Assembly (NCBI GenBank): GCA_018712645.1
Contig: DVGO01000037.1
Location: 1 to 64,000, forward strand
Length of the DNA stretch: 64,000 nt
DNA from: Candidatus Faecousia faecavium
GTDB taxonomy: Bacteria; Bacillota; Clostridia; Oscillospirales; Oscillospiraceae
Direction: 5' to 3'
Shown here piece by piece: positions 1 to 64,000 of this stretch. The notes under the pieces are model-generated. The model saw only the letters and a list, made by a program, of their open reading frames with translations. It made no database searches and had not been told where the DNA came from. The position numbers and the translations under genes were made by a program. How positions within the stretch are numbered: the stretch's first letter is position 1; each line of letters opens with the position of its first letter.

Positions 1-1191
1 CACCAGGTCGATTGCCTTATCCGGCAGGAACCGGTCGGTAATATACCGGTGGGACAAGGTAGCTGCGGCGATAATGGCAGAGTCGGCAATTTTGACGCCG
101 TGGAACACTTCGTAGCGCTCCTTCAGGCCACGCAAAATGGCGATGGTATCCTCTACCGTAGGCTCATCCACCATCACTGGCTGGAACCGGCGCTCCAGAG
201 CCGCGTCCTTTTCAATATACTGCCGGTACTCATCCAAGGTGGTAGCGCCAATGCAGTGCAGCTCGCCCCGGGCCAGCATAGGCTTGAGCAGGTTGCCGGC
301 ATCCATGCTGCCTTCGGTTTTGCCCGCACCCACGATGGTATGCAGCTCATCGATGAACAGAATGATCTGTCCATCAGACTGCTTGACTTCGTTCAGCACG
401 GCTTTCAAACGTTCCTCAAATTCGCCCCGGTATTTGGCACCGGCAATCAGTGCGCCCATATCCAGAGAGAAAATGGTCTTATCCTGCAAGGACTTGGGAA
501 CATCCTTCTTCACAATCCGCTGGGCCAGGCCCTCGGCAATGGCGGTTTTACCAACGCCGGGCTCACCAATGAGGACAGGGTTATTCTTGGTCTTACGGGA
601 CAGAATCCGCACAACATTTCGGATCTCTTCGTCACGGCCGATCACCGGGTCCATCTTCTGTTCTCTTGCCCGCTTGACCAGGTCAGTGCCGTATTTTTCC
701 AGGGCGTCATAGGTGCCTTCCGGGCTGTCTGAGGTAACCCGCTGATTGCCCCGGACTGCCTGAAGGGCCTTCAAGGCATTCTCCTTGGTGATGCGGTAGG
801 TTTCAAACAGGCTCTTTACATCCCCCCGGGCGGTTTCCAGCAGCGCCAGGAACAGGTGCTCCACGGAGACAAACTCGTCTTTCATGGCCTTGGCCTGTTC
901 TTCGGCGGCGTTGAAGGTTGCGTCCACATCGGCGCTGATATAGAAGCGGTCGGCTTCCCGGCTGGTTTTCACACTGGGGATCTTCCGCAGCTGGGCAGCG
1001 GCGGCAGCTTCCAGGCTTTCCACCGTCACGTCCATTTTCCGCAGCAGCTGGGGAATCAGCCCGCCATCCTGCCGCAGCAGAGCCAGCAGCAGATGCACCT
1101 GCTCGAGCTGCTGGTGAGAATTCTGCACAGCCAGATTCTGTGCGCTCTGGACAGCTTCCAGAGATTTCTGGGTATATTGATTGAAGTTCAT
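1..1191 (-). CDS. clpB: ATP-dependent chaperone ClpB, N-terminal part (cut by window edge)
   Basis: Disaggregase of the Hsp100 family that, with DnaK, threads aggregated proteins through a hexameric AAA+ ring in the cytoplasm. About 397 residues are present. Seen: a Clp_N double repeat (about residues 1-150), then the first AAA+ domain with Walker [10 protein letters not shown] and Walker [10 protein letters not shown] followed by [14 protein letters not shown]. The reading frame continues off the left edge, so the second AAA+ domain is outside the window. The start ATG at 1191 is chosen because GGAAGG lies 7 bases before it; an ATG two codons upstream sits directly on that SD. The CIRCE element just upstream supports ClpB and heat-shock control by HrcA. 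ClpC is less likely because of the CIRCE and the N-terminal sequence. Confidence 0.93.
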
Positions 1192-1211
1192 AGCCATCCT
1201 TCCTTTCGGCT

Positions 1212-1238
1212 TTAGCACTCTTCGCTCGAGAGTGCTAA
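1212..1238 (-). promoter_or_regulatory. CIRCE operator (HrcA binding site)
   Basis: Perfect inverted repeat TTAGCACTC-N9-GAGTGCTAA, the consensus CIRCE element bound by the heat-shock repressor HrcA. It lies between the clpB promoter and the clpB start codon, so repression of clpB is expected at normal temperature. Confidence 0.96.
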
Positions 1239-1251
1239 TTCTTTTGTTTTA

Positions 1252-1279
1252 ACTATATCCCAATTTTTTAAAAAGTCAA
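1252..1279 (-). promoter_or_regulatory. Sigma-A promoter of clpB
   Basis: On the minus strand TTGACT (1274-1279), 16-base spacer, TATAGT (1252-1257), directly upstream of CIRCE. Typical vegetative promoter with the operator in the early transcribed region. Confidence 0.75.
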
Positions 1280-1843
1280 GGGGCCTCCGGAAAAAGCTAC
1301 AAAATGTTCACAACTGGTCAGACTGCACAAATTTTCCCCGGCACTTTCTACCTGCTTCATATTTCCTTAATAATTCCCTCCTTATTTTCTTAATACCTCC
1401 CGGATATAATAGGAAATAAGAAAAGCTACTTTCATTCTTTTTCATTTTCTTACCTCTCTTTTTCTCTGAGAATACCCCGATGCGGTCTGGTCAACCGTGT
1501 CGGGGTATTTTCATGCTTTCCTCTCTTTTTACCGGAACGCAATGGATTTTCAGCTATTCTCCCATGTTGTTCATGGTACACGGACACTCGTCTGTATACA
1601 AAAGCCACAAAAACACATGTTCTTTACCCATGGATTTTCAGCGAAACGCTTTGTTGCGAAATGCAACTCTTTATTATTAATTTGCCTATATCCGTGTGAC
1701 GCGGCCAAATAGCCATAGCTCCGGCACAGAATCATTCATACGCCATAGGATTCTGCGTTTCCCGTTTGAACTGGGATTCCATAGTTTGTGGGATTCCCCT
1801 TCCCACATCCGGATATGGCCAAGAACGAGAAAGGAACGATCCT
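1280..1843. other. Intergenic stretch upstream of the opp remnant
   Basis: No convincing gene. It holds a strong hairpin (1471-1509, listed separately), a possible -10 TATAAT near 1403, a direct repeat ATGGATTTTCAGC (near 1541 and 1630) and two GGGATTCC copies shortly before the oppB start. Short reading frames here have no SD or recognisable product. Confidence 0.5.
1471..1509 (+). terminator. Strong hairpin, terminator or leader attenuator
   Basis: AATACCCCGA pairs with TCGGGGTATT, with an inner CGGT/ACCG pair, followed by TTTTC. It lies about 335 bases before oppB on the plus strand, so it could be an attenuator in the opp leader; no obvious upstream plus-strand gene ends here. Confidence 0.5.
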
Positions 1844-2587
1844 ATGAACGCGAAAACCTTAATGTACATCTTAAAGCGCATCGGTTTGGCAGTGCTGACG
1901 GTATGGGTTGTCATTACCGTCACCTTCTTTGTCATGCGCGCTGTGCCCGGCGGTCCCTTCTTGGGAGAAAAAGCCGTAACCGAGGCCGCTCAGGCTGCTT
2001 TGGAAGCCAAGTATGGCTTGGACAAGCCTGTTACGGTGCAATATATTACCTATTTAAGAGATGTGGTCACCAAACTGGACTTTGGTCCTTCCATCAAGCT
2101 CAGAGGCCGAATGGTTATTGATGTCATCGCCGATGGTCTGAAGACCTCCGCCAAGCTGGGCGTCATTGCCGCCTGCATCGCGCTGGTAATCGGAATTGTG
2201 TTGGGAGCCGTGGCTGCCCTGCGGCGCAATACGGTGTTGGATAAGATCATCATGGTCATTACCACCGCTTTCGTGTCCATGCCTTCGTTCATAATGGGCA
2301 CGCTGCTATTGCTGATCTTTGCAGTACACTGGCACATCTTCCCTGCTAACGGTTCCACCGCTGAAGGACTGGTGCTGCCTGTCATTACCCTGGCCCTGTA
2401 TCCCATGGCTTACATCACCCGGCTGACCCGTTCTTCCATGCTGGACGTACTGGGTCAGGATTACATCCGCACCGCCAAGGCCAAGGGTGTCTCCCCTGCA
2501 AAGATTGTGTTCGGCCAGGCTGCCTGTTGGATGAATGTGAAAGAAGCCTTTGAAAATGGCGAACTGGAAGGCGGTGACGCAGAATGA
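1844..2587 (+). pseudogene. oppB-oppD in-frame fusion remnant (peptide ABC transporter permease)
   Basis: The first about 225 residues are an OppB/DppB-type permease: an N-terminal membrane helix, the AVPGGPF motif, several further membrane segments and the conserved [13 protein letters not shown]-loop region. Immediately after KIVFG, where the remaining permease helices should follow, the sequence jumps in frame to QAACWMNV, which resembles the C-terminal end of an OppD ATPase. The end of oppB, all of oppC and nearly all of oppD are therefore missing. Start ATG at 1844 has AAGGA upstream. The stop overlaps the next start (ATGA), as expected for an intact oppD-oppF junction. A non-functional deletion product or a mis-assembly; both fit. 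Confidence 0.8.
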
Positions 2588-3239
2588 GCCAAGTGGAAAA
2601 TCTGGTGGAAGTCAAGCACCTGAAAGAATACTTCAATATCAATACCGGTCTTTTCAAGACCACCCCTCTGAAAGCTGTGGACGACGTTTCCTTTGCCATC
2701 CGCAAAGGCGAAACCCTGGGTCTGGTAGGCGAGTCCGGCTGCGGCAAAACCACCGTAGGCCGTACCCTGCTGCATCTGTACAAGCCCACCGAAGGCGAAA
2801 TTTGGTTCAATGGCAAGCAGATTGTCACCAAGCAGGACATTCTGGAGTACCGGCAGAAATCCGCTATGGTTTTCCAGGATCCCTACTCCTCCCTGAACCC
2901 CAGAATGACGGTGTCCGACATCATCGCCGAGCCCCTGGACGTTCACAAACTCTATTCTTCCAAGAAAGAGCGGGAAGAACGGGTTTGGAACTGATGAGCC
3001 GGGTGGGTCTGAACTCCGAGCACGCAAACCGCTATGCCCACGAGTTCTCCGGCGGTCAGCGGCAGAGAATCGGCATTGCCCGGGCACTGGCTATGAAACC
3101 GGAATTTGTAGTCTGTGACGAGCCGGTGTCCGCTCTGGACGTTTCCATTCAGGCCCAGGTCATCAACATGTTCGATGAACTGCAGGAAGAAATGGGTCTG
3201 ACCTATCTGTTCATTGCCCACGATTTGCTGGTGGTGCGA
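2584..3239 (+). pseudogene. oppF: oppF remnant, frameshifted and truncated (peptide ABC transporter ATPase)
   Basis: ATPase that would power oligopeptide import. The first frame gives an OppF N-terminus with Walker [10 protein letters not shown] and Q-loop [12 protein letters not shown], then stops after EREERV. The continuation ([12 protein letters not shown], signature [17 protein letters not shown], Walker [14 protein letters not shown]-loop FIAHDL) is in another frame. Loss of one C near 2984 (GTTCTG read as GTTTG) explains the shift. The sequence then breaks after DLLVVR at 3239 and runs into oppA sequence, so about the last quarter of OppF is absent. Confidence 0.85.
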
Positions 3240-3760
3240 GGCTGCTGAATTCGACCGCGCTGCTGCTGAGGCCGAAATCCGCTACGCTCTGAGCCTGCTG
3301 CTGGACCGCAACTACATTGTTGAGGAAATTACCCAGGGCGGCCAGGTTCCCGCTTCTTCCTTCGCTGCCATGGGTATGACTGATGCCGACGGCTCTCAGT
3401 TCTATGAGAATGCCGGCCACAGCGAGGATTACGTTGGCTACTACAACACCGCAAAGGAAGCTTTCGAAGCCAACTATGACCAGCTGGGAGCACAACTCCG
3501 TCATCACCCTGACCAAGAACGAGAACTTCCATGGCGCTGACGACGTGTCCATGAACGAGATCAAGTTCTTCCTGTCCGATGACAGCAACAACATGCTGAC
3601 CAACTTCAAGAACGACACCTGGCAGCTGATCGACGACGTTCCCACCAACGAAATCGAGACTCTGAAGACTGAGTATCCCGAAGAGTTCGTGGTCGCCGGC
3701 CAGATCGGTACCTACTATGTCTGCTGGAACATCAACGAGCCCCTGCTGCCCGAAGCTTGA
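3240..3760 (+). pseudogene. Two oppA fragments in swapped order (peptide-binding lipoprotein, SBP_bac_5)
   Basis: Fragment 1 (about 3240-3480) reads [17 protein letters not shown] through NYDQ, a more C-terminal piece of an SBP_bac_5 protein (RYALSLLLDRNYIVEEITQGGQ is cut here as RYALSLLLDR plus EITQGGQ). Fragment 2 (about 3481-3760, another frame) reads SWEHNSVITLTKNENF through NINEPLLPEA and then stops. In normal family members fragment 2 precedes fragment 1 directly. The join is at the shared octamer CCAGCTGG. Signal peptide, N-terminal lobe and the true C-terminus are missing. Recognisable only as debris of an oppA gene. Confidence 0.78.
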
Positions 3761-3791
3761 TCCATAAGACATTTGCCTGAATAGGCTTCCC

Positions 3792-3824
3792 TTTCCCGCC
3801 TTCTTCGGAAGGCGGGAAATTTTT
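3792..3824 (+). terminator. Rho-independent terminator after the opp remnant
   Basis: TTTCCCGCCTTC, loop TTCG, GAAGGCGGGAAA, then TTTTT. A textbook 12-bp stem with a UUCG tetraloop. Confidence 0.93.
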
Positions 3825-3851
3825 GACTTTTTTCTTCCCTTCTGCTATGAT
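3823..3851 (+). promoter_or_regulatory. Promoter of the trmH-like operon
   Basis: TTGACT (3823-3828), 17-base spacer, TATGAT (3846-3851). The -35 hexamer lies in the T-tail of the preceding terminator. Confidence 0.65.
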
Positions 3852-3886
3852 ATAGAAAATTTGTCCCAAGGGAAAGGACCCTGCTT

Positions 3887-4702
3887 ATGGCCAATGTAAT
3901 CGAAATTACCGACTTTTCCGCACCGGAACTGGATGTGTACGCCCGACTGACGGAAGCCCAGCTGCTCAACCGTTTTGAGCCTGCCAAGGGTATGTTCATC
4001 GCCGAAAGTCCCAAGGTGATCCACCGGGCGCTGGATGCCGGCTGCCAGCCGGTGAGCCTGCTGATGGAGCGCAAGGACATTACCGGCGCCGCCCGGGAGA
4101 TTCTGGAGCGCTGCCCGGAGGTTCCGGTTTATACCGCTGATGAAGAACTGCTGTGCAACCTCACCGGCTATCACCTGACCCGGGGCGTGCTGTGCGCCAT
4201 GCGCCGCCCTCCCCTGCCTGCACCGGAAGAACTCTGTTCCGGTGCCAACCGAATCGTGGTTCTGGAAAACATCATGAACCCCACCAACATCGGCGCCATT
4301 TTCCGCTCCGCTGCCGCCCTGGGTATGGATGCGGTTTTGCTCACCCCCGGATGCAGCAATCCCCTGTATCGGCGCAGCGCCCGGGTGAGCATGGGTACCG
4401 TGTTTCAGATTCCCTGGACCTACACCCCCCAATGGCCGGAGGAAGGTATGAGCCTGCTGAAAAAACTGGGTTTCAAAACCGCCGCCATGGCCTTGCGGGA
4501 AGATTCGGTATCGGTGGATGACCCCAATCTGATGGGGGAAGAAAAGCTGGCCATTGTCCTGGGCAGCGAAGGCGATGGCCTGACCAACGATACCATTGCC
4601 AGCTGCGACTACACCGTCAAAATTCCCATGTTTCATGGGGTAGATTCTTTGAACGTAGCAGCTGCCAGCGCCGTAGCGTTCTGGCAGCTGGGAAAGAGGT
4701 GA
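3887..4702 (+). CDS. TrmH/SpoU-family RNA 2'-O-methyltransferase
   Basis: SAM-dependent methylation of a ribose 2'-OH in rRNA or tRNA. 271 residues, usual for the family with an N-terminal SpoU substrate-binding region (about 20-100) and the SpoU methyltransferase knot domain (about 115-270). The three motifs are visible: VLENIMNPTNIGAIFRSA, IVLGSEGDGLTND and IPMFHGVDSLNVAAASA, so it should be active. First gene of a tight run with the GNAT, ProX and kinase genes downstream. The exact target nucleotide cannot be told from sequence; a 23S rRNA G2251-type (RlmB) or related position is possible. Confidence 0.9.
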   Translation: MANVIEITDFSAPELDVYARLTEAQLLNRFEPAKGMFIAESPKVIHRALDAGCQPVSLLMERKDITGAAREILERCPEVPVYTADEELLCNLTGYHLTRGVLCAMRRPPLPAPEELCSGANRIVVLENIMNPTNIGAIFRSAAALGMDAVLLTPGCSNPLYRRSARVSMGTVFQIPWTYTPQWPEEGMSLLKKLGFKTAAMALREDSVSVDDPNLMGEEKLAIVLGSEGDGLTNDTIASCDYTVKIPMFHGVDSLNVAAASAVAFWQLGKR

Positions 4703-4707
4703 ACGCT

Positions 4708-5243
4708 ATGCAAAAACCGTTCTTTTGAAAGACGGCCGTCAGGCCACCGTGCGCAGTGTTCTTCCATCGGATGCGGAAGCCATGCTGGCATTTCTGAAGG
4801 ACACCGCCGGAGAAACGGATTATCTTCTGCGGTATCCCGAGGAATGCACAGAAGATGTGGCAGGAGAAACCCGTTTTCTGGAAGCGTTCTGCCAAAGCCC
4901 CAACAGCGCCATGCTGGTTTGCGTGGTGGATGGCGTTCTGGCAGGAAATGTGGCGCTTCAGGGAAACACCCGGCAGAAAATCCGCCACCGGGGTAGTCTT
5001 GCCCTTGCTGTCCGGAAAGACTATTGGGGTCTGGGCATTGCCACCGCTTTGATGGAAGCCGCCATTTCTCTGGCAAAAACATCCGGAATGTCCTATCTGG
5101 AACTGGACCACATGGATGGAAACCAGCGCGCTGGGAACCTGTACCGCCGTCTGGGATTCCAGGAGATGGCCCGGATTCCCGATGCCTACCGGCTGCGCAG
5201 CGGCGAATCCGTTGCCGCCGTGATGATGCGAAAAATCCTGTAA
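4708..5243 (+). pseudogene. GNAT-family N-acetyltransferase with an apparent one-base loss at its start
   Basis: Acetyl-CoA dependent acetyltransferase, about 175 residues, with the acetyl-CoA loop region RKDYWGLGIATALM and the C-terminal NQRAGNLYRRLGFQ typical of ribosomal/small-molecule GNATs. The uninterrupted frame has only a TTG (4725) as start, without an SD. An ATG at 4708 after GAGGTGAACGCT would begin M-Q-K-T-V-L-L-K in the right frame if the AAAAA run at 4712-4716 had one more A; as written it stops after six codons. So either the real gene is intact and one base is missing from the sequence, or it starts inefficiently at TTG. Substrate unknown. Confidence 0.75.
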
Positions 5244-5259
5244 GAAAGAAGGAGCCACC

Positions 5260-5838
5260 ATGGAGATTTTCACCGGCCGCCCGGAAAACTGCGCAGAGCG
5301 GCTTGCCAAAGAAGTTCGCTGCTACGACCTGCTGGACAGTCTGGGAATTGTTTACCGTCGGGCCGATCACCCCGCTGCCATGACCATGGAAGCCTGTGTT
5401 CAGATTGACCAGGCCTTTGGCGCTGAGATCTGCAAAAATCTGCTGCTGTGCAACCGGCAGCAGACCGCCTTTTACCTGTTGCTGCTGCCGCCGGACAAGC
5501 CCTTTCGTACCAGCGTGCTGTCTAAGGCCATAGGCTCCTCCCGGCTGTCCTTTGCCTCGGCAGAGCATATGGAAGCCTTCCTGGACATTACCCCCGGTTC
5601 TCTCAGCGTCCTGGGGCTGATGAACGACAAAGAACATCGGGTGCAGCTGCTGATTGACGAGGACCTGCTGCGCCAGAGCGTTTTCGGCTGCCATCCCTGC
5701 ATCAACACCTCCAGCCTGTGCTTTTCCACCGACGATCTGATGCAGAAGCTGATCCCCGCCATGGGACACACTCCGCAAATCGTCGCCCTGCCTCAGGAGG
5801 AACCTCATGAAGCGAACCCGAATCCGTCCGGAACTTGA
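5260..5838 (+). CDS. ProX/YbaK-type aminoacyl-tRNA deacylase (prolyl-tRNA editing domain)
   Basis: Stand-alone editing enzyme that hydrolyses mischarged tRNA, most probably Ala-tRNA(Pro) or a similar error product. 192 residues; the YbaK fold covers about 20-170 with RADHPAAMTMEA, the conserved lysine in AEICKNLLL, and SPGSLSVLGL-like DITPGSLSVLGLMND, and CHPCINTSSL near the end. SD AAGGAG before the ATG. It follows the acetyltransferase by 16 bases and its last 32 bases overlap the downstream kinase gene, so the genes are probably co-transcribed. The C-terminal about 15 residues arise in the overlap and are probably unimportant. Confidence 0.87.
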   Translation: MEIFTGRPENCAERLAKEVRCYDLLDSLGIVYRRADHPAAMTMEACVQIDQAFGAEICKNLLLCNRQQTAFYLLLLPPDKPFRTSVLSKAIGSSRLSFASAEHMEAFLDITPGSLSVLGLMNDKEHRVQLLIDEDLLRQSVFGCHPCINTSSLCFSTDDLMQKLIPAMGHTPQIVALPQEEPHEANPNPSGT

Positions 5839-6592
5839 GGCCTTCCCTTCGGAATTTCGTCCCTTTCTGGAAAAGGGGAACGTCTACGACAGCAGCTGCT
5901 CTGCGGCGGCCCGGGTGTACTATCTGGAAGCAGAGGGCGGCATGTACCTGAAAACCGCTCCGTCAGGCACCCTGAAAACCGAAACGGATTTGACCCGGTA
6001 TTTCCACGGCAAAGACCTTGCCACGGAGGTGCTGGCCTACCGCTCCCTGGACCGGGACTGGCTGCTGACCAGAAAACTGCCCGGGGAGGACTGTGCATTC
6101 CCCGAATATCTGGAAAATCCGAAACGGCTGTGCGACACTCTGGCCAGCCTGCTGCGCCAGCTTCACGACCAGGATTTTACCGGCTGCCCCGTTTCTGACC
6201 GGTGCCGCACCTATCGCCAAACCGCTCAGCGCAATTACCAGGCGGGAAAATATGACCCGAACCTGTTTCCCTCCGACTGGGGATTTGCCTCCCGGGAGGA
6301 CGCCTGGGCCGTGGTGCAGGAAGGCAGCAGCGCCCTTCGCTCTGACACGTTGATTCACGGGGATTACTGCCTGCCCAACGTTATGCTGGATCAGTGGCGA
6401 TTCTCCGGCTTTCTGGATCTGGACTGCGCCGGAGTGGGAGATCGGCACATTGACCTGTTCTGGGGGGTATGGACCTTGTTTTTCAACCTGAAAACCAATG
6501 CCTACTACGACCGCTTTCTCGACGCCTATGGTCGGGAGCAGGTGGAACCGGAACTGCTGCGCACCGTAGCAGCCTTTGAAGTATTTGGATAG
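5807..6592 (+). CDS. APH-like phosphotransferase (aminoglycoside phosphotransferase fold)
   Basis: Small-molecule kinase of the APH/choline kinase superfamily. 261 residues. Seen: an N-lobe with the ATP-binding lysine region GGMYLKTA, the catalytic Brenner motif LIHGDYCLPNVMLD and the metal-binding FLDLDCAGVGDRHIDL. All catalytic residues look intact. The start ATG follows AGGAGG within the end of the proX gene (32-base overlap). The sequence is distant from known resistance enzymes, and the housekeeping neighbours give no resistance context, so I do not call drug resistance; the natural substrate is unknown. Confidence 0.8.
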   Translation: MKRTRIRPELEAFPSEFRPFLEKGNVYDSSCSAAARVYYLEAEGGMYLKTAPSGTLKTETDLTRYFHGKDLATEVLAYRSLDRDWLLTRKLPGEDCAFPEYLENPKRLCDTLASLLRQLHDQDFTGCPVSDRCRTYRQTAQRNYQAGKYDPNLFPSDWGFASREDAWAVVQEGSSALRSDTLIHGDYCLPNVMLDQWRFSGFLDLDCAGVGDRHIDLFWGVWTLFFNLKTNAYYDRFLDAYGREQVEPELLRTVAAFEVFG

Positions 6593-6594
6593 CC

Positions 6595-6628
6595 TACGGC
6601 AGTGCAAATGCACTGCCGTAATTTTTTT
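6595..6628 (+). terminator. Rho-independent terminator
   Basis: TACGGCAGTG, loop CAAATG, CACTGCCGTA, then a run of seven T. Ends the trmH-like operon three bases after the kinase stop. Confidence 0.94.
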
Positions 6629-6742
6629 GAAAAGTGGCGTTTATTGGGCACAATAGGTAGTATGATATCCAAAGGCGGCAAAAGAGTGCGCATAACCCCC
6701 CTGTAAACCACCTTCCCCTGGGGGGTGAAGATTCTTTTTCTC

Positions 6743-6810
6743 TTGACAAACCGCTTCGGTTGTGGCAATATATTGTGGAGGTTTTTGCAAGCAAACACAA
6801 TATATAGTGT
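6743..6810 (+). promoter_or_regulatory. nrdD promoter with tandem NrdR boxes
   Basis: TTGACA (6743-6748) with a -10 region CAATAT/AATATA around 6766-6772. NrdR box 1 is TGGCAATATATTGTGG (6763-6778), overlapping the -10. Box 2 is ACACAATATATAGTGT (6795-6810), matching the NrdR consensus. The box starts are 32 bp apart, three helical turns, the spacing known for cooperative NrdR binding. Repression of the ribonucleotide reductase operon by NrdR when dATP/ATP is high is therefore expected. Confidence 0.9.
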
Positions 6811-6872
6811 TTACTTTGAAATATCAGCGTTTTGCTCCTCCAATTTCTTCAGAAAGGCAGGATTTTTTGCCT

Positions 6873-9155
6873 ATGATTACCAGCATTATCAAGCGAGATG
6901 GCAGAGTGGTCTTGTTTGACCAGCACAAGATTGCCGCCGCCATTTTGCGCTCCATGGAAGCCGCTCAGGACGGTGATGCATCGGATGCCGCCAGAGTGGC
7001 CAACGATGTTCAGCGGGAACTGGAAGCCCATTTTTCCGCCGAAGCTCCTAACATCGAAGCCATTCAGGATGCCGTGGAACGCCAGCTGATGAACCATGGC
7101 TTCAGCGCCGCTGCCAAGGCCTATATCCTCTACCGGGCCAATCGTACCCGGGCCAGAGAGGCCAACACCAGCCTGATGAAAACCATCGATGAAATCACCA
7201 ACACCGATGCCCGGATCAGCGACATGAAGCGCGACAACGCCAACATCGACGGCAATACCGCCATGGGCGCCATGCTGCAAATCGGCGCTGCCGGTGCCAA
7301 GGCTTATAACGAGATGTATCTGCTCCGCCCGGAACATGCCAAGGCTTACCGGGAAGGCGACATCCACATCCATGACTTTGATTTCTACTCTCTGACCACC
7401 ACCTGCTGTCAGATTGATATTCTGAAATTGTTCCACGGCGGCTTCTCTACAGGCCACGGCTATCTGCGCGAGCCCAAGAGCATTCAAAGCTACGCCGCCC
7501 TGGCCGCCATCGCCATTCAGAGCAACCAGAACGACCAGCACGGCGGTCAGTCCATCCCCAACTTTGACTACGGCATGGCAGAAGGTGTGGCAAAGACCTA
7601 CCGCAAGGCCTTCACCCGGCGGCTGCGGGATGCTCTGGAAGATTATCTGGATCTGACGGATGAAGATGCTGCCGTAACCGCCATCATCACCCAGGCAGAG
7701 GAGATGACTGGCGAAACCGCCCGCCTGGAAAGCAGCGAATCTTACCTCAGCGCGGTCGCCTTGGGACTGTGCCAGAAGTACCACATGGACAAGGAGAAAG
7801 CCTGGAAGCTCATTACCCGGGCCTCTACCCGGGCCTATGCCAAGGCCGACCGGGATACCAAACAAGCCATGGAAGGCTTTGTCCACAACCTGAACACCAT
7901 GCACTCCCGTGCCGGTGCCCAGACTCCCTTCTCTTCCATCAACTATGGCACCGACACCTCCCCGGAAGGCCGGATGGTCATCCGCAACATTTTGCTGGCC
8001 CTGGACGCAGGACTGGGCCACGGAGAAACCTGCATCTTCCCCATCCACATCTTTAAGGTCAAGGAAGGGGTCAACTACAACGAAGGCGACCCCAACTACG
8101 ATCTGTTCCGGTTAAGCTGCAAGGTCAGCGCAAAGCGGCTGTTCCCCAACTACACCTTCCTAGACTCCCCCTTTAATCTGCAATACTACGTTCCCGGGCA
8201 TCCGGAAACCGAGGTTGCCACAATGGGCTGCCGTACTCGGGTTATGGCCAACGTCTACGACCCCACCCGTCAGATCGCCTACTCCCGGGGTAACCTGTCC
8301 TTCACCTCCATCAACCTGCCCCGGCTGGCCATTGAAAGCGGCGGTGATGAGAAGAAGTTCTATGACAGCCTGGAGCATATGCTGGAACTGGTCGCCCAGC
8401 AGCTGCTGGACCGGTTCGAGATTCAGGCCAACAAGCATATCTACAACTACCCCTTCCTGATGGGTCAGGGCGTTTGGCTGGATTCGGACAAGCTGTCCCT
8501 GCAGGACAACCTGCGGGAAGTGCTGAAGCACGGCACGTTGTCCATCGGCTTCATCGGCCTGGCGGAAACGCTGACGGCGCTGTATGGCCATCACCACGGG
8601 GAAAGCGAGGAAATGCAGAAGAAGGGCCTGGAAATCATCGGATTCATGCGTTCCTTCTGCGACCGGATTTCCCAGGAGCATAAGATGAACTTTACCTTGC
8701 TGGCCACCCCCGCAGAGGGCCTGTCCGGACGCTTTATCCGGATGGACCAGAAGCGCTACGGCAAGCTGCCGGGAATTACCGATCGGGAGTACTACACCAA
8801 CTCCTTCCACATCCCGGTGTGGTTCCCCATCTCCGTCTACGACAAGATCCGGCTGGAAGCTCCCTACCACGCCCTGTGCAACGCCGGGCACATCAGCTAT
8901 GTAGAGCTGGACGGCGACACCGCCCGGAACGTGGAGGCCTTTGAATCGGTGGTACGCTGCATGCATGATTTTGGCATCGGCTACGGTAGCATCAACCATC
9001 CCGTGGACCGGGACCCCATCTGCGGCTATGTGGGCATCATCGGAGATGTCTGTCCTCGCTGCGGCCGCCGGGAAGGGGAAGAAGTCCCGCCGGATCGGGT
9101 AGAAGAACTGAAACGCAAATATCCGCAGATGCCTGCTTTCCAGGGCATTGAATAA
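6873..9155 (+). CDS. nrdD: Anaerobic ribonucleoside-triphosphate reductase large chain, lacking the glycyl-radical loop
   Basis: Class III ribonucleotide reductase, reducing NTPs to dNTPs without oxygen. 760 residues from the ATG at 6873 (SD AGAAAGGCAGG upstream). An N-terminal ATP-cone (MITSIIKRDGRVVLFDQHKI, about 1-95) gives allosteric control, then the catalytic barrel (for example QNDQHGGQSIPNFDYGMAEG, NHPVDRDPICGY). A C-terminal cysteine cluster, CGYVGIIGDVCPRCG, is the zinc ribbon; three cysteines are visible. The chain then ends at MPAFQGIE without the RITGY-type glycyl-radical motif that closes normal NrdD proteins. That motif is encoded by the next gene after 27 bases with its own SD, so this is a true two-gene arrangement, not a simple frameshift. 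Confidence 0.95.
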   Translation: MITSIIKRDGRVVLFDQHKIAAAILRSMEAAQDGDASDAARVANDVQRELEAHFSAEAPNIEAIQDAVERQLMNHGFSAAAKAYILYRANRTRAREANTSLMKTIDEITNTDARISDMKRDNANIDGNTAMGAMLQIGAAGAKAYNEMYLLRPEHAKAYREGDIHIHDFDFYSLTTTCCQIDILKLFHGGFSTGHGYLREPKSIQSYAALAAIAIQSNQNDQHGGQSIPNFDYGMAEGVAKTYRKAFTRRLRDALEDYLDLTDEDAAVTAIITQAEEMTGETARLESSESYLSAVALGLCQKYHMDKEKAWKLITRASTRAYAKADRDTKQAMEGFVHNLNTMHSRAGAQTPFSSINYGTDTSPEGRMVIRNILLALDAGLGHGETCIFPIHIFKVKEGVNYNEGDPNYDLFRLSCKVSAKRLFPNYTFLDSPFNLQYYVPGHPETEVATMGCRTRVMANVYDPTRQIAYSRGNLSFTSINLPRLAIESGGDEKKFYDSLEHMLELVAQQLLDRFEIQANKHIYNYPFLMGQGVWLDSDKLSLQDNLREVLKHGTLSIGFIGLAETLTALYGHHHGESEEMQKKGLEIIGFMRSFCDRISQEHKMNFTLLATPAEGLSGRFIRMDQKRYGKLPGITDREYYTNSFHIPVWFPISVYDKIRLEAPYHALCNAGHISYVELDGDTARNVEAFESVVRCMHDFGIGYGSINHPVDRDPICGYVGIIGDVCPRCGRREGEEVPPDRVEELKRKYPQMPAFQGIE

Positions 9156-9182
9156 ACATTTTTCATCTCAGGAGGGATTGTT

Positions 9183-9344
9183 ATGACTGTAAAGAGCAAG
9201 AGCGAAAAGCTAGGCCAGGGTGTTGGCTTCGAGCGTATCCGCCGGATCACCGGCTATCTGGTAGGCACCATGGACAAGTGGAATGACGCCAAGCGGGCCG
9301 AGGAGCGGGACCGAGTCAAGCACAGCATGAACGGCCATGCTTAA
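9183..9344 (+). CDS. Stand-alone glycyl-radical domain of class III ribonucleotide reductase
   Basis: 53 residues, MTVKSKSEKL then GQGVGFERIR, RITGYLVGTMDKWNDAKRAE and ERDRVKHSMNGHA. The RITGYLVG core and the following DKWNDAKRAEERDRVKH match the extreme C-terminus of NrdD, with Gly24 as the expected radical site. An SD (CAGGAGGG) lies six bases before the ATG. Its last eight bases (ATGCTTAA) are also the start of nrdG, so it is translationally coupled to the activase that would make its radical. Inference: the peptide docks on the 760-residue NrdD to complete the enzyme, as the spare glycyl-radical protein GrcA (YfiD) does for pyruvate formate-lyase. Confidence 0.9.
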   Translation: MTVKSKSEKLGQGVGFERIRRITGYLVGTMDKWNDAKRAEERDRVKHSMNGHA

Positions 9345-9849
9345 GTTAAGCGGTATCGTCAGTGACAGCATTGTGGACGGCCCCGGCATCCGGCTGTGTG
9401 TGTTCTGTCAGGGATGCCCACACCACTGTGACGGCTGTCACAACCCGGAAACCTGGCCCTTCCAGGGCGGCACCCCTATGGAGGAAGAGACCATTGTGGA
9501 GATTGCCCGCTCCAACCCCCTGTGCCGGGGCGTAACCTTCTCCGGCGGGGAGCCCTTCGCCCAGGCAGCAGGATTTGCCCGGCTGGCCCGCCTTCTCAAA
9601 GAAGCAGGGTATGAGGTAGCCTCCTACACCGGCTACACCTTCGAGCAGCTGCTGACAGGTACGGCGGAGCAGCGGGTGCTTCTGGAAGCCATCGACATTC
9701 TCATCGACGGTCCCTTCCTGCTGGAGCAGAAAAGTCTGGAAGTTCCCTTCCGGGGGAGCAAAAACCAACGGATTCTGGATGTACCCAAAAGCCTTGCCGC
9801 TGGCAAAGCCGTGGAAACTACCTCCGGCCGCTGGCTGGGAGAATATTGA
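9337..9849 (+). CDS. nrdG: Anaerobic ribonucleotide reductase activating protein (radical SAM)
   Basis: Uses a [4Fe-4S] cluster and SAM to generate the glycyl radical on the NrdD partner. 170 residues, normal for NrdG. The cluster motif is CPHHCDGCHNPETW (CxxxCxxC), preceded by the LSGIVSDSIVDGPGIRL start common to NrdG, and the SAM-binding GG motif is TFSGGEPFAQ. The ATG overlaps the stop of the small glycyl-radical gene by eight bases. Last gene of the NrdR-controlled operon, which ends at the hairpin just behind its stop codon. Confidence 0.95.
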   Translation: MLKLSGIVSDSIVDGPGIRLCVFCQGCPHHCDGCHNPETWPFQGGTPMEEETIVEIARSNPLCRGVTFSGGEPFAQAAGFARLARLLKEAGYEVASYTGYTFEQLLTGTAEQRVLLEAIDILIDGPFLLEQKSLEVPFRGSKNQRILDVPKSLAAGKAVETTSGRWLGEY

Positions 9850-9850
9850 A

Positions 9851-9883
9851 AAAAGCAGCCATTCCCTTGGAATGGCTGCTTTT
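9851..9883 (+). terminator. Terminator of the nrd operon
   Basis: AAAAGCAGCCATTCC pairs with GGAATGGCTGCTTTT around a three-base loop, immediately after the nrdG stop. Confidence 0.92.
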
Positions 9884-9904
9884 CAACAACAATATCAGAA
9901 TAAG

Positions 9905-9936
9905 AAAACAGCCACCCCGATTGGGATGGCTGTTTT
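9905..9936 (-). terminator. Terminator of the tRNA-Asp gene
   Basis: AAAACAGCCA and TGGCTGTTTT arms with an inner CCC/GGG, one mismatch. On the minus strand it follows the tRNA CCA end by three bases. Its sequence is strikingly similar to the nrd terminator 20 bases away, so the two may be duplicates. Confidence 0.85.
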
Positions 9937-9939
9937 TCT

Positions 9940-10016
9940 TGGCGACCCGGAACGGACTCGAACCGTCGACCTCCAGCGTGACAGGCTGGCGTGCTAACCG
10001 ACTGCACCACCGGGCC
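9940..10016 (-). tRNA. tRNA-Asp (GTC)
   Basis: 77 bases on the minus strand with encoded CCA. Acceptor GGCCCGG pairs with CCGGGTC (one G-U), D-loop GTGCAGTCGGTTAGCAC, anticodon loop CTGTCAC giving GTC, T-arm GACGGTTCGAGTCCGTT. Discriminator G, as expected for tRNA-Asp. Confidence 0.96.
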
Positions 10017-10039
10017 ATATGAAATTCGGAACGTTGGGA

Positions 10040-10068
10040 ATTATAACATAAGCTTTGTCGTTTGTAAA
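10040..10068 (-). promoter_or_regulatory. Promoter of tRNA-Asp
   Basis: Minus strand TTTACA (10063-10068), 17-base spacer, TATAAT (10040-10045), about 24 bases upstream of the tRNA. Confidence 0.8.
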
Positions 10069-10097
10069 GAGCAAAATGCAAAATTTTTAAAAGCTTA

Positions 10098-10126
10098 TCG
10101 ACATTGTATGCGATCCGTGGTATAAT
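10098..10126 (+). promoter_or_regulatory. Promoter of the DUF4430 lipoprotein gene
   Basis: TCGACA (10098-10103), 17-base spacer, perfect TATAAT (10121-10126). Confidence 0.7.
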
Positions 10127-10199
10127 ACGGGGGCTGTTTTCAGCACCCTGCCCAATACTGACCCAGGTCAGGGAAACATGACTATGAGGAGAAAATGTT

Positions 10200-10676
10200 A
10201 TGAAACGAATGAACAAAGCACTGTCTGCCCTTGTCTGCCTGGTGCTGCTTTTCGCCCTGTGCCTGACCGGATGCGGCAGCACTGCCGCCCCTGAAACCAC
10301 GGCTGGGACAACTGCCCCGGTGGAAACCACCGCCGCTGCCCAGGCCGATTCCACCGAAAATGCCCAGGAGTCCAATGTACTGGGAGAAGGCAGCACCGTT
10401 TTCACCCTTACCGTAACCGATCTGGACGGCAAGGAGACCAGCTTTGAGATCCACACCGACAAGAAAACCGTGGGCGAAGCTCTGCTGGATACAGGTCTGA
10501 TTGCCGGGGAAGAAGGACAGTATGGCCTGTACGTCACCACCGTCAACGGCATCACCCTGGACTGGGACAAGGATGGGAAATACTGGGCCTTCTACATTGA
10601 CGGCGAGTACGCCACCACCAGCCTGGACCTGACTGATATCACCCCGGATGCTTCCTACAGCCTGAAAGCCGAATAA
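10200..10676 (+). CDS. DUF4430-domain lipoprotein, possible corrinoid-binding protein
   Basis: 158 residues. A lipoprotein signal peptide (KALSALVCLVLLFALCLTGC, lipobox LTGC) anchors it outside the membrane, followed by a Thr/Ala/Glu-rich linker (about 28-65) and a DUF4430 domain (about 66-158: TVFTLTVTDLDGKETSFEIH, KTVGEALLDTGLI, YWAFYIDGEYA). DUF4430 is related to the C-terminal domain of transcobalamin and intrinsic factor. SD GAGGAG before the ATG. It converges on the cobalamin operon across a shared terminator, so a role in corrinoid capture is plausible but unproven; similar domains also occur in proteins with no known B12 link. Confidence 0.8.
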   Translation: MKRMNKALSALVCLVLLFALCLTGCGSTAAPETTAGTTAPVETTAAAQADSTENAQESNVLGEGSTVFTLTVTDLDGKETSFEIHTDKKTVGEALLDTGLIAGEEGQYGLYVTTVNGITLDWDKDGKYWAFYIDGEYATTSLDLTDITPDASYSLKAE

Positions 10677-10688
10677 CCTCAAAAGCAG

Positions 10689-10722
10689 CCACCGCCGGCA
10701 ATGAACTGCCGGCGGTGGTATT
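10689..10722 (+). terminator. Bidirectional terminator between the lipoprotein gene and cobO
   Basis: CCACCGCCGGCA, loop ATGAAC, TGCCGGCGGTGG, then TATTTT on the plus strand. A 12-bp GC-rich stem between convergent genes. Confidence 0.88.
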
Positions 10723-11241
10723 TTAATATTCAATTCCCTTTCGGGCAGGGATTCCCTGGTCAAAGGGGTGCTTGATTTTTTTCATTTCCGTGACGTAATC
10801 CGCAAGTTCCAGAAGACTCTGGGGCGGATTGCGCCCGGTAAGAACCACTTCCAACTTCTCAGGCTTGGATTTCAGGAAGGATACCACTTCCTCCAGCGGC
10901 ACCACCCCATGATTGCAGGCCGAAATCATTTCGTCCAGCACCAGAAGGTCTGCATCCCGGGTTGCTTCCACCACCTGGTGAAACAGAGCAGTATAGTCCC
11001 GGGTGGCCTGCTCCTGCTGCTCCCGGCTCATCCGGAAGAAGAAACCGGGCACCGTTTTGCAGTGCATCACCCGAACCCCCTCCAAGGCTTTCAGAGGCTC
11101 AATTTCCGAAGAAGAACCATCCTTGAAGAATTGGGTGAACACCACCTGTTTGCCTACCCCTGAGGCTCTGAGGGTCAGTCCCAAGGCTGCTGTGGTTTTC
11201 CCCTTGCCGTCGCCGCAGTAAATGTGAATTCTTCCCGCCAT
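10723..11241 (-). CDS. cobO: Cob(I)yrinic acid a,c-diamide adenosyltransferase
   Basis: Transfers the 5'-deoxyadenosyl group of ATP to the cobalt of a corrinoid, making the adenosyl form. 172 residues, the size of CobO/CobA(BtuR)-type transferases. Walker A is GDGKGKTTAALG near the N-terminus; LVLDEMISACNHGVVPLEEV and EVVLTGRNPP are family motifs. It is the last gene of the cobalamin operon, starting two bases after the cobQ stop. The enzyme belongs to the CobA/CobO/BtuR family, not the unrelated PduO or EutT families. Confidence 0.95.
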   Translation of the reverse strand: MAGRIHIYCGDGKGKTTAALGLTLRASGVGKQVVFTQFFKDGSSSEIEPLKALEGVRVMHCKTVPGFFFRMSREQQEQATRDYTALFHQVVEATRDADLLVLDEMISACNHGVVPLEEVVSFLKSKPEKLEVVLTGRNPPQSLLELADYVTEMKKIKHPFDQGIPARKGIEY

Positions 11242-11243
11242 GG

Positions 11244-12707
11244 TTATTCCTCCCGGTTCAGAATCCGATAGATTTTCTCCATATCCAACCCTTGGCGCAG
11301 GCTCTGGGCCAGCAGGTCATACTGCCGCTCCTTGTACGCCGCCGGGTCAAAGGATTCCAGCGCTCCCAGCTGTACACCCTTTTCCCGACAGAGGGCTTCC
11401 AGAATTCCCTGGGCAATTCCAGGAACATCAAAAATGCCGTGGACATAGCTGCCGTAAACGCTGCCTTTTCCCACCAGCGGGGCCTGGGAAACGCTGCTGC
11501 GGCCCATGTGGATTTCGTAGCCCACATAGCTGCATCCATTCAGGCATTCCAGCATTCCGGGAACCCCTTGCAGCACGCCTTCGGTCTGGGTCTGCACCTT
11601 CTGTCCCTGGAAGCAGGTTTCCATATCCAGCAGGCCCATACCGGCAATTTCCGTCACGTCCGCCGCTTCCACCTGCTGGGGGTCAGAAATATGCTTTCCC
11701 AGCATCTGGTAGCCGCCGCAGATACCGAAAACCAGAGTCCCTGCAGCTGCCGCCTTGTGAATCGCCGCTTCCAGACCGCTTTGCCGCAGCCATTTCAAGT
11801 CGGCAATGGTGCTTTTGGTGCCGGGAATCAAAATCATATCCGCCCCGAACAGCTCCGCCGGAGACTGGACATAGCGCACCGACACATTCTCGTAGCGCTC
11901 AAAGGGGGCAACATCCGTAAAGTTGGAAATCCGGGGCAGACGAATTACCGCAATATCCACCAGTTTCCGCTCCGTATCCCGGTGGAAACGCTGAGACAGA
12001 CTATCCTCGTCATCAATATCCACATGCACATAAGGCACCACACCCACCACCGGAACGCCGCAGAGGTCTTCCAGGGTTTTCAGACCCGGCTCCAGAATGG
12101 TTTTGTCCCCCCGGAATTTGTTGACCACGGTGCCCTTGATCCGCGCCCGTTCCTCCGGCTCCAGCAGAGCCACGGTGCCATACAGCTGGGCAAACACACC
12201 GCCCCGGTCAATATCACCCACCAGCAGCACGGGAGCATCCACAATTTTGGCAAGGCCCATGTTTACCAGGTCTTCCTGCTTCAGGTTGATTTCTGCCGGA
12301 CTGCCGGCGCCTTCGATGACGATGATATCATATTCTTCGTCCAGGGAGCGATATGCCTCCATGACGGCAGGCAGGAATTCCCGCTTGCGGCGGTAGTATT
12401 CCATGGCCTTCATGTTTCCCTGAACCTGACCGTTCACAATCACCTGGCTGCCCACATCGGTGGTGGGCTTGAGCAGAATGGGGTTCATCCGCACATCCGG
12501 GGCAATGCCCGCCGCTTCCGCCTGCACCACCTGGGCCCGGCCCATCTCTCCGCCATCTGCGGTGATGAAGGAGTTCAGGGCCATATTCTGGCTTTTGAAG
12601 GGGGCTACCCGGTAGCCGTCCTGCTTGAATATCCGGCACAGCCCGGCGCAGAGCAGACTTTTGCCTGCGTTGGACATGGTGCCCTGAATCATAATGTTTT
12701 TTGCCAT
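11244..12707 (-). CDS. cobQ: Cobyric acid synthase
   Basis: Glutamine-dependent amidation of side chains b, d, e and g of adenosylcobyrinic acid diamide (CobQ; called CbiP in the anaerobic pathway). 487 residues. An N-terminal dethiobiotin-synthetase-like ATPase domain starts with [15 protein letters not shown] and contains [10 protein letters not shown]; the C-terminal class I glutaminase has the nucleophile in [11 protein letters not shown] and the catalytic His in [10 protein letters not shown]. The gene start lies inside the end of cobD (19-base overlap) with the SD AAGGAG. Confidence 0.96.
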
Positions 12708-13762
12708 GACGGCTCCTTTCCCAGCAACTCATACATGGTGCCCATCAGCACCGCATTTTCCTCCCGTCCCCGCACGGCAATCCGGTACCAACCGGGGCCA
12801 AGGCCGGGGTAGTTGTCGCAGTTGCGAATGGCGATTCTCTTCTCTTTCAGTCGGATGTGCAAATCCTCCGGCCCCTGAAACAGCAGATAGTTGGCTTCCG
12901 AATCGCAGACCCAAAAGCCCAGCTGCTCCAGTTTCTCCTTGAGCCAGGGCCGCTCCCGGGCAATCAGCTCCCGGGTCCTGCGGATAAACTCCCGCTCCTT
13001 CAGCGCCGCCACTCCGGCTGCCTGGGCCACGGTGGACACATTCCAGGGCTGTACAGTTTTCGCCATCCGTCCCAGAAGCTCTGGGTCGGCACTGAGGCAG
13101 TAACCCAGCCGGATGCCCGCCATGCCGTAGCTTTTGGTGAAGGCTTTCAGGATAAATACATTGGGATATTCTTCCAGTTTAGGCTTCAGGCTCTGCTCCC
13201 GGTCGGAAAGGTCTGCAAAGCATTCATCCACAAACAGACGGATTCCCTTTTCCCGGCAGAAGTTCAGAATTTGCTCCATCAAGTCTTTTTCAATGGTTTT
13301 TCCGGTGGGATTGTTGGGATTGCACAGGAACACCACTTCCGGCTCTGCCTGTTCCAGGAAGCGCAGGAAACCGCCGTCCAGGCAAAACCCGTTTTCCTTG
13401 GAAAGGTTGTAACGGGAAATTTGGCATCCGGTTCGGTTCAGGGCCAGGGAATACTCCGAAAAGGTGGGTGCCAGCTCTACCGCCCGCTTGGCTCCCACTG
13501 CCTCGCAGTAGGAGTAAATCAGTTCCGCCGCGCCGCTGCCGCAGAGAATCCACTGCCGGGGCACGTCTTCAAAAGCGGCGATAGCCCCCACCAGTTCCCG
13601 GCAATAGGGGTCCGGATACCGGTGCAGCTGACTCAGGCTGCTGCGAATGGCATTCAAAACCCCTTCCGGCGTTCCCAAGGGATTGGTATTGGCAGAGTAG
13701 TCCAGCAGAATCTCCCCGCCGTACACATCCCCGCCGTGGGGATTTTTGGTTTGGTAGAGCAT
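12689..13762 (-). CDS. cobD: Threonine-phosphate decarboxylase (PLP enzyme, CobD type)
   Basis: Makes (R)-1-amino-2-propanol phosphate, the linker of the lower cobalamin loop. 357 residues with the class I/II aminotransferase fold: [11 protein letters not shown], substrate loop [11 protein letters not shown] and the PLP lysine in [17 protein letters not shown]. The fold is shared with histidinol-phosphate aminotransferase (HisC); position between cbiB and cobQ decides for CobD. It starts four bases after the cbiB stop and overlaps cobQ by 19 bases. No extra domain is present. Confidence 0.9.
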
Positions 13763-13766
13763 CCGT

Positions 13767-14735
13767 TCACCCTCCGATCAAAATAAGCCCTTTTACCCCG
13801 GCGAACACCAACAGCGCCAGAAACGCTGTGACATAGAGCAGATTGCAGGCTCTGGGAATGTCCTGGGTTTCAATCTCCCGGAGGCCATCGCCAATGTAGG
13901 GCTTTTTGTGCAGCACTCCGTGATACCAGGCGTCTCCCGCCAGCCGCAGACCCAGAAGGCCCGCACATACCGACTCCGTCTGGGCGGAGTTGGGGCTGGC
14001 ATGGCAGAACCGATCCCGCTTGAAAATCTTCCAGCCGTTTTTCACATCCAGCCCGAGGATTCCTCCGGCAGCCAGCATCAGCAGCGCCGACAGCCGGGCG
14101 GGAATAAAGTTAAACACATCGTCCATTTTGGCTCCCACCAGGCCAATATTCTTGTACGGCGGCTCCACATACCCCAGCATGGAGTCCATGGTGTTCACCG
14201 CTTTGTAGAAAAATCCCAGAGGTGCACCGCCGATGGCCAGAAACAGCATGGGCGCCACAATTCCGTCGGAGGTATTCTCCGCCACCGTCTCCACCGCCGC
14301 ACGGGTCACCCCGGCTTCGTCCAGCCGGGGCACATCCCGGCCCACGATCATGGAAACTGCATAGCGGGATGCTGCCAAATCCCCGGTTTTCAGGGCGGCG
14401 TAGACCTTCATGCTCTCTTCTTTCAGGGACTTGGTCGCCAGAATCTGGGCGCAAAGCAGGGTTTCCAGTGCAAATCCCAGCCACTGATTGACACCATACG
14501 CAAGGCTCAAAAGCAGTGCCGGAATGGCAAAGGAAAGTCCCACCACCAGCACCCACAGCACGCCGCCTGCAATCTGTTCTCCCAAAACTGTCTTGGGGAA
14601 AATTTTCCGCACCAGTTTTTCTCCCCCGGAAATCATCTTACCGATTAGCACCACCGGATGGGGAAAACCGTGAGGGTCGCCCACCAGCAAATCCAGAAAA
14701 AATCCCAGAATCAAGGCAAACAACGACCACATCAT
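13767..14735 (-). CDS. cbiB: Adenosylcobinamide-phosphate synthase
   Basis: Integral membrane enzyme joining the aminopropanol (phosphate) linker to adenosylcobyric acid. 322 residues from the ATG at 14735, which overlaps the stop of the preceding gene (ATGATG). Family motifs: FFLDLLVGDPHGFPHPVVLIG at the start (cut here as LDLLVGDPHGFPHP), VAENTSDGIVAPMLFLAIGG, and YKAVNTMDSMLGY. Four to five hydrophobic helices. A longer frame extends upstream into the preceding gene but has no start of its own. Confidence 0.94.
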   Translation of the reverse strand: MMWSLFALILGFFLDLLVGDPHGFPHPVVLIGKMISGGEKLVRKIFPKTVLGEQIAGGVLWVLVVGLSFAIPALLLSLAYGVNQWLGFALETLLCAQILATKSLKEESMKVYAALKTGDLAASRYAVSMIVGRDVPRLDEAGVTRAAVETVAENTSDGIVAPMLFLAIGGAPLGFFYKAVNTMDSMLGYVEPPYKNIGLVGAKMDDVFNFIPARLSALLMLAAGGILGLDVKNGWKIFKRDRFCHASPNSAQTESVCAGLLGLRLAGDAWYHGVLHKKPYIGDGLREIETQDIPRACNLLYVTAFLALLVFAGVKGLILIGG

Positions 14736-16702
14736 ACCCGTCCCCCCTGCATCGCAACAATCAGGATTGGATTTAGGCCGGTCATCAGGTGATAAGACCC
14801 CGCCTTTCTGGCTTTCGCCACACTGAGACTGACCACTTCTTCCCATTCAAATGCAAACTCTTTCAGGCACTGGGTCAGCTCCGCCTGGGATTCCAGAGAG
14901 ATGGCCGTGGCCACAATCCGCACATTGGGATTCTTTTCCAGCAAAAGCCGGATAATCTGCCGCAGATTTCCGCTGCTGCCGCCGATAAAGGCATGGGTGG
15001 GCGCAGGCAGGTCTTCGCAGGCTTCCGGAGCTTTTCCCGGCACTACAGTCAGATTCTCCAGCGCAAAACGGCGGCAGTTTTCCTGCAGCAGGGCAACCGC
15101 CGATTCCTTCTGCTCAATGGCATAGACATGACCTTTTTCGCAAAGCCTTCCTAGTTCCACGCTGACGCTGCCGGTACCGGCGCCAATGTCCCAGACAAGA
15201 GAGGTATCTTTCAGTTCCAGCTTGGACAGGCAGACACTGCGCACTTCACTTTTGGTCATGGGCACCTTTTCTTCCCGGAGGAAGGCGTCATCCGGAAGGC
15301 CGCAACTCACCGTCCGGCAAGCTTTTTCGTTTTCCACCAGAGCAACACTCAGGCTGTGGAAAGTTTGTTCCGCAAGTTCCTGGGCGCTTCCGGTCACAAT
15401 GCTTTCTTCCGGATAGCCCAACTGCTGTCCCACGCTGACAAGCACCTGTCCCAGTCCTGCTTTTGTCAAATCCTGGCAGATCCGGCCCATACCGTTTTCT
15501 CCCCCGGCCAGCACAAAGACCCGCGGGTTCCGGGCGACGTCGGCAGCCAGATTGTGGTTTCTTCCGTGGAGACTCACCGGCAGCACATCTTCGTACGATA
15601 CTCCCAGTTTGGCACACAGGCACACCAGAGAACTCAGTCCCGGCTCCAGGGTTACCTGACAATCTTCCAGCAATGGCAGCAGCTTCTTGGTTCCGCTGAA
15701 AAATCCCACATCCCCGGACATTACCACAGCGAACTCCCGGCATCCGGGGTGATTGTGGATAAATTCCGAGATTTTTTCCGGAGAAATGGCTTCCAAGATT
15801 TCCTGTCCCGGCTCCGCCACCGCCTGGAGCATCCGCCCCGCACCGATGAGGCAAGTCGCATGTCGGATGGCCTGCCGGGCCTGGTTTGTCATGGCATCCA
15901 GGCTTCCCGGGCCAATGCCCACAATGGTAACCTTGCTCTTCCAGGTAAGGCCAAACCGGCTGCAAATCTCATTCACCACCTGCTCAAAGTCCATCCCCTC
16001 CACCTGAGGTGGACGGCCGATAATCACCAGCTTTGCCCCGGCTTCCCGGGCCGACGCCAGCTTTTCGGCAAAGCCACCGGCACCGCCGGATTCCTTGGTA
16101 ACCAGAAATTTTGCCTGGATGCTTTCCAGCATGGCCAGATTCATCTGCCGGGTAAAGGGGCCCTGCATGGCAAAAATATGAGACGGCTGCACTCCGGCAT
16201 CCCGGCACAGCTCCAAAGATTCCATCATGGGCAGCACCCGGGCATACACCCGCTGGGAAAAGCCTTCCAGCCGGGAAAAAGCCTTCAGTTCCTTGCTGCC
16301 GGTGGTGAGCAGGATGTTCCCTTCCTGGGTATTTAAGTAATCCACCGCCCCGGCAATATCCGGCACCAGGATATCGTCCTCCTGAGCCTTGCCGCTGCTG
16401 CGGAGCAGGCGCAGATACTCCGTTCCGGTTTCCTCACAGGCAGCGCAGATATTCTCCGTCACCACGCTGGCGTAAGGGTGGGTGGCATCCACCACCAGGT
16501 CAAACCCTTCCCGGGAAAATAGCTGGGCCATTTCCCCCCGGGTCATCCGGTGGGCGGAAACCGTCATGTTCTCTCCTTCCGGCAGCAGGGTTTCTCCGTA
16601 TTCTGTAGCCACACAGGCAGTCACGAAAAGCGGCTGCGTGATCAAAAATTCCACCAGCTTTCGCCCTTCGGTGGTTCCGGCAAAAATACAAAGCTTATAC
16701 AT
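14732..16702 (-). CDS. Fused CbiJ-CbiE-CbiT: cobalt-precorrin-6A reductase and cobalt-precorrin-7 C5/C15 methyltransferase-decarboxylase
   Basis: 656 residues in three domains. Residues 1 to about 250: CbiJ/CobK reductase (LCIFAGTTEGRKL, DATHPYASVVTENI, FLVTKESGGAGGF). About 255-460: CbiE, a tetrapyrrole methylase (VTIVGIGPGSLDAMT, VVMSGDVGFFSGTKKL). About 465-656: CbiT, a class I SAM methyltransferase that also decarboxylates (WDIGAGTGSVSVELG, HAFIGGSSGN). One chain therefore covers ring reduction, two methylations and the decarboxylation. CbiE-CbiT fusions (CobL) are common; adding CbiJ at the front is less usual. It overlaps cbiH by eight bases (ATGTATAA) and cbiB by four. Confidence 0.93.
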   Translation of the reverse strand: MYKLCIFAGTTEGRKLVEFLITQPLFVTACVATEYGETLLPEGENMTVSAHRMTRGEMAQLFSREGFDLVVDATHPYASVVTENICAACEETGTEYLRLLRSSGKAQEDDILVPDIAGAVDYLNTQEGNILLTTGSKELKAFSRLEGFSQRVYARVLPMMESLELCRDAGVQPSHIFAMQGPFTRQMNLAMLESIQAKFLVTKESGGAGGFAEKLASAREAGAKLVIIGRPPQVEGMDFEQVVNEICSRFGLTWKSKVTIVGIGPGSLDAMTNQARQAIRHATCLIGAGRMLQAVAEPGQEILEAISPEKISEFIHNHPGCREFAVVMSGDVGFFSGTKKLLPLLEDCQVTLEPGLSSLVCLCAKLGVSYEDVLPVSLHGRNHNLAADVARNPRVFVLAGGENGMGRICQDLTKAGLGQVLVSVGQQLGYPEESIVTGSAQELAEQTFHSLSVALVENEKACRTVSCGLPDDAFLREEKVPMTKSEVRSVCLSKLELKDTSLVWDIGAGTGSVSVELGRLCEKGHVYAIEQKESAVALLQENCRRFALENLTVVPGKAPEACEDLPAPTHAFIGGSSGNLRQIIRLLLEKNPNVRIVATAISLESQAELTQCLKEFAFEWEEVVSLSVAKARKAGSYHLMTGLNPILIVAMQGGRV

Positions 16703-17426
16703 TCCGATATCCTCTGGGGGTCACCAATTTTCCGGCAATCTGGCGGGTCATGGCGTTGCCGATGAACACGGTGCAGAACATGTCCACATCCATGGTTTCC
16801 AGCTGCTCCAGAGTGCAGAGCTTGCCTTCCTCCCCATCCCGGCCGATGTTCCGGGCCACGGCGCAGAGCCGGTCGGCAGGCAATTCCCTACGCAGAATCT
16901 GGCAGGCCCGGCGCAGATGGTCCGGCCGTCCGTGGCTGGCAGGGTTGTACAGCACAATGGACAGGTCCGCCTTGGCGGCACATTCCAGCCGGGTTTCAAT
17001 CTTCTCCCAAGGGGTCAGCCGGTCGCTGAGGCTGATGACCGCAAAGTCATGGGTCAGAGGCGCACCCAGCAGAGCGCCGCCGCTGCAGGCTGCCGTCAGG
17101 CCGGGAACCACAACGATTTCCGGCTCCGTCTTTTCGCCCCGCAGCTCGTAAATCAAGGCGCCCATGCCGTAGATCACGCTGTCACCGGAGCAGACCATGG
17201 CAACGTCCCGCCCCTTCATGGCCTCATCCAGGGCCATCTGGCAGCGCTGGGTTTCCCGGGTCATGGGGGTGGTCATGTATTCTTTTTCCGGATACCAGTT
17301 TTTCACCAAATCCACATACACATGGTAGCCGATAATCACATCGCACTGCTCCAGCACCTGCTGAGCACGGATGGTCAGATTCTCATAATTTCCGGGGCCA
17401 ATGCCCACCACATACAGTTTCGCCAA
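16695..17426 (-). CDS. cbiH: Cobalt-precorrin-3B C17-methyltransferase
   Basis: Methylates C17 and helps contract the corrin ring. 243 residues, a tetrapyrrole methylase with LYVVGIGPGNYENLT at the N-terminus, MVCSGDSVIYGMGALIYEL and VVPGLTAACSGGALLGAPL. The start is TTG (17426) with GGAGG six bases before it; the same frame has no better start. It lies within the last 44 bases of cbiG, so translation is likely coupled. This is the single-domain CbiH, without the C-terminal extension found in some relatives. Confidence 0.95.
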   Translation of the reverse strand: MAKLYVVGIGPGNYENLTIRAQQVLEQCDVIIGYHVYVDLVKNWYPEKEYMTTPMTRETQRCQMALDEAMKGRDVAMVCSGDSVIYGMGALIYELRGEKTEPEIVVVPGLTAACSGGALLGAPLTHDFAVISLSDRLTPWEKIETRLECAAKADLSIVLYNPASHGRPDHLRRACQILRRELPADRLCAVARNIGRDGEEGKLCTLEQLETMDVDMFCTVFIGNAMTRQIAGKLVTPRGYRNV

Positions 17427-18438
17427 ATTGTACCTCCATAGATTTCAGCGCCAGGGCAACGGTCACCCCGTCCCGGGCAGTTTTGTTCACAAGCAGTTTG
17501 TCCGCTTCCATCAAAGCGGCTCGCTCACACACATTGTCCACGCCAACGACACTTTCAACGAAAGACGAGGAAGACACCGCGCCCCCTACCTGGGAAAGTT
17601 CCTGAGCGGTATAGAATACCGCCTGCCAGTGGTTTTTCTCACAGAATTCCAGCAGTCCCGGCTCCTGGGCCTTGCGGTCGATGGATGCCACCCGGGCGAT
17701 GCTGCGGCGGTCAATGTGATGCTGCTGCAAAACCTGGGTAACCACCTCTTCGATGGTCTGCGCCGGAATTCCCTTCCGGCAGCCGATGCCAAGATACAGC
17801 ACCTTAGGAAGAAGCCGGAGCGTTGTATCAAAGGGCTCCTCCGTTCCGTAGGTCAGGAAAATGCCCACCTTTCCCCGTTCCCCGGGAATCACCCCGGCGG
17901 GCAGATTGCCTGCAATGGGGAAATCACTTTTCAGGGGCACATCCCTTTCCAAAATGGCGGCGGATACCGCCTTGGCAGAAGCCATGCTGCTGATGGCAAA
18001 TCCCCGCTCCGCTGCCCAGGCATCCACGGAAAATCGGCCGTTGATATCCGTTGCGGTGGTAATCACCGCTGTGGCTCCCAGTTCTTTAGACAGTTCCCTT
18101 GCCAGGGCATTGGCTCCGCCAATGTGACCGGAGAGCAGCGGGATAACGAACTTCCCAAACTCGTCCAGACACAGCACCGCCGGGTCACTGGTCTTGCTGT
18201 AGACATAGGGGGCAATCTGCCGCACCGCAATGCCGCAGGAACCCACAAAAATCAGCACCTCCGCCTGGGAAAACCACTCCCCATAAAAGCTTTGGGAGGG
18301 CTTGGGAATCCCTTCAAAGTCTCCATCTGCCAATCGCTGCGGAGCAAAACAATGGGTTTGCATCCCAGATAGCCCCTGCCGAACCCGGCGGGCGGTTTCC
18401 ATTCCCATGCTGCTGTAGGCGAAAATCGCCGCTATCAT
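17383..18438 (-). CDS. cbiG: Cobalt-precorrin-5A hydrolase
   Basis: Opens the lactone ring and releases the two-carbon fragment as acetaldehyde in the anaerobic pathway. 351 residues: CbiG N domain (about 50-130, FVGSCGIAVRQIAPYV), a mid region with PLLSGHIGGANALARELS, and the CbiG C domain (about 220-351, YLGIGCRKGIPAQTIEEVV). Presence of CbiG together with CbiD and CbiK marks the cobalt-early, oxygen-independent pathway. ATGA overlap with cbiF upstream. Confidence 0.95.
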   Translation of the reverse strand: MIAAIFAYSSMGMETARRVRQGLSGMQTHCFAPQRLADGDFEGIPKPSQSFYGEWFSQAEVLIFVGSCGIAVRQIAPYVYSKTSDPAVLCLDEFGKFVIPLLSGHIGGANALARELSKELGATAVITTATDINGRFSVDAWAAERGFAISSMASAKAVSAAILERDVPLKSDFPIAGNLPAGVIPGERGKVGIFLTYGTEEPFDTTLRLLPKVLYLGIGCRKGIPAQTIEEVVTQVLQQHHIDRRSIARVASIDRKAQEPGLLEFCEKNHWQAVFYTAQELSQVGGAVSSSSFVESVVGVDNVCERAALMEADKLLVNKTARDGVTVALALKSMEVQFGETVCGGHWPRKL

Positions 18439-19190
18439 TTGCTTGCCTCCCGGAATTCCGTGGTAAACTCCGGATGGTACAGCAAAGATCTTTCATATTC
18501 CTGGCCCATACAGTTGCCCACGATAATCAGGGAGGTTTTGGTCAGGCCATTGCGGGTCACAGTTTCGTGGAGGGTGTCCACCGTACAGCGGAAAATCCGC
18601 TCCTCCGGCCAGGTAGCCTTGTAAACGATGGCCACCGGGGTAGACCCGGCATAGCCCCCTGCCAGCAGTTCCCGCTGGAGGCTTTCCGTCAAAGAGGTGC
18701 TGAGAAACAGCACCATGGTAGCTCCGTGGGATGCCAATGACCGGATGGACTCCCGCTCCGGCACCGGAGTCCGGCCGGCTGCCCGGGTGATAATCACCGT
18801 CTGGCTTACGTCCGGCAAGGTGTATTCTGCCTTCAGGGAAGAGGCCGCGCCGCAGAAGGCGCTGACGCCGGGGCAGACATCATAGGCAATGCCCAGCTTT
18901 TCCAATTCGTCAAACTGTTCCCGCACGGCGCCATAAATGCTGGAATCGCCGGTATGCAGCCGGACGGTGGTTTTGCCCACGCTTTCCGCTGCACGGATTA
19001 CCTCGATCACTTCTTCCAGGGTCATTTTGGCGCTGTTGTGAATCTGGCAGTCCGGTCTGCAATTTTCCAGAAGTTCCGGATTGACAAGAGAACCGGCGTA
19101 AATTACCACATCCGCCTGCTGCAAAAGCCGCTGTCCCCGCACCGTAATCAAATCCACAGCGCCGCTGCCGGCGCCTACAAAATGTACCAT
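18435..19190 (-). CDS. cbiF: Cobalt-precorrin-4 C11-methyltransferase
   Basis: Methylates C11. 251 residues from the ATG at 19190, which shares its A with the cbiD stop (TAATG). Tetrapyrrole methylase motifs VHFVGAGSGAVDLITVRG, DVVIYAGSLVNPELL, RLHTGDSSIYGAVREQ and CPGVSAFCGAASSL. The AGSLV signature separates it from CbiH and CbiL. A longer frame extends upstream within cbiD but the coupled ATG is the natural start. Confidence 0.95.
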   Translation of the reverse strand: MVHFVGAGSGAVDLITVRGQRLLQQADVVIYAGSLVNPELLENCRPDCQIHNSAKMTLEEVIEVIRAAESVGKTTVRLHTGDSSIYGAVREQFDELEKLGIAYDVCPGVSAFCGAASSLKAEYTLPDVSQTVIITRAAGRTPVPERESIRSLASHGATMVLFLSTSLTESLQRELLAGGYAGSTPVAIVYKATWPEERIFRCTVDTLHETVTRNGLTKTSLIIVGNCMGQEYERSLLYHPEFTTEFREASK

Positions 19191-20323
19191 TATGTTCCCT
19201 CCTTGATTGTTTGCCAAAGCTGCTCGGCATTTGCGGTCTGGCCCAAAATGCCATATTGCAGAGAATAGACAATTGCGCCGGTTTCCAGGGTTTCCCCACC
19301 CCGGCATTGTAAGTGAAAGCCAATTTTTTCTGTCAGGCTTTCCAGCGCCGCCTGTCGGCAGCGGTCATCGGAAATCACCGCCAGAGCATCGTCGCAGGCG
19401 ACGCATTGCAGCAGCGTTCTTACCTGCTCCGGAGGCAATCCTGCCGCCGCAGCGTGGGCTGCCAGAATTTCCATCCGGCAGTCGCCGTATTTGGAATGGG
19501 TATTCATCATCCCGCCGGCAATCTTCACCAGCTTGCCGATGTGACCAATGAGCAGCGCTCCCCGGAAGCCCAGTTCCTTGCAGATATCCAGGCTTTCCCC
19601 GATAAAATTCGAGCACTGCACCGCCTTTTCCGGATTCATCCCCAGGCTGTTTTGCAGAAAAGACGAACCGTAGTTGCCGGGGGTGAGCAGTACATACTCC
19701 TGCCCCAAGTCCCGGCGCTGGCGCAGTTCCACCCGAATGGTATCCACCAGGGCCTTCTCACTCATGGGCTCCACAATTCCGGTGGTTCCCAGAATGGAAA
19801 TTCCCCCCACAATACCCAGCCGGGGATTGAAGGTCTTTTTTGCCAAGGCCTCTCCCTCTGGTGCAGAGATCACCACATCCAGTCCGCCGGGATAGTCCGT
19901 CAAGGCCATCACCTGGGCCACATTTTCCCGGATCATCTGCCGTGGAACGGAATTGATGGCGGCTGCTCCCACCGGTTGATTCAGTCCCGGCTTGGTCACC
20001 CGGCCTACCCCTTCCCCGCCGTCAATGGAAATGCCGGGGGTACCCGTCCTGGAAACCCGGGCGAAAATCAGGGTGCCATTGGTAACATCTGGGTCATCGC
20101 CGCTGTCTTTGCGGACGGCGCAGGAAACCGCACCGTCTTGCCGGGTAATTTCCAGGATTTCCAGCTGCACGGTAATCCCCTTAGGGGTTTCGATGGAAAT
20201 TTCTTCCTTCTTTCTTCCCGTCAGCAGCATCCAGGCCGCTGCCTTGGCGGCGGCTGCGGCGCAGGTGCCGGTGGTGTAGCCCATGCGCAGCTTTTTGCCG
20301 CCTTTGTCGATATACACTTCCAT
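19190..20323 (-). CDS. cbiD: Cobalt-precorrin-5B C1-methyltransferase
   Basis: Methylates C1, an enzyme unique to the anaerobic pathway. 377 residues from the ATG at 20323. Signature LRMGYTTGTCAAAAAKAA at the N-terminus, then SIDGGEGVGRVTKPGLNQPV and GNYGSSFLQNSLG, and LIGHIGKLVKIAGGMMNTHS. The start is four bases after the cbiC stop. Length and motifs are normal. Confidence 0.96.
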   Translation of the reverse strand: MEVYIDKGGKKLRMGYTTGTCAAAAAKAAAWMLLTGRKKEEISIETPKGITVQLEILEITRQDGAVSCAVRKDSGDDPDVTNGTLIFARVSRTGTPGISIDGGEGVGRVTKPGLNQPVGAAAINSVPRQMIRENVAQVMALTDYPGGLDVVISAPEGEALAKKTFNPRLGIVGGISILGTTGIVEPMSEKALVDTIRVELRQRRDLGQEYVLLTPGNYGSSFLQNSLGMNPEKAVQCSNFIGESLDICKELGFRGALLIGHIGKLVKIAGGMMNTHSKYGDCRMEILAAHAAAAGLPPEQVRTLLQCVACDDALAVISDDRCRQAALESLTEKIGFHLQCRGGETLETGAIVYSLQYGILGQTANAEQLWQTIKEGT

Positions 20324-20327
20324 AACT

Positions 20328-20951
20328 TTACCGCATGATCTGGTAGAGCAGAGCATTGCAGATGGCTGCCGCCACGTTGCTGCCGCCCTTGCGGCCCCGG
20401 GCCACAATGTAGGGAGCCGGGTCTGTCAGAATCAGTTCCTTGCTCTCCACCACGTTGACAAAGCCCACCGGCACGCCGATGATCAGCGCCGGATGCAGCG
20501 CCCCCGCCGCCATCTGCTCATGCAGGGAAATCAGCGCCGTAGGAGCATTGCCAATGGCAAAAATGCAGGGCTTTTCCAGCTGGGCTGCCCGCTCCATGGA
20601 GACGATGGCCCGGGTGATGCCCCGCTGCTTGGCCTCCGCTGCAACTTCCGGGTCGGACATGAAGCAGTGGACAGTGCCTCCCAGCTTGCCCAGGATGACC
20701 TTGTTGATGCCAGCCTTGGCCATTTGGGTGTCGGTGACGATATCGCAGCCACCCCGGAGAGCCTGCAGGGCCTTGTCCACCGCATCCGGGGAAAAGGCCA
20801 GATTCTCCACATAGGAAAAATCTGCGGTGGTGTGGATTACCCGCTTGATGATGGGCTCCTGCTTGGGGTCCAGTTTGGTGTCCCCCAGAATCTCCGTAAT
20901 AATTTCAAAACTCCGTTTTTCGATGTCACCGGGTTTGATGGTTTCCAGCAT
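20328..20951 (-). CDS. cbiC: Cobalt-precorrin-8 methylmutase
   Basis: Moves the methyl group from C11 to C12, forming cobyrinic acid. 207 residues from the ATG at 20951 (MLETIKPGDIEKRSFEII). Motifs RVIHTTADFSY (with the catalytic His), DTQMAKAGINK, AIGNAPTALISL and IGVPVGFVNVVESKE are all present. The start lies 26 bases inside the cbiA gene with the SD GAAAGGAGA upstream. A longer upstream frame is only the shadow of cbiA. Confidence 0.96.
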   Translation of the reverse strand: MLETIKPGDIEKRSFEIITEILGDTKLDPKQEPIIKRVIHTTADFSYVENLAFSPDAVDKALQALRGGCDIVTDTQMAKAGINKVILGKLGGTVHCFMSDPEVAAEAKQRGITRAIVSMERAAQLEKPCIFAIGNAPTALISLHEQMAAGALHPALIIGVPVGFVNVVESKELILTDPAPYIVARGRKGGSNVAAAICNALLYQIMR

Positions 20952-22302
20952 GACGATATTTCTCCTTTCGGCAGGCTTCATAGAAATTCCGGACAAATTC
21001 CGGATTGGCATAGAAATGAAAATGGGGGAATCCGGCGTAGAGGGTTTCCGTGGCAACCACCGCAGGCCACTGCTTTCCGCTGGGCTTTTCTGCCAGGAAG
21101 ACACTTCCGTTTTCCGTGCAGTCCCAGTGGTGAAATTCATGTCCGGCAATGGACTGTCCTGCTTTGCACAGCAGGTTGTCTTTCTGAGCCGTCAATGTCA
21201 CATAGCCGAACCGGGTCAGCTTTCCCCGGTCAAAGCAGCTTCCCTCCACCGCACCCACCATGGGTACGTCGGCGATAGCCTGGGTCAGATACATGAAGCC
21301 GCCGCACTCGGCAATGCAGGGCAGCCCAGCATCCAGCGCTTCCCGGATGGATTGCCGCATTTGCTGGTTCTGACTGAGCTGGGGAAGATACAGTTCCGGG
21401 TACCCGCCTCCCAGATACAGTCCGTCCAGGTTCTCCGGAAGATGGTTGTCTGTCAGCGGACTGAAGGGCACCAGCTGTGCCCCAAGTTCTTCCAGAGCAG
21501 TCAGGTTGTCCCCATAGTAAAAGCAGAAAGCTTTGTCCTGGGCAACTCCAATACGCACCGGCTCCTGCCGGGGAAAGGTTACCTCCTCACAAGTCAGGGC
21601 CGGAGCCGACCATGCCAGTTCCAGCAGCCCATCCAAATCCAAAGTCTTTTCCGCCTGCATGGCAAGGGTCTGTAATTTTTCTTTCAGATTCTCCACTTCC
21701 CCGGCGGTAATCAGCCCCAAATGGCGGCTTTCCAGGGTGCTTTCCGGCACGGCAGGAAGAAAGCCCAGGGGCTGAATTTTTCCGGCAAATTTCTCCCGGA
21801 TGGCCCGAGCCAGGCCGGGGTAACTGCCGACGCTGCACCGGTTGAGAATCACGCCCTGGATCTGGTTGTCCGGATACAGGCTGAAAAAGCCCTGAATCAC
21901 CGCCAGCACGGACATTGCCGCTCCGGCAGCGTTCACCACCAGCACCACCGGGGTGCGGGTTATTCTGGCAACTTCGTAGGTGCTGGCTTTGGTAGAATCC
22001 AGGCTCAGACCGTCGTAAAAGCCCATGACCCCTTCCAGAATGCTCACATCACACCCATGGCTGTTTTTTGCCAGCAGATACCGCAGCGTATTTTCCGAAA
22101 AGAAAAAGGAATCCAGATTGGCGCTGTGGGTGCCGATGATCCGGCTGTGAAACATAGGGTCAATATAATCCGGGCCGCATTTAAAAGCGCCGACCTGCAT
22201 ATTCCGGTTGACCAGAGCCTGCAAAAGGGCGCAGCAAAGCGTGGTCTTGCCGCAGCCGCTGTTGGTGCCCGCCAGCAAAATTCTGGGTGCGGTATATTCC
22301 AT
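20926..22302 (-). CDS. cbiA: Cobyrinic acid a,c-diamide synthase
   Basis: ATP- and glutamine-dependent amidation of side chains a and c. 458 residues from the ATG at 22302; an ATG two codons earlier sits on the SD (AAGGA), so the second is preferred. The N-terminal ATPase domain has ILLAGTNSGCGKTTL and EGVMGFYDG; the C-terminal glutaminase has GGGYPEL, the nucleophile in CIAECGGFMYLTQ and a late FHFYANPEF. The 3' end overlaps cbiC by 26 bases. Separated from cbiK by a 94-base gap containing a hairpin. Confidence 0.95.
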   Translation of the reverse strand: MEYTAPRILLAGTNSGCGKTTLCCALLQALVNRNMQVGAFKCGPDYIDPMFHSRIIGTHSANLDSFFFSENTLRYLLAKNSHGCDVSILEGVMGFYDGLSLDSTKASTYEVARITRTPVVLVVNAAGAAMSVLAVIQGFFSLYPDNQIQGVILNRCSVGSYPGLARAIREKFAGKIQPLGFLPAVPESTLESRHLGLITAGEVENLKEKLQTLAMQAEKTLDLDGLLELAWSAPALTCEEVTFPRQEPVRIGVAQDKAFCFYYGDNLTALEELGAQLVPFSPLTDNHLPENLDGLYLGGGYPELYLPQLSQNQQMRQSIREALDAGLPCIAECGGFMYLTQAIADVPMVGAVEGSCFDRGKLTRFGYVTLTAQKDNLLCKAGQSIAGHEFHHWDCTENGSVFLAEKPSGKQWPAVVATETLYAGFPHFHFYANPEFVRNFYEACRKEKYRHAGNHQTR

Positions 22303-22337
22303 AAGCATTTCCTTCTTTCCCTTTCCGGTTTATGAAA

Positions 22338-22366
22338 TCTGCCCACGGGAAAGCTTCCCGTGGGCA
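22338..22366 (-). terminator. Hairpin between cbiK and cbiA
   Basis: TCTGCCCACGGGAA and TTCCCGTGGGCAGA arms around a three-base centre, followed on the minus strand by TTTC only. The weak T-tail suggests partial termination or 3' end protection, which would set cbiK expression apart from the downstream genes. Confidence 0.65.
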
Positions 22367-22396
22367 GAATCTTTCCTGTCATCCAATGCAAAGGTA

Positions 22397-23656
22397 TCAG
22401 GCTCTGTGGCCAGAAATGGCGCTGCTGCGAAATACCAGCATCCGGTCGTACCAGATTTCCTTGCGAACGCTCCAGGCAGCGCAGGGAATTTCCTGGTTCA
22501 GCGCCGCCACAGGAACGGTAAACACCACTTCTTGCTGTTTTCCGGTCTCCGGGCAGATATGCTCTGCTTCCGGAGCCTGGGCAGCCTCCTGAGCTGTGCC
22601 CATATACACTTTTCCATAGCCGTCACCGCTCATGGTCATGGCTGCGTTCATGGCACCATTTTCCACATGCAAGATACATTTTACCACATGGAACATGGAA
22701 GAACTGGAATCCACCGTAATTTCATAGGTTCCGTCGGCAATCTGCGCAGGCAGGATTACTTCGGCAGGAACTTCGGTATCCTGTTCCATGTGGGGCAGGT
22801 ACTCCCCTGCCAGGGCATCGGCCACATGGTCCACAAACATCTGCTGCACCGCAGGATACTGGCCCAGGCCCTTCAATACGCACTGGGTTTCATATCCAGC
22901 ATCGGCAAAAACTGCCTTCCAGGTATCTTCCGCATCTCCCGCCATGTCATTATGGGCATGATCACCGGCCACCACCATCAGCGGCAGCAGCACCACCTTC
23001 TTGGCGTCGGTTTTGCGCACATCCGCCAGCACATCCTCCACGGTAGGCTCTGCTTCCACTGTGCCGATGAAGAAATTGTGGAAACCTGCCTGAATCAGCT
23101 TCTGCTGCAGCTTGGGATAGGTTGCGTTGGCCGCATGTTCCGTTCCGTGGCCCATGAACACCATGGCGGTGTCACTTGTATTGTAAGGCGCCGTTTCCTC
23201 AGCCAGCGCCGCAATCAGCGTATCATAGTCCCGGTCCTCCACCAGCAGGGGACGTCCAACCTTCATAGAATGAAAGCGCTCCCGGTAGGCACCGATTTGG
23301 GCAATCACCCCATCATACTCGATTCCGGGCATAACATGGGTGGGCTGAATCACCACATCCCGGACGCCATCGGCAACCAGCCGCTCCATAGCCTGCTTGA
23401 CATTGTCGATTTCCAGCTGATCCCGTTCCTTCAGAATATCCAGGATAATCTGGCTGGTAAAGGCACGACGGATTTCATATTGGGGATAGGCTTTCTGAAT
23501 GGCCCGCTCCACTGCGCCGATGGTCAGATCCCGGTTATCGTTATAGCTGGTGCCAAAGGATACCACCAGCAGCACCGGCCGGGCAGTCTCCATACCGACA
23601 CTCTCCTCATCAATGGTTTCCGAAAAGGTACACACTTCTTTTGCAAAACGGTTCAT
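22397..23656 (-). CDS. cbiK: Sirohydrochlorin cobaltochelatase with an extra C-terminal domain
   Basis: Inserts Co2+ into sirohydrochlorin, opening the anaerobic pathway. 419 residues from the ATG at 23656 (SD GGAGG). The CbiK domain covers about 20-290: VVSFGTSYNDNRD, QPTHVMPGIEYD with the metal-binding His, FMGHGTEHAAN, and LPLMVVAGDHAHNDM. The last about 110 residues (from DGTYEITVDSSSSMFHV to EIWYDRMLVFRS) are not part of usual CbiK proteins; they resemble beta-rich domains seen in surface iron/heme or lipoprotein contexts, an assignment I hold loosely. No signal peptide is visible. First gene after the riboswitch. Confidence 0.92.
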   Translation of the reverse strand: MNRFAKEVCTFSETIDEESVGMETARPVLLVVSFGTSYNDNRDLTIGAVERAIQKAYPQYEIRRAFTSQIILDILKERDQLEIDNVKQAMERLVADGVRDVVIQPTHVMPGIEYDGVIAQIGAYRERFHSMKVGRPLLVEDRDYDTLIAALAEETAPYNTSDTAMVFMGHGTEHAANATYPKLQQKLIQAGFHNFFIGTVEAEPTVEDVLADVRKTDAKKVVLLPLMVVAGDHAHNDMAGDAEDTWKAVFADAGYETQCVLKGLGQYPAVQQMFVDHVADALAGEYLPHMEQDTEVPAEVILPAQIADGTYEITVDSSSSMFHVVKCILHVENGAMNAAMTMSGDGYGKVYMGTAQEAAQAPEAEHICPETGKQQEVVFTVPVAALNQEIPCAAWSVRKEIWYDRMLVFRSSAISGHRA

Positions 23657-23708
23657 CTTTGTCCTCCGTTGTAAGTTTGTCTGGTCCCTTCCGCTTTCGA
23701 CATACCCC

Positions 23709-23760
23709 AAAAAAGCAGAAGGAATCCCGGATGCCGGAGCATATTCTCACCGGCATCCGG
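23709..23760 (-). terminator. Hairpin with T-tract ahead of cbiK (riboswitch expression platform candidate)
   Basis: CCGGATGCCGG and CCGGCATCCGG arms around a 12-base loop (23727-23760); on the minus strand the stem is followed after 12 bases by TTTTTT. Lies between the riboswitch and cbiK. Confidence 0.7.
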
Positions 23761-23879
23761 TTGTTACGCCTCCGGAAAGCCGCCGCAGTCCGGAGCGGAT
23801 ACCACCTGTCCCGGGTGGAGGGCATGGCCGTTGGGCAATCTGCCATGCCGGATGCTGGCCGCAAGGGGGTTACGACCAC

Positions 23880-23926
23880 AAAAACGGTCGGAGCAAACCC
23901 TGTCTCGGGCTGCTCCGGCCGTTTTT
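23880..23926 (-). terminator. Terminator downstream of the cobalamin riboswitch
   Basis: AAAAACGGCCGGAGCA and TGCTCCGACCGTTTTT arms (one mismatch) around a 15-base loop, flanked by T-runs in both directions. On the minus strand it follows the riboswitch by about 60 bases, so it may be the ligand-controlled terminator. Confidence 0.8.
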
Positions 23927-23984
23927 CCGTAAGCAAAACACACCTGCCCATCCCTGGACACGAGGACAGACAGACCTTTCACAT

Positions 23985-24165
23985 TCAAGCAGGTCTCCTG
24001 ACTTACGCATCCCCAGCCCGGCACAGCCTTCTCGGGAAAGCTCCCAATGGCCGACTTTCGTCCTATGCAGGGCCTCCGCGCATACAGTGGCGGCACCGTT
24101 CCGGATTCCCACCGGATTCCCTATTCTCCGCCCATTTTCAACGAAATCCGGCGGCACTTGAATGG
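23985..24165 (-). promoter_or_regulatory. Cobalamin riboswitch
   Basis: On the minus strand the conserved cobalamin aptamer elements occur in order: AATAGGGAATCCGGTG, the B12 box core GCCGCCACTGTATGCG, GAGCTTTCCCGAGAAGGC, and the closing GTCAGGAGACCTGC. It sits between the operon promoter and cbiK, with two hairpins behind it, and should switch off the cbi operon when cobalamin is abundant. Confidence 0.96.
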
Positions 24166-24181
24166 GTATTCACTTAGTCAT

Positions 24182-24210
24182 AGAATACTCGCCTTTTCTT
24201 CGTTTGTCAA
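24182..24210 (-). promoter_or_regulatory. Promoter of the cobalamin operon
   Basis: Minus strand TTGACA (24205-24210), 17-base spacer, TATTCT (24182-24187), immediately upstream of the riboswitch. Confidence 0.85.
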
Positions 24211-24238
24211 GTGAAATCCACCCGTTTCCCCAGGGTTC

Positions 24239-24276
24239 AAAAAGGGAACCGGGACCGCCGAAGGGCAGTCCCGGTT
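24239..24276 (-). terminator. Terminator of the transketolase genes
   Basis: On the minus strand AACCGGGACTGCC, loop, GGCGGTCCCGGTT (one mismatch), then CCCTTTTTG. It separates the transketolase unit from the cobalamin promoter. Confidence 0.88.
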
Positions 24277-24291
24277 GTGTATTTTCTTCTC

Positions 24292-25233
24292 TTACCTGCC
24301 TGCAAAATCCTTGGCAACTTCCACGATGTGCTCTGCGCTCAGGCCGAACTGCTTCAGCAGGGCACCGGCAGGGCCGGAGTGACCGAACTCGTCGTTCACG
24401 CCAATTCTGCGTACCGGAGTAGGCAGCTTCTCGCTGAGCAGGGCTGCTACCGCTTCGCCCAGTCCGCCGATGATGGAGTGCTCTTCGCAGGTGATGACCT
24501 TGCCGCACTTCTTGGCAGCTTCCAGTACCAGTTCTTCGTCCAGAGGCTTGATGGTGGCCATGTTGATGACCATGGCGCTGATGCCTTCCTGGGCCAGGGT
24601 TTCCGCTGCCTGGATGGCTTCGTACACCATCAGGCCGTTGGCAATGATGGCAACATTGCTGCCATCCCGGAGGATCTCGCCCTTGCCAATGGTGAAGGGG
24701 GTTCCTTCCTCATGGATTACCGGCACTGCTGCACGGCCGAAGCGCATGTACACAGGGCCCTCATGCTCGTAGGCTGCCCGCACCATGGCCCGGGCTTCCA
24801 CATCGTCAGCGGGGCTCATGACCACCATGCCGGGGATGGAGCGCATCAGGGCAAAGTCTTCGCAGCACTGGTGGCTGGCGCCGTCCTCGCCTACGGAGAT
24901 GCCGCCGTGGGTGGCGCCGATTTTCACGTTCAGATGAGGATAGCCGATGGAGTTGCGCACCTGCTCAAAGGCACGGCCTGCGGCGAACATGGCAAAGCTG
25001 GAAGCAAAGGGCACCAGTCCGGTGGTGGACAGGCCTGCTGCCACACAGATCATATTGCTCTCGGCAATGCCGCAGTCAAAGTGCCGCTCCGGGAATACCT
25101 TCTGGAATACGCCGGTTTTGGTAGCGCCTGCCAGGTCCGCATCCAGAACCACCAGGTTTTCAAATTCTGCACCCAGCTCTGCCAGGGCCTTGCCGTAGCT
25201 GTCACGGGTTGCAATTTTCTTCATTTCTGCCAT
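24292..25233 (-). CDS. Transketolase, C-terminal subunit
   Basis: Carries the pyrimidine-binding and C-terminal domains of a two-subunit transketolase (pentose phosphate pathway, two-carbon transfer). 313 residues: ATRDSYGKALAELG, FDCGIAESNMICVAAGLS with the conserved Glu that activates thiamine diphosphate, THGGISVGEDGASHQ, and the C-terminal EEHSIIGGLGEAVA. SD GGAGG before the ATG, which follows the N-terminal subunit by three bases. Such splitting is common in Clostridia and archaea. A 1-deoxyxylulose-5-phosphate synthase is one fused chain, so it is excluded. Confidence 0.93.
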   Translation of the reverse strand: MAEMKKIATRDSYGKALAELGAEFENLVVLDADLAGATKTGVFQKVFPERHFDCGIAESNMICVAAGLSTTGLVPFASSFAMFAAGRAFEQVRNSIGYPHLNVKIGATHGGISVGEDGASHQCCEDFALMRSIPGMVVMSPADDVEARAMVRAAYEHEGPVYMRFGRAAVPVIHEEGTPFTIGKGEILRDGSNVAIIANGLMVYEAIQAAETLAQEGISAMVINMATIKPLDEELVLEAAKKCGKVITCEEHSIIGGLGEAVAALLSEKLPTPVRRIGVNDEFGHSGPAGALLKQFGLSAEHIVEVAKDFAGR

Positions 25234-25236
25234 CTC

Positions 25237-26079
25237 TCAGCCCTCCAGTCCGGCCAGAATGGCCTTCAGTTCTGTCATTGCCACTTCGTACTCGGCATCG
25301 TTGGGGGCCTTTCCGTGCCAGCCGGCGTTGTTTTCCATGTAGGAAACGTCCTTGCCCTTGGTGGTCTTCATCACAATGGCGGTGGGCTGACCCTTGATGG
25401 TCCGGGCGGTGTTCATGGCCTGCTCGATCTGGTCAAAGTCGTGACCGTCGATCACTTCCACATGGAAGCCGAAGGCCTTCAGCTTCTCGTCGATGGGGTA
25501 CGGGCTCATGACCTTAGCCACGTCGCCGTCGATCTGCAGACCGTTGTTGTCGATGATAACGCACAGGTTGTCCAGCTTGTAGTGGCTGGCTGCCATGCAG
25601 GCTTCCCAAACCTGGCCTTCCTGAATTTCACCGTCACCCAGCAGGGTGTAGACCCGGAAGGACTTGCCCTGGTGCTTGCCGCCCAGAGCCATGCCCACGG
25701 CGCAGGAAATTCCCTGACCCAGAGAGCCGGTGGACATATCCACACCGGGGACGGTGTTCATGTTGGGATGGCCCTGAAGGTAGGAATCAATATGCCGCAG
25801 GGTGGGCAGATCCTCCACCGGGAAGAATCCCCGGTTGGCCAGCGCCGCATACAGTCCCGGAGCGGTATGACCCTTGGACAGCACGAACCGGTCCCGGTCC
25901 GCCCACTTGGGGTTGGCGGGGTCAATGTTCATTTCCTTGAAGTACAGATAAGTAAACATGTCCGCAGCAGACAGACTGCCGCCGGGATGTCCCGCCTTGG
26001 CACCATGGGTTGCCTCAATGACGCCCATCCGAACCTTGCAGGCAGTGATTTGCAGCTGCTTCTTTTCCTGTAAAGTCAT
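25237..26079 (-). CDS. Transketolase, N-terminal (thiamine diphosphate-binding) subunit
   Basis: 280 residues from the ATG at 26079, preferred because AAGGAGG lies six bases before it; an ATG five codons earlier is upstream of that SD. Motifs: THGAKAGHPGGSLSAADMF, SKGHTAPGLYAAL, DMSTGSLGQGISCAVGMALG, and the thiamine-binding LLGDGEIQEGQVWEA with CVIIDNNGLQIDG. Pairs with the next gene to form the full enzyme. Length is normal for split transketolase N-subunits. Confidence 0.94.
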   Translation of the reverse strand: MTLQEKKQLQITACKVRMGVIEATHGAKAGHPGGSLSAADMFTYLYFKEMNIDPANPKWADRDRFVLSKGHTAPGLYAALANRGFFPVEDLPTLRHIDSYLQGHPNMNTVPGVDMSTGSLGQGISCAVGMALGGKHQGKSFRVYTLLGDGEIQEGQVWEACMAASHYKLDNLCVIIDNNGLQIDGDVAKVMSPYPIDEKLKAFGFHVEVIDGHDFDQIEQAMNTARTIKGQPTAIVMKTTKGKDVSYMENNAGWHGKAPNDAEYEVAMTELKAILAGLEG

Positions 26080-26134
26080 AGAATCCTCCTTCATATGATA
26101 CGTGGGATAAGTGCTACCCCGCTTTTTCTACCAC

Positions 26135-26164
26135 ATTATACATGGGCTTGGCCGGATTTGTCAA
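26135..26164 (-). promoter_or_regulatory. Promoter of the transketolase genes
   Basis: Minus strand TTGACA (26159-26164), 18-base spacer, TATAAT (26135-26140). Confidence 0.82.
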
Positions 26165-26174
26165 TGGTACCGGC

Positions 26175-26204
26175 AAAAACGGCACAGCCAACAGGCTGTG
26201 CCGT
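26175..26204 (-). terminator. Terminator behind the Lgt-like gene
   Basis: Minus strand ACGGCACAGCC, loop TGTT, GGCTGTGCCGT, then TTTT. Ends the envelope cluster ten bases after the stop codon. Confidence 0.92.
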
Positions 26205-26213
26205 CTGCACGAT

Positions 26214-27209
26214 TCACAAAAGAGTGCGGCTGCGTCTCCAGGCAGCGGTGCCAATCCCCCGGATCAGCAAAGTCAGGGCAATGACTCCAAGCAGACACCC
26301 ACTCATAACGCTGTAGGCAAATACCGCCTCGTTTCCCCGGCGCTGGACGTAATACTCCATGTATCCGGCCCCGCCAATGGCCGCCGCAATGGCCAGCCAA
26401 ATGGGAACATACCACAGCCGGAACCCCCGGTGCTTGACCAGCCGCACCGAGAACATCACCACAGCGAACACCATGACAACCGCTCCCAGCACCTGAACGA
26501 TGCTGACGAAACCGTTGCTTCGGAAAAACAAGGAATCATACCGGGTGCTGTCCAGCACCACCTGAGAAGCGCCGTAACACAGCAAAAGCAGCAGGCAGGT
26601 ATCTCCATCTTTCCCTCTGCCCCGGCGGTGGCTTGCTAAATCAAAGGCCGTCAGGCAAATGAACAGCACAGCCGCCGCCATCGCCTGAATGACGAAGGTC
26701 GCCAGACGGTATTCCGTGGCACCGGACACCGCATTGGTCACGGGATAAACCCAAGGAAGGGACTGTATTGACTGCACAATCTGCCCCCGGTCGGAACTGT
26801 TGAAAAAAGAAGCCAGCCGTCCCACGCTGATGCCCGCACAGCCCGCAAGGCACATGCAGTCGAGCATCTGGGGCAGATTTCGGTTCAGGAAGAGAATCCG
26901 CACAATTCCCGCCGCCACCAGGCATCCGGCAAACACACCCAACAGGGCATAACCGCCGGAAGAGTAGTCGGTCATGGCAGCCTGGAAGCTGGCATAGCTG
27001 TCAGTGCGGCAATACCAGTGGACGAACCGGGCAAACACCAGGCTCAAAGCCAGACTGACCGGCACCACCGCAAAGCCCGCCGCCGCATTCCCGGTTTTTC
27101 CCAGATAAAATGCCAGGAAAAAGCAGATGGCAACCATAGCCGCCAGAGTCAGGACAATGGAGTTCCAATAGATAACGGTCTCTCCGGAAATATAGGCAAT
27201 CCGCTCCAT
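26214..27209 (-). CDS. Lgt-like polytopic membrane protein (divergent diacylglyceryl transferase fold)
   Basis: 331 residues from the ATG at 27209 (SD GGAGG eight bases upstream, within the end of the previous gene). About eight hydrophobic segments. Features reminiscent of prolipoprotein diacylglyceryl transferase: GYALLGVFAGCL, the signature-like GISVGRLASFFNSSDRG (Lgt has GRIGNFxNGE) and a late YGASQVVLDSTRYD. The strict Lgt signature is not preserved, the chain is longer than usual, and the last about 80 residues add extra helices. A divergent or repurposed Lgt is my best reading; the housekeeping Lgt is probably elsewhere. Co-transcribed with the phosphodiester glycosidase upstream. Confidence 0.6.
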   Translation of the reverse strand: MERIAYISGETVIYWNSIVLTLAAMVAICFFLAFYLGKTGNAAAGFAVVPVSLALSLVFARFVHWYCRTDSYASFQAAMTDYSSGGYALLGVFAGCLVAAGIVRILFLNRNLPQMLDCMCLAGCAGISVGRLASFFNSSDRGQIVQSIQSLPWVYPVTNAVSGATEYRLATFVIQAMAAAVLFICLTAFDLASHRRGRGKDGDTCLLLLLCYGASQVVLDSTRYDSLFFRSNGFVSIVQVLGAVVMVFAVVMFSVRLVKHRGFRLWYVPIWLAIAAAIGGAGYMEYYVQRRGNEAVFAYSVMSGCLLGVIALTLLIRGIGTAAWRRSRTLL

Positions 27210-27213
27210 GGTC

Positions 27214-28461
27214 TTAACCTCCCTCCGGCACTGCCGTGGCAAAATAAATGATATCGCTGATTTTCCGCTGCTGACCGTAAACCGGGCGGTTAATCAGCTG
27301 GTCGTTCATGACGATGGTGGCCGTCTGACCGCCATCCAGACAGTAGGCCATTTTACAGCCGGTGGCCGCAATGTTCTTGGTGAACATCTGCACCGTGGGG
27401 ATCTCCTGATAGGGGCCTTCTGTGTTGGCAGTGGCCACAATGTAGTGCAGCGGCCCCATCTGGCACAGCGCAGACCGGGCATAGCCTTCGTTGATCTCGC
27501 CCACGCCGTACCAGGTGGGGTTCTTTACTTCGTAGTTATCCACCAGCACCGGGCCAAAGGCCAGGCTGAAGGAAATGCTGTTTTCGTCCACGAATTTCTG
27601 CACATCCTCCACCGTCAGCACTTCTCCGGCGTAGGTAAAGTGCATGTCGCCGTTGGTGTCAATATAGCAGGTTTCGGCGTAGGTGCCCTCCACCCGCCGG
27701 GCAACCCCCTGGTAGACCACGGCGCCGAAATCCCGGAACCGATAAAAGTCACCGGCAGAGGCCACCACCGCATTGACGCTGGCCGCCATTTCCGTGGTCA
27801 GATACTGCATTTCCGAGCCATACTCCCCACCCGCCAAATGGCGGCGGAACTGGGAGGGGTCGGAAACCTTAATTTCAGAGAAGGTATAGACCGAGCCGTC
27901 ATGGACTTCCTTCCAGGTGATGGCGAAAATACTGTCATCCAGATAATACCGAACCACACTGTCCTGAAACAGCTCCACTTCCGGTGTAAAATACAGCTTC
28001 TGGTCTTCCAGCAGCCAGGCAGCATCCTCCAGCACCTGTTTGAGCACTTCCGGGTCAGTGGTTTCCCCGTAGCAATCCGGATTCGGCTCCGGGGCTACCT
28101 GAGCATCCGCTTCAATCCAGTAACGCTTGCGCACCGGCTCTACTTCAATCACCGGTTTGTCCGAAGAAAGCAGGGATTCTCTGGCGGCGGCAATCTGACT
28201 GGTCAGATATGTATTGACCTGCTGGCCAATGGCCACACTGGCAGTGCGGGAGGGCTCGGAAAGTTTGGGTCTTCCCAAATTCTGATACATTCTCCCCAAA
28301 AGTTCCGCAGTAGCCATTGTGGATGCAGGAACAATGAGAATCGTCAGCAAAATCAGAGCAGCCCATTGTGCTTTGCTGCGCTTCGTTTTGGGTTTCTCCT
28401 GACGGACGGGAGGAAGGGGTGCTTTTCCCGGGGTTTTCGCAAATTTCGGTTGATACGCCAT
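27214..28461 (-). CDS. Membrane-anchored phosphodiester glycosidase (NAGPA/DUF2233 family)
   Basis: 415 residues. A Pro/Lys-rich cytoplasmic start (KAPLPPVRQEKPKTKRSK), one membrane helix (about 32-52), then an exposed region. The C-terminal about 190 residues match the NAGPA family, which cleaves the sugar from phosphodiester-linked glycans: CYIDTNGDMHFTYAGEV, SFSLAFGPVLVDNYEV and the closing YCLDGGQTATIVMND with ISDIIYFATAVP. SD AGGAGGGG before the ATG. Substrate in the cell wall or teichoic acid is likely but unproven. It starts 12 bases after the preceding small gene. Confidence 0.85.
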   Translation of the reverse strand: MAYQPKFAKTPGKAPLPPVRQEKPKTKRSKAQWAALILLTILIVPASTMATAELLGRMYQNLGRPKLSEPSRTASVAIGQQVNTYLTSQIAAARESLLSSDKPVIEVEPVRKRYWIEADAQVAPEPNPDCYGETTDPEVLKQVLEDAAWLLEDQKLYFTPEVELFQDSVVRYYLDDSIFAITWKEVHDGSVYTFSEIKVSDPSQFRRHLAGGEYGSEMQYLTTEMAASVNAVVASAGDFYRFRDFGAVVYQGVARRVEGTYAETCYIDTNGDMHFTYAGEVLTVEDVQKFVDENSISFSLAFGPVLVDNYEVKNPTWYGVGEINEGYARSALCQMGPLHYIVATANTEGPYQEIPTVQMFTKNIAATGCKMAYCLDGGQTATIVMNDQLINRPVYGQQRKISDIIYFATAVPEGG

Positions 28462-28473
28462 TGTTTCCCCTCC

Positions 28474-29109
28474 TTAGCCAATGCCGCCGGACAAAGCAGC
28501 CAGCAGTGCCTGGTTGGGAACGACCCACCACTGACCGTCCCGCAGCACCAAATCCAGCACCACATCATAAGAAACCGTCTTGTGTTCCTGCTGCAATGCT
28601 TCTTCCACCGCCTGATCCATTACCTGGTCAATCAGATCCTGACGAAAGTTGTTTGCTTCGTCATACAGTTCTTCCATCTCCGTAGCCGCCTCCACCCTCT
28701 GCTGGAGCAGATCATGGCAGCGCTGCTGCATGTCCAGCACCATTGCCGGTAAATCCAGGGCAGTAAGGCGAACCTGACGGGCAAATCCGGCATCCGACAC
28801 ATAGCAGTCCCCCAGAAATTCATAAGAAAGGCTGTTAAGATACGCCTGCCAGAACCGGTCGCTTACGGCATCCTCCAAACTCCCGGAGAAGCCCAGATCC
28901 GGCTGGCCATAAATCTGCGCAGATACCGCCTGGTAATCTCCATCGGAAACGGCGTCCATCAGTTCCTGACTGCGCTGCACAGCGCCTTCGGGAATCTGGT
29001 CCACTTTCATCGGGGCATCTAAATTTGCCAGGCACAGTCCCACTGTCCCCAGCATCAGCACCAGTCCGGCGGCGGCAAACAGCCCCGCAAATATTCTGGC
29101 AATTTTCAT
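28474..29109 (-). CDS. Unknown membrane-anchored or secreted protein
   Basis: 211 residues from the ATG at 29109 (SD AGGAG). One hydrophobic segment at about 5-30 (IFAGLFAAAGLVLMLGTVGL) acts as signal or anchor; the rest is soluble, helical and acidic, with a Gln/Glu-rich stretch (residues about 130-175) that may form a coiled coil. The C-terminal SYDVVLDLVLRDGQWWVVPN resembles the end of small NTF2-like or lumazine-type extracytoplasmic domains. I do not recognise the family. It is the first of three genes ending with the phosphodiester glycosidase and the Lgt-like protein, so an envelope role is likely. Confidence 0.7.
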   Translation of the reverse strand: MKIARIFAGLFAAAGLVLMLGTVGLCLANLDAPMKVDQIPEGAVQRSQELMDAVSDGDYQAVSAQIYGQPDLGFSGSLEDAVSDRFWQAYLNSLSYEFLGDCYVSDAGFARQVRLTALDLPAMVLDMQQRCHDLLQQRVEAATEMEELYDEANNFRQDLIDQVMDQAVEEALQQEHKTVSYDVVLDLVLRDGQWWVVPNQALLAALSGGIG

Positions 29110-29133
29110 ACGCTCTCCTCTTTCGTTCTGAAC

Positions 29134-29164
29134 AAAACGCACCGTCCTGTTTCGGACGGTGCGT
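29134..29164 (-). terminator. Terminator behind the GT4 gene
   Basis: Minus strand ACGCACCGTCC, loop GAAACA, GGACGGTGCGT, then TTTG. Lies between the glycosyltransferase and the next SD, so read-through may be partial. Confidence 0.8.
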
Positions 29165-29170
29165 CAAAGG

Positions 29171-30340
29171 TTACAGCACCGATTCGTAGATATTCTCGAT
29201 GGCTTCGCCAAAGGCTTTTTTATCAAAGGCTGCAGCAATCTCCTGGCTGCGCCGGGCAGCGGCCTCCCGCCACTGGGTATCGTGCATTGCCATGTCGATG
29301 GCCTGTAAGAATTCCTCCGCGCTGGTATACTCGTAGCCGTTCTGCCCCTCCTGGAGCACATCCGCCAGGCAGTCATCCTGACGGCACAGCAGAGGCAAGC
29401 CGTTAGCGGCAGCTTCTATGTAAGTCAGGCCCTGGGTTTCGCTGGTGGAGGCGCTGACGAAAATATCTCCCAACTGGTAGTAATTCTGCACCTGAGAAGG
29501 ATCTACCATGCCGGTAAAGATCACATATTCCGCCACTCCCAGCCGCTGGGCCTGGCGCTGCAGGTCCTCTCTGGCAGGTCCGTCACCTACAATGAGGAAT
29601 TTCAGTTTGTCATTGTGCTGACGGGCCTGGGCAAACAGTTCCATCAGTTCTCCCAGATTTTTTTCGCCGCCCAGCCGGCCCAGGTTCAGCATTACCCGGT
29701 CATCCTCTCCGATTCCCAGGGATTGACGCATCTGACGGCGCTGCTCAGGACTCAGCCGTTGGTGGTGCTGCTCCAGGCTGATGCCGCTGGGCACCACGCT
29801 GATGGGTGCGTGCAGGCCGTACCCTTGGAGGGCATTTTCTACCTTCAGGGTGGGAGCAACCAGGGTTTTCACATTGCGCAGCCGGTTCCGGGAGAACATC
29901 TTTGCCACAAACTCTCCCAAGCGCTTACTGGGCACCACATAGGAGGTCAGATATTGCTCATACAGCGTATGATAGGTATGGACAATGGGTGCGCCGGTGA
30001 TCCGGGAAATGCGGGCCGCGAATTGGAAGCTGAAAAATTCACACTGGCTGTGCACCACGTCCGGCTTCCAGTCAATGATTTCCTGAATCAAACGGCTGCG
30101 GTAGGTTGTGGGCATCCGCAGATCGGGATATACCGCTTTCAGCGGCACCGAGCGGACATAATACACCGCCCCTTCCTTGTGGGAATGGAAGCTATCCGAT
30201 ATGGTCAGAATCCGCACATCGTGCCCTTTGGCCGTGAGTTGATCGAACAGATTTTTCACCGACGTTACCACGCCGTTGGTTTCCGTCGTGAACAAATCCG
30301 TGGTGATCAGAATTTTCAATTTGGTTTCCTGGGATGCCAT
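29171..30340 (-). CDS. GT4-family glycosyltransferase, probable diacylglycerol glucosyltransferase
   Basis: 389 residues from the ATG at 30340 (GGAGG nine bases upstream; an ATG three codons earlier abuts the SD). Two Rossmann domains: N-terminal FTTETNGVVTSVKNLFDQL and HSQCEFFSFQFAARISR, C-terminal NLGRLGGEKNLGELM, FLIVGDGPAREDL and the EX7E region SETQGLTYIEAAANGLPL. The EFF..QF..RI arrangement resembles alpha-monoglucosyldiacylglycerol synthases, which make membrane glycolipid and lipoteichoic acid anchors. Substrate not certain. Has its own -10 TATAAT near 30400. Confidence 0.85.
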   Translation of the reverse strand: MASQETKLKILITTDLFTTETNGVVTSVKNLFDQLTAKGHDVRILTISDSFHSHKEGAVYYVRSVPLKAVYPDLRMPTTYRSRLIQEIIDWKPDVVHSQCEFFSFQFAARISRITGAPIVHTYHTLYEQYLTSYVVPSKRLGEFVAKMFSRNRLRNVKTLVAPTLKVENALQGYGLHAPISVVPSGISLEQHHQRLSPEQRRQMRQSLGIGEDDRVMLNLGRLGGEKNLGELMELFAQARQHNDKLKFLIVGDGPAREDLQRQAQRLGVAEYVIFTGMVDPSQVQNYYQLGDIFVSASTSETQGLTYIEAAANGLPLLCRQDDCLADVLQEGQNGYEYTSAEEFLQAIDMAMHDTQWREAAARRSQEIAAAFDKKAFGEAIENIYESVL

Positions 30341-30504
30341 GAGTATCATCCTCCGTATCCATTTTCAGCTCTATACCGGGAAAGAAATCCTGTTTTGGTT
30401 CTATTATACCAGATTCCGGCAAAATTTCTACTGGCAAACTTCTTAAGTTTTTCCTATCATTTCCCTAAGGGGTTGTGAATTCTCCTTGCCGTTTTGGACA
30501 TGGG

Positions 30505-30533
30505 TTGCATTCCGGTGTAATTCGGGTTATAAT
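30505..30533 (+). promoter_or_regulatory. Promoter of the VanY-type peptidase gene
   Basis: TTGCAT (30505-30510), 17-base spacer, TATAAT (30528-30533); SD GGGAGG follows. Confidence 0.78.
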
Positions 30534-30562
30534 TTCACCAAGTACTTCCGGGGAGGCTGGAA

Positions 30563-31909
30563 ATGAAAGAGAAAATCCGGCAAATTCTGCCGATTGGGAT
30601 TCTGTGCGCCGCAATTCTTGTTTCCACAGCAGGCGGCTGGTATTGGTATGAGCATTTCGTAGATCGCAGCGGATGGGTGGAAGAAGAGGGTGTGCGCTAT
30701 TACCGGGATTTCTACGGTGATCCGGTTTCCGGCTGGCTGGAACTGGGACAGCAGCGCTACTTTCTCCACAACGACGGTACGCCCTATACCGGTTTTCAGG
30801 GCATTGACGGCACTACCTACTACTTTGACCCTTCCGGCATCATGGTCACCGGCTGGCAGGAAGTGGATGGCAATACCTACTACTTTGGCGGCAACGGCAC
30901 CATGGTGGAAGGCTGGCTGTGGCTGGGAGAGTTCCGGTACTACTTAGACCAGGGCATTCTGGTCACCGGATGGAAAGACATCGAAGGAAACCGTTATTTC
31001 TTTGACGCCGACGGTATTATGTATACCGGATTTTTGAATCTGGAAGAGGGACGGTACTATTTTGATTCTGAAGGAATCCTGGCAACAGGCGTTACCGCCT
31101 TGGGTGAGGAAATTTACTGCTTCCAGGAAGACGGTAAAATGCGCACCGGCTGGGAGGAAACGGAAGAGGGCACACGCTATTTCTCCCCTGAAGGCCCCAT
31201 GGTGGTGGGCTGGCAGGAAATCGATGGGAAACGATACTATTTTGACGAATCCGGATGGATGGCACGGGGCTGGCTCCAACAGGGGCAGTACCGGTACTAT
31301 CTGACGGAGGATGGTTCCGCCGCGGTAGGGCCTACGGTCATCGACGGAAGCACGCACTACTTTTCCCCCAAGGGAATCGATGTGATTCTGGTCAACGCCC
31401 GCAATCCGGTTCCCGCCGACTACCAGCCGGACCTTGTGAATGTGGTGGACTACCACGACGTGGATCAGATTTGCTATGATGCCCTGGTGCAGATGCTGCA
31501 AGACTGCAATAACGCCGGCATCGACTATATCTTCAACTCCGCCTACCGAACCTTAAAGGAGCAAACCGCCATTCTGGAAAACCGGACCCAGGAATATATG
31601 GAAAATCTGGACATGGACTTTTCCCAAGCCCGGGACAAGGCTCTGGAAACCGTGGCTGTGCCGGGTACCAGCGAACATCATCTGGGACTGGCGGTAGACC
31701 TGCTGGGTGACGAAGCTGTGGTCTGGTTTCAGGAGCACTGCTGGGATTACGGTTTCATTGTACGCTATCGCTCCGATAAAGAATACTACACCGGCATTAT
31801 TGATGAGCCCTGGCATTTCCGCTATGTGGGCAAAGAAGTTGCCCTGGATCTGAAGGATTCCGGGCTGTGCCTGGAAGAATACCTGGGCGCCGCTCCGGTA
31901 AAAGGATGA
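30563..31909 (+). CDS. Cell-wall-binding repeat protein with C-terminal VanY-type D,D-carboxypeptidase (M15)
   Basis: 448 residues. N-terminal membrane anchor (about 8-28), then about ten cell-wall-binding repeats of about 20 residues (about 35-270; pattern GW..xxGxxYYFDxxGxMxTGW), as in choline-binding proteins and clostridial toxins. Residues about 290-440 are an M15B peptidase: SAYRTLKEQ, VPGTSEHHLGLAVDL supplying the zinc His and Asp, and DEPWHFRYVG supplying the second His. It should trim D-Ala from peptidoglycan stem peptides at the cell surface. The family includes the vancomycin accessory VanY, but no van genes are nearby, so wall remodelling is the likely role. Confidence 0.92.
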   Translation: MKEKIRQILPIGILCAAILVSTAGGWYWYEHFVDRSGWVEEEGVRYYRDFYGDPVSGWLELGQQRYFLHNDGTPYTGFQGIDGTTYYFDPSGIMVTGWQEVDGNTYYFGGNGTMVEGWLWLGEFRYYLDQGILVTGWKDIEGNRYFFDADGIMYTGFLNLEEGRYYFDSEGILATGVTALGEEIYCFQEDGKMRTGWEETEEGTRYFSPEGPMVVGWQEIDGKRYYFDESGWMARGWLQQGQYRYYLTEDGSAAVGPTVIDGSTHYFSPKGIDVILVNARNPVPADYQPDLVNVVDYHDVDQICYDALVQMLQDCNNAGIDYIFNSAYRTLKEQTAILENRTQEYMENLDMDFSQARDKALETVAVPGTSEHHLGLAVDLLGDEAVVWFQEHCWDYGFIVRYRSDKEYYTGIIDEPWHFRYVGKEVALDLKDSGLCLEEYLGAAPVKG

Positions 31910-31931
31910 TAACTCTTCCCTATAACAAAAG

Positions 31932-31967
31932 AATTTCCGGAAAACCCTTTGGTTTTCCGGAAATTTT
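31932..31967 (+). terminator. Bidirectional terminator
   Basis: AATTTCCGGAAAACC, loop CTTT, GGTTTTCCGGAAATT, then TT. Lies between the convergent peptidase and ABC transporter genes. Confidence 0.88.
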
Positions 31968-31975
31968 CTGTCTTT

Positions 31976-32770
31976 TCAGGACAACACCATTTTATCGTCC
32001 ACTTCGTCGGAGCCGGAAGCCTGACTGAACAAGTTCAGCAGCTGCTCCACCGTCAGCTTCTTCTTTTCCTCTCCGGACACGTCCACCACCACATGGCCCT
32101 CGTACATCATAATCAGGCGGTTGCCGTAGGCAATGGCATCACGCATGTTGTGGGTAATCATCAGGGTAGTCAGGTTATCCTTCTGCACGATCCGCTGGGT
32201 AGCGTCCAGCACCTTGGCTGCGGTTTTGGGATCAAGAGCTGCGGTATGCTCGTCCAGCAGCAAAAGCTTGGGCCGCTGCAAGGTGGCCATCAGCAGCGTC
32301 AGCGCCTGACGCTGACCGCCGGACAGCAAACCAACCTTGGCAGTCATCCGGTTTTCCAGGCCAAGGCCCAGGATTTTCAGCTGTTCCATATAGGCTTCCC
32401 GCTCTGCCCGGGTGATGCCGGCCCGAAGGGTACGACTCTGGCCCCGTCGGGCTGCCAGTGCCAGATTCTCTTCAATCTGCATGGTGGCAGCGGTACCCAT
32501 CATGGGGTCCTGGAACACCCGGCCAATGTACTTTGCCCGCTTGTATTCCGGCAGGTTGGTCACATCCACCCCGTCAATCAAAATCTTTCCCGAGTCCACG
32601 CCGAAAACACCGGCAACGGCGTTAAGCATGGTGGACTTTCCTGCGCCATTGCCGCCGATGACGGTAACGAAGTCCCCTTCTTCCATGGTCAGGCTTAAGT
32701 TCTGCAGGGCTACTTTTTCGTTGATGGTACCGGCGTTGAAGGTTTTCCAAATATTTTCCAGTTTAAGCAT
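31976..32770 (-). CDS. ABC transporter ATP-binding protein (TrpXYZ-like importer)
   Basis: 264 residues: Walker A GGNGAGKSTML, Q-loop GRVFQDPMMG, signature LLSGGQRQALTLLMA, Walker B LLLLDEHTAALDPK and H-loop MITHNMRDA. Last gene of a substrate-binding protein/permease/ATPase operon; its ATG overlaps the permease stop by eight bases (ATGCTTAA). The set resembles the tryptophan/tyrosine or uncharacterised small-molecule importers of the ABC_sub_bind class. Confidence 0.9.
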   Translation of the reverse strand: MLKLENIWKTFNAGTINEKVALQNLSLTMEEGDFVTVIGGNGAGKSTMLNAVAGVFGVDSGKILIDGVDVTNLPEYKRAKYIGRVFQDPMMGTAATMQIEENLALAARRGQSRTLRAGITRAEREAYMEQLKILGLGLENRMTAKVGLLSGGQRQALTLLMATLQRPKLLLLDEHTAALDPKTAAKVLDATQRIVQKDNLTTLMITHNMRDAIAYGNRLIMMYEGHVVVDVSGEEKKKLTVEQLLNLFSQASGSDEVDDKMVLS

Positions 32771-33698
32771 TCTGTCTTACCTTGCCCTTCTTGTGGAAAT
32801 ACTGCTGCTTCCAGTAGGGAATCGCCAGGAACAGCGCCACGATCAGCGCGGAAATCAGCTTCATGTAGTTGGTGTTCATCTTGAACTCGCTGATGACGAA
32901 CTGAATCACCACATAGTAGATAATCGAACCGATGGAAACCGCCAGCAGCTTCAGGCCAAAGTTACGGAAAATCTTCCCAAAGGCCACATCGCCGATAATG
33001 ATAGCAGCCAGGCCGATGACAATGGCGCCCCGGCCCATGTTGATTTCAGCAAAGCCATTGTACTGGCACAGCATAGCGCCGGACAGGGCCACCAATGCAT
33101 TGGACAGTCCCAATCCCAACACCTGATTGAAGCTGGTATTGATGCCCTGGGCCCGGGCCATGTTGCCGTTGGCTCCGGTAGCCCGGATGGAAGCGCCCAG
33201 TTCCGTACCGAAGAACCAGTACAGCACGCCAATAACAGCAACGGTCATCAGTCCCACCACAAAAATGGGATGCTGCCAGAAAGGACGAGTCCCCTTCTGC
33301 ACCTCCTGCAAATATCGCAGGGAAACCAGCAAGTCAAAATTATTCACATTCAGCGACACATTGGCTTTCATGTCCATAATGGCCAGGTTCACCGACCAAA
33401 GTCCCAGCTGGGTTAAAATACCGGACAAAATGGCGGGAATGCCGCATTTTGTATGGAAGAATCCTGTCACCAGCCCCGCAAGCAGACCCGCCAGCGCCGC
33501 CAGCAGCATGGACAGCCAGATATTATACCCGGCGGTCATCAGCACGGCACACACCGCACCGCCGGTGCAGAAGGAACCGTCCACCGTCAGGTCGGAAATG
33601 CTCAGAATTTTGTAGGTCAGATATACGCCAATGGCCATGATGCCCCAGATCAGTCCCTGGGAAACTGCACCAGGCAATGCGTTCAGAAAGTTTGTCAT
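32763..33698 (-). CDS. ABC transporter permease (TrpXYZ-like importer)
   Basis: Integral membrane channel of the BPD_transp_2 (LivH-like) family, about 311 residues with eight to ten hydrophobic segments. ISDLTVDGSFCTGGAVCAVL, GLLAGLVTGFFHTKCGIPAI and RATGANGNMARAQGINT are typical. An ATG at 33704 is two codons upstream; 33698 has the better SD distance (GGAG plus six bases). A hairpin lies between it and the binding-protein gene. Confidence 0.88.
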   Translation of the reverse strand: MTNFLNALPGAVSQGLIWGIMAIGVYLTYKILSISDLTVDGSFCTGGAVCAVLMTAGYNIWLSMLLAALAGLLAGLVTGFFHTKCGIPAILSGILTQLGLWSVNLAIMDMKANVSLNVNNFDLLVSLRYLQEVQKGTRPFWQHPIFVVGLMTVAVIGVLYWFFGTELGASIRATGANGNMARAQGINTSFNQVLGLGLSNALVALSGAMLCQYNGFAEINMGRGAIVIGLAAIIIGDVAFGKIFRNFGLKLLAVSIGSIIYYVVIQFVISEFKMNTNYMKLISALIVALFLAIPYWKQQYFHKKGKVRQNA

Positions 33699-33722
33699 TG
33701 TCATTCTCCATTCGCCGGAAGT

Positions 33723-33749
33723 GGGCGAGGTGCCGCAGCCGCCTCGCCC
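33723..33749 (-). terminator. Intercistronic hairpin between binding-protein and permease genes
   Basis: GGGCGAGG and CCTCGCCC arms with a GC-rich middle and no T-tail. Such hairpins commonly stabilise the upstream mRNA so that the binding protein is made in excess over the membrane parts. Confidence 0.65.
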
Positions 33750-33767
33750 GCTTTTGCATTTTCTGTG

Positions 33768-34796
33768 TTATCCGATGGCTTCGTAGCCCTCCAAGGGGGT
33801 AATGCCCAGAGCCTCGCAGATAGCTGCGTTGTACTTGGGCGTGAAGGTGTCCGCATAGCCAATGGGCATGGTGGAAATATCCGCCTCACCGGTGAGAATC
33901 TGGGCTGCCATTTCCGCAGTCTTGACGCCCAGGTCATAGTAGCTGATGGACAGGGTAGCCACGCCGCAGCCGCCGCAGATGCCTTCTTCACCGGCAATGA
34001 CCGGAATGCCAGCAGGCTGGCAGATGCCGTCCACAATGCCGCTGCCGGAAGCTACGGTATTGTCAGTGGGAACGTAAATCACATCGGAGTTATCCGCAGC
34101 AGTCTGGGTAACCGCCGCCATATCGTTGGAATCGGCAAAGGGGTACTGGGTGCAGGTGAAGCCCAGTTCTTCCAGGTATTTCTGAACGGTGTCCACCTGG
34201 TACTGGGAGTTAGCTTCGGCGGAGCAGTAGAGCAAGCCCACATTCTTGGCATCCGGGAACCAATCCTTTACCATCTGGGCCTGCTGGTCCAGGGGCGCCA
34301 GGTCAGAGGTACCGGAGATATTGCCGCCGACCGTGCCGCTGAAGTCCTCAATACCCATGGCCACACCGTACTCGGTAACGGAGGTGCCCAGGATGGGAAT
34401 ATCAGCAGTTGCCTGGGAAGCTGCCTGGAGGGCGAAAGTGGCGTTGGCCATAATCAGGTCCACTTCCTCTGCCACAAAGGCATTGACGATGGGAGCGCAG
34501 GTCGCAGAGTCACCGGCAGCGACCTGAACCTTTATTTCTACATTGTCTCCCAGCAGTTCGGTCAGCTTATCACAGAAGCCCTGGGTAGCAGCGTCCAGTG
34601 CATCGTGAGGCACCAGCTGGCACACGCCTACAACATACTTTTCACCGGCAGAGGCGGTGGCAGCTTCGGTGACCGCTTCAGTGGCAACTTCAGCTGCAGC
34701 TGCCGCAGTGGTTGCGGTCTGAGGCTCTGATGCGCCGCAGGCAGTCAAACCCAGCAGCATCAGTGCAGAAAGCGCAAGGGCAATAATCTTTTTCAT
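33768..34796 (-). CDS. ABC transporter substrate-binding lipoprotein (ABC_sub_bind/TrpX-like)
   Basis: 342 residues from the ATG at 34796 (SD GGAGAGAAG). Lipoprotein signal IIALALSALMLLGLTACGAS (lipobox LTAC), an Ala/Thr linker (about 22-45), then the ABC_sub_bind domain (KYVVGVCQLVPHDALDAATQ, IMANATFALQAASQAT, PILGTSVTEYGVAMG, NVGLLYCSAEANSQYQ, VIYVPTDNTVASGSG). Captures the ligand outside the cell for the permease and ATPase downstream. Aromatic amino acid is the best-known ligand class of the family, but specificity cannot be read from sequence. Confidence 0.88.
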   Translation of the reverse strand: MKKIIALALSALMLLGLTACGASEPQTATTAAAAAEVATEAVTEAATASAGEKYVVGVCQLVPHDALDAATQGFCDKLTELLGDNVEIKVQVAAGDSATCAPIVNAFVAEEVDLIMANATFALQAASQATADIPILGTSVTEYGVAMGIEDFSGTVGGNISGTSDLAPLDQQAQMVKDWFPDAKNVGLLYCSAEANSQYQVDTVQKYLEELGFTCTQYPFADSNDMAAVTQTAADNSDVIYVPTDNTVASGSGIVDGICQPAGIPVIAGEEGICGGCGVATLSISYYDLGVKTAEMAAQILTGEADISTMPIGYADTFTPKYNAAICEALGITPLEGYEAIG

Positions 34797-34862
34797 AATC
34801 TTCTCTCCTTCTCTTGCAATCCTGCGTACATTTGTGCGCACAGGAAATACTTGATGGGACAT

Positions 34863-34891
34863 ACTATAGCACTCGGAACCGGCGATGTCAA
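34863..34891 (-). promoter_or_regulatory. Promoter of the TrpXYZ-like operon
   Basis: Minus strand TTGACA (34886-34891), 17-base spacer, TATAGT (34863-34868). Confidence 0.82.
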
Positions 34892-34914
34892 CGCGTATTT
34901 ATGAATCTATCATA

Positions 34915-34935
34915 AGCATTTAAAAATTAAATGCT
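34915..34935. repeat. AT-rich palindrome upstream of the promoter
   Basis: AGCATTTAA-AAA-TTAAATGCT, a perfect 9-bp inverted repeat about 24 bp upstream of the -35 hexamer. Could be an operator or an UP-like element; no regulator is recognisable. Confidence 0.6.
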
Positions 34936-34946
34936 CAGATTGGCAC

Positions 34947-34974
34947 AAAAGCACCCCCGCCGAAGCGGGGGTGC
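34947..34974 (-). terminator. Terminator of the hydABC operon
   Basis: Minus strand GCACCCCCGC, loop TTCG, GCGGGGGTGC, then TTTTG. Confidence 0.92.
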
Positions 34975-34988
34975 GCTGAACTTAACCA

Positions 34989-36677
34989 TCAATGGGGAGT
35001 GTGCAGCAGTTCGTGAGCTTTGCCCTTGAAATAGCCGTTGTAGAAAATATCCATCAGCGGGTTTTCGTCGGACTTCTTGATGACCATGTCTCCGTCAGCG
35101 GCATACAAGCCCTTGGTGCGAGCCTTGGCCTGACGCTCCTTGACGCCGTCGGTGGGCTGACCGCCGCCCATGACGCAGCCGCCGGGGCAGGCCATAACTT
35201 CGATGAAATGGTACTGCTTTTCTCCGGATTTGACAGAATTGAGCACCTTTCTGGCATTTTCCAGTCCGGAAACTACGCAGATGCTGATGTCCATACCCTG
35301 GTAGGGAATGGTGAATTCCTTAATTCCCTGATCTCCCCGGACACCGCAGTCGGCAATGGCATTAAGGGTCGCGGTATCGTGGCTGTCCACCAGCCGGCGC
35401 AGCACCGCTTCGGTAACACCACCCGTAGCGCCGAAGATCACACCGCCGCCGGAAGCAATGCCGAAAGGCATATCGCAGGCTTCGCTGGGCAGGGTTTCAA
35501 AGTTGATGCCATGACCGTCGATCATCCGGATCAGCTCTACCGTGGTCAGAACGGAGTCGGTATCCTTTTCACCCTTGGTGTAAGCATCGGGCCGGCGGGC
35601 CTCCATCTTCTTGGCCGTACAGGGCATGATGGAAACCACGAAGGTCTTTTTGCCCTCGCTGTTTACCGGGTCACGGTAGTAATCCTTGATGACGGCGGAG
35701 AACATCTGCTGAGGACTGCGGCAGGTGGAGAGATTGGCCTTGAAATCGGGATATTCATTTTCCACGAATTTCACCCAGGCGGGACAGCAGGAGGTCAGCA
35801 GCGGCAAGGTACCGCCCTTTCCAACCCGATCCAGGAACTCCGCAGACTCTTCCATAATGGTCAGATCAGCAGAATAGGAGGTATCAAATACCTCGTCAAA
35901 GCCCATCCGGTGCAGAGCCGCCACAATCTTACCCATGGAGTTTTCTCCTCTGGGCAGCCCGAAAGCCTCACCCACGGCCACACGGACGGCCGGCGCAATC
36001 TGCGCCACCACCCGGGTATTGGGATCGCCCAGTGCTTTCCAGACTTCTTCCATATTGTGGTGGATGGTCAGAGCGCCGGTGGGACAAACTACCCGGCACT
36101 GGCCGCAGCTGACACAGTTGGTTGCCGCCATTTCCCGGTTGAATGCGGGGCTGACGGTAGCCTCTGTACCACGGTGGGCAAAGCCCAGAACCCCTACACC
36201 CTGGATTTCATTGCAGACCCGGACACAGTTGCCGCAGAGGATACACTTGTTGGGATCGCGGACAATGGCGGGAGAAGAGAAGTCCACAGGCTGAACTTCC
36301 CGGTGATTTTCGAACCGGACGCCGTTAATGCCCATCTGGTAGGCCAGCTTCTGCAGGGTGCACTTGCCGTGCTTGTCGCAGGTGGTGCAGTCCCGGCAAT
36401 GGGCCGCCAGCAGCAGCTCCACAATCAGTTTACGGTGCTTGCGCAGACGCTCAGTGTGGGTATAAATCACCATGCCGTCCCGGGGTTCCTCGGAGCAGGA
36501 AGCAAAGCAGCGGCCCCGGTCATCTTCCACCGTACACAGACGGCAGGCGCCGAAGATGGAAAGCTCCGGCTGATAGCACAGCGTGGGGATCTCAATGCCT
36601 GCCTTGCGAATGATGGTCAGCAGGTTTTTTTCATTGGTAAATTCTACCTTTTTTCCATTGATCGTAATCGTACCCAT
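34989..36677 (-). CDS. hydA: [FeFe] hydrogenase catalytic subunit, NAD-linked type (HydA/HndD)
   Basis: 562 residues. Order: 2Fe-2S ferredoxin domain (IPTLCYQPELSIFGACRLC), His-ligated cluster region (HCRDCTTCDKHGKC), two 4Fe-4S clusters (CILCGNCVRVC, CVSCGQCRVVCP), then the H-cluster domain with L1 TSCCPAWVKF, L2 MPCTAKKME and L3 MACPGGCVMGGG, and the small-subunit-like C-terminus (KGKAHELLHTPH). All H-cluster cysteines are present. With HydB and HydC it forms an NAD(P)/ferredoxin-dependent, probably electron-bifurcating hydrogenase. SD AAGGAGGGG. The maturases HydE, HydF and HydG are not in the window. Confidence 0.97.
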   Translation of the reverse strand: MGTITINGKKVEFTNEKNLLTIIRKAGIEIPTLCYQPELSIFGACRLCTVEDDRGRCFASCSEEPRDGMVIYTHTERLRKHRKLIVELLLAAHCRDCTTCDKHGKCTLQKLAYQMGINGVRFENHREVQPVDFSSPAIVRDPNKCILCGNCVRVCNEIQGVGVLGFAHRGTEATVSPAFNREMAATNCVSCGQCRVVCPTGALTIHHNMEEVWKALGDPNTRVVAQIAPAVRVAVGEAFGLPRGENSMGKIVAALHRMGFDEVFDTSYSADLTIMEESAEFLDRVGKGGTLPLLTSCCPAWVKFVENEYPDFKANLSTCRSPQQMFSAVIKDYYRDPVNSEGKKTFVVSIMPCTAKKMEARRPDAYTKGEKDTDSVLTTVELIRMIDGHGINFETLPSEACDMPFGIASGGGVIFGATGGVTEAVLRRLVDSHDTATLNAIADCGVRGDQGIKEFTIPYQGMDISICVVSGLENARKVLNSVKSGEKQYHFIEVMACPGGCVMGGGQPTDGVKERQAKARTKGLYAADGDMVIKKSDENPLMDIFYNGYFKGKAHELLHTPH

Positions 36678-36689
36678 TGTATCCCCTCC

Positions 36690-38576
36690 TTATGCTTCCA
36701 CATAGATGGCATCGAAAGCACAGTTATCTTTACATGCGCCGCACTTGATGCACTTGTCGGAATCGATGGTGTAGGGCTTCTTGACCACGCCGGAAATGGC
36801 GTTGACCGGGCAGTTCCGGGCACACTTGGAGCAGCCCTTACAGAACGCCGGGTTAATCACATACCGCCGCAGCGCCGTACAGGTCTTGGCCCGGCACTTC
36901 TTGTTGACGATATGCTCGATATATTCATCCCGGAAGGTGGACAGGGTAGACAGCACCGGCAAGGGTGCGGACTTGCCCAGGCCGCACAGAGCCATGGTCT
37001 GAATCATGGTTGCCAGCTCTTCCAGGGTATCCAGATCTTCCAGTTTGCCCTGACCGTTGACAATCCGCTCCAGAATCTCCAGCATCCGCTTGGTGCCCTC
37101 CCGGCAGGGAGTACACTTACCGCAGGATTCCCGCTGGGTAAAGGACATGAAGAACCGGGCAACTTCCACCATACAGGTATCCTGGCCCATAACCACCATG
37201 CCGCCGGAGCCCACAATGGCGTTGAATTTCTTCACGGAGTCAAAGTCCAGAGGCTCGTCCAGGTGCTTCTCCGTCAGACAGCCGCCGGAGGGGCCTCCGA
37301 TCTGAACCGCCTTGAACTCGGCACCGTTCTTTAGACCGCCGCCAATGTCAAAGATAATTTGGCGCAGGGTAGAACCCATGGGCACTTCGATCAGGCCGGT
37401 GTTCTCAATGGCGCCGGTCAGGGAGAAGGTCTTACATCCGGGGCTTCCGGGAGTACCGATGGAACGGAACCAATCGGCACCCTGGAGGATAATCTTGGGC
37501 ACGTTGGCGTAGGTTTCCACGTTATTGAGCACCGTAGGCTTTTCCCACAGACCCTTTTCCACGGTTCTGGGGGGCTTGGTACGGGGCATACCCCGGTTGC
37601 CTTCAATGGAGGCAGTCAGAGCAGAACCTTCGCCGCAGACAAAAGCGCCTGCGCCCCGGTTGATATGCATATGGAAGCTGAAGTCGGAGCCCAGGATGTT
37701 GTCACCCAGCAGTCCCCGCTCCTCCAGCTGGGCGATGGCGTTGCGCAGCCGGGCCACGGACATGGGATATTCCGCACGGACATAGATGTAGCCGTTGTCC
37801 GCCTTCACGGCGTAACCGGCAATCATCATGCCTTCAATCAGCTTGAAGGGGTCACCTTCCATAACGGAGCCGTCCATGAATGCGCCGGGGTCGCCTTCGT
37901 CACCGTTGCAGACCACATAGCGCACCTGCTCCTTCTGACGAGCTACCTGCTTCCATTTCCGGCCGGTGGGGAAGCCGCCGCCGCCACGGCCACGGAGGCC
38001 GGACTTGTCCACTTCCTCAATGACCTCGTCCCGGGTCATTTCAAACATAGCCTTCTTCAGCGCAGAGAAGCCACCGGAAGCCAGATACTCGTCCAGGGAC
38101 TCGGAGTCGAACTTGCCGCAGTTTTCCAGAACAATCCGGGTCTGCTTGGCAATGAAGGGAATCTCATCGGGCTGGACATAAGCCTTTTCGCCCTTCTTAT
38201 ACAGCAGCCGCTCGATGATCTCATCGCCCAGCACGCTCTTTTCAAAAATATCAGCGCAGTCCTCAGGCTGTACTTTGATGTACTGAATGACTTTGTCACC
38301 CTTCTGAATCCGAACCAGAGGGCCCAATTCGCAGAAGCCCTGGCAGCCGGTCTTTTTCACGCCCACAACGGTTTCGTCGTGTCCGCCGCAGGGAGAAAAT
38401 ACCAGCTGGACACCCGGGGTGTCCTTTACCAGGTTTTCAAAAATCTCATAGGTCACCTGGGAGCCGGTGGCAATACATCCGGTGCCGGAGCAGACCAGAA
38501 TCCGGCAATCATAGTTTTTGATCTCCTGGCAGGCCTTCTCGGTGGCCTGTACCAAATCTTCAACCGTCTTCATCAT
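36690..38576 (-). CDS. hydB: NADH-dependent hydrogenase flavoprotein subunit (NuoF-like)
   Basis: 628 residues. N-terminal thioredoxin-like 2Fe-2S domain (CSGTGCIATGS, CGGHDETVVGVKKTGC), then the NuoF core with the FMN/NADH site (LRGRGGGGFPTGRKW, CNGDEGDPGAFMD, GAFVCGEGSAL), the cluster motif ESCGKCTPCREGTKRM and a C-terminal pair of 4Fe-4S motifs (CKGCSKCARNCP, CIKCGACKDNCA). It passes electrons between NADH and HydA. Its ATG overlaps the hydC stop (TGATG), a sign of coupling. Length and domains match HydB of trimeric electron-bifurcating hydrogenases. Confidence 0.96.
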   Translation of the reverse strand: MMKTVEDLVQATEKACQEIKNYDCRILVCSGTGCIATGSQVTYEIFENLVKDTPGVQLVFSPCGGHDETVVGVKKTGCQGFCELGPLVRIQKGDKVIQYIKVQPEDCADIFEKSVLGDEIIERLLYKKGEKAYVQPDEIPFIAKQTRIVLENCGKFDSESLDEYLASGGFSALKKAMFEMTRDEVIEEVDKSGLRGRGGGGFPTGRKWKQVARQKEQVRYVVCNGDEGDPGAFMDGSVMEGDPFKLIEGMMIAGYAVKADNGYIYVRAEYPMSVARLRNAIAQLEERGLLGDNILGSDFSFHMHINRGAGAFVCGEGSALTASIEGNRGMPRTKPPRTVEKGLWEKPTVLNNVETYANVPKIILQGADWFRSIGTPGSPGCKTFSLTGAIENTGLIEVPMGSTLRQIIFDIGGGLKNGAEFKAVQIGGPSGGCLTEKHLDEPLDFDSVKKFNAIVGSGGMVVMGQDTCMVEVARFFMSFTQRESCGKCTPCREGTKRMLEILERIVNGQGKLEDLDTLEELATMIQTMALCGLGKSAPLPVLSTLSTFRDEYIEHIVNKKCRAKTCTALRRYVINPAFCKGCSKCARNCPVNAISGVVKKPYTIDSDKCIKCGACKDNCAFDAIYVEA

Positions 38577-39052
38577 CAGCCTTTACCTCGCAATTCCTCG
38601 ATGAGTGCCAATGCCTTCTCCGGAGTCATGGAAGGATAAACCTGCTCGTTGACCATCATGGTGGGAGCCAGACCACAGGCGCCCAGGCAGGAAACCGTCT
38701 CTACCGTGAAGAGCATGTCGTCGGTGGTATGCTTCTTCTTGCTCAGGCCCAGTTCCTTCCACAGTGCTTCCAGCACCGGGGTGGAATGGCGCACATGACA
38801 GGCGGTGCCGTCACAGACCTTAATGACATACTTGCCCTTTGCTTCAAAGGAGAAATTTTCATAGAATGTGGCAACCGAATAGGCCTTTGCCTCGGTGATC
38901 CCGATTTTCCCGGCCACATAACTCAGAAGTTCCGCTGGAAGATAGCGGTACTCTGCCTGAATATCCTGCATAATGGGAATCAGGGAGCGGGCATCCGGGA
39001 CATATCGGGCAATGATCTCGTCCGTTTTGCTGTAGTACGATGATGGCAGCAT
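38576..39052 (-). CDS. hydC: Hydrogenase 2Fe-2S subunit (NuoE-like)
   Basis: 158 residues of thioredoxin-like ferredoxin. The four cluster cysteines appear as VCDGTACHVRHS and VSCLGACGLAP, with LIPIMQDIQAEYRYLP near the N-terminus. First gene of hydC-hydB-hydA; SD AAGGAGG lies 9 to 10 bases before the ATG. A promoter is not clear: a -10 like TACAAT lies near 39120 without a good -35. Confidence 0.95.
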   Translation of the reverse strand: MLPSSYYSKTDEIIARYVPDARSLIPIMQDIQAEYRYLPAELLSYVAGKIGITEAKAYSVATFYENFSFEAKGKYVIKVCDGTACHVRHSTPVLEALWKELGLSKKKHTTDDMLFTVETVSCLGACGLAPTMMVNEQVYPSMTPEKALALIEELRGKG

Positions 39053-39257
39053 GGTGATGTTAACCTCCTTACGCTCTGTAAAAAGCGATTTTCGGGATGG
39101 GATGTACCTCGTTCATTGTACCAGAAACAAAGTTCGTTTTCCATGAGCTTATTTCCCAGAAAGAATCAGCATAATTTGTAAGTGTCTACAATTCTGCAGA
39201 ATTATATCGACATATGTCAAAAACAGGCTCATCTATCCCTCGGTTTTGGTGCACCTT

Positions 39258-39301
39258 CTCCAAAAAGGAGCGTCCGGAGAATCCAATCTGGATTCTCCGG
39301 A
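39258..39301 (-). terminator. Terminator of the moxR-coxE unit
   Basis: TCCGGAGAATCCA and TGGATTCTCCGGA arms around a three-base centre (39273-39301); on the minus strand followed by a small CTCCTTTTTGGAG hairpin that contains the T-run. Confidence 0.82.
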
Positions 39302-39317
39302 CAGACAATCGATTCAT

Positions 39318-40595
39318 TTAGATTTTGGTCAGCCTGCGGCAGGCGGAAGCCAGCTCCCGCAGGGTGCTGCAGGGAACCATGGTGCAAATTTCCGCCATGG
39401 TCTGCACGCTTCGCAGATACTGCCACTTATTCTGGGGAATTGGGTTGAGCCAGAGCACCCGGCCGCACTGCCGCTTGGCTTCCATCACCGCCCGTACCGC
39501 CCGGGGCTGGTCGATGGTCTTGGTGTCGGACAAAATCAGAAGCGTGGTAGCCTGATTGAGCGCCGGCGGCTGCTTCAGGCACAGCTGGGCCAGGGCGGTT
39601 CCCACATCCGTTCCCCGTCCGTAGATTCCCAGTTCCCGGACGTGGCTGCGGAACTGATCCATGTTCTGAAGCTGGAACGCATCTACTTCCACCATAGTTT
39701 CCGAAAACAGGAAAGTTCGGGAACTGTCCGACACCTGATTCAGGCTCTGAATGAACCGAAGGGCAAATTCCGAAAACTGCACCATGGAGCCGGAGACGTC
39801 GCACAGCAGCACCAGATGCTTGCGCTGGGCCCGTTTTTTCCGGTAGCGCAGCCGGTAGAAGCTGCCGCCGGTTTCCAGACCCTTGCGGATGGTTTTACGG
39901 AAGTCCAGCTTGCCGGTGTGGGCGCTGCCTTTGCGCTTGGCAGAGAGTTCTCCGTTGATCTGCCGGGCCACCGCCTGGATCATAGCGATCGCTTTGGGAA
40001 TTTCCGTATCCTTAAACTCCGAAATATCCCGGTACAGGATGCCCATTTCCGGGTCAATCTCCTGGGCGCCCACTCCGGCATTTTCCATCAGCATCTGCTG
40101 CTCCAGAATAGCCCGGGCAAATACCGAGTGGATAAATTCGCCGTAGAGTTTGGGATTGCGCTCTGCGGTACCCCGGTATTTTTCCATAAAGCTGCGCAGT
40201 CGCTGACGGGCATCCTCCGGCATGGCAGCATAGGCTTCCCGCTGGTTTTCATCCAAGTCCATAGGCTTGCCGTTGAGCTGCAATTCCTCTTCCGCCTCCT
40301 GGCGGTGCTGCTGCATCTCCTGCTCCCGCTGCATCTGCTCCTTGGCCTGCTGGCGCATCTTTTCTTCCGAGATGAAAAATCCATCAAAGCACCGATCAAA
40401 GGAAAGCTGCTCTTCCCGGGATTTGGCATAGACCGTCCGCAGGGCAGTTTTCACCTGTTCCCGGTCTGCCATCCCCAGGCCAATCAGCAGCCGGGCAGCA
40501 TCCTCGGTTTCCTTGGGACTGATGATTAACCCTTCCAGCCGCAGCATCCGGGAAAAAGCAGACAGCTTTTCCAGGTAGACCTGCGGGTCAGTCAT
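39318..40595 (-). CDS. CoxE-like protein with VWA domain
   Basis: 425 residues from the ATG at 40595 (GGAGG eight bases upstream); an earlier ATG at 40640 lies inside moxR without SD. N-terminal helical region with a charged coiled coil (about 85-125: QQAKEQMQREQEMQQHRQEA), then a CoxE/VWA domain whose metal site begins LVLLCDVSGSM (MIDAS DxSxS), with YGRGTDVGTAL supplying the conserved Thr and LLILSDTKTID the Asp. Pairs with the MoxR ATPase to form a chaperone-like machine that inserts cofactors or remodels a partner protein. The partner is not evident here. Overlaps moxR by eight bases. Confidence 0.87.
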   Translation of the reverse strand: MTDPQVYLEKLSAFSRMLRLEGLIISPKETEDAARLLIGLGMADREQVKTALRTVYAKSREEQLSFDRCFDGFFISEEKMRQQAKEQMQREQEMQQHRQEAEEELQLNGKPMDLDENQREAYAAMPEDARQRLRSFMEKYRGTAERNPKLYGEFIHSVFARAILEQQMLMENAGVGAQEIDPEMGILYRDISEFKDTEIPKAIAMIQAVARQINGELSAKRKGSAHTGKLDFRKTIRKGLETGGSFYRLRYRKKRAQRKHLVLLCDVSGSMVQFSEFALRFIQSLNQVSDSSRTFLFSETMVEVDAFQLQNMDQFRSHVRELGIYGRGTDVGTALAQLCLKQPPALNQATTLLILSDTKTIDQPRAVRAVMEAKRQCGRVLWLNPIPQNKWQYLRSVQTMAEICTMVPCSTLRELASACRRLTKI

Positions 40596-41475
40596 GGTGA
40601 TGTCCTCCGCAGCCTCCGCATTGGCAGGAATGGTGGTCATCCAGATTCAGTTCGGCAATGTCTTCGTTATTTTTCAGCACAAATCCTGCCGTCTGCCGCA
40701 GGGCATCCGGGGTCAGTTCCCGCAGGCCCAGGGCATCCAGTGCCGCCGCCCAGTCCAGCGTTTCCGCAATGGAGGGCTTTTTCAGAATGGTTTCGCTGGA
40801 GCGGAGTTTCTGCACCGCCAGGGCAACCTGGGCACACAGCCGGTCGTCCACATGGGGAAGCTTTGCCCGGAGAATGGCCAGTTCCTTCTCCATGTCCGGA
40901 TATTCGATATACAGGTAGGCACACCGCCGCCGCAGGGCTTCGCTCAAGGGTCTTGCCCGGTTGGAGGTCAGCACCACAAAGGGAACGGATCTGGCCTGAA
41001 TGGTACCCACTTCTGGGATAGATACCTGCATATCCGACAGCAGCTCCAGCAGGAACGCTTCAAATTCCTCGTCGGCCTTGTCGATTTCGTCAATCAGCAG
41101 CACCACCGGCTTTTCCGACCGGATGGACTGCAGCAGAGGCCGCTCCAGAAGGTATTCGTCACTGAACAGGGATTTGGTCAGCGCATCCTTGTCCTGGGCA
41201 TTCATATTCACCTGGATGGACAGCAGCTGCTTCTGGTAGTTCCACTCGTACAGGGCCTTGCTCTCGTCCAGTCCTTCATAGCATTGCAGACGCACCAGAT
41301 CCCGATCCAGAGCCGAAGCCATCACCTTGGCAATCTCGGTTTTGCCCACACCGGCAGCACCTTCAATCAGCAGCGGCCGTCCCAGCTGCAGCGCCACATA
41401 CAGCACCGTGGCCAGGGTATCATCGTAGATATAATGGGCCTGGTCCATTTTTTGTTTCAGTTCTTCTAAGGTCAT
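40588..41475 (-). CDS. MoxR-family AAA+ ATPase with a His/Cys-rich tail
   Basis: 295 residues from the ATG at 41475 (SD AGGAGAAAC). Walker A LIEGAAGVGKTEIAKV, Walker B VVLLIDEIDKAD, sensor 1 FVVLTSNRARPLS and arginine-finger region LRRRCAYLYIEYP. MoxR ATPases act with VWA partners such as the next gene. The last 17 residues, DHHSCQCGGCGGHHHD, hold five His and three Cys and are not part of the usual family; they could bind a metal. The CoxE-like ATG starts within this tail. Confidence 0.9.
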   Translation of the reverse strand: MTLEELKQKMDQAHYIYDDTLATVLYVALQLGRPLLIEGAAGVGKTEIAKVMASALDRDLVRLQCYEGLDESKALYEWNYQKQLLSIQVNMNAQDKDALTKSLFSDEYLLERPLLQSIRSEKPVVLLIDEIDKADEEFEAFLLELLSDMQVSIPEVGTIQARSVPFVVLTSNRARPLSEALRRRCAYLYIEYPDMEKELAILRAKLPHVDDRLCAQVALAVQKLRSSETILKKPSIAETLDWAAALDALGLRELTPDALRQTAGFVLKNNEDIAELNLDDHHSCQCGGCGGHHHD

Positions 41476-41549
41476 GGAGTTTCTCCTTTTTCTTTTTATT
41501 ATACCATACCCGGCAGCCAATGGGAAGTAGAAACTGCTTGCAGCTGCAC

Positions 41550-41584
41550 AAAACCCTCCTGACAAAAACGGTCAGGAGGGTTTT
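41550..41584 (-). terminator. Terminator of ridA
   Basis: AAAACCCTCCTGAC and GTCAGGAGGGTTTT arms around a seven-base loop, 18 bases after the ridA stop on the minus strand. Confidence 0.92.
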
Positions 41585-41601
41585 GGGGTTATTACAGGAA
41601 T

Positions 41602-41979
41602 TTACTTGCAGGCGAACGCTTCAATTTCCACCAGAGCGCCCTTGGGAATATCCTTGACGGCATAGGCTGCCCGGGCGGGGCAATTTTCCGTAAAGAACTC
41701 GGCATACACTGCGTTCATGGCAGCAAAATCTTCAATATTTGCCAGCAGCACTGTGGTTTTCACCACATCTGCGCAGCTGTATCCAGCCTTTTCCAGAATG
41801 CTGCAGACATTGGTCAGAGACTGACGGGTCTGGGTGGCAATGTCCTCTCCGGCAAAGGCGCCGGTAGCCGGGTCAATGGGAAGCTGCCCGGAGACAAACA
41901 GCAAATTTCCTGCCTGCACTGCCTGAGAATAAGGGCCGATGGCTGCAGGGGCATTTTCCGTGTGAATGGGATGGTTCAT
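41602..41979 (-). CDS. RidA-family reactive intermediate deaminase
   Basis: 125 residues of the YjgF/RidA trimeric family. Hydrolyses reactive enamine/imine intermediates released by PLP enzymes. Motifs AIGPYSQAVQAGNLLFVSGQ and the conserved active-site arginine in CPARAAYAVKDIPKGALVEIEA. SD GGAAG before the ATG. It lies 21 bases downstream of the leucine-rich-repeat gene and probably shares its transcript, an odd pairing with no obvious functional reason. Confidence 0.93.
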   Translation of the reverse strand: MNHPIHTENAPAAIGPYSQAVQAGNLLFVSGQLPIDPATGAFAGEDIATQTRQSLTNVCSILEKAGYSCADVVKTTVLLANIEDFAAMNAVYAEFFTENCPARAAYAVKDIPKGALVEIEAFACK

Positions 41980-42000
41980 AAAAATACTTCCTTTCGTGTA

Positions 42001-43668
42001 TTAGGATTCCGTTTCCAGATACCAGCCCACGTTGTTGGGGGCATCAGGATACCGGAAAGCTTCGGCAATCAGTTTATACGAGGGCAGGGGCGTAATTTCG
42101 TCCGTATCATACCGCCAGCCTACGCCGTAAGGCTGAGAACCGGTAAAGGAGGACCAGCAGTCCGGATGCTGCTCGATGAAGCGCTCCTGCTCTTCCTTGG
42201 GAATCCGGCTGCCGCCGGCAGGGTTCAGTCTGGCACACAAATGAGTCAGAGGCAGATCGTCCAGGGGAGACAGGTCCAGGGCGTGGGTGTTGCTGATATT
42301 CAGCATTTCCAGGCTTTCACAGTTTGCCAAAGGCGACAGGTCCTCAATATACTCGCAGAAGGCGATTTCCAGGAACTTCAGCTTCTTGCAGTTTTCAAAG
42401 GGTGTCAAATCCTTGATGGGTGCACCGGATACGATGATGTATTCCAGGTTGGGCATTCCCGCCACAAAGGGCACTGCATCCAGGAATTCATTGTGGCCGA
42501 TGTCCATAAACTGCACATCTTCGCAGTAAATCAGGTCATGGCAGTTGTCATCCACCAGGCCGTAAACCGCCCGGATCACCTGAGCGTCAGTCAGGCTGCT
42601 TCCGCCCTCGCCGAAGTACACCCGCCAGACCACCTTGGTCTTGTCCCGGTAGTCGTCCCGGATTTTGGCCAGAACGTCATTGGACATCTGGCAGTTTTCC
42701 AGCACAAAGCGGCTGCAGTTCTGCATCAGATCCAGCGCAAGGCGTACTTCCTGTTCCCCATCGTCACCGATTTTCGTATTCTTGATGTGCACTTCTTCGT
42801 CGGTAGTGGATATGGTCTGACCGAAGAAGTCAAAGCTGTAATGGAACTTCACCTCCGGAGCGGTGTCCATCAGGGTTTTGACGTCCTCCTTGGTCAGCTG
42901 GCTGACGCCTTCGGCATCGGTCAGTTCCACACTTTCCAGGTTGGGCAGCATAGCCAGCTTTTCCGCCACCTCGGCAATGCCATCGGAGGTCAGGGAAGAC
43001 AGATCCAGCTGGGTGGTCTGGGTGTCGTACTCCTTGCCCATCAGTTCCACGGTACAGGTAATGTCGATTGCTTCATAGGCAGCTTTCAGCTGCTCCACCT
43101 GCTCCAAGGACAGCTCCGGCATTTTCAGGTTGATGGACTTCACCTGAGGAAGATACACCAGATTTTCCATCAGTGCATCCAGGGTGTAGTCTCCATTTTC
43201 CAGCGCCAGCTCCGTAGTGTCCGGGGGGAAGGCTTTTCCGCCCAGGTCCACCGTATAGGTAACTGCGCAGTCCGGATTCTGACTCTGGAAGGCTTCCAGC
43301 TGGGCGTAGTCATGGCAGGCAGAAGCATCCAGGGTCTTCAAGTTCGGAAAATATTTGCTCAGAATGTCCACATCTTCCTGGGTCAGGGTACTGACGCTGA
43401 TGCTTTCCGAATCGCTGGAAACTTTTCCATTCTGGAACGGAACGTTCCAGACAATCTGGCACTGGGGAAGTTGAGCGTGAACCTGGTCATAATGGTCGGC
43501 TGAAATATCCTCCTGCCGCAGATCCAGCGTAACTGCATGGATGGAATAGGCCTTTCCTTCCACAAAAATGTGATTGTCCCGGTACCACAGGAAGCCCACG
43601 ATGCCTCCTACCGCCAGGGTCAGGATAATCACAATTACCAGAAGGACGGTCACAAGTTTATTCTTCAC
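42001..43668 (-). CDS. Membrane-anchored leucine-rich-repeat protein
   Basis: 555 residues from a GTG at 43668, chosen because GGAGG lies eight bases upstream; the first codons of the longer frame are the SD itself. Membrane helix at about 5-28 (LVTVLLVIVIILTLAVGGIV), then an exterior region of irregular leucine-rich repeats: several about 75-residue units of the type LTxEDVDxLxKxFPNLKxLDAS near 85-300, and classic repeats at about 400-480 (FLEIAFCEYIEDLSPLANCE, SLEMLNISN). No enzymatic motif. Probably a surface protein for binding other proteins. The C-terminal about 60 residues end in an aromatic, proline-rich stretch. Confidence 0.82.
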   Translation of the reverse strand: MKNKLVTVLLVIVIILTLAVGGIVGFLWYRDNHIFVEGKAYSIHAVTLDLRQEDISADHYDQVHAQLPQCQIVWNVPFQNGKVSSDSESISVSTLTQEDVDILSKYFPNLKTLDASACHDYAQLEAFQSQNPDCAVTYTVDLGGKAFPPDTTELALENGDYTLDALMENLVYLPQVKSINLKMPELSLEQVEQLKAAYEAIDITCTVELMGKEYDTQTTQLDLSSLTSDGIAEVAEKLAMLPNLESVELTDAEGVSQLTKEDVKTLMDTAPEVKFHYSFDFFGQTISTTDEEVHIKNTKIGDDGEQEVRLALDLMQNCSRFVLENCQMSNDVLAKIRDDYRDKTKVVWRVYFGEGGSSLTDAQVIRAVYGLVDDNCHDLIYCEDVQFMDIGHNEFLDAVPFVAGMPNLEYIIVSGAPIKDLTPFENCKKLKFLEIAFCEYIEDLSPLANCESLEMLNISNTHALDLSPLDDLPLTHLCARLNPAGGSRIPKEEQERFIEQHPDCWSSFTGSQPYGVGWRYDTDEITPLPSYKLIAEAFRYPDAPNNVGWYLETES

Positions 43669-43683
43669 TGCATTGACCTCCAA

Positions 43684-43976
43684 ATGATTTCAAACTGTGA
43701 AAAATCATAGCACATTTTTAACCGAATTGCAACCTTTTGTCAGAAAAGCCTCGCAGAGTTTGCTGCCTACGGCGGCAAATAAAGTCAAGAACGTTTTCGG
43801 CCGGGGCGCGTACCTGGACGAAAACACATCTCAGGCTGCAAGTGTGGAATTTGTCCCCAATCGGGGGACAAATTCTGCGCGCAGCAGACTGCCAAAGTTT
43901 GTCGAAAAATCCCGCAGGGGTTTTTCGACAGTCTGAAAGACCGCAGGCACCGGAATGCCTGCGGTCTTTGCTTGTA
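43684..43976. repeat. Palindrome-rich intergenic segment
   Basis: Three perfect or near-perfect hairpins in 125 bases: GAATTTGTCCCC/GGGGACAAATTC (43847-43875), TGTCGAAAAA/TTTTTCGACA (43900-43930) and AAAGACCGCAGGC/GCCTGCGGTCTTT (43936-43969). The last can terminate the downstream convergent side of the permease gene. An 79-codon plus-strand frame (43697-43936) runs through the hairpins and has no SD; I do not call it a gene. The composition looks like an interspersed repeat element. Confidence 0.6.
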
Positions 43977-45230
43977 TCAATCCCGGCGCAGCGCCTCGAT
44001 GGGATTCAGGTTTGCCGCCTGGACGGCAGGCAGCATGCCGAATACCACGCCGATCAGGGTGGAGAACACTACCGCCACGGCAATGGCCGGCAGGCTGATG
44101 GATACCGGAATTTGTACCATGCTGGATATCAGCTGGGCCATAATCACACCGGTAATCACGCCAATCAAGCCGCCCATACTGGTCAGAACTGCAGATTCTG
44201 TCAGGAACTGAAGCAAAATCCGCTTTTTCTTGGCGCCGATGGCCTTTTTCAGGCCGATTTCCGCAGTACGTTCTGTAACGGACACCAGCATGATGTTCAT
44301 AACACCGATGCCGCCAACCAGCAGCGAGATACTGGCAATCCAGATCAGCTGGGTGTTGGTGGACTCGGACATCTTCTGCAGCTGCTGGGCCTGCTCCAGC
44401 ATATCCTGGCTGCGGTACTGGAGTTTGCTGCTGGAACTGACAATTTGCTTTTGATTCAGCAGATCTGCCGCATCCTGCCCGGCGCTGGTCATGGCATCGG
44501 TATTGACCACTTTGATGGCCACGCTCTGGGGCTCATCAAACCGGTAAGCCGTGGGCCAAACACTGTCAGGCAGATAGACAGCACCAGTGGAGTTGTTCAT
44601 ATACAGCTGGTAGTCCTTCATGGAGTTGATGGTGGGGGCAAATTCTTCCGAAAGGGCCACCACGCCTACCACGGTGAAGGCATCGCTGTTCAGCTCCACG
44701 GTTTTTCCCACCGGGTCTTCCCCGCCAAAGAGGTTCTTGACGGTGTTGGTGTCCACCAGAACCACTTTGCGGTAGTTGTCATAGTCGCTCTGGGTAAAGC
44801 CCCGGCCGCTTTTCACCTGGTAGCCGTACACGTCCAGATAATGCTCATCAATTCCAAAAATCTGCCCGCTGTAGCGGATGTTCTGGTAGTACAGTCCATC
44901 GGAATAATCCCGGGCACAGTACAGCGATACTTCCTGCACACCCGAAATTTCCTTCAGCTCCTGCCGGGTCTTTTCGGTAATTACCCGAACGCCGTCCGGG
45001 TTTCCGTTCCAGGCCATATCGTAAGGGTAGCTTCCCTCGTTGAGCTGGACGGTAACCACGTTATTGCCTGCACCAATCAGGTTCTCCTTGATCTGCTCAT
45101 TGGTGCCCTGAATGGTAGAAACAATGGTAATGATGGCTGCGATGCCGATGATGATACCCAGCATGGTCAGCACCGAGCGCATCTTATGCCCCCAGATACC
45201 CTGGAAGGCAAGTCTGATATTTTCTGTCAT
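43977..45230 (-). CDS. MacB-type ABC transporter permease (FtsX family)
   Basis: 417 residues. One N-terminal helix (about 18-40: MRSVLTMLGIIIGIAAIITI), a large extracytoplasmic MacB_PCD domain (about 45-270), then three helices of the FtsX core with SLLVGGIGVMNIMLVSVTER and TEIGLKKAIGAKKKRIL. The usual final NLNPIEALRRD is present. Works with the ATPase at 47220-48029 and the two adaptors to export a peptide or drug, or for mechanotransmission. SD GGAGG before the ATG, eleven bases after the upstream adaptor gene. Confidence 0.92.
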   Translation of the reverse strand: MTENIRLAFQGIWGHKMRSVLTMLGIIIGIAAIITIVSTIQGTNEQIKENLIGAGNNVVTVQLNEGSYPYDMAWNGNPDGVRVITEKTRQELKEISGVQEVSLYCARDYSDGLYYQNIRYSGQIFGIDEHYLDVYGYQVKSGRGFTQSDYDNYRKVVLVDTNTVKNLFGGEDPVGKTVELNSDAFTVVGVVALSEEFAPTINSMKDYQLYMNNSTGAVYLPDSVWPTAYRFDEPQSVAIKVVNTDAMTSAGQDAADLLNQKQIVSSSSKLQYRSQDMLEQAQQLQKMSESTNTQLIWIASISLLVGGIGVMNIMLVSVTERTAEIGLKKAIGAKKKRILLQFLTESAVLTSMGGLIGVITGVIMAQLISSMVQIPVSISLPAIAVAVVFSTLIGVVFGMLPAVQAANLNPIEALRRD

Positions 45231-45241
45231 AACTGCCCTCC

Positions 45242-47335
45242 TTAGTACGAATACAGGCTGGACAAATCACTCAATTCCGTAGGCGCACCGGGTTGTACAT
45301 TCTTTCCATAGGGGAAGGCAATGTAATCATCCTCGCTCAGGCCGCCCTTGATTTCGGTGTAGCTGCCCCAGAGGGACTTGCCCACGGTAACGGTACGTTT
45401 TTCCAGTTTGCCGCCTGCGCCCTGAACATAGACATAGGACTCTCCATTCTCCGTGCGGACAAAGGGATTCTGCAGGTAGATGCCGTTGGCCCCGGTACTG
45501 GTGGCAAAGGTCATGCTCACATACTTACCCGCCTGCAGGTCGGCGCTGCCGTCCACAAAGGCTACAAAGGGATAGTAGGAAGAATTGGGGTTGCCCATGC
45601 CGCTGTAGCCGTTATCTCTGCTGGGGAAGTCGCCGATGGACTGTACGGTTCCGGTGTAAGTCATACCGGACTCCCAGTCGTTGATGGTAACCTCCTGGCC
45701 AATGCGCAGGTTGTCCTTTTCCAGCTCGTTGATGCTGCCTTCCACATAGAATCCGCCGCCGCCGGAAACCTTCATAAAGGGAGTCTTGGACTCCTTGGCT
45801 TCCTCCTCCGTCAGCAGGGATACCACTTCGCCGTCAATATCGGCGTAGATGTTGCCGTCGCCCACTTCGGTCTGCATAATCTTGTAGTCGGCGTCTGCCA
45901 TCTTGATCTTGAACTCCAGATCCTTGATCTTCTTTTCCTGCTCAGAACGCATCTGGGCAATCTGGGCTGCGGTATAGCCGCTGCCAAAGTCAATATCCGG
46001 GATTTCAATTCCGCCGGGGTCCTCTTCCCCGTCATCAATCAGGGTATAGTCCATCATCCCGGAGGCATCAAACAACCGGACAGAGAAGCTGCCCTCCCAA
46101 CCGTAGACGTGGGCGCCCTGCCAGACCGTCCGCTGGCCCAGAGACATATTTCCCTGAGTGATTTTGAAGATCACATAGTACGAATCCACGCTGATATGGC
46201 CTTCGTCGCCGCCCTCTTCCGGGACGTCAGAGGCCTGGGACATTTCCGCCTGGGTCTGTGTATCCTCCAGGGAAACCTCTTCAGAAATTATCTGGGTTAT
46301 GTCTTCGATGTTTTCCGCAACAGTTTCTCCCACGGTATCCTCGACGGTTTCTCCGACGGTTTCTCCGACGGTTTCTCCGACGGTTTCTCCGACAGTTTCT
46401 CCGACAGTTTCTCCGACGGTTTCTCCGACAGTTTCTCCGACGGTTTCTTCAACGGTTTCTTCGAAGGTTTCCTCGATGGTTTCCTCGATGGTTTCCTCGA
46501 TGGTTTCCTCGATGGTTTCTTCGATGGTTTCTTCGATGGTTTCCTCGATGGTTTCTTCCGTTGTTTCTTCGGTAGTTTCCTCTGTAGTCTCTTCCGTAGT
46601 TTCCGGCTCCGTCGGATCCACCGTCATGTTCTGCAGTTCTTCTGCCCGCTGGCGAATGGCTTCCAATACGCCGCTGTCAATATTGGTAGTATCCTGAAGC
46701 CAGCAGATCAGTGCCAGTTCCTGGCTGCTGCCGTTATATTCTGGATTATCGGAAATCCGGTAAGCCTCCATCAGCATGGTGCCATTGTTGATGTCTTCAT
46801 CAATGGACGGCTCATCAAAAGACGGCGGCTGCATGGGTTTCATGCTGGCAATTCTGTTCAGCTCCGCCTTGGCATCTTCCAGATCCAGCTTGAGCTTTTC
46901 CACTTCCAGCCGCTTACGCTCCAATTCCAGTTCCGAAAGGGTGGTATCAAAGCGCAGCAGCACGTCACCTTTTTTGACCATATCACCCTGAGCAACCAAA
47001 ACCTCCGTCACCGTCTGGGTATCCGAGAGGAACACCGTCTGTATCCGGTCGGTGGTTACAGGGCCATAGCTTTCCTGGGAATCCCCCCAGTATTCGGTCA
47101 TACCAATATCCATAAAAGAGTAGACACCTACAGGCTCGGCTTTGCCGCCTGCGCCCAGCCAGATTCCTGCACCCAGTGCAACTACCAGCACAACCGCGGT
47201 GACACTCAGAATCAGTTTCTTATTCTTCAGATTGGCTCTCTTCAGAGAAATCTTCGGCAGTGTGATCTTCGGCAGATTCTCTTTCTTCACAGAGAGTTTC
47301 TTCAGATTTATGTTCTTCAGATCCAGTTTCTTCAT
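45242..47335 (-). CDS. HlyD/MacA-like adaptor with an internal tandem-repeat region
   Basis: 697 residues from the ATG at 47335 (AGGAG six bases upstream). A Lys-rich N-terminus of repeated LxK units (LKNINLKKLSVKKENLPK) precedes one membrane helix (about 44-64). Then the biotinyl-lipoyl half-motif (TEVLVAQGDMVKKGDVLLRF), a coiled-coil arm, an about 100-residue tract of four-residue units ending in T (EETT, EETI, EETV, GETV; about 241-343), a second coiled-coil arm (QEKKIKDLEFKIKMADADYK), and beta-barrel domains (VGDGNIYADIDGEVVSLL, LRIGQEVTINDWESG). Bridges the exporter to the outside. The repeat lies in the hairpin loop and probably varies between strains. Confidence 0.88.
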   Translation of the reverse strand: MKKLDLKNINLKKLSVKKENLPKITLPKISLKRANLKNKKLILSVTAVVLVVALGAGIWLGAGGKAEPVGVYSFMDIGMTEYWGDSQESYGPVTTDRIQTVFLSDTQTVTEVLVAQGDMVKKGDVLLRFDTTLSELELERKRLEVEKLKLDLEDAKAELNRIASMKPMQPPSFDEPSIDEDINNGTMLMEAYRISDNPEYNGSSQELALICWLQDTTNIDSGVLEAIRQRAEELQNMTVDPTEPETTEETTEETTEETTEETIEETIEETIEETIEETIEETIEETIEETFEETVEETVGETVGETVGETVGETVGETVGETVGETVGETVEDTVGETVAENIEDITQIISEEVSLEDTQTQAEMSQASDVPEEGGDEGHISVDSYYVIFKITQGNMSLGQRTVWQGAHVYGWEGSFSVRLFDASGMMDYTLIDDGEEDPGGIEIPDIDFGSGYTAAQIAQMRSEQEKKIKDLEFKIKMADADYKIMQTEVGDGNIYADIDGEVVSLLTEEEAKESKTPFMKVSGGGGFYVEGSINELEKDNLRIGQEVTINDWESGMTYTGTVQSIGDFPSRDNGYSGMGNPNSSYYPFVAFVDGSADLQAGKYVSMTFATSTGANGIYLQNPFVRTENGESYVYVQGAGGKLEKRTVTVGKSLWGSYTEIKGGLSEDDYIAFPYGKNVQPGAPTELSDLSSLYSY
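46305..46610 (-). repeat. 12-bp coding tandem repeat array
   Basis: About 25 imperfect copies of a 12-base unit (GTCGGAGAAACC on the minus strand) encoding Glu/Gly-Glu-Thr-x. Units drift gradually from EETT through EETI and EETV to GETV, so neighbouring copies are the most alike, which is the mark of stepwise slippage. Unit length is a multiple of three, so copy changes keep the frame. Confidence 0.92.
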
Positions 47336-48029
47336 CTGTGTCTCCTTCCTGCTGTACTTCACCGGTATGCAGCTCGCCGTCCAAAATCCGGTAGGTCTTG
47401 TCAGCGCAGGCTGCAATACTGGGCTCGTGGGTAATCATGATAATGGTCATTCCCTCCTGGCTCAGCTGGCGGAAAATATCCATAATCTGGTTGCCCGCCT
47501 TGGTATCCAAAGCACCGGTAGGTTCGTCTGCCAGCAGAAGATCCGGTTTCCCCACAATGGCCCGGGCAATCGCCACTCTCTGGCACTGACCGCCGGACAT
47601 CTGGTTGGGCAAAAAGTGCATTCGCTCTTCCAGTCCCACGGACTTCAGCGCTTCCGCCGCCCGTTCCCGCCGCTCCTGTACCGGGACACCGGCGTACAGC
47701 AGCGGCAGCGCCACATTGTCCAGAGCGTCCATTTTCGGCAGCAGATGGAAGCTCTGGAACACAAAGCCCAGGTGCTTGTTACGGATCTCTGCCAGATCGT
47801 CGTCGGTCAAATCCTTCAAATTTTTTCCGTCCAGCTCATAGCTGCCGGAGGTGGGAACGTCCAGGCAGCCGATGATATTCATCAGCGTAGTCTTTCCGGA
47901 ACCGGAAGGGCCCATGATTGCCAGGTAATCTCCCTTTTCCACGGTCATATTCACATTTTTCAGAACCCGCACCGGCTCTTTGCCCTGCATGTAGTCCTTA
48001 CAAATATCTGTCAGCTTCAAAATGGGCAT
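47220..48029 (-). CDS. MacB-type ABC transporter ATPase with acidic tail
   Basis: 269 residues from the ATG at 48029 (SD GAGGTGG). Walker A MGPSGSGKTTLMN, Q-loop FVFQSFHLLP, signature NQMSGGQCQRVAIARAI, Walker B LLLADEPTGALD and H-loop MITHEPSIA; the LolD/MacB family. The core is complete by about residue 225. The last about 40 residues are strongly acidic (GSEEHKSEETLCEERESAED) and are encoded in the 116 bases that also encode the basic start of the downstream adaptor in another frame. Its start codon shares a base with the stop of the upstream adaptor (TAATG). Confidence 0.92.
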   Translation of the reverse strand: MPILKLTDICKDYMQGKEPVRVLKNVNMTVEKGDYLAIMGPSGSGKTTLMNIIGCLDVPTSGSYELDGKNLKDLTDDDLAEIRNKHLGFVFQSFHLLPKMDALDNVALPLLYAGVPVQERRERAAEALKSVGLEERMHFLPNQMSGGQCQRVAIARAIVGKPDLLLADEPTGALDTKAGNQIMDIFRQLSQEGMTIIMITHEPSIAACADKTYRILDGELHTGEVQQEGDTDEETGSEEHKSEETLCEERESAEDHTAEDFSEESQSEE

Positions 48030-49240
48030 TATGCCACCTCGCCTTCCACCATAGCGTCTTGCGGCTCCTGGGTTTCCTCCTGGGTTGCCTTCGGTGCCTC
48101 CCGGGTGGTGGGAGCGCCTTCCTTGCACAGCTCCGGGTCGGGGAATGCAATATAGTCTTCCATGCTCAGGCCTTCCGTAATTTCCTGGGTATCGTTCATG
48201 GGGTTATATTCACCCAGAACCACATCCCGCTTTTGCAGCTTGCCGCCCTTTTCCGCCCAGACGTAGGCGGTGCCATCTTCTTCGTAGCAAATAAAGGTGC
48301 TGCTGATGCTGGGGCCGGTAGTCTCGCCCTCCTCGGTGAGGATTTCCAGATAGACATGCTGTCCCAGAATCAAACCGTCGGTGCTGTCCAGTTCCACATA
48401 GAACGGGTATTTGCTGGAGGCGCTCATCTCATCGGAGCTGCCGCCGCCCATAACAATCACGCCGCTGTTGTTATTGTTCTGAATGGGGCTTTCATAGTCC
48501 ACCAGAGTCACCGTACCGGTCCAGCTCTTGGTATCGTCGGTACGGGAGAGGATTTTCAGCCGGTCTCCCTGGGTGATACCGCCGCGCTGCAGCTCTCCCA
48601 GCACGCCCTTGATGCGGTAAGAACCCACCTGCTGAATGGTGATATAGGGCAGAGGCTTTCCGTTATTATCCGTCTGACCATCTTCGTTGATGGCCTGCAC
48701 GCGGCCGTCAATGGGAGAAACCACTGTGGCATTGGCCAGCAATTCCTCAGATTTCTTGACTTCCGCCTCCTTGGTCTTGACCTTCAGCTCCGCCTCTTTC
48801 AAATCCACCTGAGTGGACTGGATTTGAATGGTGTACTGCAGTTTCTGGTTTCCGCCTACCGTCTCCCGCTCACGCTCCAAGGTGGCAATCTGATTTTTAT
48901 AATTTTCAATGGAGGCAACCAGCTGCTCCAATTCCAGGCGCTGCTTGTCCAGAGTCAGCTGCAGTTCCTCGGTGTCGTAGCTGAACAGCTCCTGCCCCTG
49001 CTTGACATCGTCGCCTTCCTTGACCTTCAGTTCCTTGATGGTCTTTTCTCCATCTTTCTGGATTTCCGTCACATTTTCGGACACCACCATGCCCGCAAAC
49101 CGGTCGCCGGGGGCAATACCGCCCAGACCGGCCAGCACCTCCACAGACTGGACATAGACCGATGTACCGCCGCCGCAGCCTGCCAGTCCCACAGACAGAT
49201 ACAGAGCGCAGGCCAGTGCCACCCATTTTTTCATTTTCAT
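48029..49240 (-). CDS. HlyD/MacA-like adaptor lipoprotein
   Basis: 403 residues. Lipoprotein signal KKWVALACALYLSVGLAGCG (lipobox LAGC), a lipoyl-type half-motif (IKELKVKEGDDVKQGQELFS), an antiparallel coiled coil (about 95-170: LTLDKQRLELEQLVASIENY and KEAELKVKTKEAEVKKSEEL), the second half-motif TVVSPIDGRVQAINE, and beta-barrel/membrane-proximal domains ending in GLSMEDYIAFPDPELCKEGA. First gene of the four-gene exporter operon. Compared with the second adaptor it is shorter, lipid-anchored rather than membrane-spanning, and has no repeat. SD AGGAGGG before the ATG. Confidence 0.92.
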   Translation of the reverse strand: MKMKKWVALACALYLSVGLAGCGGGTSVYVQSVEVLAGLGGIAPGDRFAGMVVSENVTEIQKDGEKTIKELKVKEGDDVKQGQELFSYDTEELQLTLDKQRLELEQLVASIENYKNQIATLERERETVGGNQKLQYTIQIQSTQVDLKEAELKVKTKEAEVKKSEELLANATVVSPIDGRVQAINEDGQTDNNGKPLPYITIQQVGSYRIKGVLGELQRGGITQGDRLKILSRTDDTKSWTGTVTLVDYESPIQNNNNSGVIVMGGGSSDEMSASSKYPFYVELDSTDGLILGQHVYLEILTEEGETTGPSISSTFICYEEDGTAYVWAEKGGKLQKRDVVLGEYNPMNDTQEITEGLSMEDYIAFPDPELCKEGAPTTREAPKATQEETQEPQDAMVEGEVA

Positions 49241-49283
49241 AAGGTAACCCTCCTGTTGCTATGCTGACGCATTTTTGGTTTTT

Positions 49284-49312
49284 ATTATACGGAGTTTCCC
49301 AATAGGAATCAA
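49284..49312 (-). promoter_or_regulatory. Promoter of the adaptor-ATPase-adaptor-permease operon
   Basis: Minus strand TTGATT (49307-49312), 17-base spacer, TATAAT (49284-49289). Confidence 0.8.
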
Positions 49313-49385
49313 CCGCGCATCCTTTAAGGATTTCTTAAGTTATTCCTAAAGTTTACAGTATGGTAATTTTTTCCTGCTTTCGTGT

Positions 49386-49424
49386 AAAAATGTCCGTTCT
49401 TCACAGACAAGAGCGGACATTTTT
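49386..49424 (-). terminator. Terminator of the acyltransferase gene
   Basis: AAAAATGTCCG and CGGACATTTTT arms around a 17-base loop; T-runs in both directions. Confidence 0.85.
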
Positions 49425-49496
49425 CGTCTATTTCATTCTCTTCTCACCGCACAGACGATCCGCTTGCGAATCTGCCATCCTTCTGACCATTGGCCT

Positions 49497-50207
49497 TCAG
49501 ATGCATTCCTGGATTTTTTCTGCAATCCGGGCCTTTACCAATTCTGCCACCTCTGCAGGCTTCATTCCGGCATACTCTTCGTAAGGAATGGGTTTGAGGT
49601 AATGAATCTGAACAGAAACCGGCTTGCTGCCCTTCTGATCCAGCACTTTGAAGCAGTCAATCAGAGCAATGGGGACAATGGGACACTTGCTCTTGGTGGC
49701 ACAGCGGAAGCTGCCGCCGTGGAAAGGCAGCATTTCATTGCCCCGCTTGCTGCGGGTTCCCTCTGGAAAAATCAGATAGCCTCTTCCCTTTTTCACTTCC
49801 TCGGTGACATTCTGGATCACCGCCAGGGACTGGCGTACATCCTCCCGGTCCATGGCAAAGGATTTGGTGCACAGCACAATCTGATGCAGGAACGGAATAT
49901 CGTACAGCTCCTTTTTCAGCACTGCGCCGATGGGCCGGTGGCAGGTAGCTGCAATGGCCAGCACGTCGAACATTCCCTGGTGGTTGGCGTAGAGCATAAA
50001 GCCCCCTTCCGTCGGGATATTTTCCTGGCCGGTAACGGTCATATCCACATTGCCGCCCCGGACTGCCCGCTGCAGGATGTACTGAATGTGGCGATACTTC
50101 TCCTCTTCCGGGTATTCGTCGGTATGTTTGGCATAGCGGCAAAGCTTGAACCAGGCGCCGGGGACAATCCACAGATTCTTCAGCACCATCGTCACAATTC
50201 GGTTCAT
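49497..50207 (-). CDS. Lysophospholipid/1-acylglycerol-3-phosphate acyltransferase (PlsC-like)
   Basis: 236 residues from the ATG at 50207 (AGGA just upstream; the longer frame begins only at a TTG). PlsC-type motifs: the catalytic HX4D in LYANHQGMFDVLA, the phosphate-binding region GYLIFPEGTRSKRG and CPIVPIALID. Acylates lysophosphatidic acid to phosphatidic acid at the membrane. N-terminal hydrophobic patch MVLKNLWIVPGAWFKL. Monocistronic, between the exporter operon and the divergent MATE gene. Confidence 0.92.
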   Translation of the reverse strand: MNRIVTMVLKNLWIVPGAWFKLCRYAKHTDEYPEEEKYRHIQYILQRAVRGGNVDMTVTGQENIPTEGGFMLYANHQGMFDVLAIAATCHRPIGAVLKKELYDIPFLHQIVLCTKSFAMDREDVRQSLAVIQNVTEEVKKGRGYLIFPEGTRSKRGNEMLPFHGGSFRCATKSKCPIVPIALIDCFKVLDQKGSKPVSVQIHYLKPIPYEEYAGMKPAEVAELVKARIAEKIQECI

Positions 50208-50308
50208 ATTCCTGCACTTCCTCAACTGAAATTTCTGTTATCTTACCATAGATCCCCATAAGTTGCAACCGTGATTGTTTGTGCCCGTCGGCAGAAATTC
50301 GATCTGCC

Positions 50309-50338
50309 TTGACAGGGTCCGATTTGCTGCGCTATACT
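50309..50338 (+). promoter_or_regulatory. Promoter of the MATE transporter gene
   Basis: TTGACA (50309-50314), 18-base spacer, TATACT (50333-50338). Confidence 0.78.
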
Positions 50339-50356
50339 ATTGTATAAATCGCCATT

Positions 50357-50379
50357 GGGGGATTCTGTAGGAATCCCCC
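50357..50379 (+). promoter_or_regulatory. Leader hairpin before the MATE gene
   Basis: GGGGGATTC, loop TGTAG, GAATCCCCC, a perfect 9-bp stem between the promoter and the SD (AAGGAGG begins nine bases later), without T-tail. Near the expected transcript 5' end, so it may protect the mRNA or affect translation. Confidence 0.6.
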
Positions 50380-50402
50380 GCTTTACAAGGAGGAACACTG
50401 TT

Positions 50403-51773
50403 TTGGCTCAGGAAAATGAAAAAAGCTACCTGTTTGAGTCCATGCCCATTCCCAGAGCTGTGGCGGAATTGTCGATCCCCATGGTAGTGGCGTCACTGGT
50501 TATGGTGGTCTATAACCTGGCGGATACCTTTTTCGTGGGAATGCTCAATGATCCGGTACAGAATGCCGCCGTTACCTTGGTATACCCGGTGATGCTGGCA
50601 TTCAATGCGGTGAACAATCTGTTCGGCATCGGCACCTCCAGCATGATGAGCCGGAGCCTGGGACGGAGAGATTATGAGATGGTCCGCAGCAGCTCCGCTT
50701 TCGGCTTTTACGGTGCCGTGTTCAGCGGTCTGCTGTTTACCTTGCTGTGTACCCTATTCCGCAACCCGCTGCTGACCCTGCTGGGCGCTGACGAGATTAC
50801 CTGGGAGGCAACCGCCGGGTACATGCTCTGGACAGTGAACTGCGGAGCCGTCCCTGCCATTTTGAATGTGGTTCAGGGTCAGATGGTCCGAAGCGAAGGT
50901 GCCAGCGTTCATGCCAGCATCGGCACCATGAGCGGCTGCATTCTCAACATCATCCTGGACCCCATCTTCATTCTGCCCTGGGGTCTGAATATGGGCGCCG
51001 CCGGCGCTGGTCTGGCTACGTTCCTGAGCAACTGCGTTGCCTGCGGTTACTTCTTCGTCCTGGCCCGGGTCAAGCGGGGCAAAACCTTTATCAGCCTGGA
51101 TATCCGTCGTCTGAAGACCATGAGCAAAGAGGTTGTCACCGGCATTCTGGGGGTCGGCGTTCCGGCCTCCATACAGAACCTGCTGAATGTTACCGGCACC
51201 ACCATTTTGAACAACTTTACCGCCGTATACGGCGCCTCTGCCGTGGCCGCCATGGGCGTGGCACAGAAAATCAACATGCTGCCCCTTCAGGTATGCCTTG
51301 GCTTCTCCCAGGGAATCATGCCCCTGGTCAGCTACAACTATGCCAGCGGTGACCGCAAGCGCATGAAAAACGCCATTGTCTTTTCCATGGGGCTGATTCT
51401 GCCGATTATGCTGGCGGTGACCGTGGGCTGCTGGTTCGGCGCCCCCAATTTGATTCAGATGTTCATGGACAATGCTGACATCATCGCCTATGGCTCTGCG
51501 TTCCTGCGGGGGCTGTGTCTGGGTATGGTGTTTCTGTGCACCGACTTCATGGCAGTTGGTGTATTCTCTGCCTTGGGTCTGGGAAGGCATGCTCTGGTAT
51601 TCGCCATTTTGCGAAAGGTGGTGCTGGAGATCCCCTTGCTGTTCCTGCTCAATGCCCTGTTCCCCCTGTATGGACTGGCCTATGCCCAGTTCGTGACAGA
51701 AGTGGTGCTGGCAGCTGCCGCAATCATCATGCTGCTGCGGATTTTCCGTCAGGGTGACAGCGTCCATAAGTAA
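50403..51773 (+). CDS. MATE-family multidrug/cation efflux transporter
   Basis: 456 residues from a TTG at 50403 with AAGGAGG nine bases upstream; no ATG fits the SD better. Twelve predicted helices in two MatE halves: AELSIPMVVASLVMVVYNLA with the NorM-type VYNLADTFFVGML, and in the second half IQNLLNVTGTTILNNFTAVY. Exchanges Na+ or H+ for a cationic drug or metabolite. Two MatE domains and length are normal for the family; substrate not predictable. Confidence 0.93.
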   Translation: MAQENEKSYLFESMPIPRAVAELSIPMVVASLVMVVYNLADTFFVGMLNDPVQNAAVTLVYPVMLAFNAVNNLFGIGTSSMMSRSLGRRDYEMVRSSSAFGFYGAVFSGLLFTLLCTLFRNPLLTLLGADEITWEATAGYMLWTVNCGAVPAILNVVQGQMVRSEGASVHASIGTMSGCILNIILDPIFILPWGLNMGAAGAGLATFLSNCVACGYFFVLARVKRGKTFISLDIRRLKTMSKEVVTGILGVGVPASIQNLLNVTGTTILNNFTAVYGASAVAAMGVAQKINMLPLQVCLGFSQGIMPLVSYNYASGDRKRMKNAIVFSMGLILPIMLAVTVGCWFGAPNLIQMFMDNADIIAYGSAFLRGLCLGMVFLCTDFMAVGVFSALGLGRHALVFAILRKVVLEIPLLFLLNALFPLYGLAYAQFVTEVVLAAAAIIMLLRIFRQGDSVHK

Positions 51774-51784
51774 AACAGCATAGG

Positions 51785-51822
51785 AAAAGTCCGCAGCTTT
51801 TTTACCGGCTGCGGACTTTTTT
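51785..51822 (+). terminator. Bidirectional terminator
   Basis: AAAAGTCCGCAGC and GCTGCGGACTTTTTT around a ten-base loop, between the convergent MATE and phosphoglucomutase genes. Confidence 0.92.
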
Positions 51823-51831
51823 GTTACTGTA

Positions 51832-53514
51832 TCAGGCCAGAATGGGCTTGAGGGCATTGGCAAGGACTTCCTTCTGTGCCTCAGCTTCCGCCAGGTCTTT
51901 GCCCAGGGTAGTAAAGTAGGTCTTGATCTTGGGCTCGGTACCGGAAGGACGCACCACCACCGTAGCGCCGCCTTCCAGGGCGTAAATCAGCACGTTGGCA
52001 GCAGGCAGGCCGGTTTCCTCCGACTTCTGGTAGTCGGTCACCTTGGTCACGGCGTAGCCGCCGATTTCCTTGGGAGGATTGGTCCGCAGGGAGTCCATGA
52101 TGCTTGCCATCTTATCCATACCGGACAAGCCGGGGAACTCGAAAGAGTCCACCTTGTTCAGGTAGCGGCCGTACTTGGCGTAGATGGCTTCCAACCGCTC
52201 CTTGATGGAGCTGCCGATGGAACGGTAGTAAGCTGCCATTTCGCAGATCAGCATGGAGCCAATGATGGCATCCTTATCCCGGACGTAGGGGCCAGCCAGG
52301 TAGCCGTAGCTTTCCTCAAAGCCAAAGATGAACCGCTCCACCTCTCCGGCAGCTTCCAGACCGGCAATCTGATCGCCGATCCACTTAAAGCCGGTGAGTA
52401 CATTGCGCATTTCCACGCCGTAGTTGGCGGCAACCGCATCGGCCAGGGGGGTGGAGACAATGGACTTCACCGCCACGGGATTTTTGGGCATGGTGCCGTT
52501 TTCGATCCGGCCCTGGCAGATATAGTCCAGCAACAGCACGCCCACTTCGTTGCCGGAAACCAGCTCATAGCTTCCGTCGGGGCATCGGATGGCAATGCCC
52601 ACACGGTCAGCATCCGGGTCGGTGGCCAGCATCAGGTCGGCGCCGGAGGACTTGGCCAGCTCCAGGCCCAGCCGCAGAGCTTCAAAAATCTCCGGATTGG
52701 GATAGGGGCAAGTGGGGAAATTGCCGTCGGGATACTGCTGTTCGGGAACAATGGTAATGTCGTCAATGCCGATGTCCCGCAGCACCCGGGTAACCGGCAC
52801 CAGGCCGGAACCGTTCAGGGGAGAGTAGACCAGCTTCAGCCCTGCGGTCTTGCACAGACCGGGCCGGACGGAACGGGCCTTGATAGCGTCATACAGTGCT
52901 TCCTTGCAATCGTCGCCCACATAGGCAATCAGGCCCTGGGCCAACCCATCTTCAAAGGACATCAGCTTGGCGCCGGTGAGAATGTCGGTTTTCTGAATCT
53001 CCGCATAAACAATAGCTGCGGCATCGTCGGTCATCTGGCAGCCGTCGGGGCCGTAGGCCTTGTAGCCGTTATACTTGGCAGGGTTGTGGGAAGCGGTAAT
53101 CATAACACCGGCGTTGGCACCATAGTACCGGGTGGCAAAACTCAGAGCCGGTACCGGCATCAGCGCGTCATAGATCCGCACCCGGATTCCGTTGGCAGCC
53201 AGTACACAGGCCGCTGTTTTGGCAAACACATCGGAATTGATCCGGCTATCGTAGGAAATGGCCACCAGCTGATTGCCGCCCTGGGTCTTAACCCAGTTGG
53301 CCAGGCCCTGAGTTGCCTGACGGACAACGTAAATGTTCATCCGGTTGGAGCCTGCACCCAGCACGCCCCGCAGTCCGGCGGTGCCGAACTTCAGTGCCAC
53401 GGCAAAGCGCTCTTTGATCTGTTCATCCTGGCCTTCAATGGCCTTCAGTTCCTGCTTCAGCGCCGGATCTTCCAGGTCAGCCTCCAGCCAGCGGCGGTAA
53501 TCGTCCATGTACAT
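51832..53514 (-). CDS. Phosphoglucomutase/phosphomannomutase
   Basis: 560 residues from the ATG at 53514; an upstream in-frame GTG overlaps the SD. Interconverts hexose 1- and 6-phosphates, feeding sugar nucleotide and wall or glycolipid synthesis. Four domains of the alpha-D-phosphohexomutase fold: KFGTAGLRGVLGAG, the phosphoserine loop VMITASHNPAKYNGYK, the metal-binding DPDADRVGIA, the sugar loop GFEESYGYLAG and the phosphate-binding RPSGTEPKIK near the C-terminus. All are intact. Length matches the PgcA-type (560-580 residues), not the shorter GlmM. Likely glucose-specific. Confidence 0.94.
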   Translation of the reverse strand: MYMDDYRRWLEADLEDPALKQELKAIEGQDEQIKERFAVALKFGTAGLRGVLGAGSNRMNIYVVRQATQGLANWVKTQGGNQLVAISYDSRINSDVFAKTAACVLAANGIRVRIYDALMPVPALSFATRYYGANAGVMITASHNPAKYNGYKAYGPDGCQMTDDAAAIVYAEIQKTDILTGAKLMSFEDGLAQGLIAYVGDDCKEALYDAIKARSVRPGLCKTAGLKLVYSPLNGSGLVPVTRVLRDIGIDDITIVPEQQYPDGNFPTCPYPNPEIFEALRLGLELAKSSGADLMLATDPDADRVGIAIRCPDGSYELVSGNEVGVLLLDYICQGRIENGTMPKNPVAVKSIVSTPLADAVAANYGVEMRNVLTGFKWIGDQIAGLEAAGEVERFIFGFEESYGYLAGPYVRDKDAIIGSMLICEMAAYYRSIGSSIKERLEAIYAKYGRYLNKVDSFEFPGLSGMDKMASIMDSLRTNPPKEIGGYAVTKVTDYQKSEETGLPAANVLIYALEGGATVVVRPSGTEPKIKTYFTTLGKDLAEAEAQKEVLANALKPILA

Positions 53515-53570
53515 GTGAATCACCCTATCCTTTATATGAATTTTCGTGTATTTATATTGGAAACAAGTAT

Positions 53571-53599
53571 ACTATACGGCATTTATATTGGCTTGTCAA
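53571..53599 (-). promoter_or_regulatory. Promoter of the phosphoglucomutase gene
   Basis: Minus strand TTGACA (53594-53599), 17-base spacer, TATAGT (53571-53576). Confidence 0.85.
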
Positions 53600-53683
53600 C
53601 AATCTGTTTGCGGGGACATATTTGGCAGAAAGCACAGCTTTTCTCATAGCTATTTGTGCAAAACATATGTTTTTCCCGCCCCA

Positions 53684-53712
53684 TTGCCATTTCTTTCTTT
53701 TTCGGCTAGGAT
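53684..53712 (+). promoter_or_regulatory. Promoter of the esterase gene
   Basis: TTGCCA (53684-53689), 17-base spacer, TAGGAT (53707-53712); SD AAGGAGG follows. Confidence 0.6.
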
Positions 53713-53744
53713 ATAGAAAACAGCCTGCAAAGGAGGAACCATCT

Positions 53745-54524
53745 ATGATTATCAAGCAGGACTGCCTGTACCCGGTCAAGGGGGCCAACCGTCCCCTGCA
53801 TATTTATCTTCCGGACAACTACTGGCAATCGGAGGAATCTTACCCCGTGATGTACATTTTCGACGGACACAATCTGTTCCAGGACGAAGATGCCACCTAT
53901 GGAAAATCCTGGGGCATGGAAACCTTCCTCAATCAGTGGCAAAAAGACATGATTGTGGTTGGTATGGAATGCGGCCACGTGGGCAACGAGCGGCTCAGTG
54001 AGTATCTGCCCTACCCCGCTGATGCCGGCACTTTCTTTTCCCGATTCCAGCCCTTGGGGGAAGAAACCATGCAGTGGATTGTAAACCAGGTAAAGCCCCA
54101 GATCGATGATCAGTACCGCACCATTCCCTTCCGGGAGTGCACCGGCATTGCCGGTTCCAGCATGGGCGGCCTGATGGCGCTGTATGGCGTCACCCGGTAT
54201 AACCGCTGGTTTTCCAAGGCCGGGTGCCTGTCCAGCGCTGTGGGATTCTGCATGGAGCCCATTATGGCGGACATTTCCCGGTCGGAACTCAGCCCTGACA
54301 CCCGGGTTTACCTCTCCTGGGGCAGCCGGGAAGCCGCCGGTGTCCGGGACCCCATGGCAGAGGATCGCAGCAGCCATACCTATTTCTGCAACCGGAGAAT
54401 TGCCGAGGGCTTATCCTCCTGGGGAGTCGCAGCGAAGCTGCGCTGCCAGGTGGGCGGCGGGCATTGTGAAGCCGACTGGGAAAAACTGGTGCCGGAATGT
54501 CTGAATTTTCTCTGGATGGAATAA
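53745..54524 (+). CDS. Esterase D-family alpha/beta hydrolase
   Basis: 259 residues from the ATG at 53745 (AAAGGAGG eight bases upstream). Putative-esterase family (PF00756): YPVMYIFDGHNLFQDED, MIVVGMECG, the nucleophile elbow GIAGSSMGGLMALYG and a late catalytic His in VGGGHCEADWEKLVPE; the acid is probably in the PMAEDRSSH region. No signal peptide, so cytoplasmic. Substrate unknown; relatives hydrolyse siderophores, acetylated sugars and short-chain esters. A longer upstream frame has no SD. Confidence 0.85.
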   Translation: MIIKQDCLYPVKGANRPLHIYLPDNYWQSEESYPVMYIFDGHNLFQDEDATYGKSWGMETFLNQWQKDMIVVGMECGHVGNERLSEYLPYPADAGTFFSRFQPLGEETMQWIVNQVKPQIDDQYRTIPFRECTGIAGSSMGGLMALYGVTRYNRWFSKAGCLSSAVGFCMEPIMADISRSELSPDTRVYLSWGSREAAGVRDPMAEDRSSHTYFCNRRIAEGLSSWGVAAKLRCQVGGGHCEADWEKLVPECLNFLWME

Positions 54525-54528
54525 CCAA

Positions 54529-55158
54529 TTATTCCTGGGGAATCAGAGGATCAAAGACCTTTTTCAGCACCCGGGACAGAAAATAGGCCGTGGCCCCGAA
54601 ATACAAAAACATCCACAGCCCTCCCAGTTGCAGAAACAGATACGGACTCAGCAGCACCAGCAGCATGGGAATACCATTCACCACTGCGGCAAGCATGGCC
54701 CGGGGAAGATTGGCAAGGCTGAGCAAAAATGCATTTTTTACCATGGCCATGGTAGTATTCTGGAACTGGCTCACCAGCGGAAACACCATAGCTGAAGTCT
54801 GGGCAATTACCAGCAGGATCAGCAGTGCCAAACCGGAAAGCGCCACCCCAATCCCTCCACTCATTCGGGAGAAAATCAGCACATTCATGCAGCTGGCTCC
54901 CCCAAACAGTGCCAGCGCCAGAAAAATCACGGTGCTCTGCCAGAAATTCCTGCGAAAAGACCGGAAATAGGTAGAAAGAATCCCGCCTTCCCTGTCCGTA
55001 TCCATGGCAAATACCACACTGTATAATGCCGTGCTGGCAGCTCCGATGGTCACAAGGGGCACACAGGTGACTAAAAACAGCAGGTTCAGAACAGCAATAT
55101 CATACAGCCTGCTGAGGAACTGCATAATCTTGGAATCCGGCGAAAACAGAAATTGCAT
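54529..55158 (-). CDS. YesL-family (DUF624) membrane protein
   Basis: 209 residues from the ATG at 55158 (GGGAGG seven bases upstream; the longer frame upstream has no SD). About five helices; typical YesL start with FLSRLYDIAVLNLLFLVTCV then PLVTIGAASTALYSVVFAM, followed by GGILSTYFRSFRRNFWQSTV. Function of DUF624 is unknown; members often sit in carbohydrate-use loci. Ends four bases from the convergent esterase stop. Confidence 0.88.
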   Translation of the reverse strand: MQFLFSPDSKIMQFLSRLYDIAVLNLLFLVTCVPLVTIGAASTALYSVVFAMDTDREGGILSTYFRSFRRNFWQSTVIFLALALFGGASCMNVLIFSRMSGGIGVALSGLALLILLVIAQTSAMVFPLVSQFQNTTMAMVKNAFLLSLANLPRAMLAAVVNGIPMLLVLLSPYLFLQLGGLWMFLYFGATAYFLSRVLKKVFDPLIPQE

Positions 55159-55354
55159 AAATTGGCCTCCCGAATGCATATATTCATGGACAGTATACCG
55201 GATTTTGCCAGGAAATGCAATCCTTCTTTTCCCCGTTTTCCAGTAGATTCGGGAAATTGTTTGTGAAAAGCGCCCAGGAGCATTGGGAATTGCGCCAAGA
55301 TAACAGGCGAAGTGCCAAAAATTCACCTGGATGGTATTTTTATACACAGAGGTG

Positions 55355-55383
55355 TTGACAAATCCTGGTTGCAGCGGTATAAT
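55355..55383 (+). promoter_or_regulatory. Promoter of argGHF
   Basis: TTGACA (55355-55360), 17-base spacer, TATAAT (55378-55383): a consensus promoter. Confidence 0.9.
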
Positions 55384-55405
55384 CCTGTATCATTACTCAT
55401 TAAAC

Positions 55406-55420
55406 ATGAATATTATTCAT
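55406..55420 (+). promoter_or_regulatory. ArgR-type operator (ARG box candidate)
   Basis: Perfect palindrome ATGAATA-T-TATTCAT, close to the Bacillus ARG box, 22 bases after the -10 and shortly before the SD. Fits arginine-dependent repression of the argGHF operon by ArgR/AhrC. Confidence 0.75.
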
Positions 55421-55436
55421 CTGGAGGTTGCGTTTT

Positions 55437-56660
55437 ATGGCAAGCAAGGAAAACATCAAAAAGATTGTTCTGGCCTACTCCGGCGGACTGGATACATCCA
55501 TTATCATCCCCTGGCTGAAGGAGAACTACAACAATCCCGAAATCATCGCCGTGGCCGGCAACGTCGGTCAGGCTGACGAGCTGGAAGGTCTGGAAGCTAA
55601 GGCCATCGCCACCGGTGCCAGCAAGCTGATCGTTGCCGATCTGGTGGACGAAATGGTGGACGAGATCATCATTCCTTCCGTGAAGATGGGCGCTAAGTAT
55701 GAAACTTACCTGCTGGGCACCGCCTTCGCCCGGCCGGTCATCGGCAAGAAGCTGGCAGAAATCGCTCTGGCTGAAGGCGCCGACGCCATTGCCCACGGCG
55801 CTACCGGCAAGGGCAACGACCAGGTTCGGTTTGAGCTGGCCATCAAGCGGTTTGCTCCCGATATGAAGATTATCGCCCCCTGGCGGGAGTGGGATATCAA
55901 GTCCCGGGACGAGGAAATCGACTACGCCGAAGCCCACAACATTCCTTTGAAGATCAGCCGGGAAACCAGCTACTCCAAGGACAAGAACCTGTGGCACCTG
56001 AGCCACGAAGGTCTGGATCTGGAAGACCCCGCCAACGAGCCGGATTACGACAAGCCCGGTTTCCTGGAAATGGGCGTATCTCCCATGAAGGCTCCCGATG
56101 CCCCCACCTATGTGACCATCGACTTTGAAGCCGGCGCTCCTGTTGCCGTCAACGGCGAGAAGATGAAGGCTTCCAAGATCATTGAAAAGCTCAACGAACT
56201 GGGCGGCGCCAACGGCATCGGCATCATCGACATTGTGGAGAACCGGTTGGTTGGCATGAAGGACCGGGGCGTGTACGAAACTCCCGGCGGCACCATCTTG
56301 TACTTTGCCCACGATCAGCTGGAAATGCTCACCGTAGACAAGGACACCCTGCACATCAAGCAGAAGCTGGCTGTGGACTACGCCGACCTGATCTACAACG
56401 GCAAGTGGTACTCCCCCCTACAGGAGGCCCTCACCGCTTTCGCCAACAAGGCCAACGAGTACGTCACCGGCACCGTCAAGCTCAAGCTCTACAAGGGCAA
56501 CATCATCCCCGCCGGCACCACTTCTCCCTACTCTCTGTACTCTGAGAATCTGGTGACCTTCGGCGAAAGCGACTACGACCAGGGCCAGGCCGCCGGCTTT
56601 ATCAACCTGTGGGGTCTGCCCACCAAGGTTCAGGCACTGCGGGAGCAGGGCAAACTGTAA
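55437..56660 (+). CDS. argG: Argininosuccinate synthase
   Basis: Joins citrulline and aspartate with ATP to argininosuccinate. 407 residues from the ATG at 55437 (GGAGG nine bases upstream). PP-loop [19 protein letters not shown] with the aspartate/citrulline region [15 protein letters not shown], and APWREWD further on. Length normal. First gene of argG-argH-argF, which together turn ornithine plus carbamoyl phosphate into arginine. Confidence 0.97.
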
Positions 56661-56689
56661 ACAATTTTTCTGAATTTCGAGGTAAGAGT

Positions 56690-58063
56690 ATGGCTAAGAT
56701 GTGGGCCGGGCGGACTTCCGGCGAGGTTAGCAGCATTGCAGATGATTTCAATTCCTCCATTTCCTTTGACTGCAAACTATATACCCAGGATATCACCGGT
56801 TCCATGGCCCACGCTGCCATGCTGGGCGCCCAGGGCATCATTACCGCCCAGGAAGCAGATGCCCTGATTCAGGGTTTGGAAGGAATTTTACAGGATCTGG
56901 ACTCCGGGAAACTGGAAATTGACTACACCTGCGAGGACATTCACATGTTCGTTGAGCAGGTATTGACCCAGCGGCTGGGGGATGTGGGCAAGAAGCTCCA
57001 CACCGCCCGGTCCCGGAATGACCAGGTTGCGTTGGACTTGAGAATGTATCTGCGCAGCGAAGTGGAGGAAATCAGCGCACTGACCAAAGCGCTGGTGGAA
57101 GCCATTGTATCCCAGGCCCAGAGCAATCTGGGGGTTATCATGCCCGGCTACACCCATTTGCAGCGGGCACAGCCCATTTTGTTCAGCCACCATCTGATGG
57201 CCTATGCCATGATGCTGCTGCGGGATCTGGGGCGGCTGGCAGACTGCCGCAAGCGGATGAACGTCTGCCCCATCGGCTCCTGCGCACTGGCCGGAACCAC
57301 TTACAATACGGACCGTTGGATGGAAGCCAAGGCGCTGGGCTTTGACGACATTGCCCGCAACAGCATCGACGGTGTCTCCGACCGGGACTTCTGTGTGGAA
57401 CTGCTCAGCGCCATCAGTGTGCTGATGATGCATCTGAGCCGGTTCTCTGAGGAAACTATCCTCTGGTCCAGCTGGGAATTTCAGTTTATCGAACTCAGCG
57501 ACGCCTACACCACCGGCTCTTCCATCATGCCCCAGAAAAAGAACCCCGACATGGCCGAACTGGTCCGGGGAAAAACCGGCCGGGTTTACGGCGACCTGAT
57601 GGGACTGCTGACCACCCTGAAGGGCCTGCCCCTGGCCTATAACAAGGACATGCAGGAGGACAAGGAGGCCATTTTCGATGCGGTAGACACGGTGAAAATG
57701 TGCCTGAAGGTCTTTGCCCCCATGGTGCAGACCATGGCCGCAAAACCCGAGAAGATGAAAAAAGCCGCCCAGGGCGGATTCATCAACGCAACCGACCTGG
57801 CCGACTACCTGGTAAAGAAGGGTCTTCCCTTCCGCAGCGCTTATAAAATTTCCGGGCAGATTGTGGCCCACTGCATCGCCCATGGTCAGGTATTGGAAAC
57901 TCTGCCTCTGGAGGTATACAAGACCTACAGCGACCTGTTTGAAGCGGATCTGTATCCGGAAATTGACCTGACCACCTGCGTGGAAAAGCGGATTTCCGAA
58001 GGCGGCACCTCCGCCGCATCGGTCAGCGCCCAGATTGCCTATGTAAAGGAGCAGTTGGCATGA
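56690..58063 (+). CDS. argH: Argininosuccinate lyase
   Basis: Splits argininosuccinate into arginine and fumarate. 457 residues from the ATG at 56690 (SD GAGGT), 29 bases after argG. Fumarase/aspartase superfamily: [35 protein letters not shown] with the catalytic His, and the signature [15 protein letters not shown]. The stop overlaps the argF start (ATGA). Confidence 0.97.
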
Positions 58064-59052
58064 ATTGTAGTACATTGAAAGGTAAAAGCTTTCTGAAGCT
58101 TCTGGATTTTTCCCCCGAGGAAATCCAGTACCTGCTGAATCTGGCAGCAAACCTGAAGCAGCAGAAGAAAAACGGCATCCTCCATCGGATGCACCAGGGA
58201 AAGAACATCGTGCTGCTGTTTGAGAAGGACTCCACCCGTACCCGGTGCGCCTTTGAAGTAGCAGCGGCGGATCTGGGAATGTCCGTTACCTACCTCGGCC
58301 CCACCGGTTCCCAGATGGGAAAAAAGGAGTCTATTGCCGACACCGCCCGGGTGCTAGGGCGGATGTACGACGGCATTGAATACCGGGGCTTCGGTCAGGA
58401 AATTGTGGAAACCCTGGGAAAGTATGCAGGGGTTCCCGTGTGGAACGGTCTGACCAATGAATTCCACCCCACCCAGATTCTGGCGGATTTTCTCACCATT
58501 ACCGAGCATTTCGGCGGCCTGAAAGGGAAAAAGCTGGTATATATGGGAGATGCCCGGTACAATATGGGCAATTCCTTGATGGTAGGCTGTGCCAAGATGG
58601 GCATGCACTTTGTTGCCTGCGCTCCCAAGCAGTACTTCCCCAACCAGGCATTGGTCCAGCAGTGTCAGGCGGTTGCCGCCCAAACCGGCGCAATTCTGGA
58701 ATTCTCCACCGACCCCATGGAAGCAACCAAGGGTGCCGATGTGATCTACACCGATGTCTGGGTGTCCATGGGCGAGCCGGACAGCGTCTGGCAGACCAGA
58801 ATTGAGGAGCTGAGCCCCTACCGGGTAACCCAGGCCCTGATGGACAACGCAGGAAGCCAGTGCCGTTTCATGCACTGCCTGCCCGCTTTCCACGACCAGA
58901 ACACCACCATCGGCAAGCAGATTGCCGACAAGTTCGGCATTTCCTGCATGGAGGTAACCGACGAAGTCTTTGAAGGCAGTCAGTCCATTGTCTTTGACGA
59001 AGCGGAAAACCGCATGCACACCATCAAAGCGGTTATGGCCGCCACATTGTAA
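58060..59052 (+). CDS. argF: Ornithine carbamoyltransferase
   Basis: Makes citrulline from ornithine and carbamoyl phosphate. 330 residues. Carbamoyl-phosphate loop [16 protein letters not shown] (STRTR), [33 protein letters not shown] and the ornithine-binding MHCLPAFHD. The FHPTQ and HCLP motifs mark ornithine rather than aspartate transcarbamylase. ATGA overlap with argH; the operon ends at the next hairpin. Could serve biosynthesis or, less likely, the arginine deiminase route; argG and argH context favours biosynthesis. Confidence 0.97.
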
Positions 59053-59066
59053 TAGAAAATTCTCCC

Positions 59067-59102
59067 TCCCGTCCGGTGCAATCCATCCGGGCGGGATTTT
59101 TT
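59067..59102 (+). terminator. Terminator of argGHF
   Basis: TCCCGTCCGG, ten-base loop, CCGGGCGGGA (one G-T pair), then TTTTTT. Confidence 0.9.
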
Positions 59103-59185
59103 GCCGCTTCTTCACGGAATCCTCGTCTGTTGAGCAGTCCATTTTACCACCCATCGTCCAAAATCAACCGACTACCTTAAAGCCC

Positions 59186-59214
59186 TTGAACGGCTCAGCT
59201 TTCTTCGCTATACT
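59186..59214 (+). promoter_or_regulatory. Promoter of the LytTR-DUF3021 pair
   Basis: TTGAAC (59186-59191), 17-base spacer, TATACT (59209-59214); SD AAGGAGGTGG follows. Confidence 0.78.
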
Positions 59215-59243
59215 AATCGTGTCATGACAAGGAGGTGGGGGCA

Positions 59244-59683
59244 ATGCAGGTAGAAATCAAACTGGACGATTCCTGCACCGAACCAAAAATTGTGATCTAT
59301 ACCGCTTCCATGTCGGAAGATGTGCAAACCATTGTGCACACGCTGACCGACTCCCCCCTGCAAATTCTCTTCGGAAAACAGGGTGAAAAAATCCAGCCGC
59401 TGATCCAGGAAGATCTCATTCGGGTGTATGCCGCAGGCGGTAAGGTCTTTGCGGTTACCGACAGCAGGGAATATACCCTTCGTCAGCGATTGTACGAATT
59501 GGAAAGTCGGTTGCCCCCAGCCAGTTTGTCCGGATATCCAATTCGGAAATTATCAACTTAAGGAAGGTCGATCATTTCGATCTGAACTTTGCCGGAACAA
59601 TTTGTGTGAAACTGTCAGATGGCTCCACGACTTACGTGTCCCGACGATACGTTTCCAAACTCAAAAAACGATTGGAACTATGA
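59244..59683 (+). pseudogene. LytTR-family DNA-binding regulator, apparently frameshifted
   Basis: A small LytTR-type transcription regulator of about 146 residues, with ATG at 59244 (SD AAGGAGGTGGGG). The first frame gives an N-terminal part and the LytTR start (EDLIRVYAAGGKVFAV, YTLRQRLYELESRLPPAS), then stops at 59561 after 18 unrelated bases. The rest of the LytTR domain (FVRISNSEIINLRKVDHFDL, VKLSDGSTTYVSRRYVSKLK) continues in another frame to the TGA at 59683. One missing T in the TTT run near 59529 explains the shift. The intact-looking second part suggests a recent event or a sequence error. Confidence 0.83.
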
Positions 59684-59692
59684 GGTGAAACT

Positions 59693-60166
59693 ATGAAGAA
59701 GAAACTGCTTTCTCGCTGCATTCGGGGATTTCCCTCAGGAATTGCCATCGGATATATCCTCACAATTCTCAAGTCGCTTCAGATGGGGAACGGGGCATAC
59801 TTTCCTTGTACACCGGAGTTCATTCAAGTCGTCGGCAGCGAAATTGGCGCTGTGCTTTTGCAGGCCTTGGTCACAGGATTCATTGGAGCCGGTTTTGCCG
59901 GATGCTCCGTCATATGGGATATAGAGCGCTGGGGCATTGCCCTGCAAACCGGAGTATTTTTCCTGGCAATCTCATCGATTGTGCTTCCGGCAGCCTATTT
60001 TATGCTGTGGATGGAGCATAGCTTAGCAGGATTTTTAGCATATTATGGGTCATTTACCCTGTTTTTTGTGGTGATTTGTGTAGTACAGTTAGCCATTGCC
60101 AGACACAACATAAAGAAAATGAATGCCTCTTTACGCAAAGCTGGCAACTCCGAAAACAAATCATAA
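59693..60166 (+). CDS. DUF3021 membrane protein
   Basis: 157 residues with four helices (IRGFPSGIAIGYILTILKSL, IGAVLLQALVTGFIGAGFAG, GVFFLAISSIVLPAAYFMLW, FLAYYGSFTLFFVVICVVQL), the usual DUF3021 arrangement. DUF3021 genes almost always follow a LytTR regulator gene, as here, and probably control its activity at the membrane, by analogy with other LytTR-membrane inhibitor pairs. It starts ten bases after the LytTR stop with SD GAGGTG. Confidence 0.9.
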   Translation: MKKKLLSRCIRGFPSGIAIGYILTILKSLQMGNGAYFPCTPEFIQVVGSEIGAVLLQALVTGFIGAGFAGCSVIWDIERWGIALQTGVFFLAISSIVLPAAYFMLWMEHSLAGFLAYYGSFTLFFVVICVVQLAIARHNIKKMNASLRKAGNSENKS

Positions 60167-60178
60167 TCCCATATGTAA

Positions 60179-60217
60179 AACTCCCTCTGTCTGTTTCGTA
60201 TCCAGACAGAGGGAGTT
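60179..60217 (+). terminator. Bidirectional terminator
   Basis: AACTCCCTCTGTCTG and CAGACAGAGGGAGTT around a nine-base loop, between convergent genes. Confidence 0.93.
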
Positions 60218-60223
60218 AATCTT

Positions 60224-61603
60224 TTACCGCAAAAACAGCCTTACCAACCGGTTGTACACCTTTTGATAGGGCTGGTAGCGCATGGGCAGGTCCAGCCAGG
60301 TTTTCTTGTCCACAATGCTCTTGTAGTGGGTGAAGGTATCAAAGCCGGTTTTGCCGTGGTAGGAACCCATGCCGCTTTCTCCCATGCCGCCAAAGCCCAT
60401 GGCGCTGGTGGCCAGGTGGATGATGCAGTCGTTGACGCAGCCGCCGCCGAAGGCACAGCGGGTGGTGATGGTCTGCACAAACTGCTTGTCCTCAGCAAAT
60501 ACGTACAGCGCCAGGGGCGTATCCCGGCGGTTGACGGTTTCCACAACCTCTTCGGCGGAAGCAAAGGTCAAAATGGGCAGTACCGGGCCGAAGATTTCTT
60601 CTCCCATGACCTTATCTTCCCAGGTAATGTTGTCCAAAATGGTGGGAGCAATTTTCAGCGTATCCGGGTCTGTTTCGCCGCCGCAGACCACTTTGCTGCT
60701 GTCAATCAGTCCCGCCACCCGGTCAAAGTGCTTACGGCTGATGATTTTACCGTAAGAAGGATTGTGCAGAGGATCGCTTCCATACTGGCGCTGTATTTCC
60801 GCCTTCAGGCAGGCAATCAGCTGCTCTTTCACCGCCGGATGACAAAGGATATAGTCCGGAGCCACACAGGTTTGTCCGCAGTTTAAGAATTTTCCGAACA
60901 CAATCCGCCGGGCAGACAGGGCAATGTTGGCGCTTTTATCCACAATACAGGGGCTCTTGCCGCCCAGTTCCAGGGTTACAGGGGTCAGGTGCCGGGCCGC
61001 CTTTTCCTGAACCAGCCGTCCCACACTTTTGCTGCCGGTGAAGAAAATATAGTCAAATTTCTGCTCCAGCAAATAGGCGTTTTCCTCCCGGCCGCCGGTA
61101 ACCACCGCCACATATTCCTCCGGGAAAATCTTCCCCAGAAGCTGGGCCAGCAGGGCGCTGGTGGCAGGGCTGTAGGCGCTGGGCTTGATGATGGCGGTGT
61201 TGCCCGCCGCCAGGGCATCTGCCAGAGGTTCCAGGGTCAGCAGCACCGGATAATTCCAAGGGCTCATAATCAGGCACACGCCATAGGGCATGGGCTTGCG
61301 GTAGCTCCGGGCTGCAAACTGGGCCATGGGCGTGGGAACGGTTTTCTCCCGGGCGAAGCCGCGGATATGCTTCAGCAGGTAGCTGATTTCGCTTAAGGTC
61401 ATGCCGGTTTCACACAGGAAGCTCTCCTGGGCAGATTTTCCCAGATCGCTGTGCAGTGCTTCGGCAATGGCCTGTTCATTTTCCTGCAGGGCCTGATACA
61501 GCTTTTTCAGCGCCGCAATCCGGAACGAAACGTCCAAAGTCGCGCCGGTGGCAAAGAATTTCCGCTGTTTTTCCCGCAATGCGTCAATTTGCTGCTGATT
61601 CAT
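60224..61603 (-). CDS. Aldehyde dehydrogenase (NAD(P)-dependent, class 3-like)
   Basis: 459 residues from the ATG at 61603 (AGGAAATCC region; ATGA overlap with the upstream alcohol dehydrogenase). Oxidises aldehydes to acids. Motifs: MSPWNYPVLLTLEPLADAL, catalytic base LELGGKSPCIVD, nucleophile FGKFLNCGQTCVAPDY, EEIFGPVLPI. The C-terminus (FTHYKSIVDKKTWLDLPMRY) resembles fatty-aldehyde/class 3 enzymes such as YwdH. Likely works with the alcohol dehydrogenase to interconvert alcohol, aldehyde and acid. Confidence 0.93.
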   Translation of the reverse strand: MNQQQIDALREKQRKFFATGATLDVSFRIAALKKLYQALQENEQAIAEALHSDLGKSAQESFLCETGMTLSEISYLLKHIRGFAREKTVPTPMAQFAARSYRKPMPYGVCLIMSPWNYPVLLTLEPLADALAAGNTAIIKPSAYSPATSALLAQLLGKIFPEEYVAVVTGGREENAYLLEQKFDYIFFTGSKSVGRLVQEKAARHLTPVTLELGGKSPCIVDKSANIALSARRIVFGKFLNCGQTCVAPDYILCHPAVKEQLIACLKAEIQRQYGSDPLHNPSYGKIISRKHFDRVAGLIDSSKVVCGGETDPDTLKIAPTILDNITWEDKVMGEEIFGPVLPILTFASAEEVVETVNRRDTPLALYVFAEDKQFVQTITTRCAFGGGCVNDCIIHLATSAMGFGGMGESGMGSYHGKTGFDTFTHYKSIVDKKTWLDLPMRYQPYQKVYNRLVRLFLR

Positions 61604-62808
61604 GGGATTTCCTCCATAACATCGTAATAAAACTGCTGTAGCCGTTTCGCATCCATCAGCCGGGGCACCGGGTAGAGGGGGTTGGCCTCCCGGTGGGCAT
61701 AGGCTGCCAGTTTGGGAATGTCCTCTTCCCGGATACCGGTCAGGGTTTCGGGAATCCCCATTTCCTGGTTCATCCGCCGAATCTCGGCAATCAACCGCTG
61801 GCTGCACTCCCGGGGGGAAGTATCTTCCCCGGCGATTCCCATAGCCTGGGCAATGGCCTTGGCCTTTCGGTCAATGGCAGTACCGTAAGCTTCCAGTACA
61901 TAGGGCAGCAGCACGGCGTTGGCAAGACCGTGGGGGGTATGATACCGACCGCCCAGAGAATGGGCCACTGCATGGCAGTAACCCACATAGGACTTAGAAA
62001 ACGCGCCGCCTGCCAGAAACGCTGCCCGGAGCATGTTTGCCCGGGCGGTCATGTCATTGCCGTCGTGGTAGGCTTTCTCCAGATTCCCGGCAATGAGCCG
62101 CACCGCTTCCAGGGCATCGGCTCTGGTCTGTCGGGTGGTGGAGTTGCCGATGTAGGCCTCAATGGCATGGGTCAGGGCATCCATACCGGTGGTGGAGGTC
62201 ATATTCTTGGGCAGCGAACGGGTCATCTCTGGATCCAGAACTGCCACTCTGGGAATCAGGGGAAAATCGTTGATGGGAAATTTGTGGGCGTTCTGATCGT
62301 CGGTAATAACGGTAGCCACGGTGGTTTCGCTGCCGGTGCCGGCGGTGGTGGGTACTGCAATCAAAAAGGGTATGGGCTTGAGCACCTGCAAAATGCCCCG
62401 CATCTGGGGGATGGTTTTCTTTGGTCGGGCAATCCGGGCGCCCACAGCCTTGGCGCAATCAATGGCAGAGCCGCCGCCAAAGCCAATCAGCCCCTGGCAG
62501 CCTGATTCCAGGTATCGCTGCCGGGCCAGCTCCACATTCAATATGGTAGGGTTGGGCGTAACCTCATCGTATATAGTATATGCAACACCGGCGTTTTGCA
62601 ACGCATTTTTCAGCGGCTCCAGCATGCCGCTGATGTGCAGAAATCCATCTGTAACCACCAGCACATGGCGGATGTTCCGCCGCAGCAGGCATTGGGGGAC
62701 TTCCGTTACCGAATGCAGTACCTGAGGACTGCGGTAAGGCAAAACCGGCAGGGCCAGACGCAGAACCGTCTGAAAACTGCGGCAGTAGAACCGATAAAGT
62801 GGATGCAT
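61600..62808 (-). CDS. Iron-containing alcohol dehydrogenase
   Basis: 402 residues from the ATG at 62808 (AGGAG six bases upstream). Group III alcohol dehydrogenase: GLIGFGGGSAIDCAKAV, PTTAGTGSETT, the metal-site region TTGMDALTHAIEAYIG, SYVGYCHAVAHSLGGRYH and HGLANAVLLPYVLE. Reduces aldehydes to alcohols with NAD(P)H, or the reverse. The N-terminal YRFYCRSFQTVLRLALP is an amphipathic extension seen in several members. ATGA overlap with the aldehyde dehydrogenase. Confidence 0.94.
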   Translation of the reverse strand: MHPLYRFYCRSFQTVLRLALPVLPYRSPQVLHSVTEVPQCLLRRNIRHVLVVTDGFLHISGMLEPLKNALQNAGVAYTIYDEVTPNPTILNVELARQRYLESGCQGLIGFGGGSAIDCAKAVGARIARPKKTIPQMRGILQVLKPIPFLIAVPTTAGTGSETTVATVITDDQNAHKFPINDFPLIPRVAVLDPEMTRSLPKNMTSTTGMDALTHAIEAYIGNSTTRQTRADALEAVRLIAGNLEKAYHDGNDMTARANMLRAAFLAGGAFSKSYVGYCHAVAHSLGGRYHTPHGLANAVLLPYVLEAYGTAIDRKAKAIAQAMGIAGEDTSPRECSQRLIAEIRRMNQEMGIPETLTGIREEDIPKLAAYAHREANPLYPVPRLMDAKRLQQFYYDVMEEIP

Positions 62809-62908
62809 GTCAGGCTCCTTTCGTTGACGAATCAACATTTTGCTTAAAATTCACGCCCCCTTCCGGGAGCAATAGTGGTTAAGACTTGGTGGACGCAAAT
62901 CCTGGGAC

Positions 62909-62937
62909 AGGATACCACAAACCAGCAAAAATGTCAA
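62909..62937 (-). promoter_or_regulatory. Promoter of the alcohol/aldehyde dehydrogenase pair
   Basis: Minus strand TTGACA (62932-62937), 17-base spacer, TATCCT (62909-62914). Confidence 0.78.
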
Positions 62938-62976
62938 CATTTTCCCTTGGCTTTTCCATAGGGCAATGACGATGCC

Positions 62977-63005
62977 TTGACATTCCATTCTCCCTGTGAT
63001 ACAGT
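62977..63005 (+). promoter_or_regulatory. Promoter of the NhaC-like gene
   Basis: TTGACA (62977-62982), 17-base spacer, TACAGT (63000-63005). Confidence 0.78.
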
Positions 63006-63051
63006 TAGTCCGTATTTGTGACGCACACCAATGTGCTTGGAGGAGAGAAAT

Positions 63052-64000
63052 GTGAAAAAAGGAAACCCCATTGCGCTGCTGCCCATCGGCGTATTCCTGG
63101 CAATTTATCTTGGGCTGGGACTTCTGTTTGAGTATGCGCTGAAGATTCCCATGGGCTTTTACAACATTCCCATTGTCATTGCCTTCCTGGTGGCCATTCT
63201 GGTGGCCTGTCTGCAAAACCGGGAGCTGTCTTTTGATGATAAACTGACCATTATGGGTCAGGGCGTAGGTGACAAGAATATCATCACCATGCTGCTGATT
63301 TTCCTGGTGGCCGGCGCATTCGTCGGTGTTGTCGGCCGCAGCTCCGCCCAGAGCGTTGCCTACTTCATGCTGGATTTGATTCCTGCTCAGTTTGCAGTAG
63401 CCGTGCTGTTTGTGGTGGCCTGCTTTGTTTCCACCGCCATGGGTACTTCCGTAGGCACCATCACCCTGATTACCCCCATTGCCGTAGAGGTTGCCCAGGC
63501 TTCCAACTATGACGTTGCCCTGTGCGTGGGCACCGTGGTAGGCGGCGCCATGTTCGGTGACAACCTGTCCTTTATTTCCGACACCACCATCGCTGCCTGC
63601 AACGGCCAGGGCTGCGATATGCGGGCAAAGTTCCGGGGCAACTTCTGGATTGCTCTGCCTGCGGCTCTAGGTACCCTGGCTTTGATTCTGGTGCTGACCC
63701 TGGGGCACGAACCCGCCCCCATCACCAACGACTACAACCTGGTGCAGATTATTCCCTATGTTCTGGTGCTCATCGGCGGTATTGCCGGCGTCAACGTGTT
63801 TGTGGTTCTGCTGGTGGGTATTGTGTCCGGTGCGGTAATCATGCTGGTCACCGGCCAGACCGCCGCCACTGCCCTGCTGTCCAGCATGGGAACCGGCGCT
63901 GCCGGTATGTTTGAAACCAGCATGGTGGCCGTTCTGGTGGCTGCCATGTGCGCCCTGATTCGGGTATACGGCGGTTTTGACGCTCTGCTCAGCTTCATTC
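63052..64000 (+). CDS. NhaC-type Na+/H+ antiporter, N-terminal part (cut by window edge)
   Basis: 316 residues are visible before the right edge. Starts at a GTG (63052) with GGAGGAGAG upstream; the ATG two bases earlier is followed at once by a stop. Multiple membrane helices (ALLPIGVFLAIYLGLGLLF, IPIVIAFLVAILVACLQ, LLIFLVAGAFVGVVG), with the NhaC-type GTSVGTITLITPIAVE and MFGDNLSFISDTTIAA. Exchanges Na+ and H+, perhaps coupled to an organic substrate as in some relatives. Has its own promoter, divergent from the dehydrogenase pair. Confidence 0.9.
   Translation, partial: MKKGNPIALLPIGVFLAIYLGLGLLFEYALKIPMGFYNIPIVIAFLVAILVACLQNRELSFDDKLTIMGQGVGDKNIITMLLIFLVAGAFVGVVGRSSAQSVAYFMLDLIPAQFAVAVLFVVACFVSTAMGTSVGTITLITPIAVEVAQASNYDVALCVGTVVGGAMFGDNLSFISDTTIAACNGQGCDMRAKFRGNFWIALPAALGTLALILVLTLGHEPAPITNDYNLVQIIPYVLVLIGGIAGVNVFVVLLVGIVSGAVIMLVTGQTAATALLSSMGTGAAGMFETSMVAVLVAAMCALIRVYGGFDALLSFI

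Follow-up and report, generated by a model that had tools for sequence, protein, structure and literature searches.

A probable two-chain class III ribonucleotide reductase with its glycyl-radical loop encoded as a separate 53-residue protein

In this study, we revisited a class III ribonucleotide reductase (RNR) operon of Candidatus Faecousia faecavium. The window, by which we mean the whole 64-kb stretch of DNA that was analysed, covers bases 1-64000 of contig 13 in a draft genome of 2.29 Mb, which is in 82 contigs and 89% complete. Three consecutive genes lie on its plus strand: nrdD (6873..9155; ATG at 6873, TAA at 9153-9155), encoding a truncated class III RNR catalytic chain of 760 aa; the gene of a putative glycyl-radical-domain (GRD) subunit of 53 aa (9183..9344); and nrdG (9337..9849), encoding a radical-SAM activase of 170 aa, which matches TIGR02491 with 137.4 bits and thereby exceeds the cut-off of 126.1. 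The small gene is in frame with nrdD, from which it is separated by a single TAA, and has its own ribosome-binding site AGGAGG (9170..9175, plus strand) 7 bases 5' of its ATG. It was originally predicted that a separate open reading frame (ORF) with such a site carries the RITGYLVG and DKWNDAK motifs and overlaps nrdG by 8 bases, and the coordinates bear this out; the presumed radical glycine is G24 (RIT-G-YL).

The NrdD barrel fold and the ATP-cone are both present in the large chain, together with the radical cysteine (C453 in MGCR), a zinc ribbon and a new C-terminal tail, in which the AlphaFold2 model predicts a helix at residues 740-749, whereas the glycyl-radical loop is found not at the C-terminus of this chain but on the separate 53-aa chain. 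The motif MGCRTR with C453 and the zinc-ribbon residues H709, C717, C727 and C730 are invariant across 26 alignment rows. That NrdD ends past its cysteine cluster without a RITGY-type motif had also been predicted, and it can be read directly in the translation, which terminates in ...CGYVGIIGDVCPRCGRREGEEVPPDRVEELKRKYPQMPAFQGIE and contains no R-I-T-G-Y motif. The two chains cover complementary parts of family profiles. In the NCBIfam model PRK07111 (NF005497; 746 positions) the large chain covers positions 1-711 and the small chain 711-745, and in the Pfam NRDD profile (562 positions) they cover 1-531 and 533-562, respectively. In the alignment with the Prevotella copri NrdD (8p23), the best large-chain stretch stops at chain residue 705, while the small chain corresponds to residues 707-738 and its G24 aligns to chain position 715. 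We take this position to be the radical Gly711 in the available portion of PMC11226230, the 4-residue offset being deduced from the lengths of 743 and 739. On these alignments, the cut between the two chains is placed between the zinc ribbon and the glycyl loop. The class II catalytic-chain profile PF02867 gave no match to the window's NrdD up to an E value of 1. For the window's small protein, and likewise for five proteins of the long form described below, PF13597 was the only profile above cut-off, and there was no match to PF01228, which we take to be the pyruvate formate-lyase (PFL)-type glycyl-radical domain.

Two NrdR-type boxes lie upstream of the operon, a perfect one, ACACAATATATAGTGT (6795..6810; 0 mismatches), and 16 bp 5' of it a weaker one, TGGCAATATATTGTGG (6763..6778; 4 mismatches), both scored against the consensus of the NrdR box. 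Apart from the perfect box, no site in the 64 kb comes within two mismatches of this consensus, and 0.19 matches are expected at up to three mismatches. According to the accessible part of PMC12051234, the common spacer between NrdR boxes is 15-16 bp. A comparison of 28 related loci with 200 mononucleotide shuffles each gave a mixed result. The box beats all 200 shuffles at seven loci (L240, L243, L235, L238, L137, L128 and L129), and its score is reached by one of 200 at four (L242, L139, L126 and L073) and by 4 to 191 of 200 at the remaining loci tested; at L286, L287, L127, L034, L060 and L070 the NrdR-type box is no better than the shuffles.

The original prediction had called for a search of genomes with the 53-residue protein and a listing of its neighbours, and this search supports the split. 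It returned at least 553 loci, and among the best 80, which were analysed, nrdD is split in 62 and fused in 7, while 11 have no recognised NrdD directly upstream, two of these (L022 and L075) starting at contig ends; a few of the 62 show a partial NrdD, through a contig start or an interrupted gene (L031). When genomes are considered as a whole, four ARRANGEMENTS of the GRD gene relative to nrdD can be distinguished. In (a), nrdD is split inside the operon, as in the window. In (b), a full NrdD is followed by a second, stand-alone domain gene, in each case before nrdG (G314, G350, G335, G094 and G229). In (c), a full NrdD, with its C-terminus read, is accompanied by a stand-alone domain elsewhere (G142, G370, G352 and G290). 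In (d), a truncated NrdD and a non-adjacent domain are found in eight genomes, namely G456, G250 and six that we assign to the Selenomonadaceae from their source names (G608, G531, G718, G584, G418 and G654).

In the single contig of G584, the GRD gene lies at 1,038,106 and nrdD at 1,467,010, that is, 429 kb apart, and in the other seven type (d) genomes the genes are on different contigs; in these seven, about 1.45 kb or more downstream of nrdD was read and no domain was found there. In all five Selenomonadaceae domain loci that were read (G608, G531, G418, G584 and G718, not G654), the GRD gene is directly 5' of nrdG, and nrdG is absent from all six nrdD loci of this family; in G456 and G250, nrdG remains beside nrdD. 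In the Selenomonadaceae dN is below dS, with ratios, where dS is finite, of 0.04-0.26 for the six truncated nrdD genes and 0.05-0.23 for four domains, many of the pairs being saturated. A class I or II RNR is present in four of the eight genomes (G608, G531, G456 and G250), and G531 also has a complete NrdD. Oxygen cleaves glycyl radical enzymes at the radical glycine. The type (d) NrdDs end at or just before the loop, as in G718 (...GRFTVKRMK*), and the ends in G456 (...FERIHRITE*) and G250 (...FERIPRL*) are loop relics that stop just before the glycine; these ends resemble the oxygen-cleavage product, as though it had been fixed in the genome.

The split could be apparent rather than real. 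An assembly or sequencing error that broke a single nrdD gene might be suspected in a draft of 82 contigs; however, a contig of another MAG record (L006) has the identical break and a small protein identical in 53 of 53 residues, nrdD is likewise split in the genus-mate G869, and the same arrangement recurs in the 62 split loci mentioned above, so that we regard this explanation as extremely improbable. It is also very unlikely, though not to quite the same degree, that read-through of the stop or frameshifting yields one ordinary NrdD chain. This idea draws on the single in-frame TAA of the window, a situation shared by 17 of the 62 split loci, but over all 62 the small gene is distributed over the three frames relative to nrdD as 26/22/14, which leaves 36 out of frame. 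In-frame loci have up to 10 stops between the genes, and the gap from the nrdD stop to the start of the small gene ranges from 0 to 483 nt (median 36.5). Since the frame varies in this way, stop read-through cannot explain the split. In addition, an SD-like motif precedes the small gene in 62 of 62 split loci, a count that is biased upwards because the start was chosen by the best SD, and in the eight type (d) genomes the genes are not even adjacent.

A different objection is that the cell uses other RNRs, the truncated NrdD being a remnant, either dead or regulatory, and the small protein serving full-length NrdD as a spare part. In favour of this, the window's genome has in addition a complete NrdD of the Escherichia coli type (L003; 734 aa) as well as a class II NrdJ (L005), and stand-alone domain genes do accompany full NrdDs in arrangements (b) and (c). 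As these two other RNRs are present, the two-chain unit may not be essential in this genome. The original prediction had named a complete second nrdD combined with inactivity of the unit as what would speak against it; such a second gene exists, but no sign of inactivity was found. On the contrary, purifying selection acts strongly on the small gene, with dN/dS of 0 to 0.071 in seven comparisons with relatives, and the ratio for nrdD is 0.035-0.109 in five comparisons; the pair with L018 was dropped, as its ungapped comparison was out of register, and where dS exceeds 1 or is infinite, the pair is saturated and its ratio no more than indicative. Moreover, the loop of the other NrdD, RRTCGYIGTQFW, differs from that of the small protein, and the operon is preceded by a perfect NrdR-type box.

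A further point against a remnant comes from genomes in which no other RNR was found. Among the GRD hits, we picked by hand 42 genomes with split or dispersed genes, the split state being judged from open frames unless the C-terminus was read. At an E value of 1e-5, PF02867 had no match in 27 of them, compared with matches in 11 of 14 control genomes; a class I or II RNR is present in the other 15, the window's genome included, which speaks against a general rule. According to the profile, the 27 divide into 11 with an additional NrdD-type match and 16 with truncated NrdD only (G228, G246, G298, G945, G776, G813, G1110, G718, G584, G418, G654, G631, G739, G629, G605 and G581). In each of these 16, which are listed as 97-100% complete, one truncated NrdD C-terminus was read; G739 has two NrdDs, one of them read in this way and the other reaching position 532 of the 562-position profile. 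With a class II query from the window's genome, matches in the 16 were confined to NrdD ATP-cones, whereas G000 and G819 match fully. Every cell needs an RNR, and since none other was found in these genomes, the two-chain enzyme should work there; it is possible that an RNR lies in their missing few percent or is of a type that the profiles miss. Taken together, we consider the remnant or spare-part explanation unlikely, although less remote than the two that make the split only apparent.

Stand-alone radical domains are also found in phages. Of 244 viral loci found, 80 were kept, and 68 of these contain a stand-alone domain in a locus that matches neither nrdD nor nrdG, a number that is not a count of independent phages because several loci are near-copies. 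An NrdD match was likewise absent from all 68 whole viral records (0 of 50 and 0 of 18; positive controls 5 of 5), records that are unrated for completeness and include some short fragments, L195 for example starting at the domain itself. Two of the 68 domains (L152 and L182) contain a stop. Phage genes lie near the domain in five loci, encoding a terminase (L184 and L212), a DNA polymerase (L203) or endolysins (L145 and L169).

In view of the conservation, the selection, the varying frames and the genomes with no other RNR found or with non-adjacent genes, it is very probable that the product of the operon is a class III RNR of two chains, with the glycyl radical residing on the separate 53-aa chain and being passed to NrdD. 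The originally predicted radical on a docking peptide is thus the best-supported reading, and the genomic evidence strongly suggests that the small protein supplies its loop in trans, probably docking on NrdD in a GrcA/YfiD-like manner. The large chain would bind nucleotides and hold the thiyl-radical C453 and the zinc ribbon, and NrdG would act on the small chain and generate the glycyl radical at its G24. The RITGYLVG loop would then enter the NrdD barrel beside C453, as the C-terminal loop of the solved NrdDs does, and pass the radical to C453, upon which NTP reduction would start. A radical domain destroyed by oxygen could be replaced by fresh small protein without the need to remake the 760-aa chain. 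The gain may be this cheap replacement after oxygen damage, as has been described for YfiD in the accessible text of PMC8683613, or alternatively independent control of the radical step. In the P. copri NrdD the whole radical domain is disordered with dATP, as stated in the accessible sections of PMC11226230, and a mobile domain would therefore be natural for NrdD. An AlphaFold2 model was computed for a single-chain surrogate, that is, the window's sequence with the TAA read as Q, together with 25 relatives. Its mean pLDDT is 79.7 and its pTM 0.78, but since the block pLDDT is 32-44 at residues 791-823, the place of the loop is not established, and VIA-align ranges reaching model residues 805-821 were left unused as belonging to this low-confidence part.

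The radical subunit is probably exchangeable. More tentatively, and with somewhat less than even confidence, we suggest that it may move between genomes, with the GRD gene, at times together with nrdG, serving loop-less NrdDs, and that phages may bring their own copy to keep up or take over dNTP synthesis of the host; the truncated NrdD might then correspond to the oxygen-cleaved enzyme, but be written into the genome, and the cell would treat the radical domain as a consumable. A path in which a spare domain arises, as in (b) and (c), the built-in loop becomes dispensable and the loop is finally lost, as in (a) and (d), would fit the arrangements described above.

The closest known systems are the class III NrdD/NrdG enzymes of the PRK07111 type (P. 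copri 8p23 series and T4 NrdD, 1h78); unlike in these, the loop is on another polypeptide here, and compared with an ordinary class III NrdD both chains carry something new, the large one a C-terminal tail and the small one an N-terminal motif. The autonomous glycyl radical cofactors of PFL, GrcA/YfiD of E. coli and Y06I of phage T4, are likewise small proteins with a radical loop that would act in trans, and a further likeness is that phages carry stand-alone domain genes as well. However, the small protein described here belongs to NrdD (PF13597) and has no PF01228 match, and whereas GrcA repairs a full-length enzyme, the large chain lacks the loop, and the small chain should therefore be obligatory. 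As far as the available part of PMC8683613 goes, only YfiD and Y06I have been validated, and it is considered possible that further glycyl radical enzymes have spare parts as well. The split class II RNR NrdJa/NrdJb of Pseudomonas also consists of two genes of one operon, both of which are needed (PMC4520616, in the part available); it belongs to another class and is broken at another place, with NrdJb mediating disulfide exchange. Fragmented nrdD genes are also known from phages with introns, inteins and homing endonucleases (phiAS4, phage 949 and Jug phages). In the accessible text of PMC3653736 and PMC12363816, these breaks are interruptions within the coding sequence, some of them restored by RNA splicing, whereas the break described here lies at one domain boundary and the second gene has its own start and SD. 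No description of a split class III RNR in cells, or of a spare part for NrdD, was found among the open-access papers listed, as far as their text was available. The loci described here would represent a natural class III RNR with a detached loop, which in some genomes is the only RNR found, and they make the action of NrdG on an isolated loop, the turnover of the radical domain and the supply of domains by phages directly testable.

Split genes occur in records titled Oscillospiraceae, Lachnospiraceae, Peptococcaceae and Bacilli, among others. A 35-aa GRD core was matched in 122 of 391 genomes of the window's class, mostly in long fused frames; within the order to which the window belongs, short frames are frequent. 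The window's genus is represented by five listed genomes, two of which match the core, both with split genes, while three are without a match; in the rest of its family, the genera that match mostly have fused genes, among the matches listed. In one genus, a TAA that seemed to interrupt the GRD match turned out to be the ordinary stop that follows the domain. A tree was built from 97 NrdD rows (64 split, 28 fused and 5 tandem), excluding rows that span fewer than 400 residues or fall short of the zinc region; it requires seven changes of the split label, five of them forced by starred branches. Since the small protein served as the query, split genes are favoured in the sample, long branches meet (a split group titled Bacilli with L116-L119), and on so quick a tree gains cannot be told from re-fusions.

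The small protein itself exists in two forms. In the short form, a new N-terminal motif, G-x-[GDN]-x-x, stands directly before F-[ED]-R-I-R-R; it is present in 70 of 94 short genome ORFs and 65 of 73 short viral ORFs and in none of 22 long ORFs. The 24 genome ORFs without it comprise 22 long-form ORFs and two fragments of NrdD, and the eight viral ones are six of the long form and two cut ends. The long form is about 95 aa in length and unlinked, and its N-terminal domain is predicted to be beta-alpha-beta-beta in a weak model (mean pLDDT 64.4, pTM 0.39). With a long-form query, 7382 of 7399 candidates were related, a set that overlaps with the short form via the shared loop. In a protein search with the small protein, 7996 of the best 8000 candidates scored as relatives, which gives at least 7996, and genes this abundant therefore suggest a common gut RNR architecture that has been filed as ordinary NrdD or as hypothetical protein. 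In the source annotations, some of the small proteins are indeed named anaerobic ribonucleoside-triphosphate reductase and others hypothetical.

Besides the operon of the window, in which the glycyl-radical domain is encoded by a gene of its own, the same genome (G000) carries a complete E. coli-type NrdD of 734 aa with the loop RRTCGYIG (contig C14, 48194-50266; positions 463-2667 of the 4-kb locus L003) and, at another site on contig C32 (locus L005), a class II NrdJ. No nrdG was seen beside the complete NrdD among the ORFs of L003; the activase of the window might act on this NrdD as well as on that of its own operon.

Two other genomes have, besides the radical domain of the operon, one or two more genes for it that stand alone at other sites (G282, contig C12, loci L134 and L135; G1086, contig C2, position 2367636), and these additional copies perhaps sit in mobile elements. 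Among phages, the annotated Eggerthella phage EL753P1 has, at positions 1694-5122 of locus L220, nrdD, a small gene after it, and next a radical-domain match in two pieces; this arrangement has the look of a split with a frame change. For Jug phages, a published figure legend describes a break of nrdD between fragments of 230 aa and 91 aa at which no splicing of the mRNA was seen (PMC12363816); this break may separate off the radical domain in the way found in the window.

Other interruptions of NrdD lie directly before the zinc-ribbon region, at about 4.3-4.5 kb in locus L031 and about 2.1-2.3 kb in locus L131 (G296, contig C3). In both loci the remainder is not adjacent upstream, and the breaks look like an intron or another insertion. 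In two genomes from two genera of one family, the glycyl-loop match of an NrdD holds one in-frame TGA each (G738, contig C208, 26562-26657; G697, contig C117, 16359-16454), which could be the normal stop at the end of the match or could encode selenocysteine.

Elsewhere in the window, the minus strand at 10.7-24.2 kb carries putative cobalamin-synthesis genes, judged from the appearance of the ORF translations, and the same stretch has a cobalamin riboswitch at 23971-24176. A 724-aa ORF (45242-47416, minus strand) resembles membrane fusion proteins, and its middle part contains a long repeat tract of E-E-T-I / V-G-E-T.
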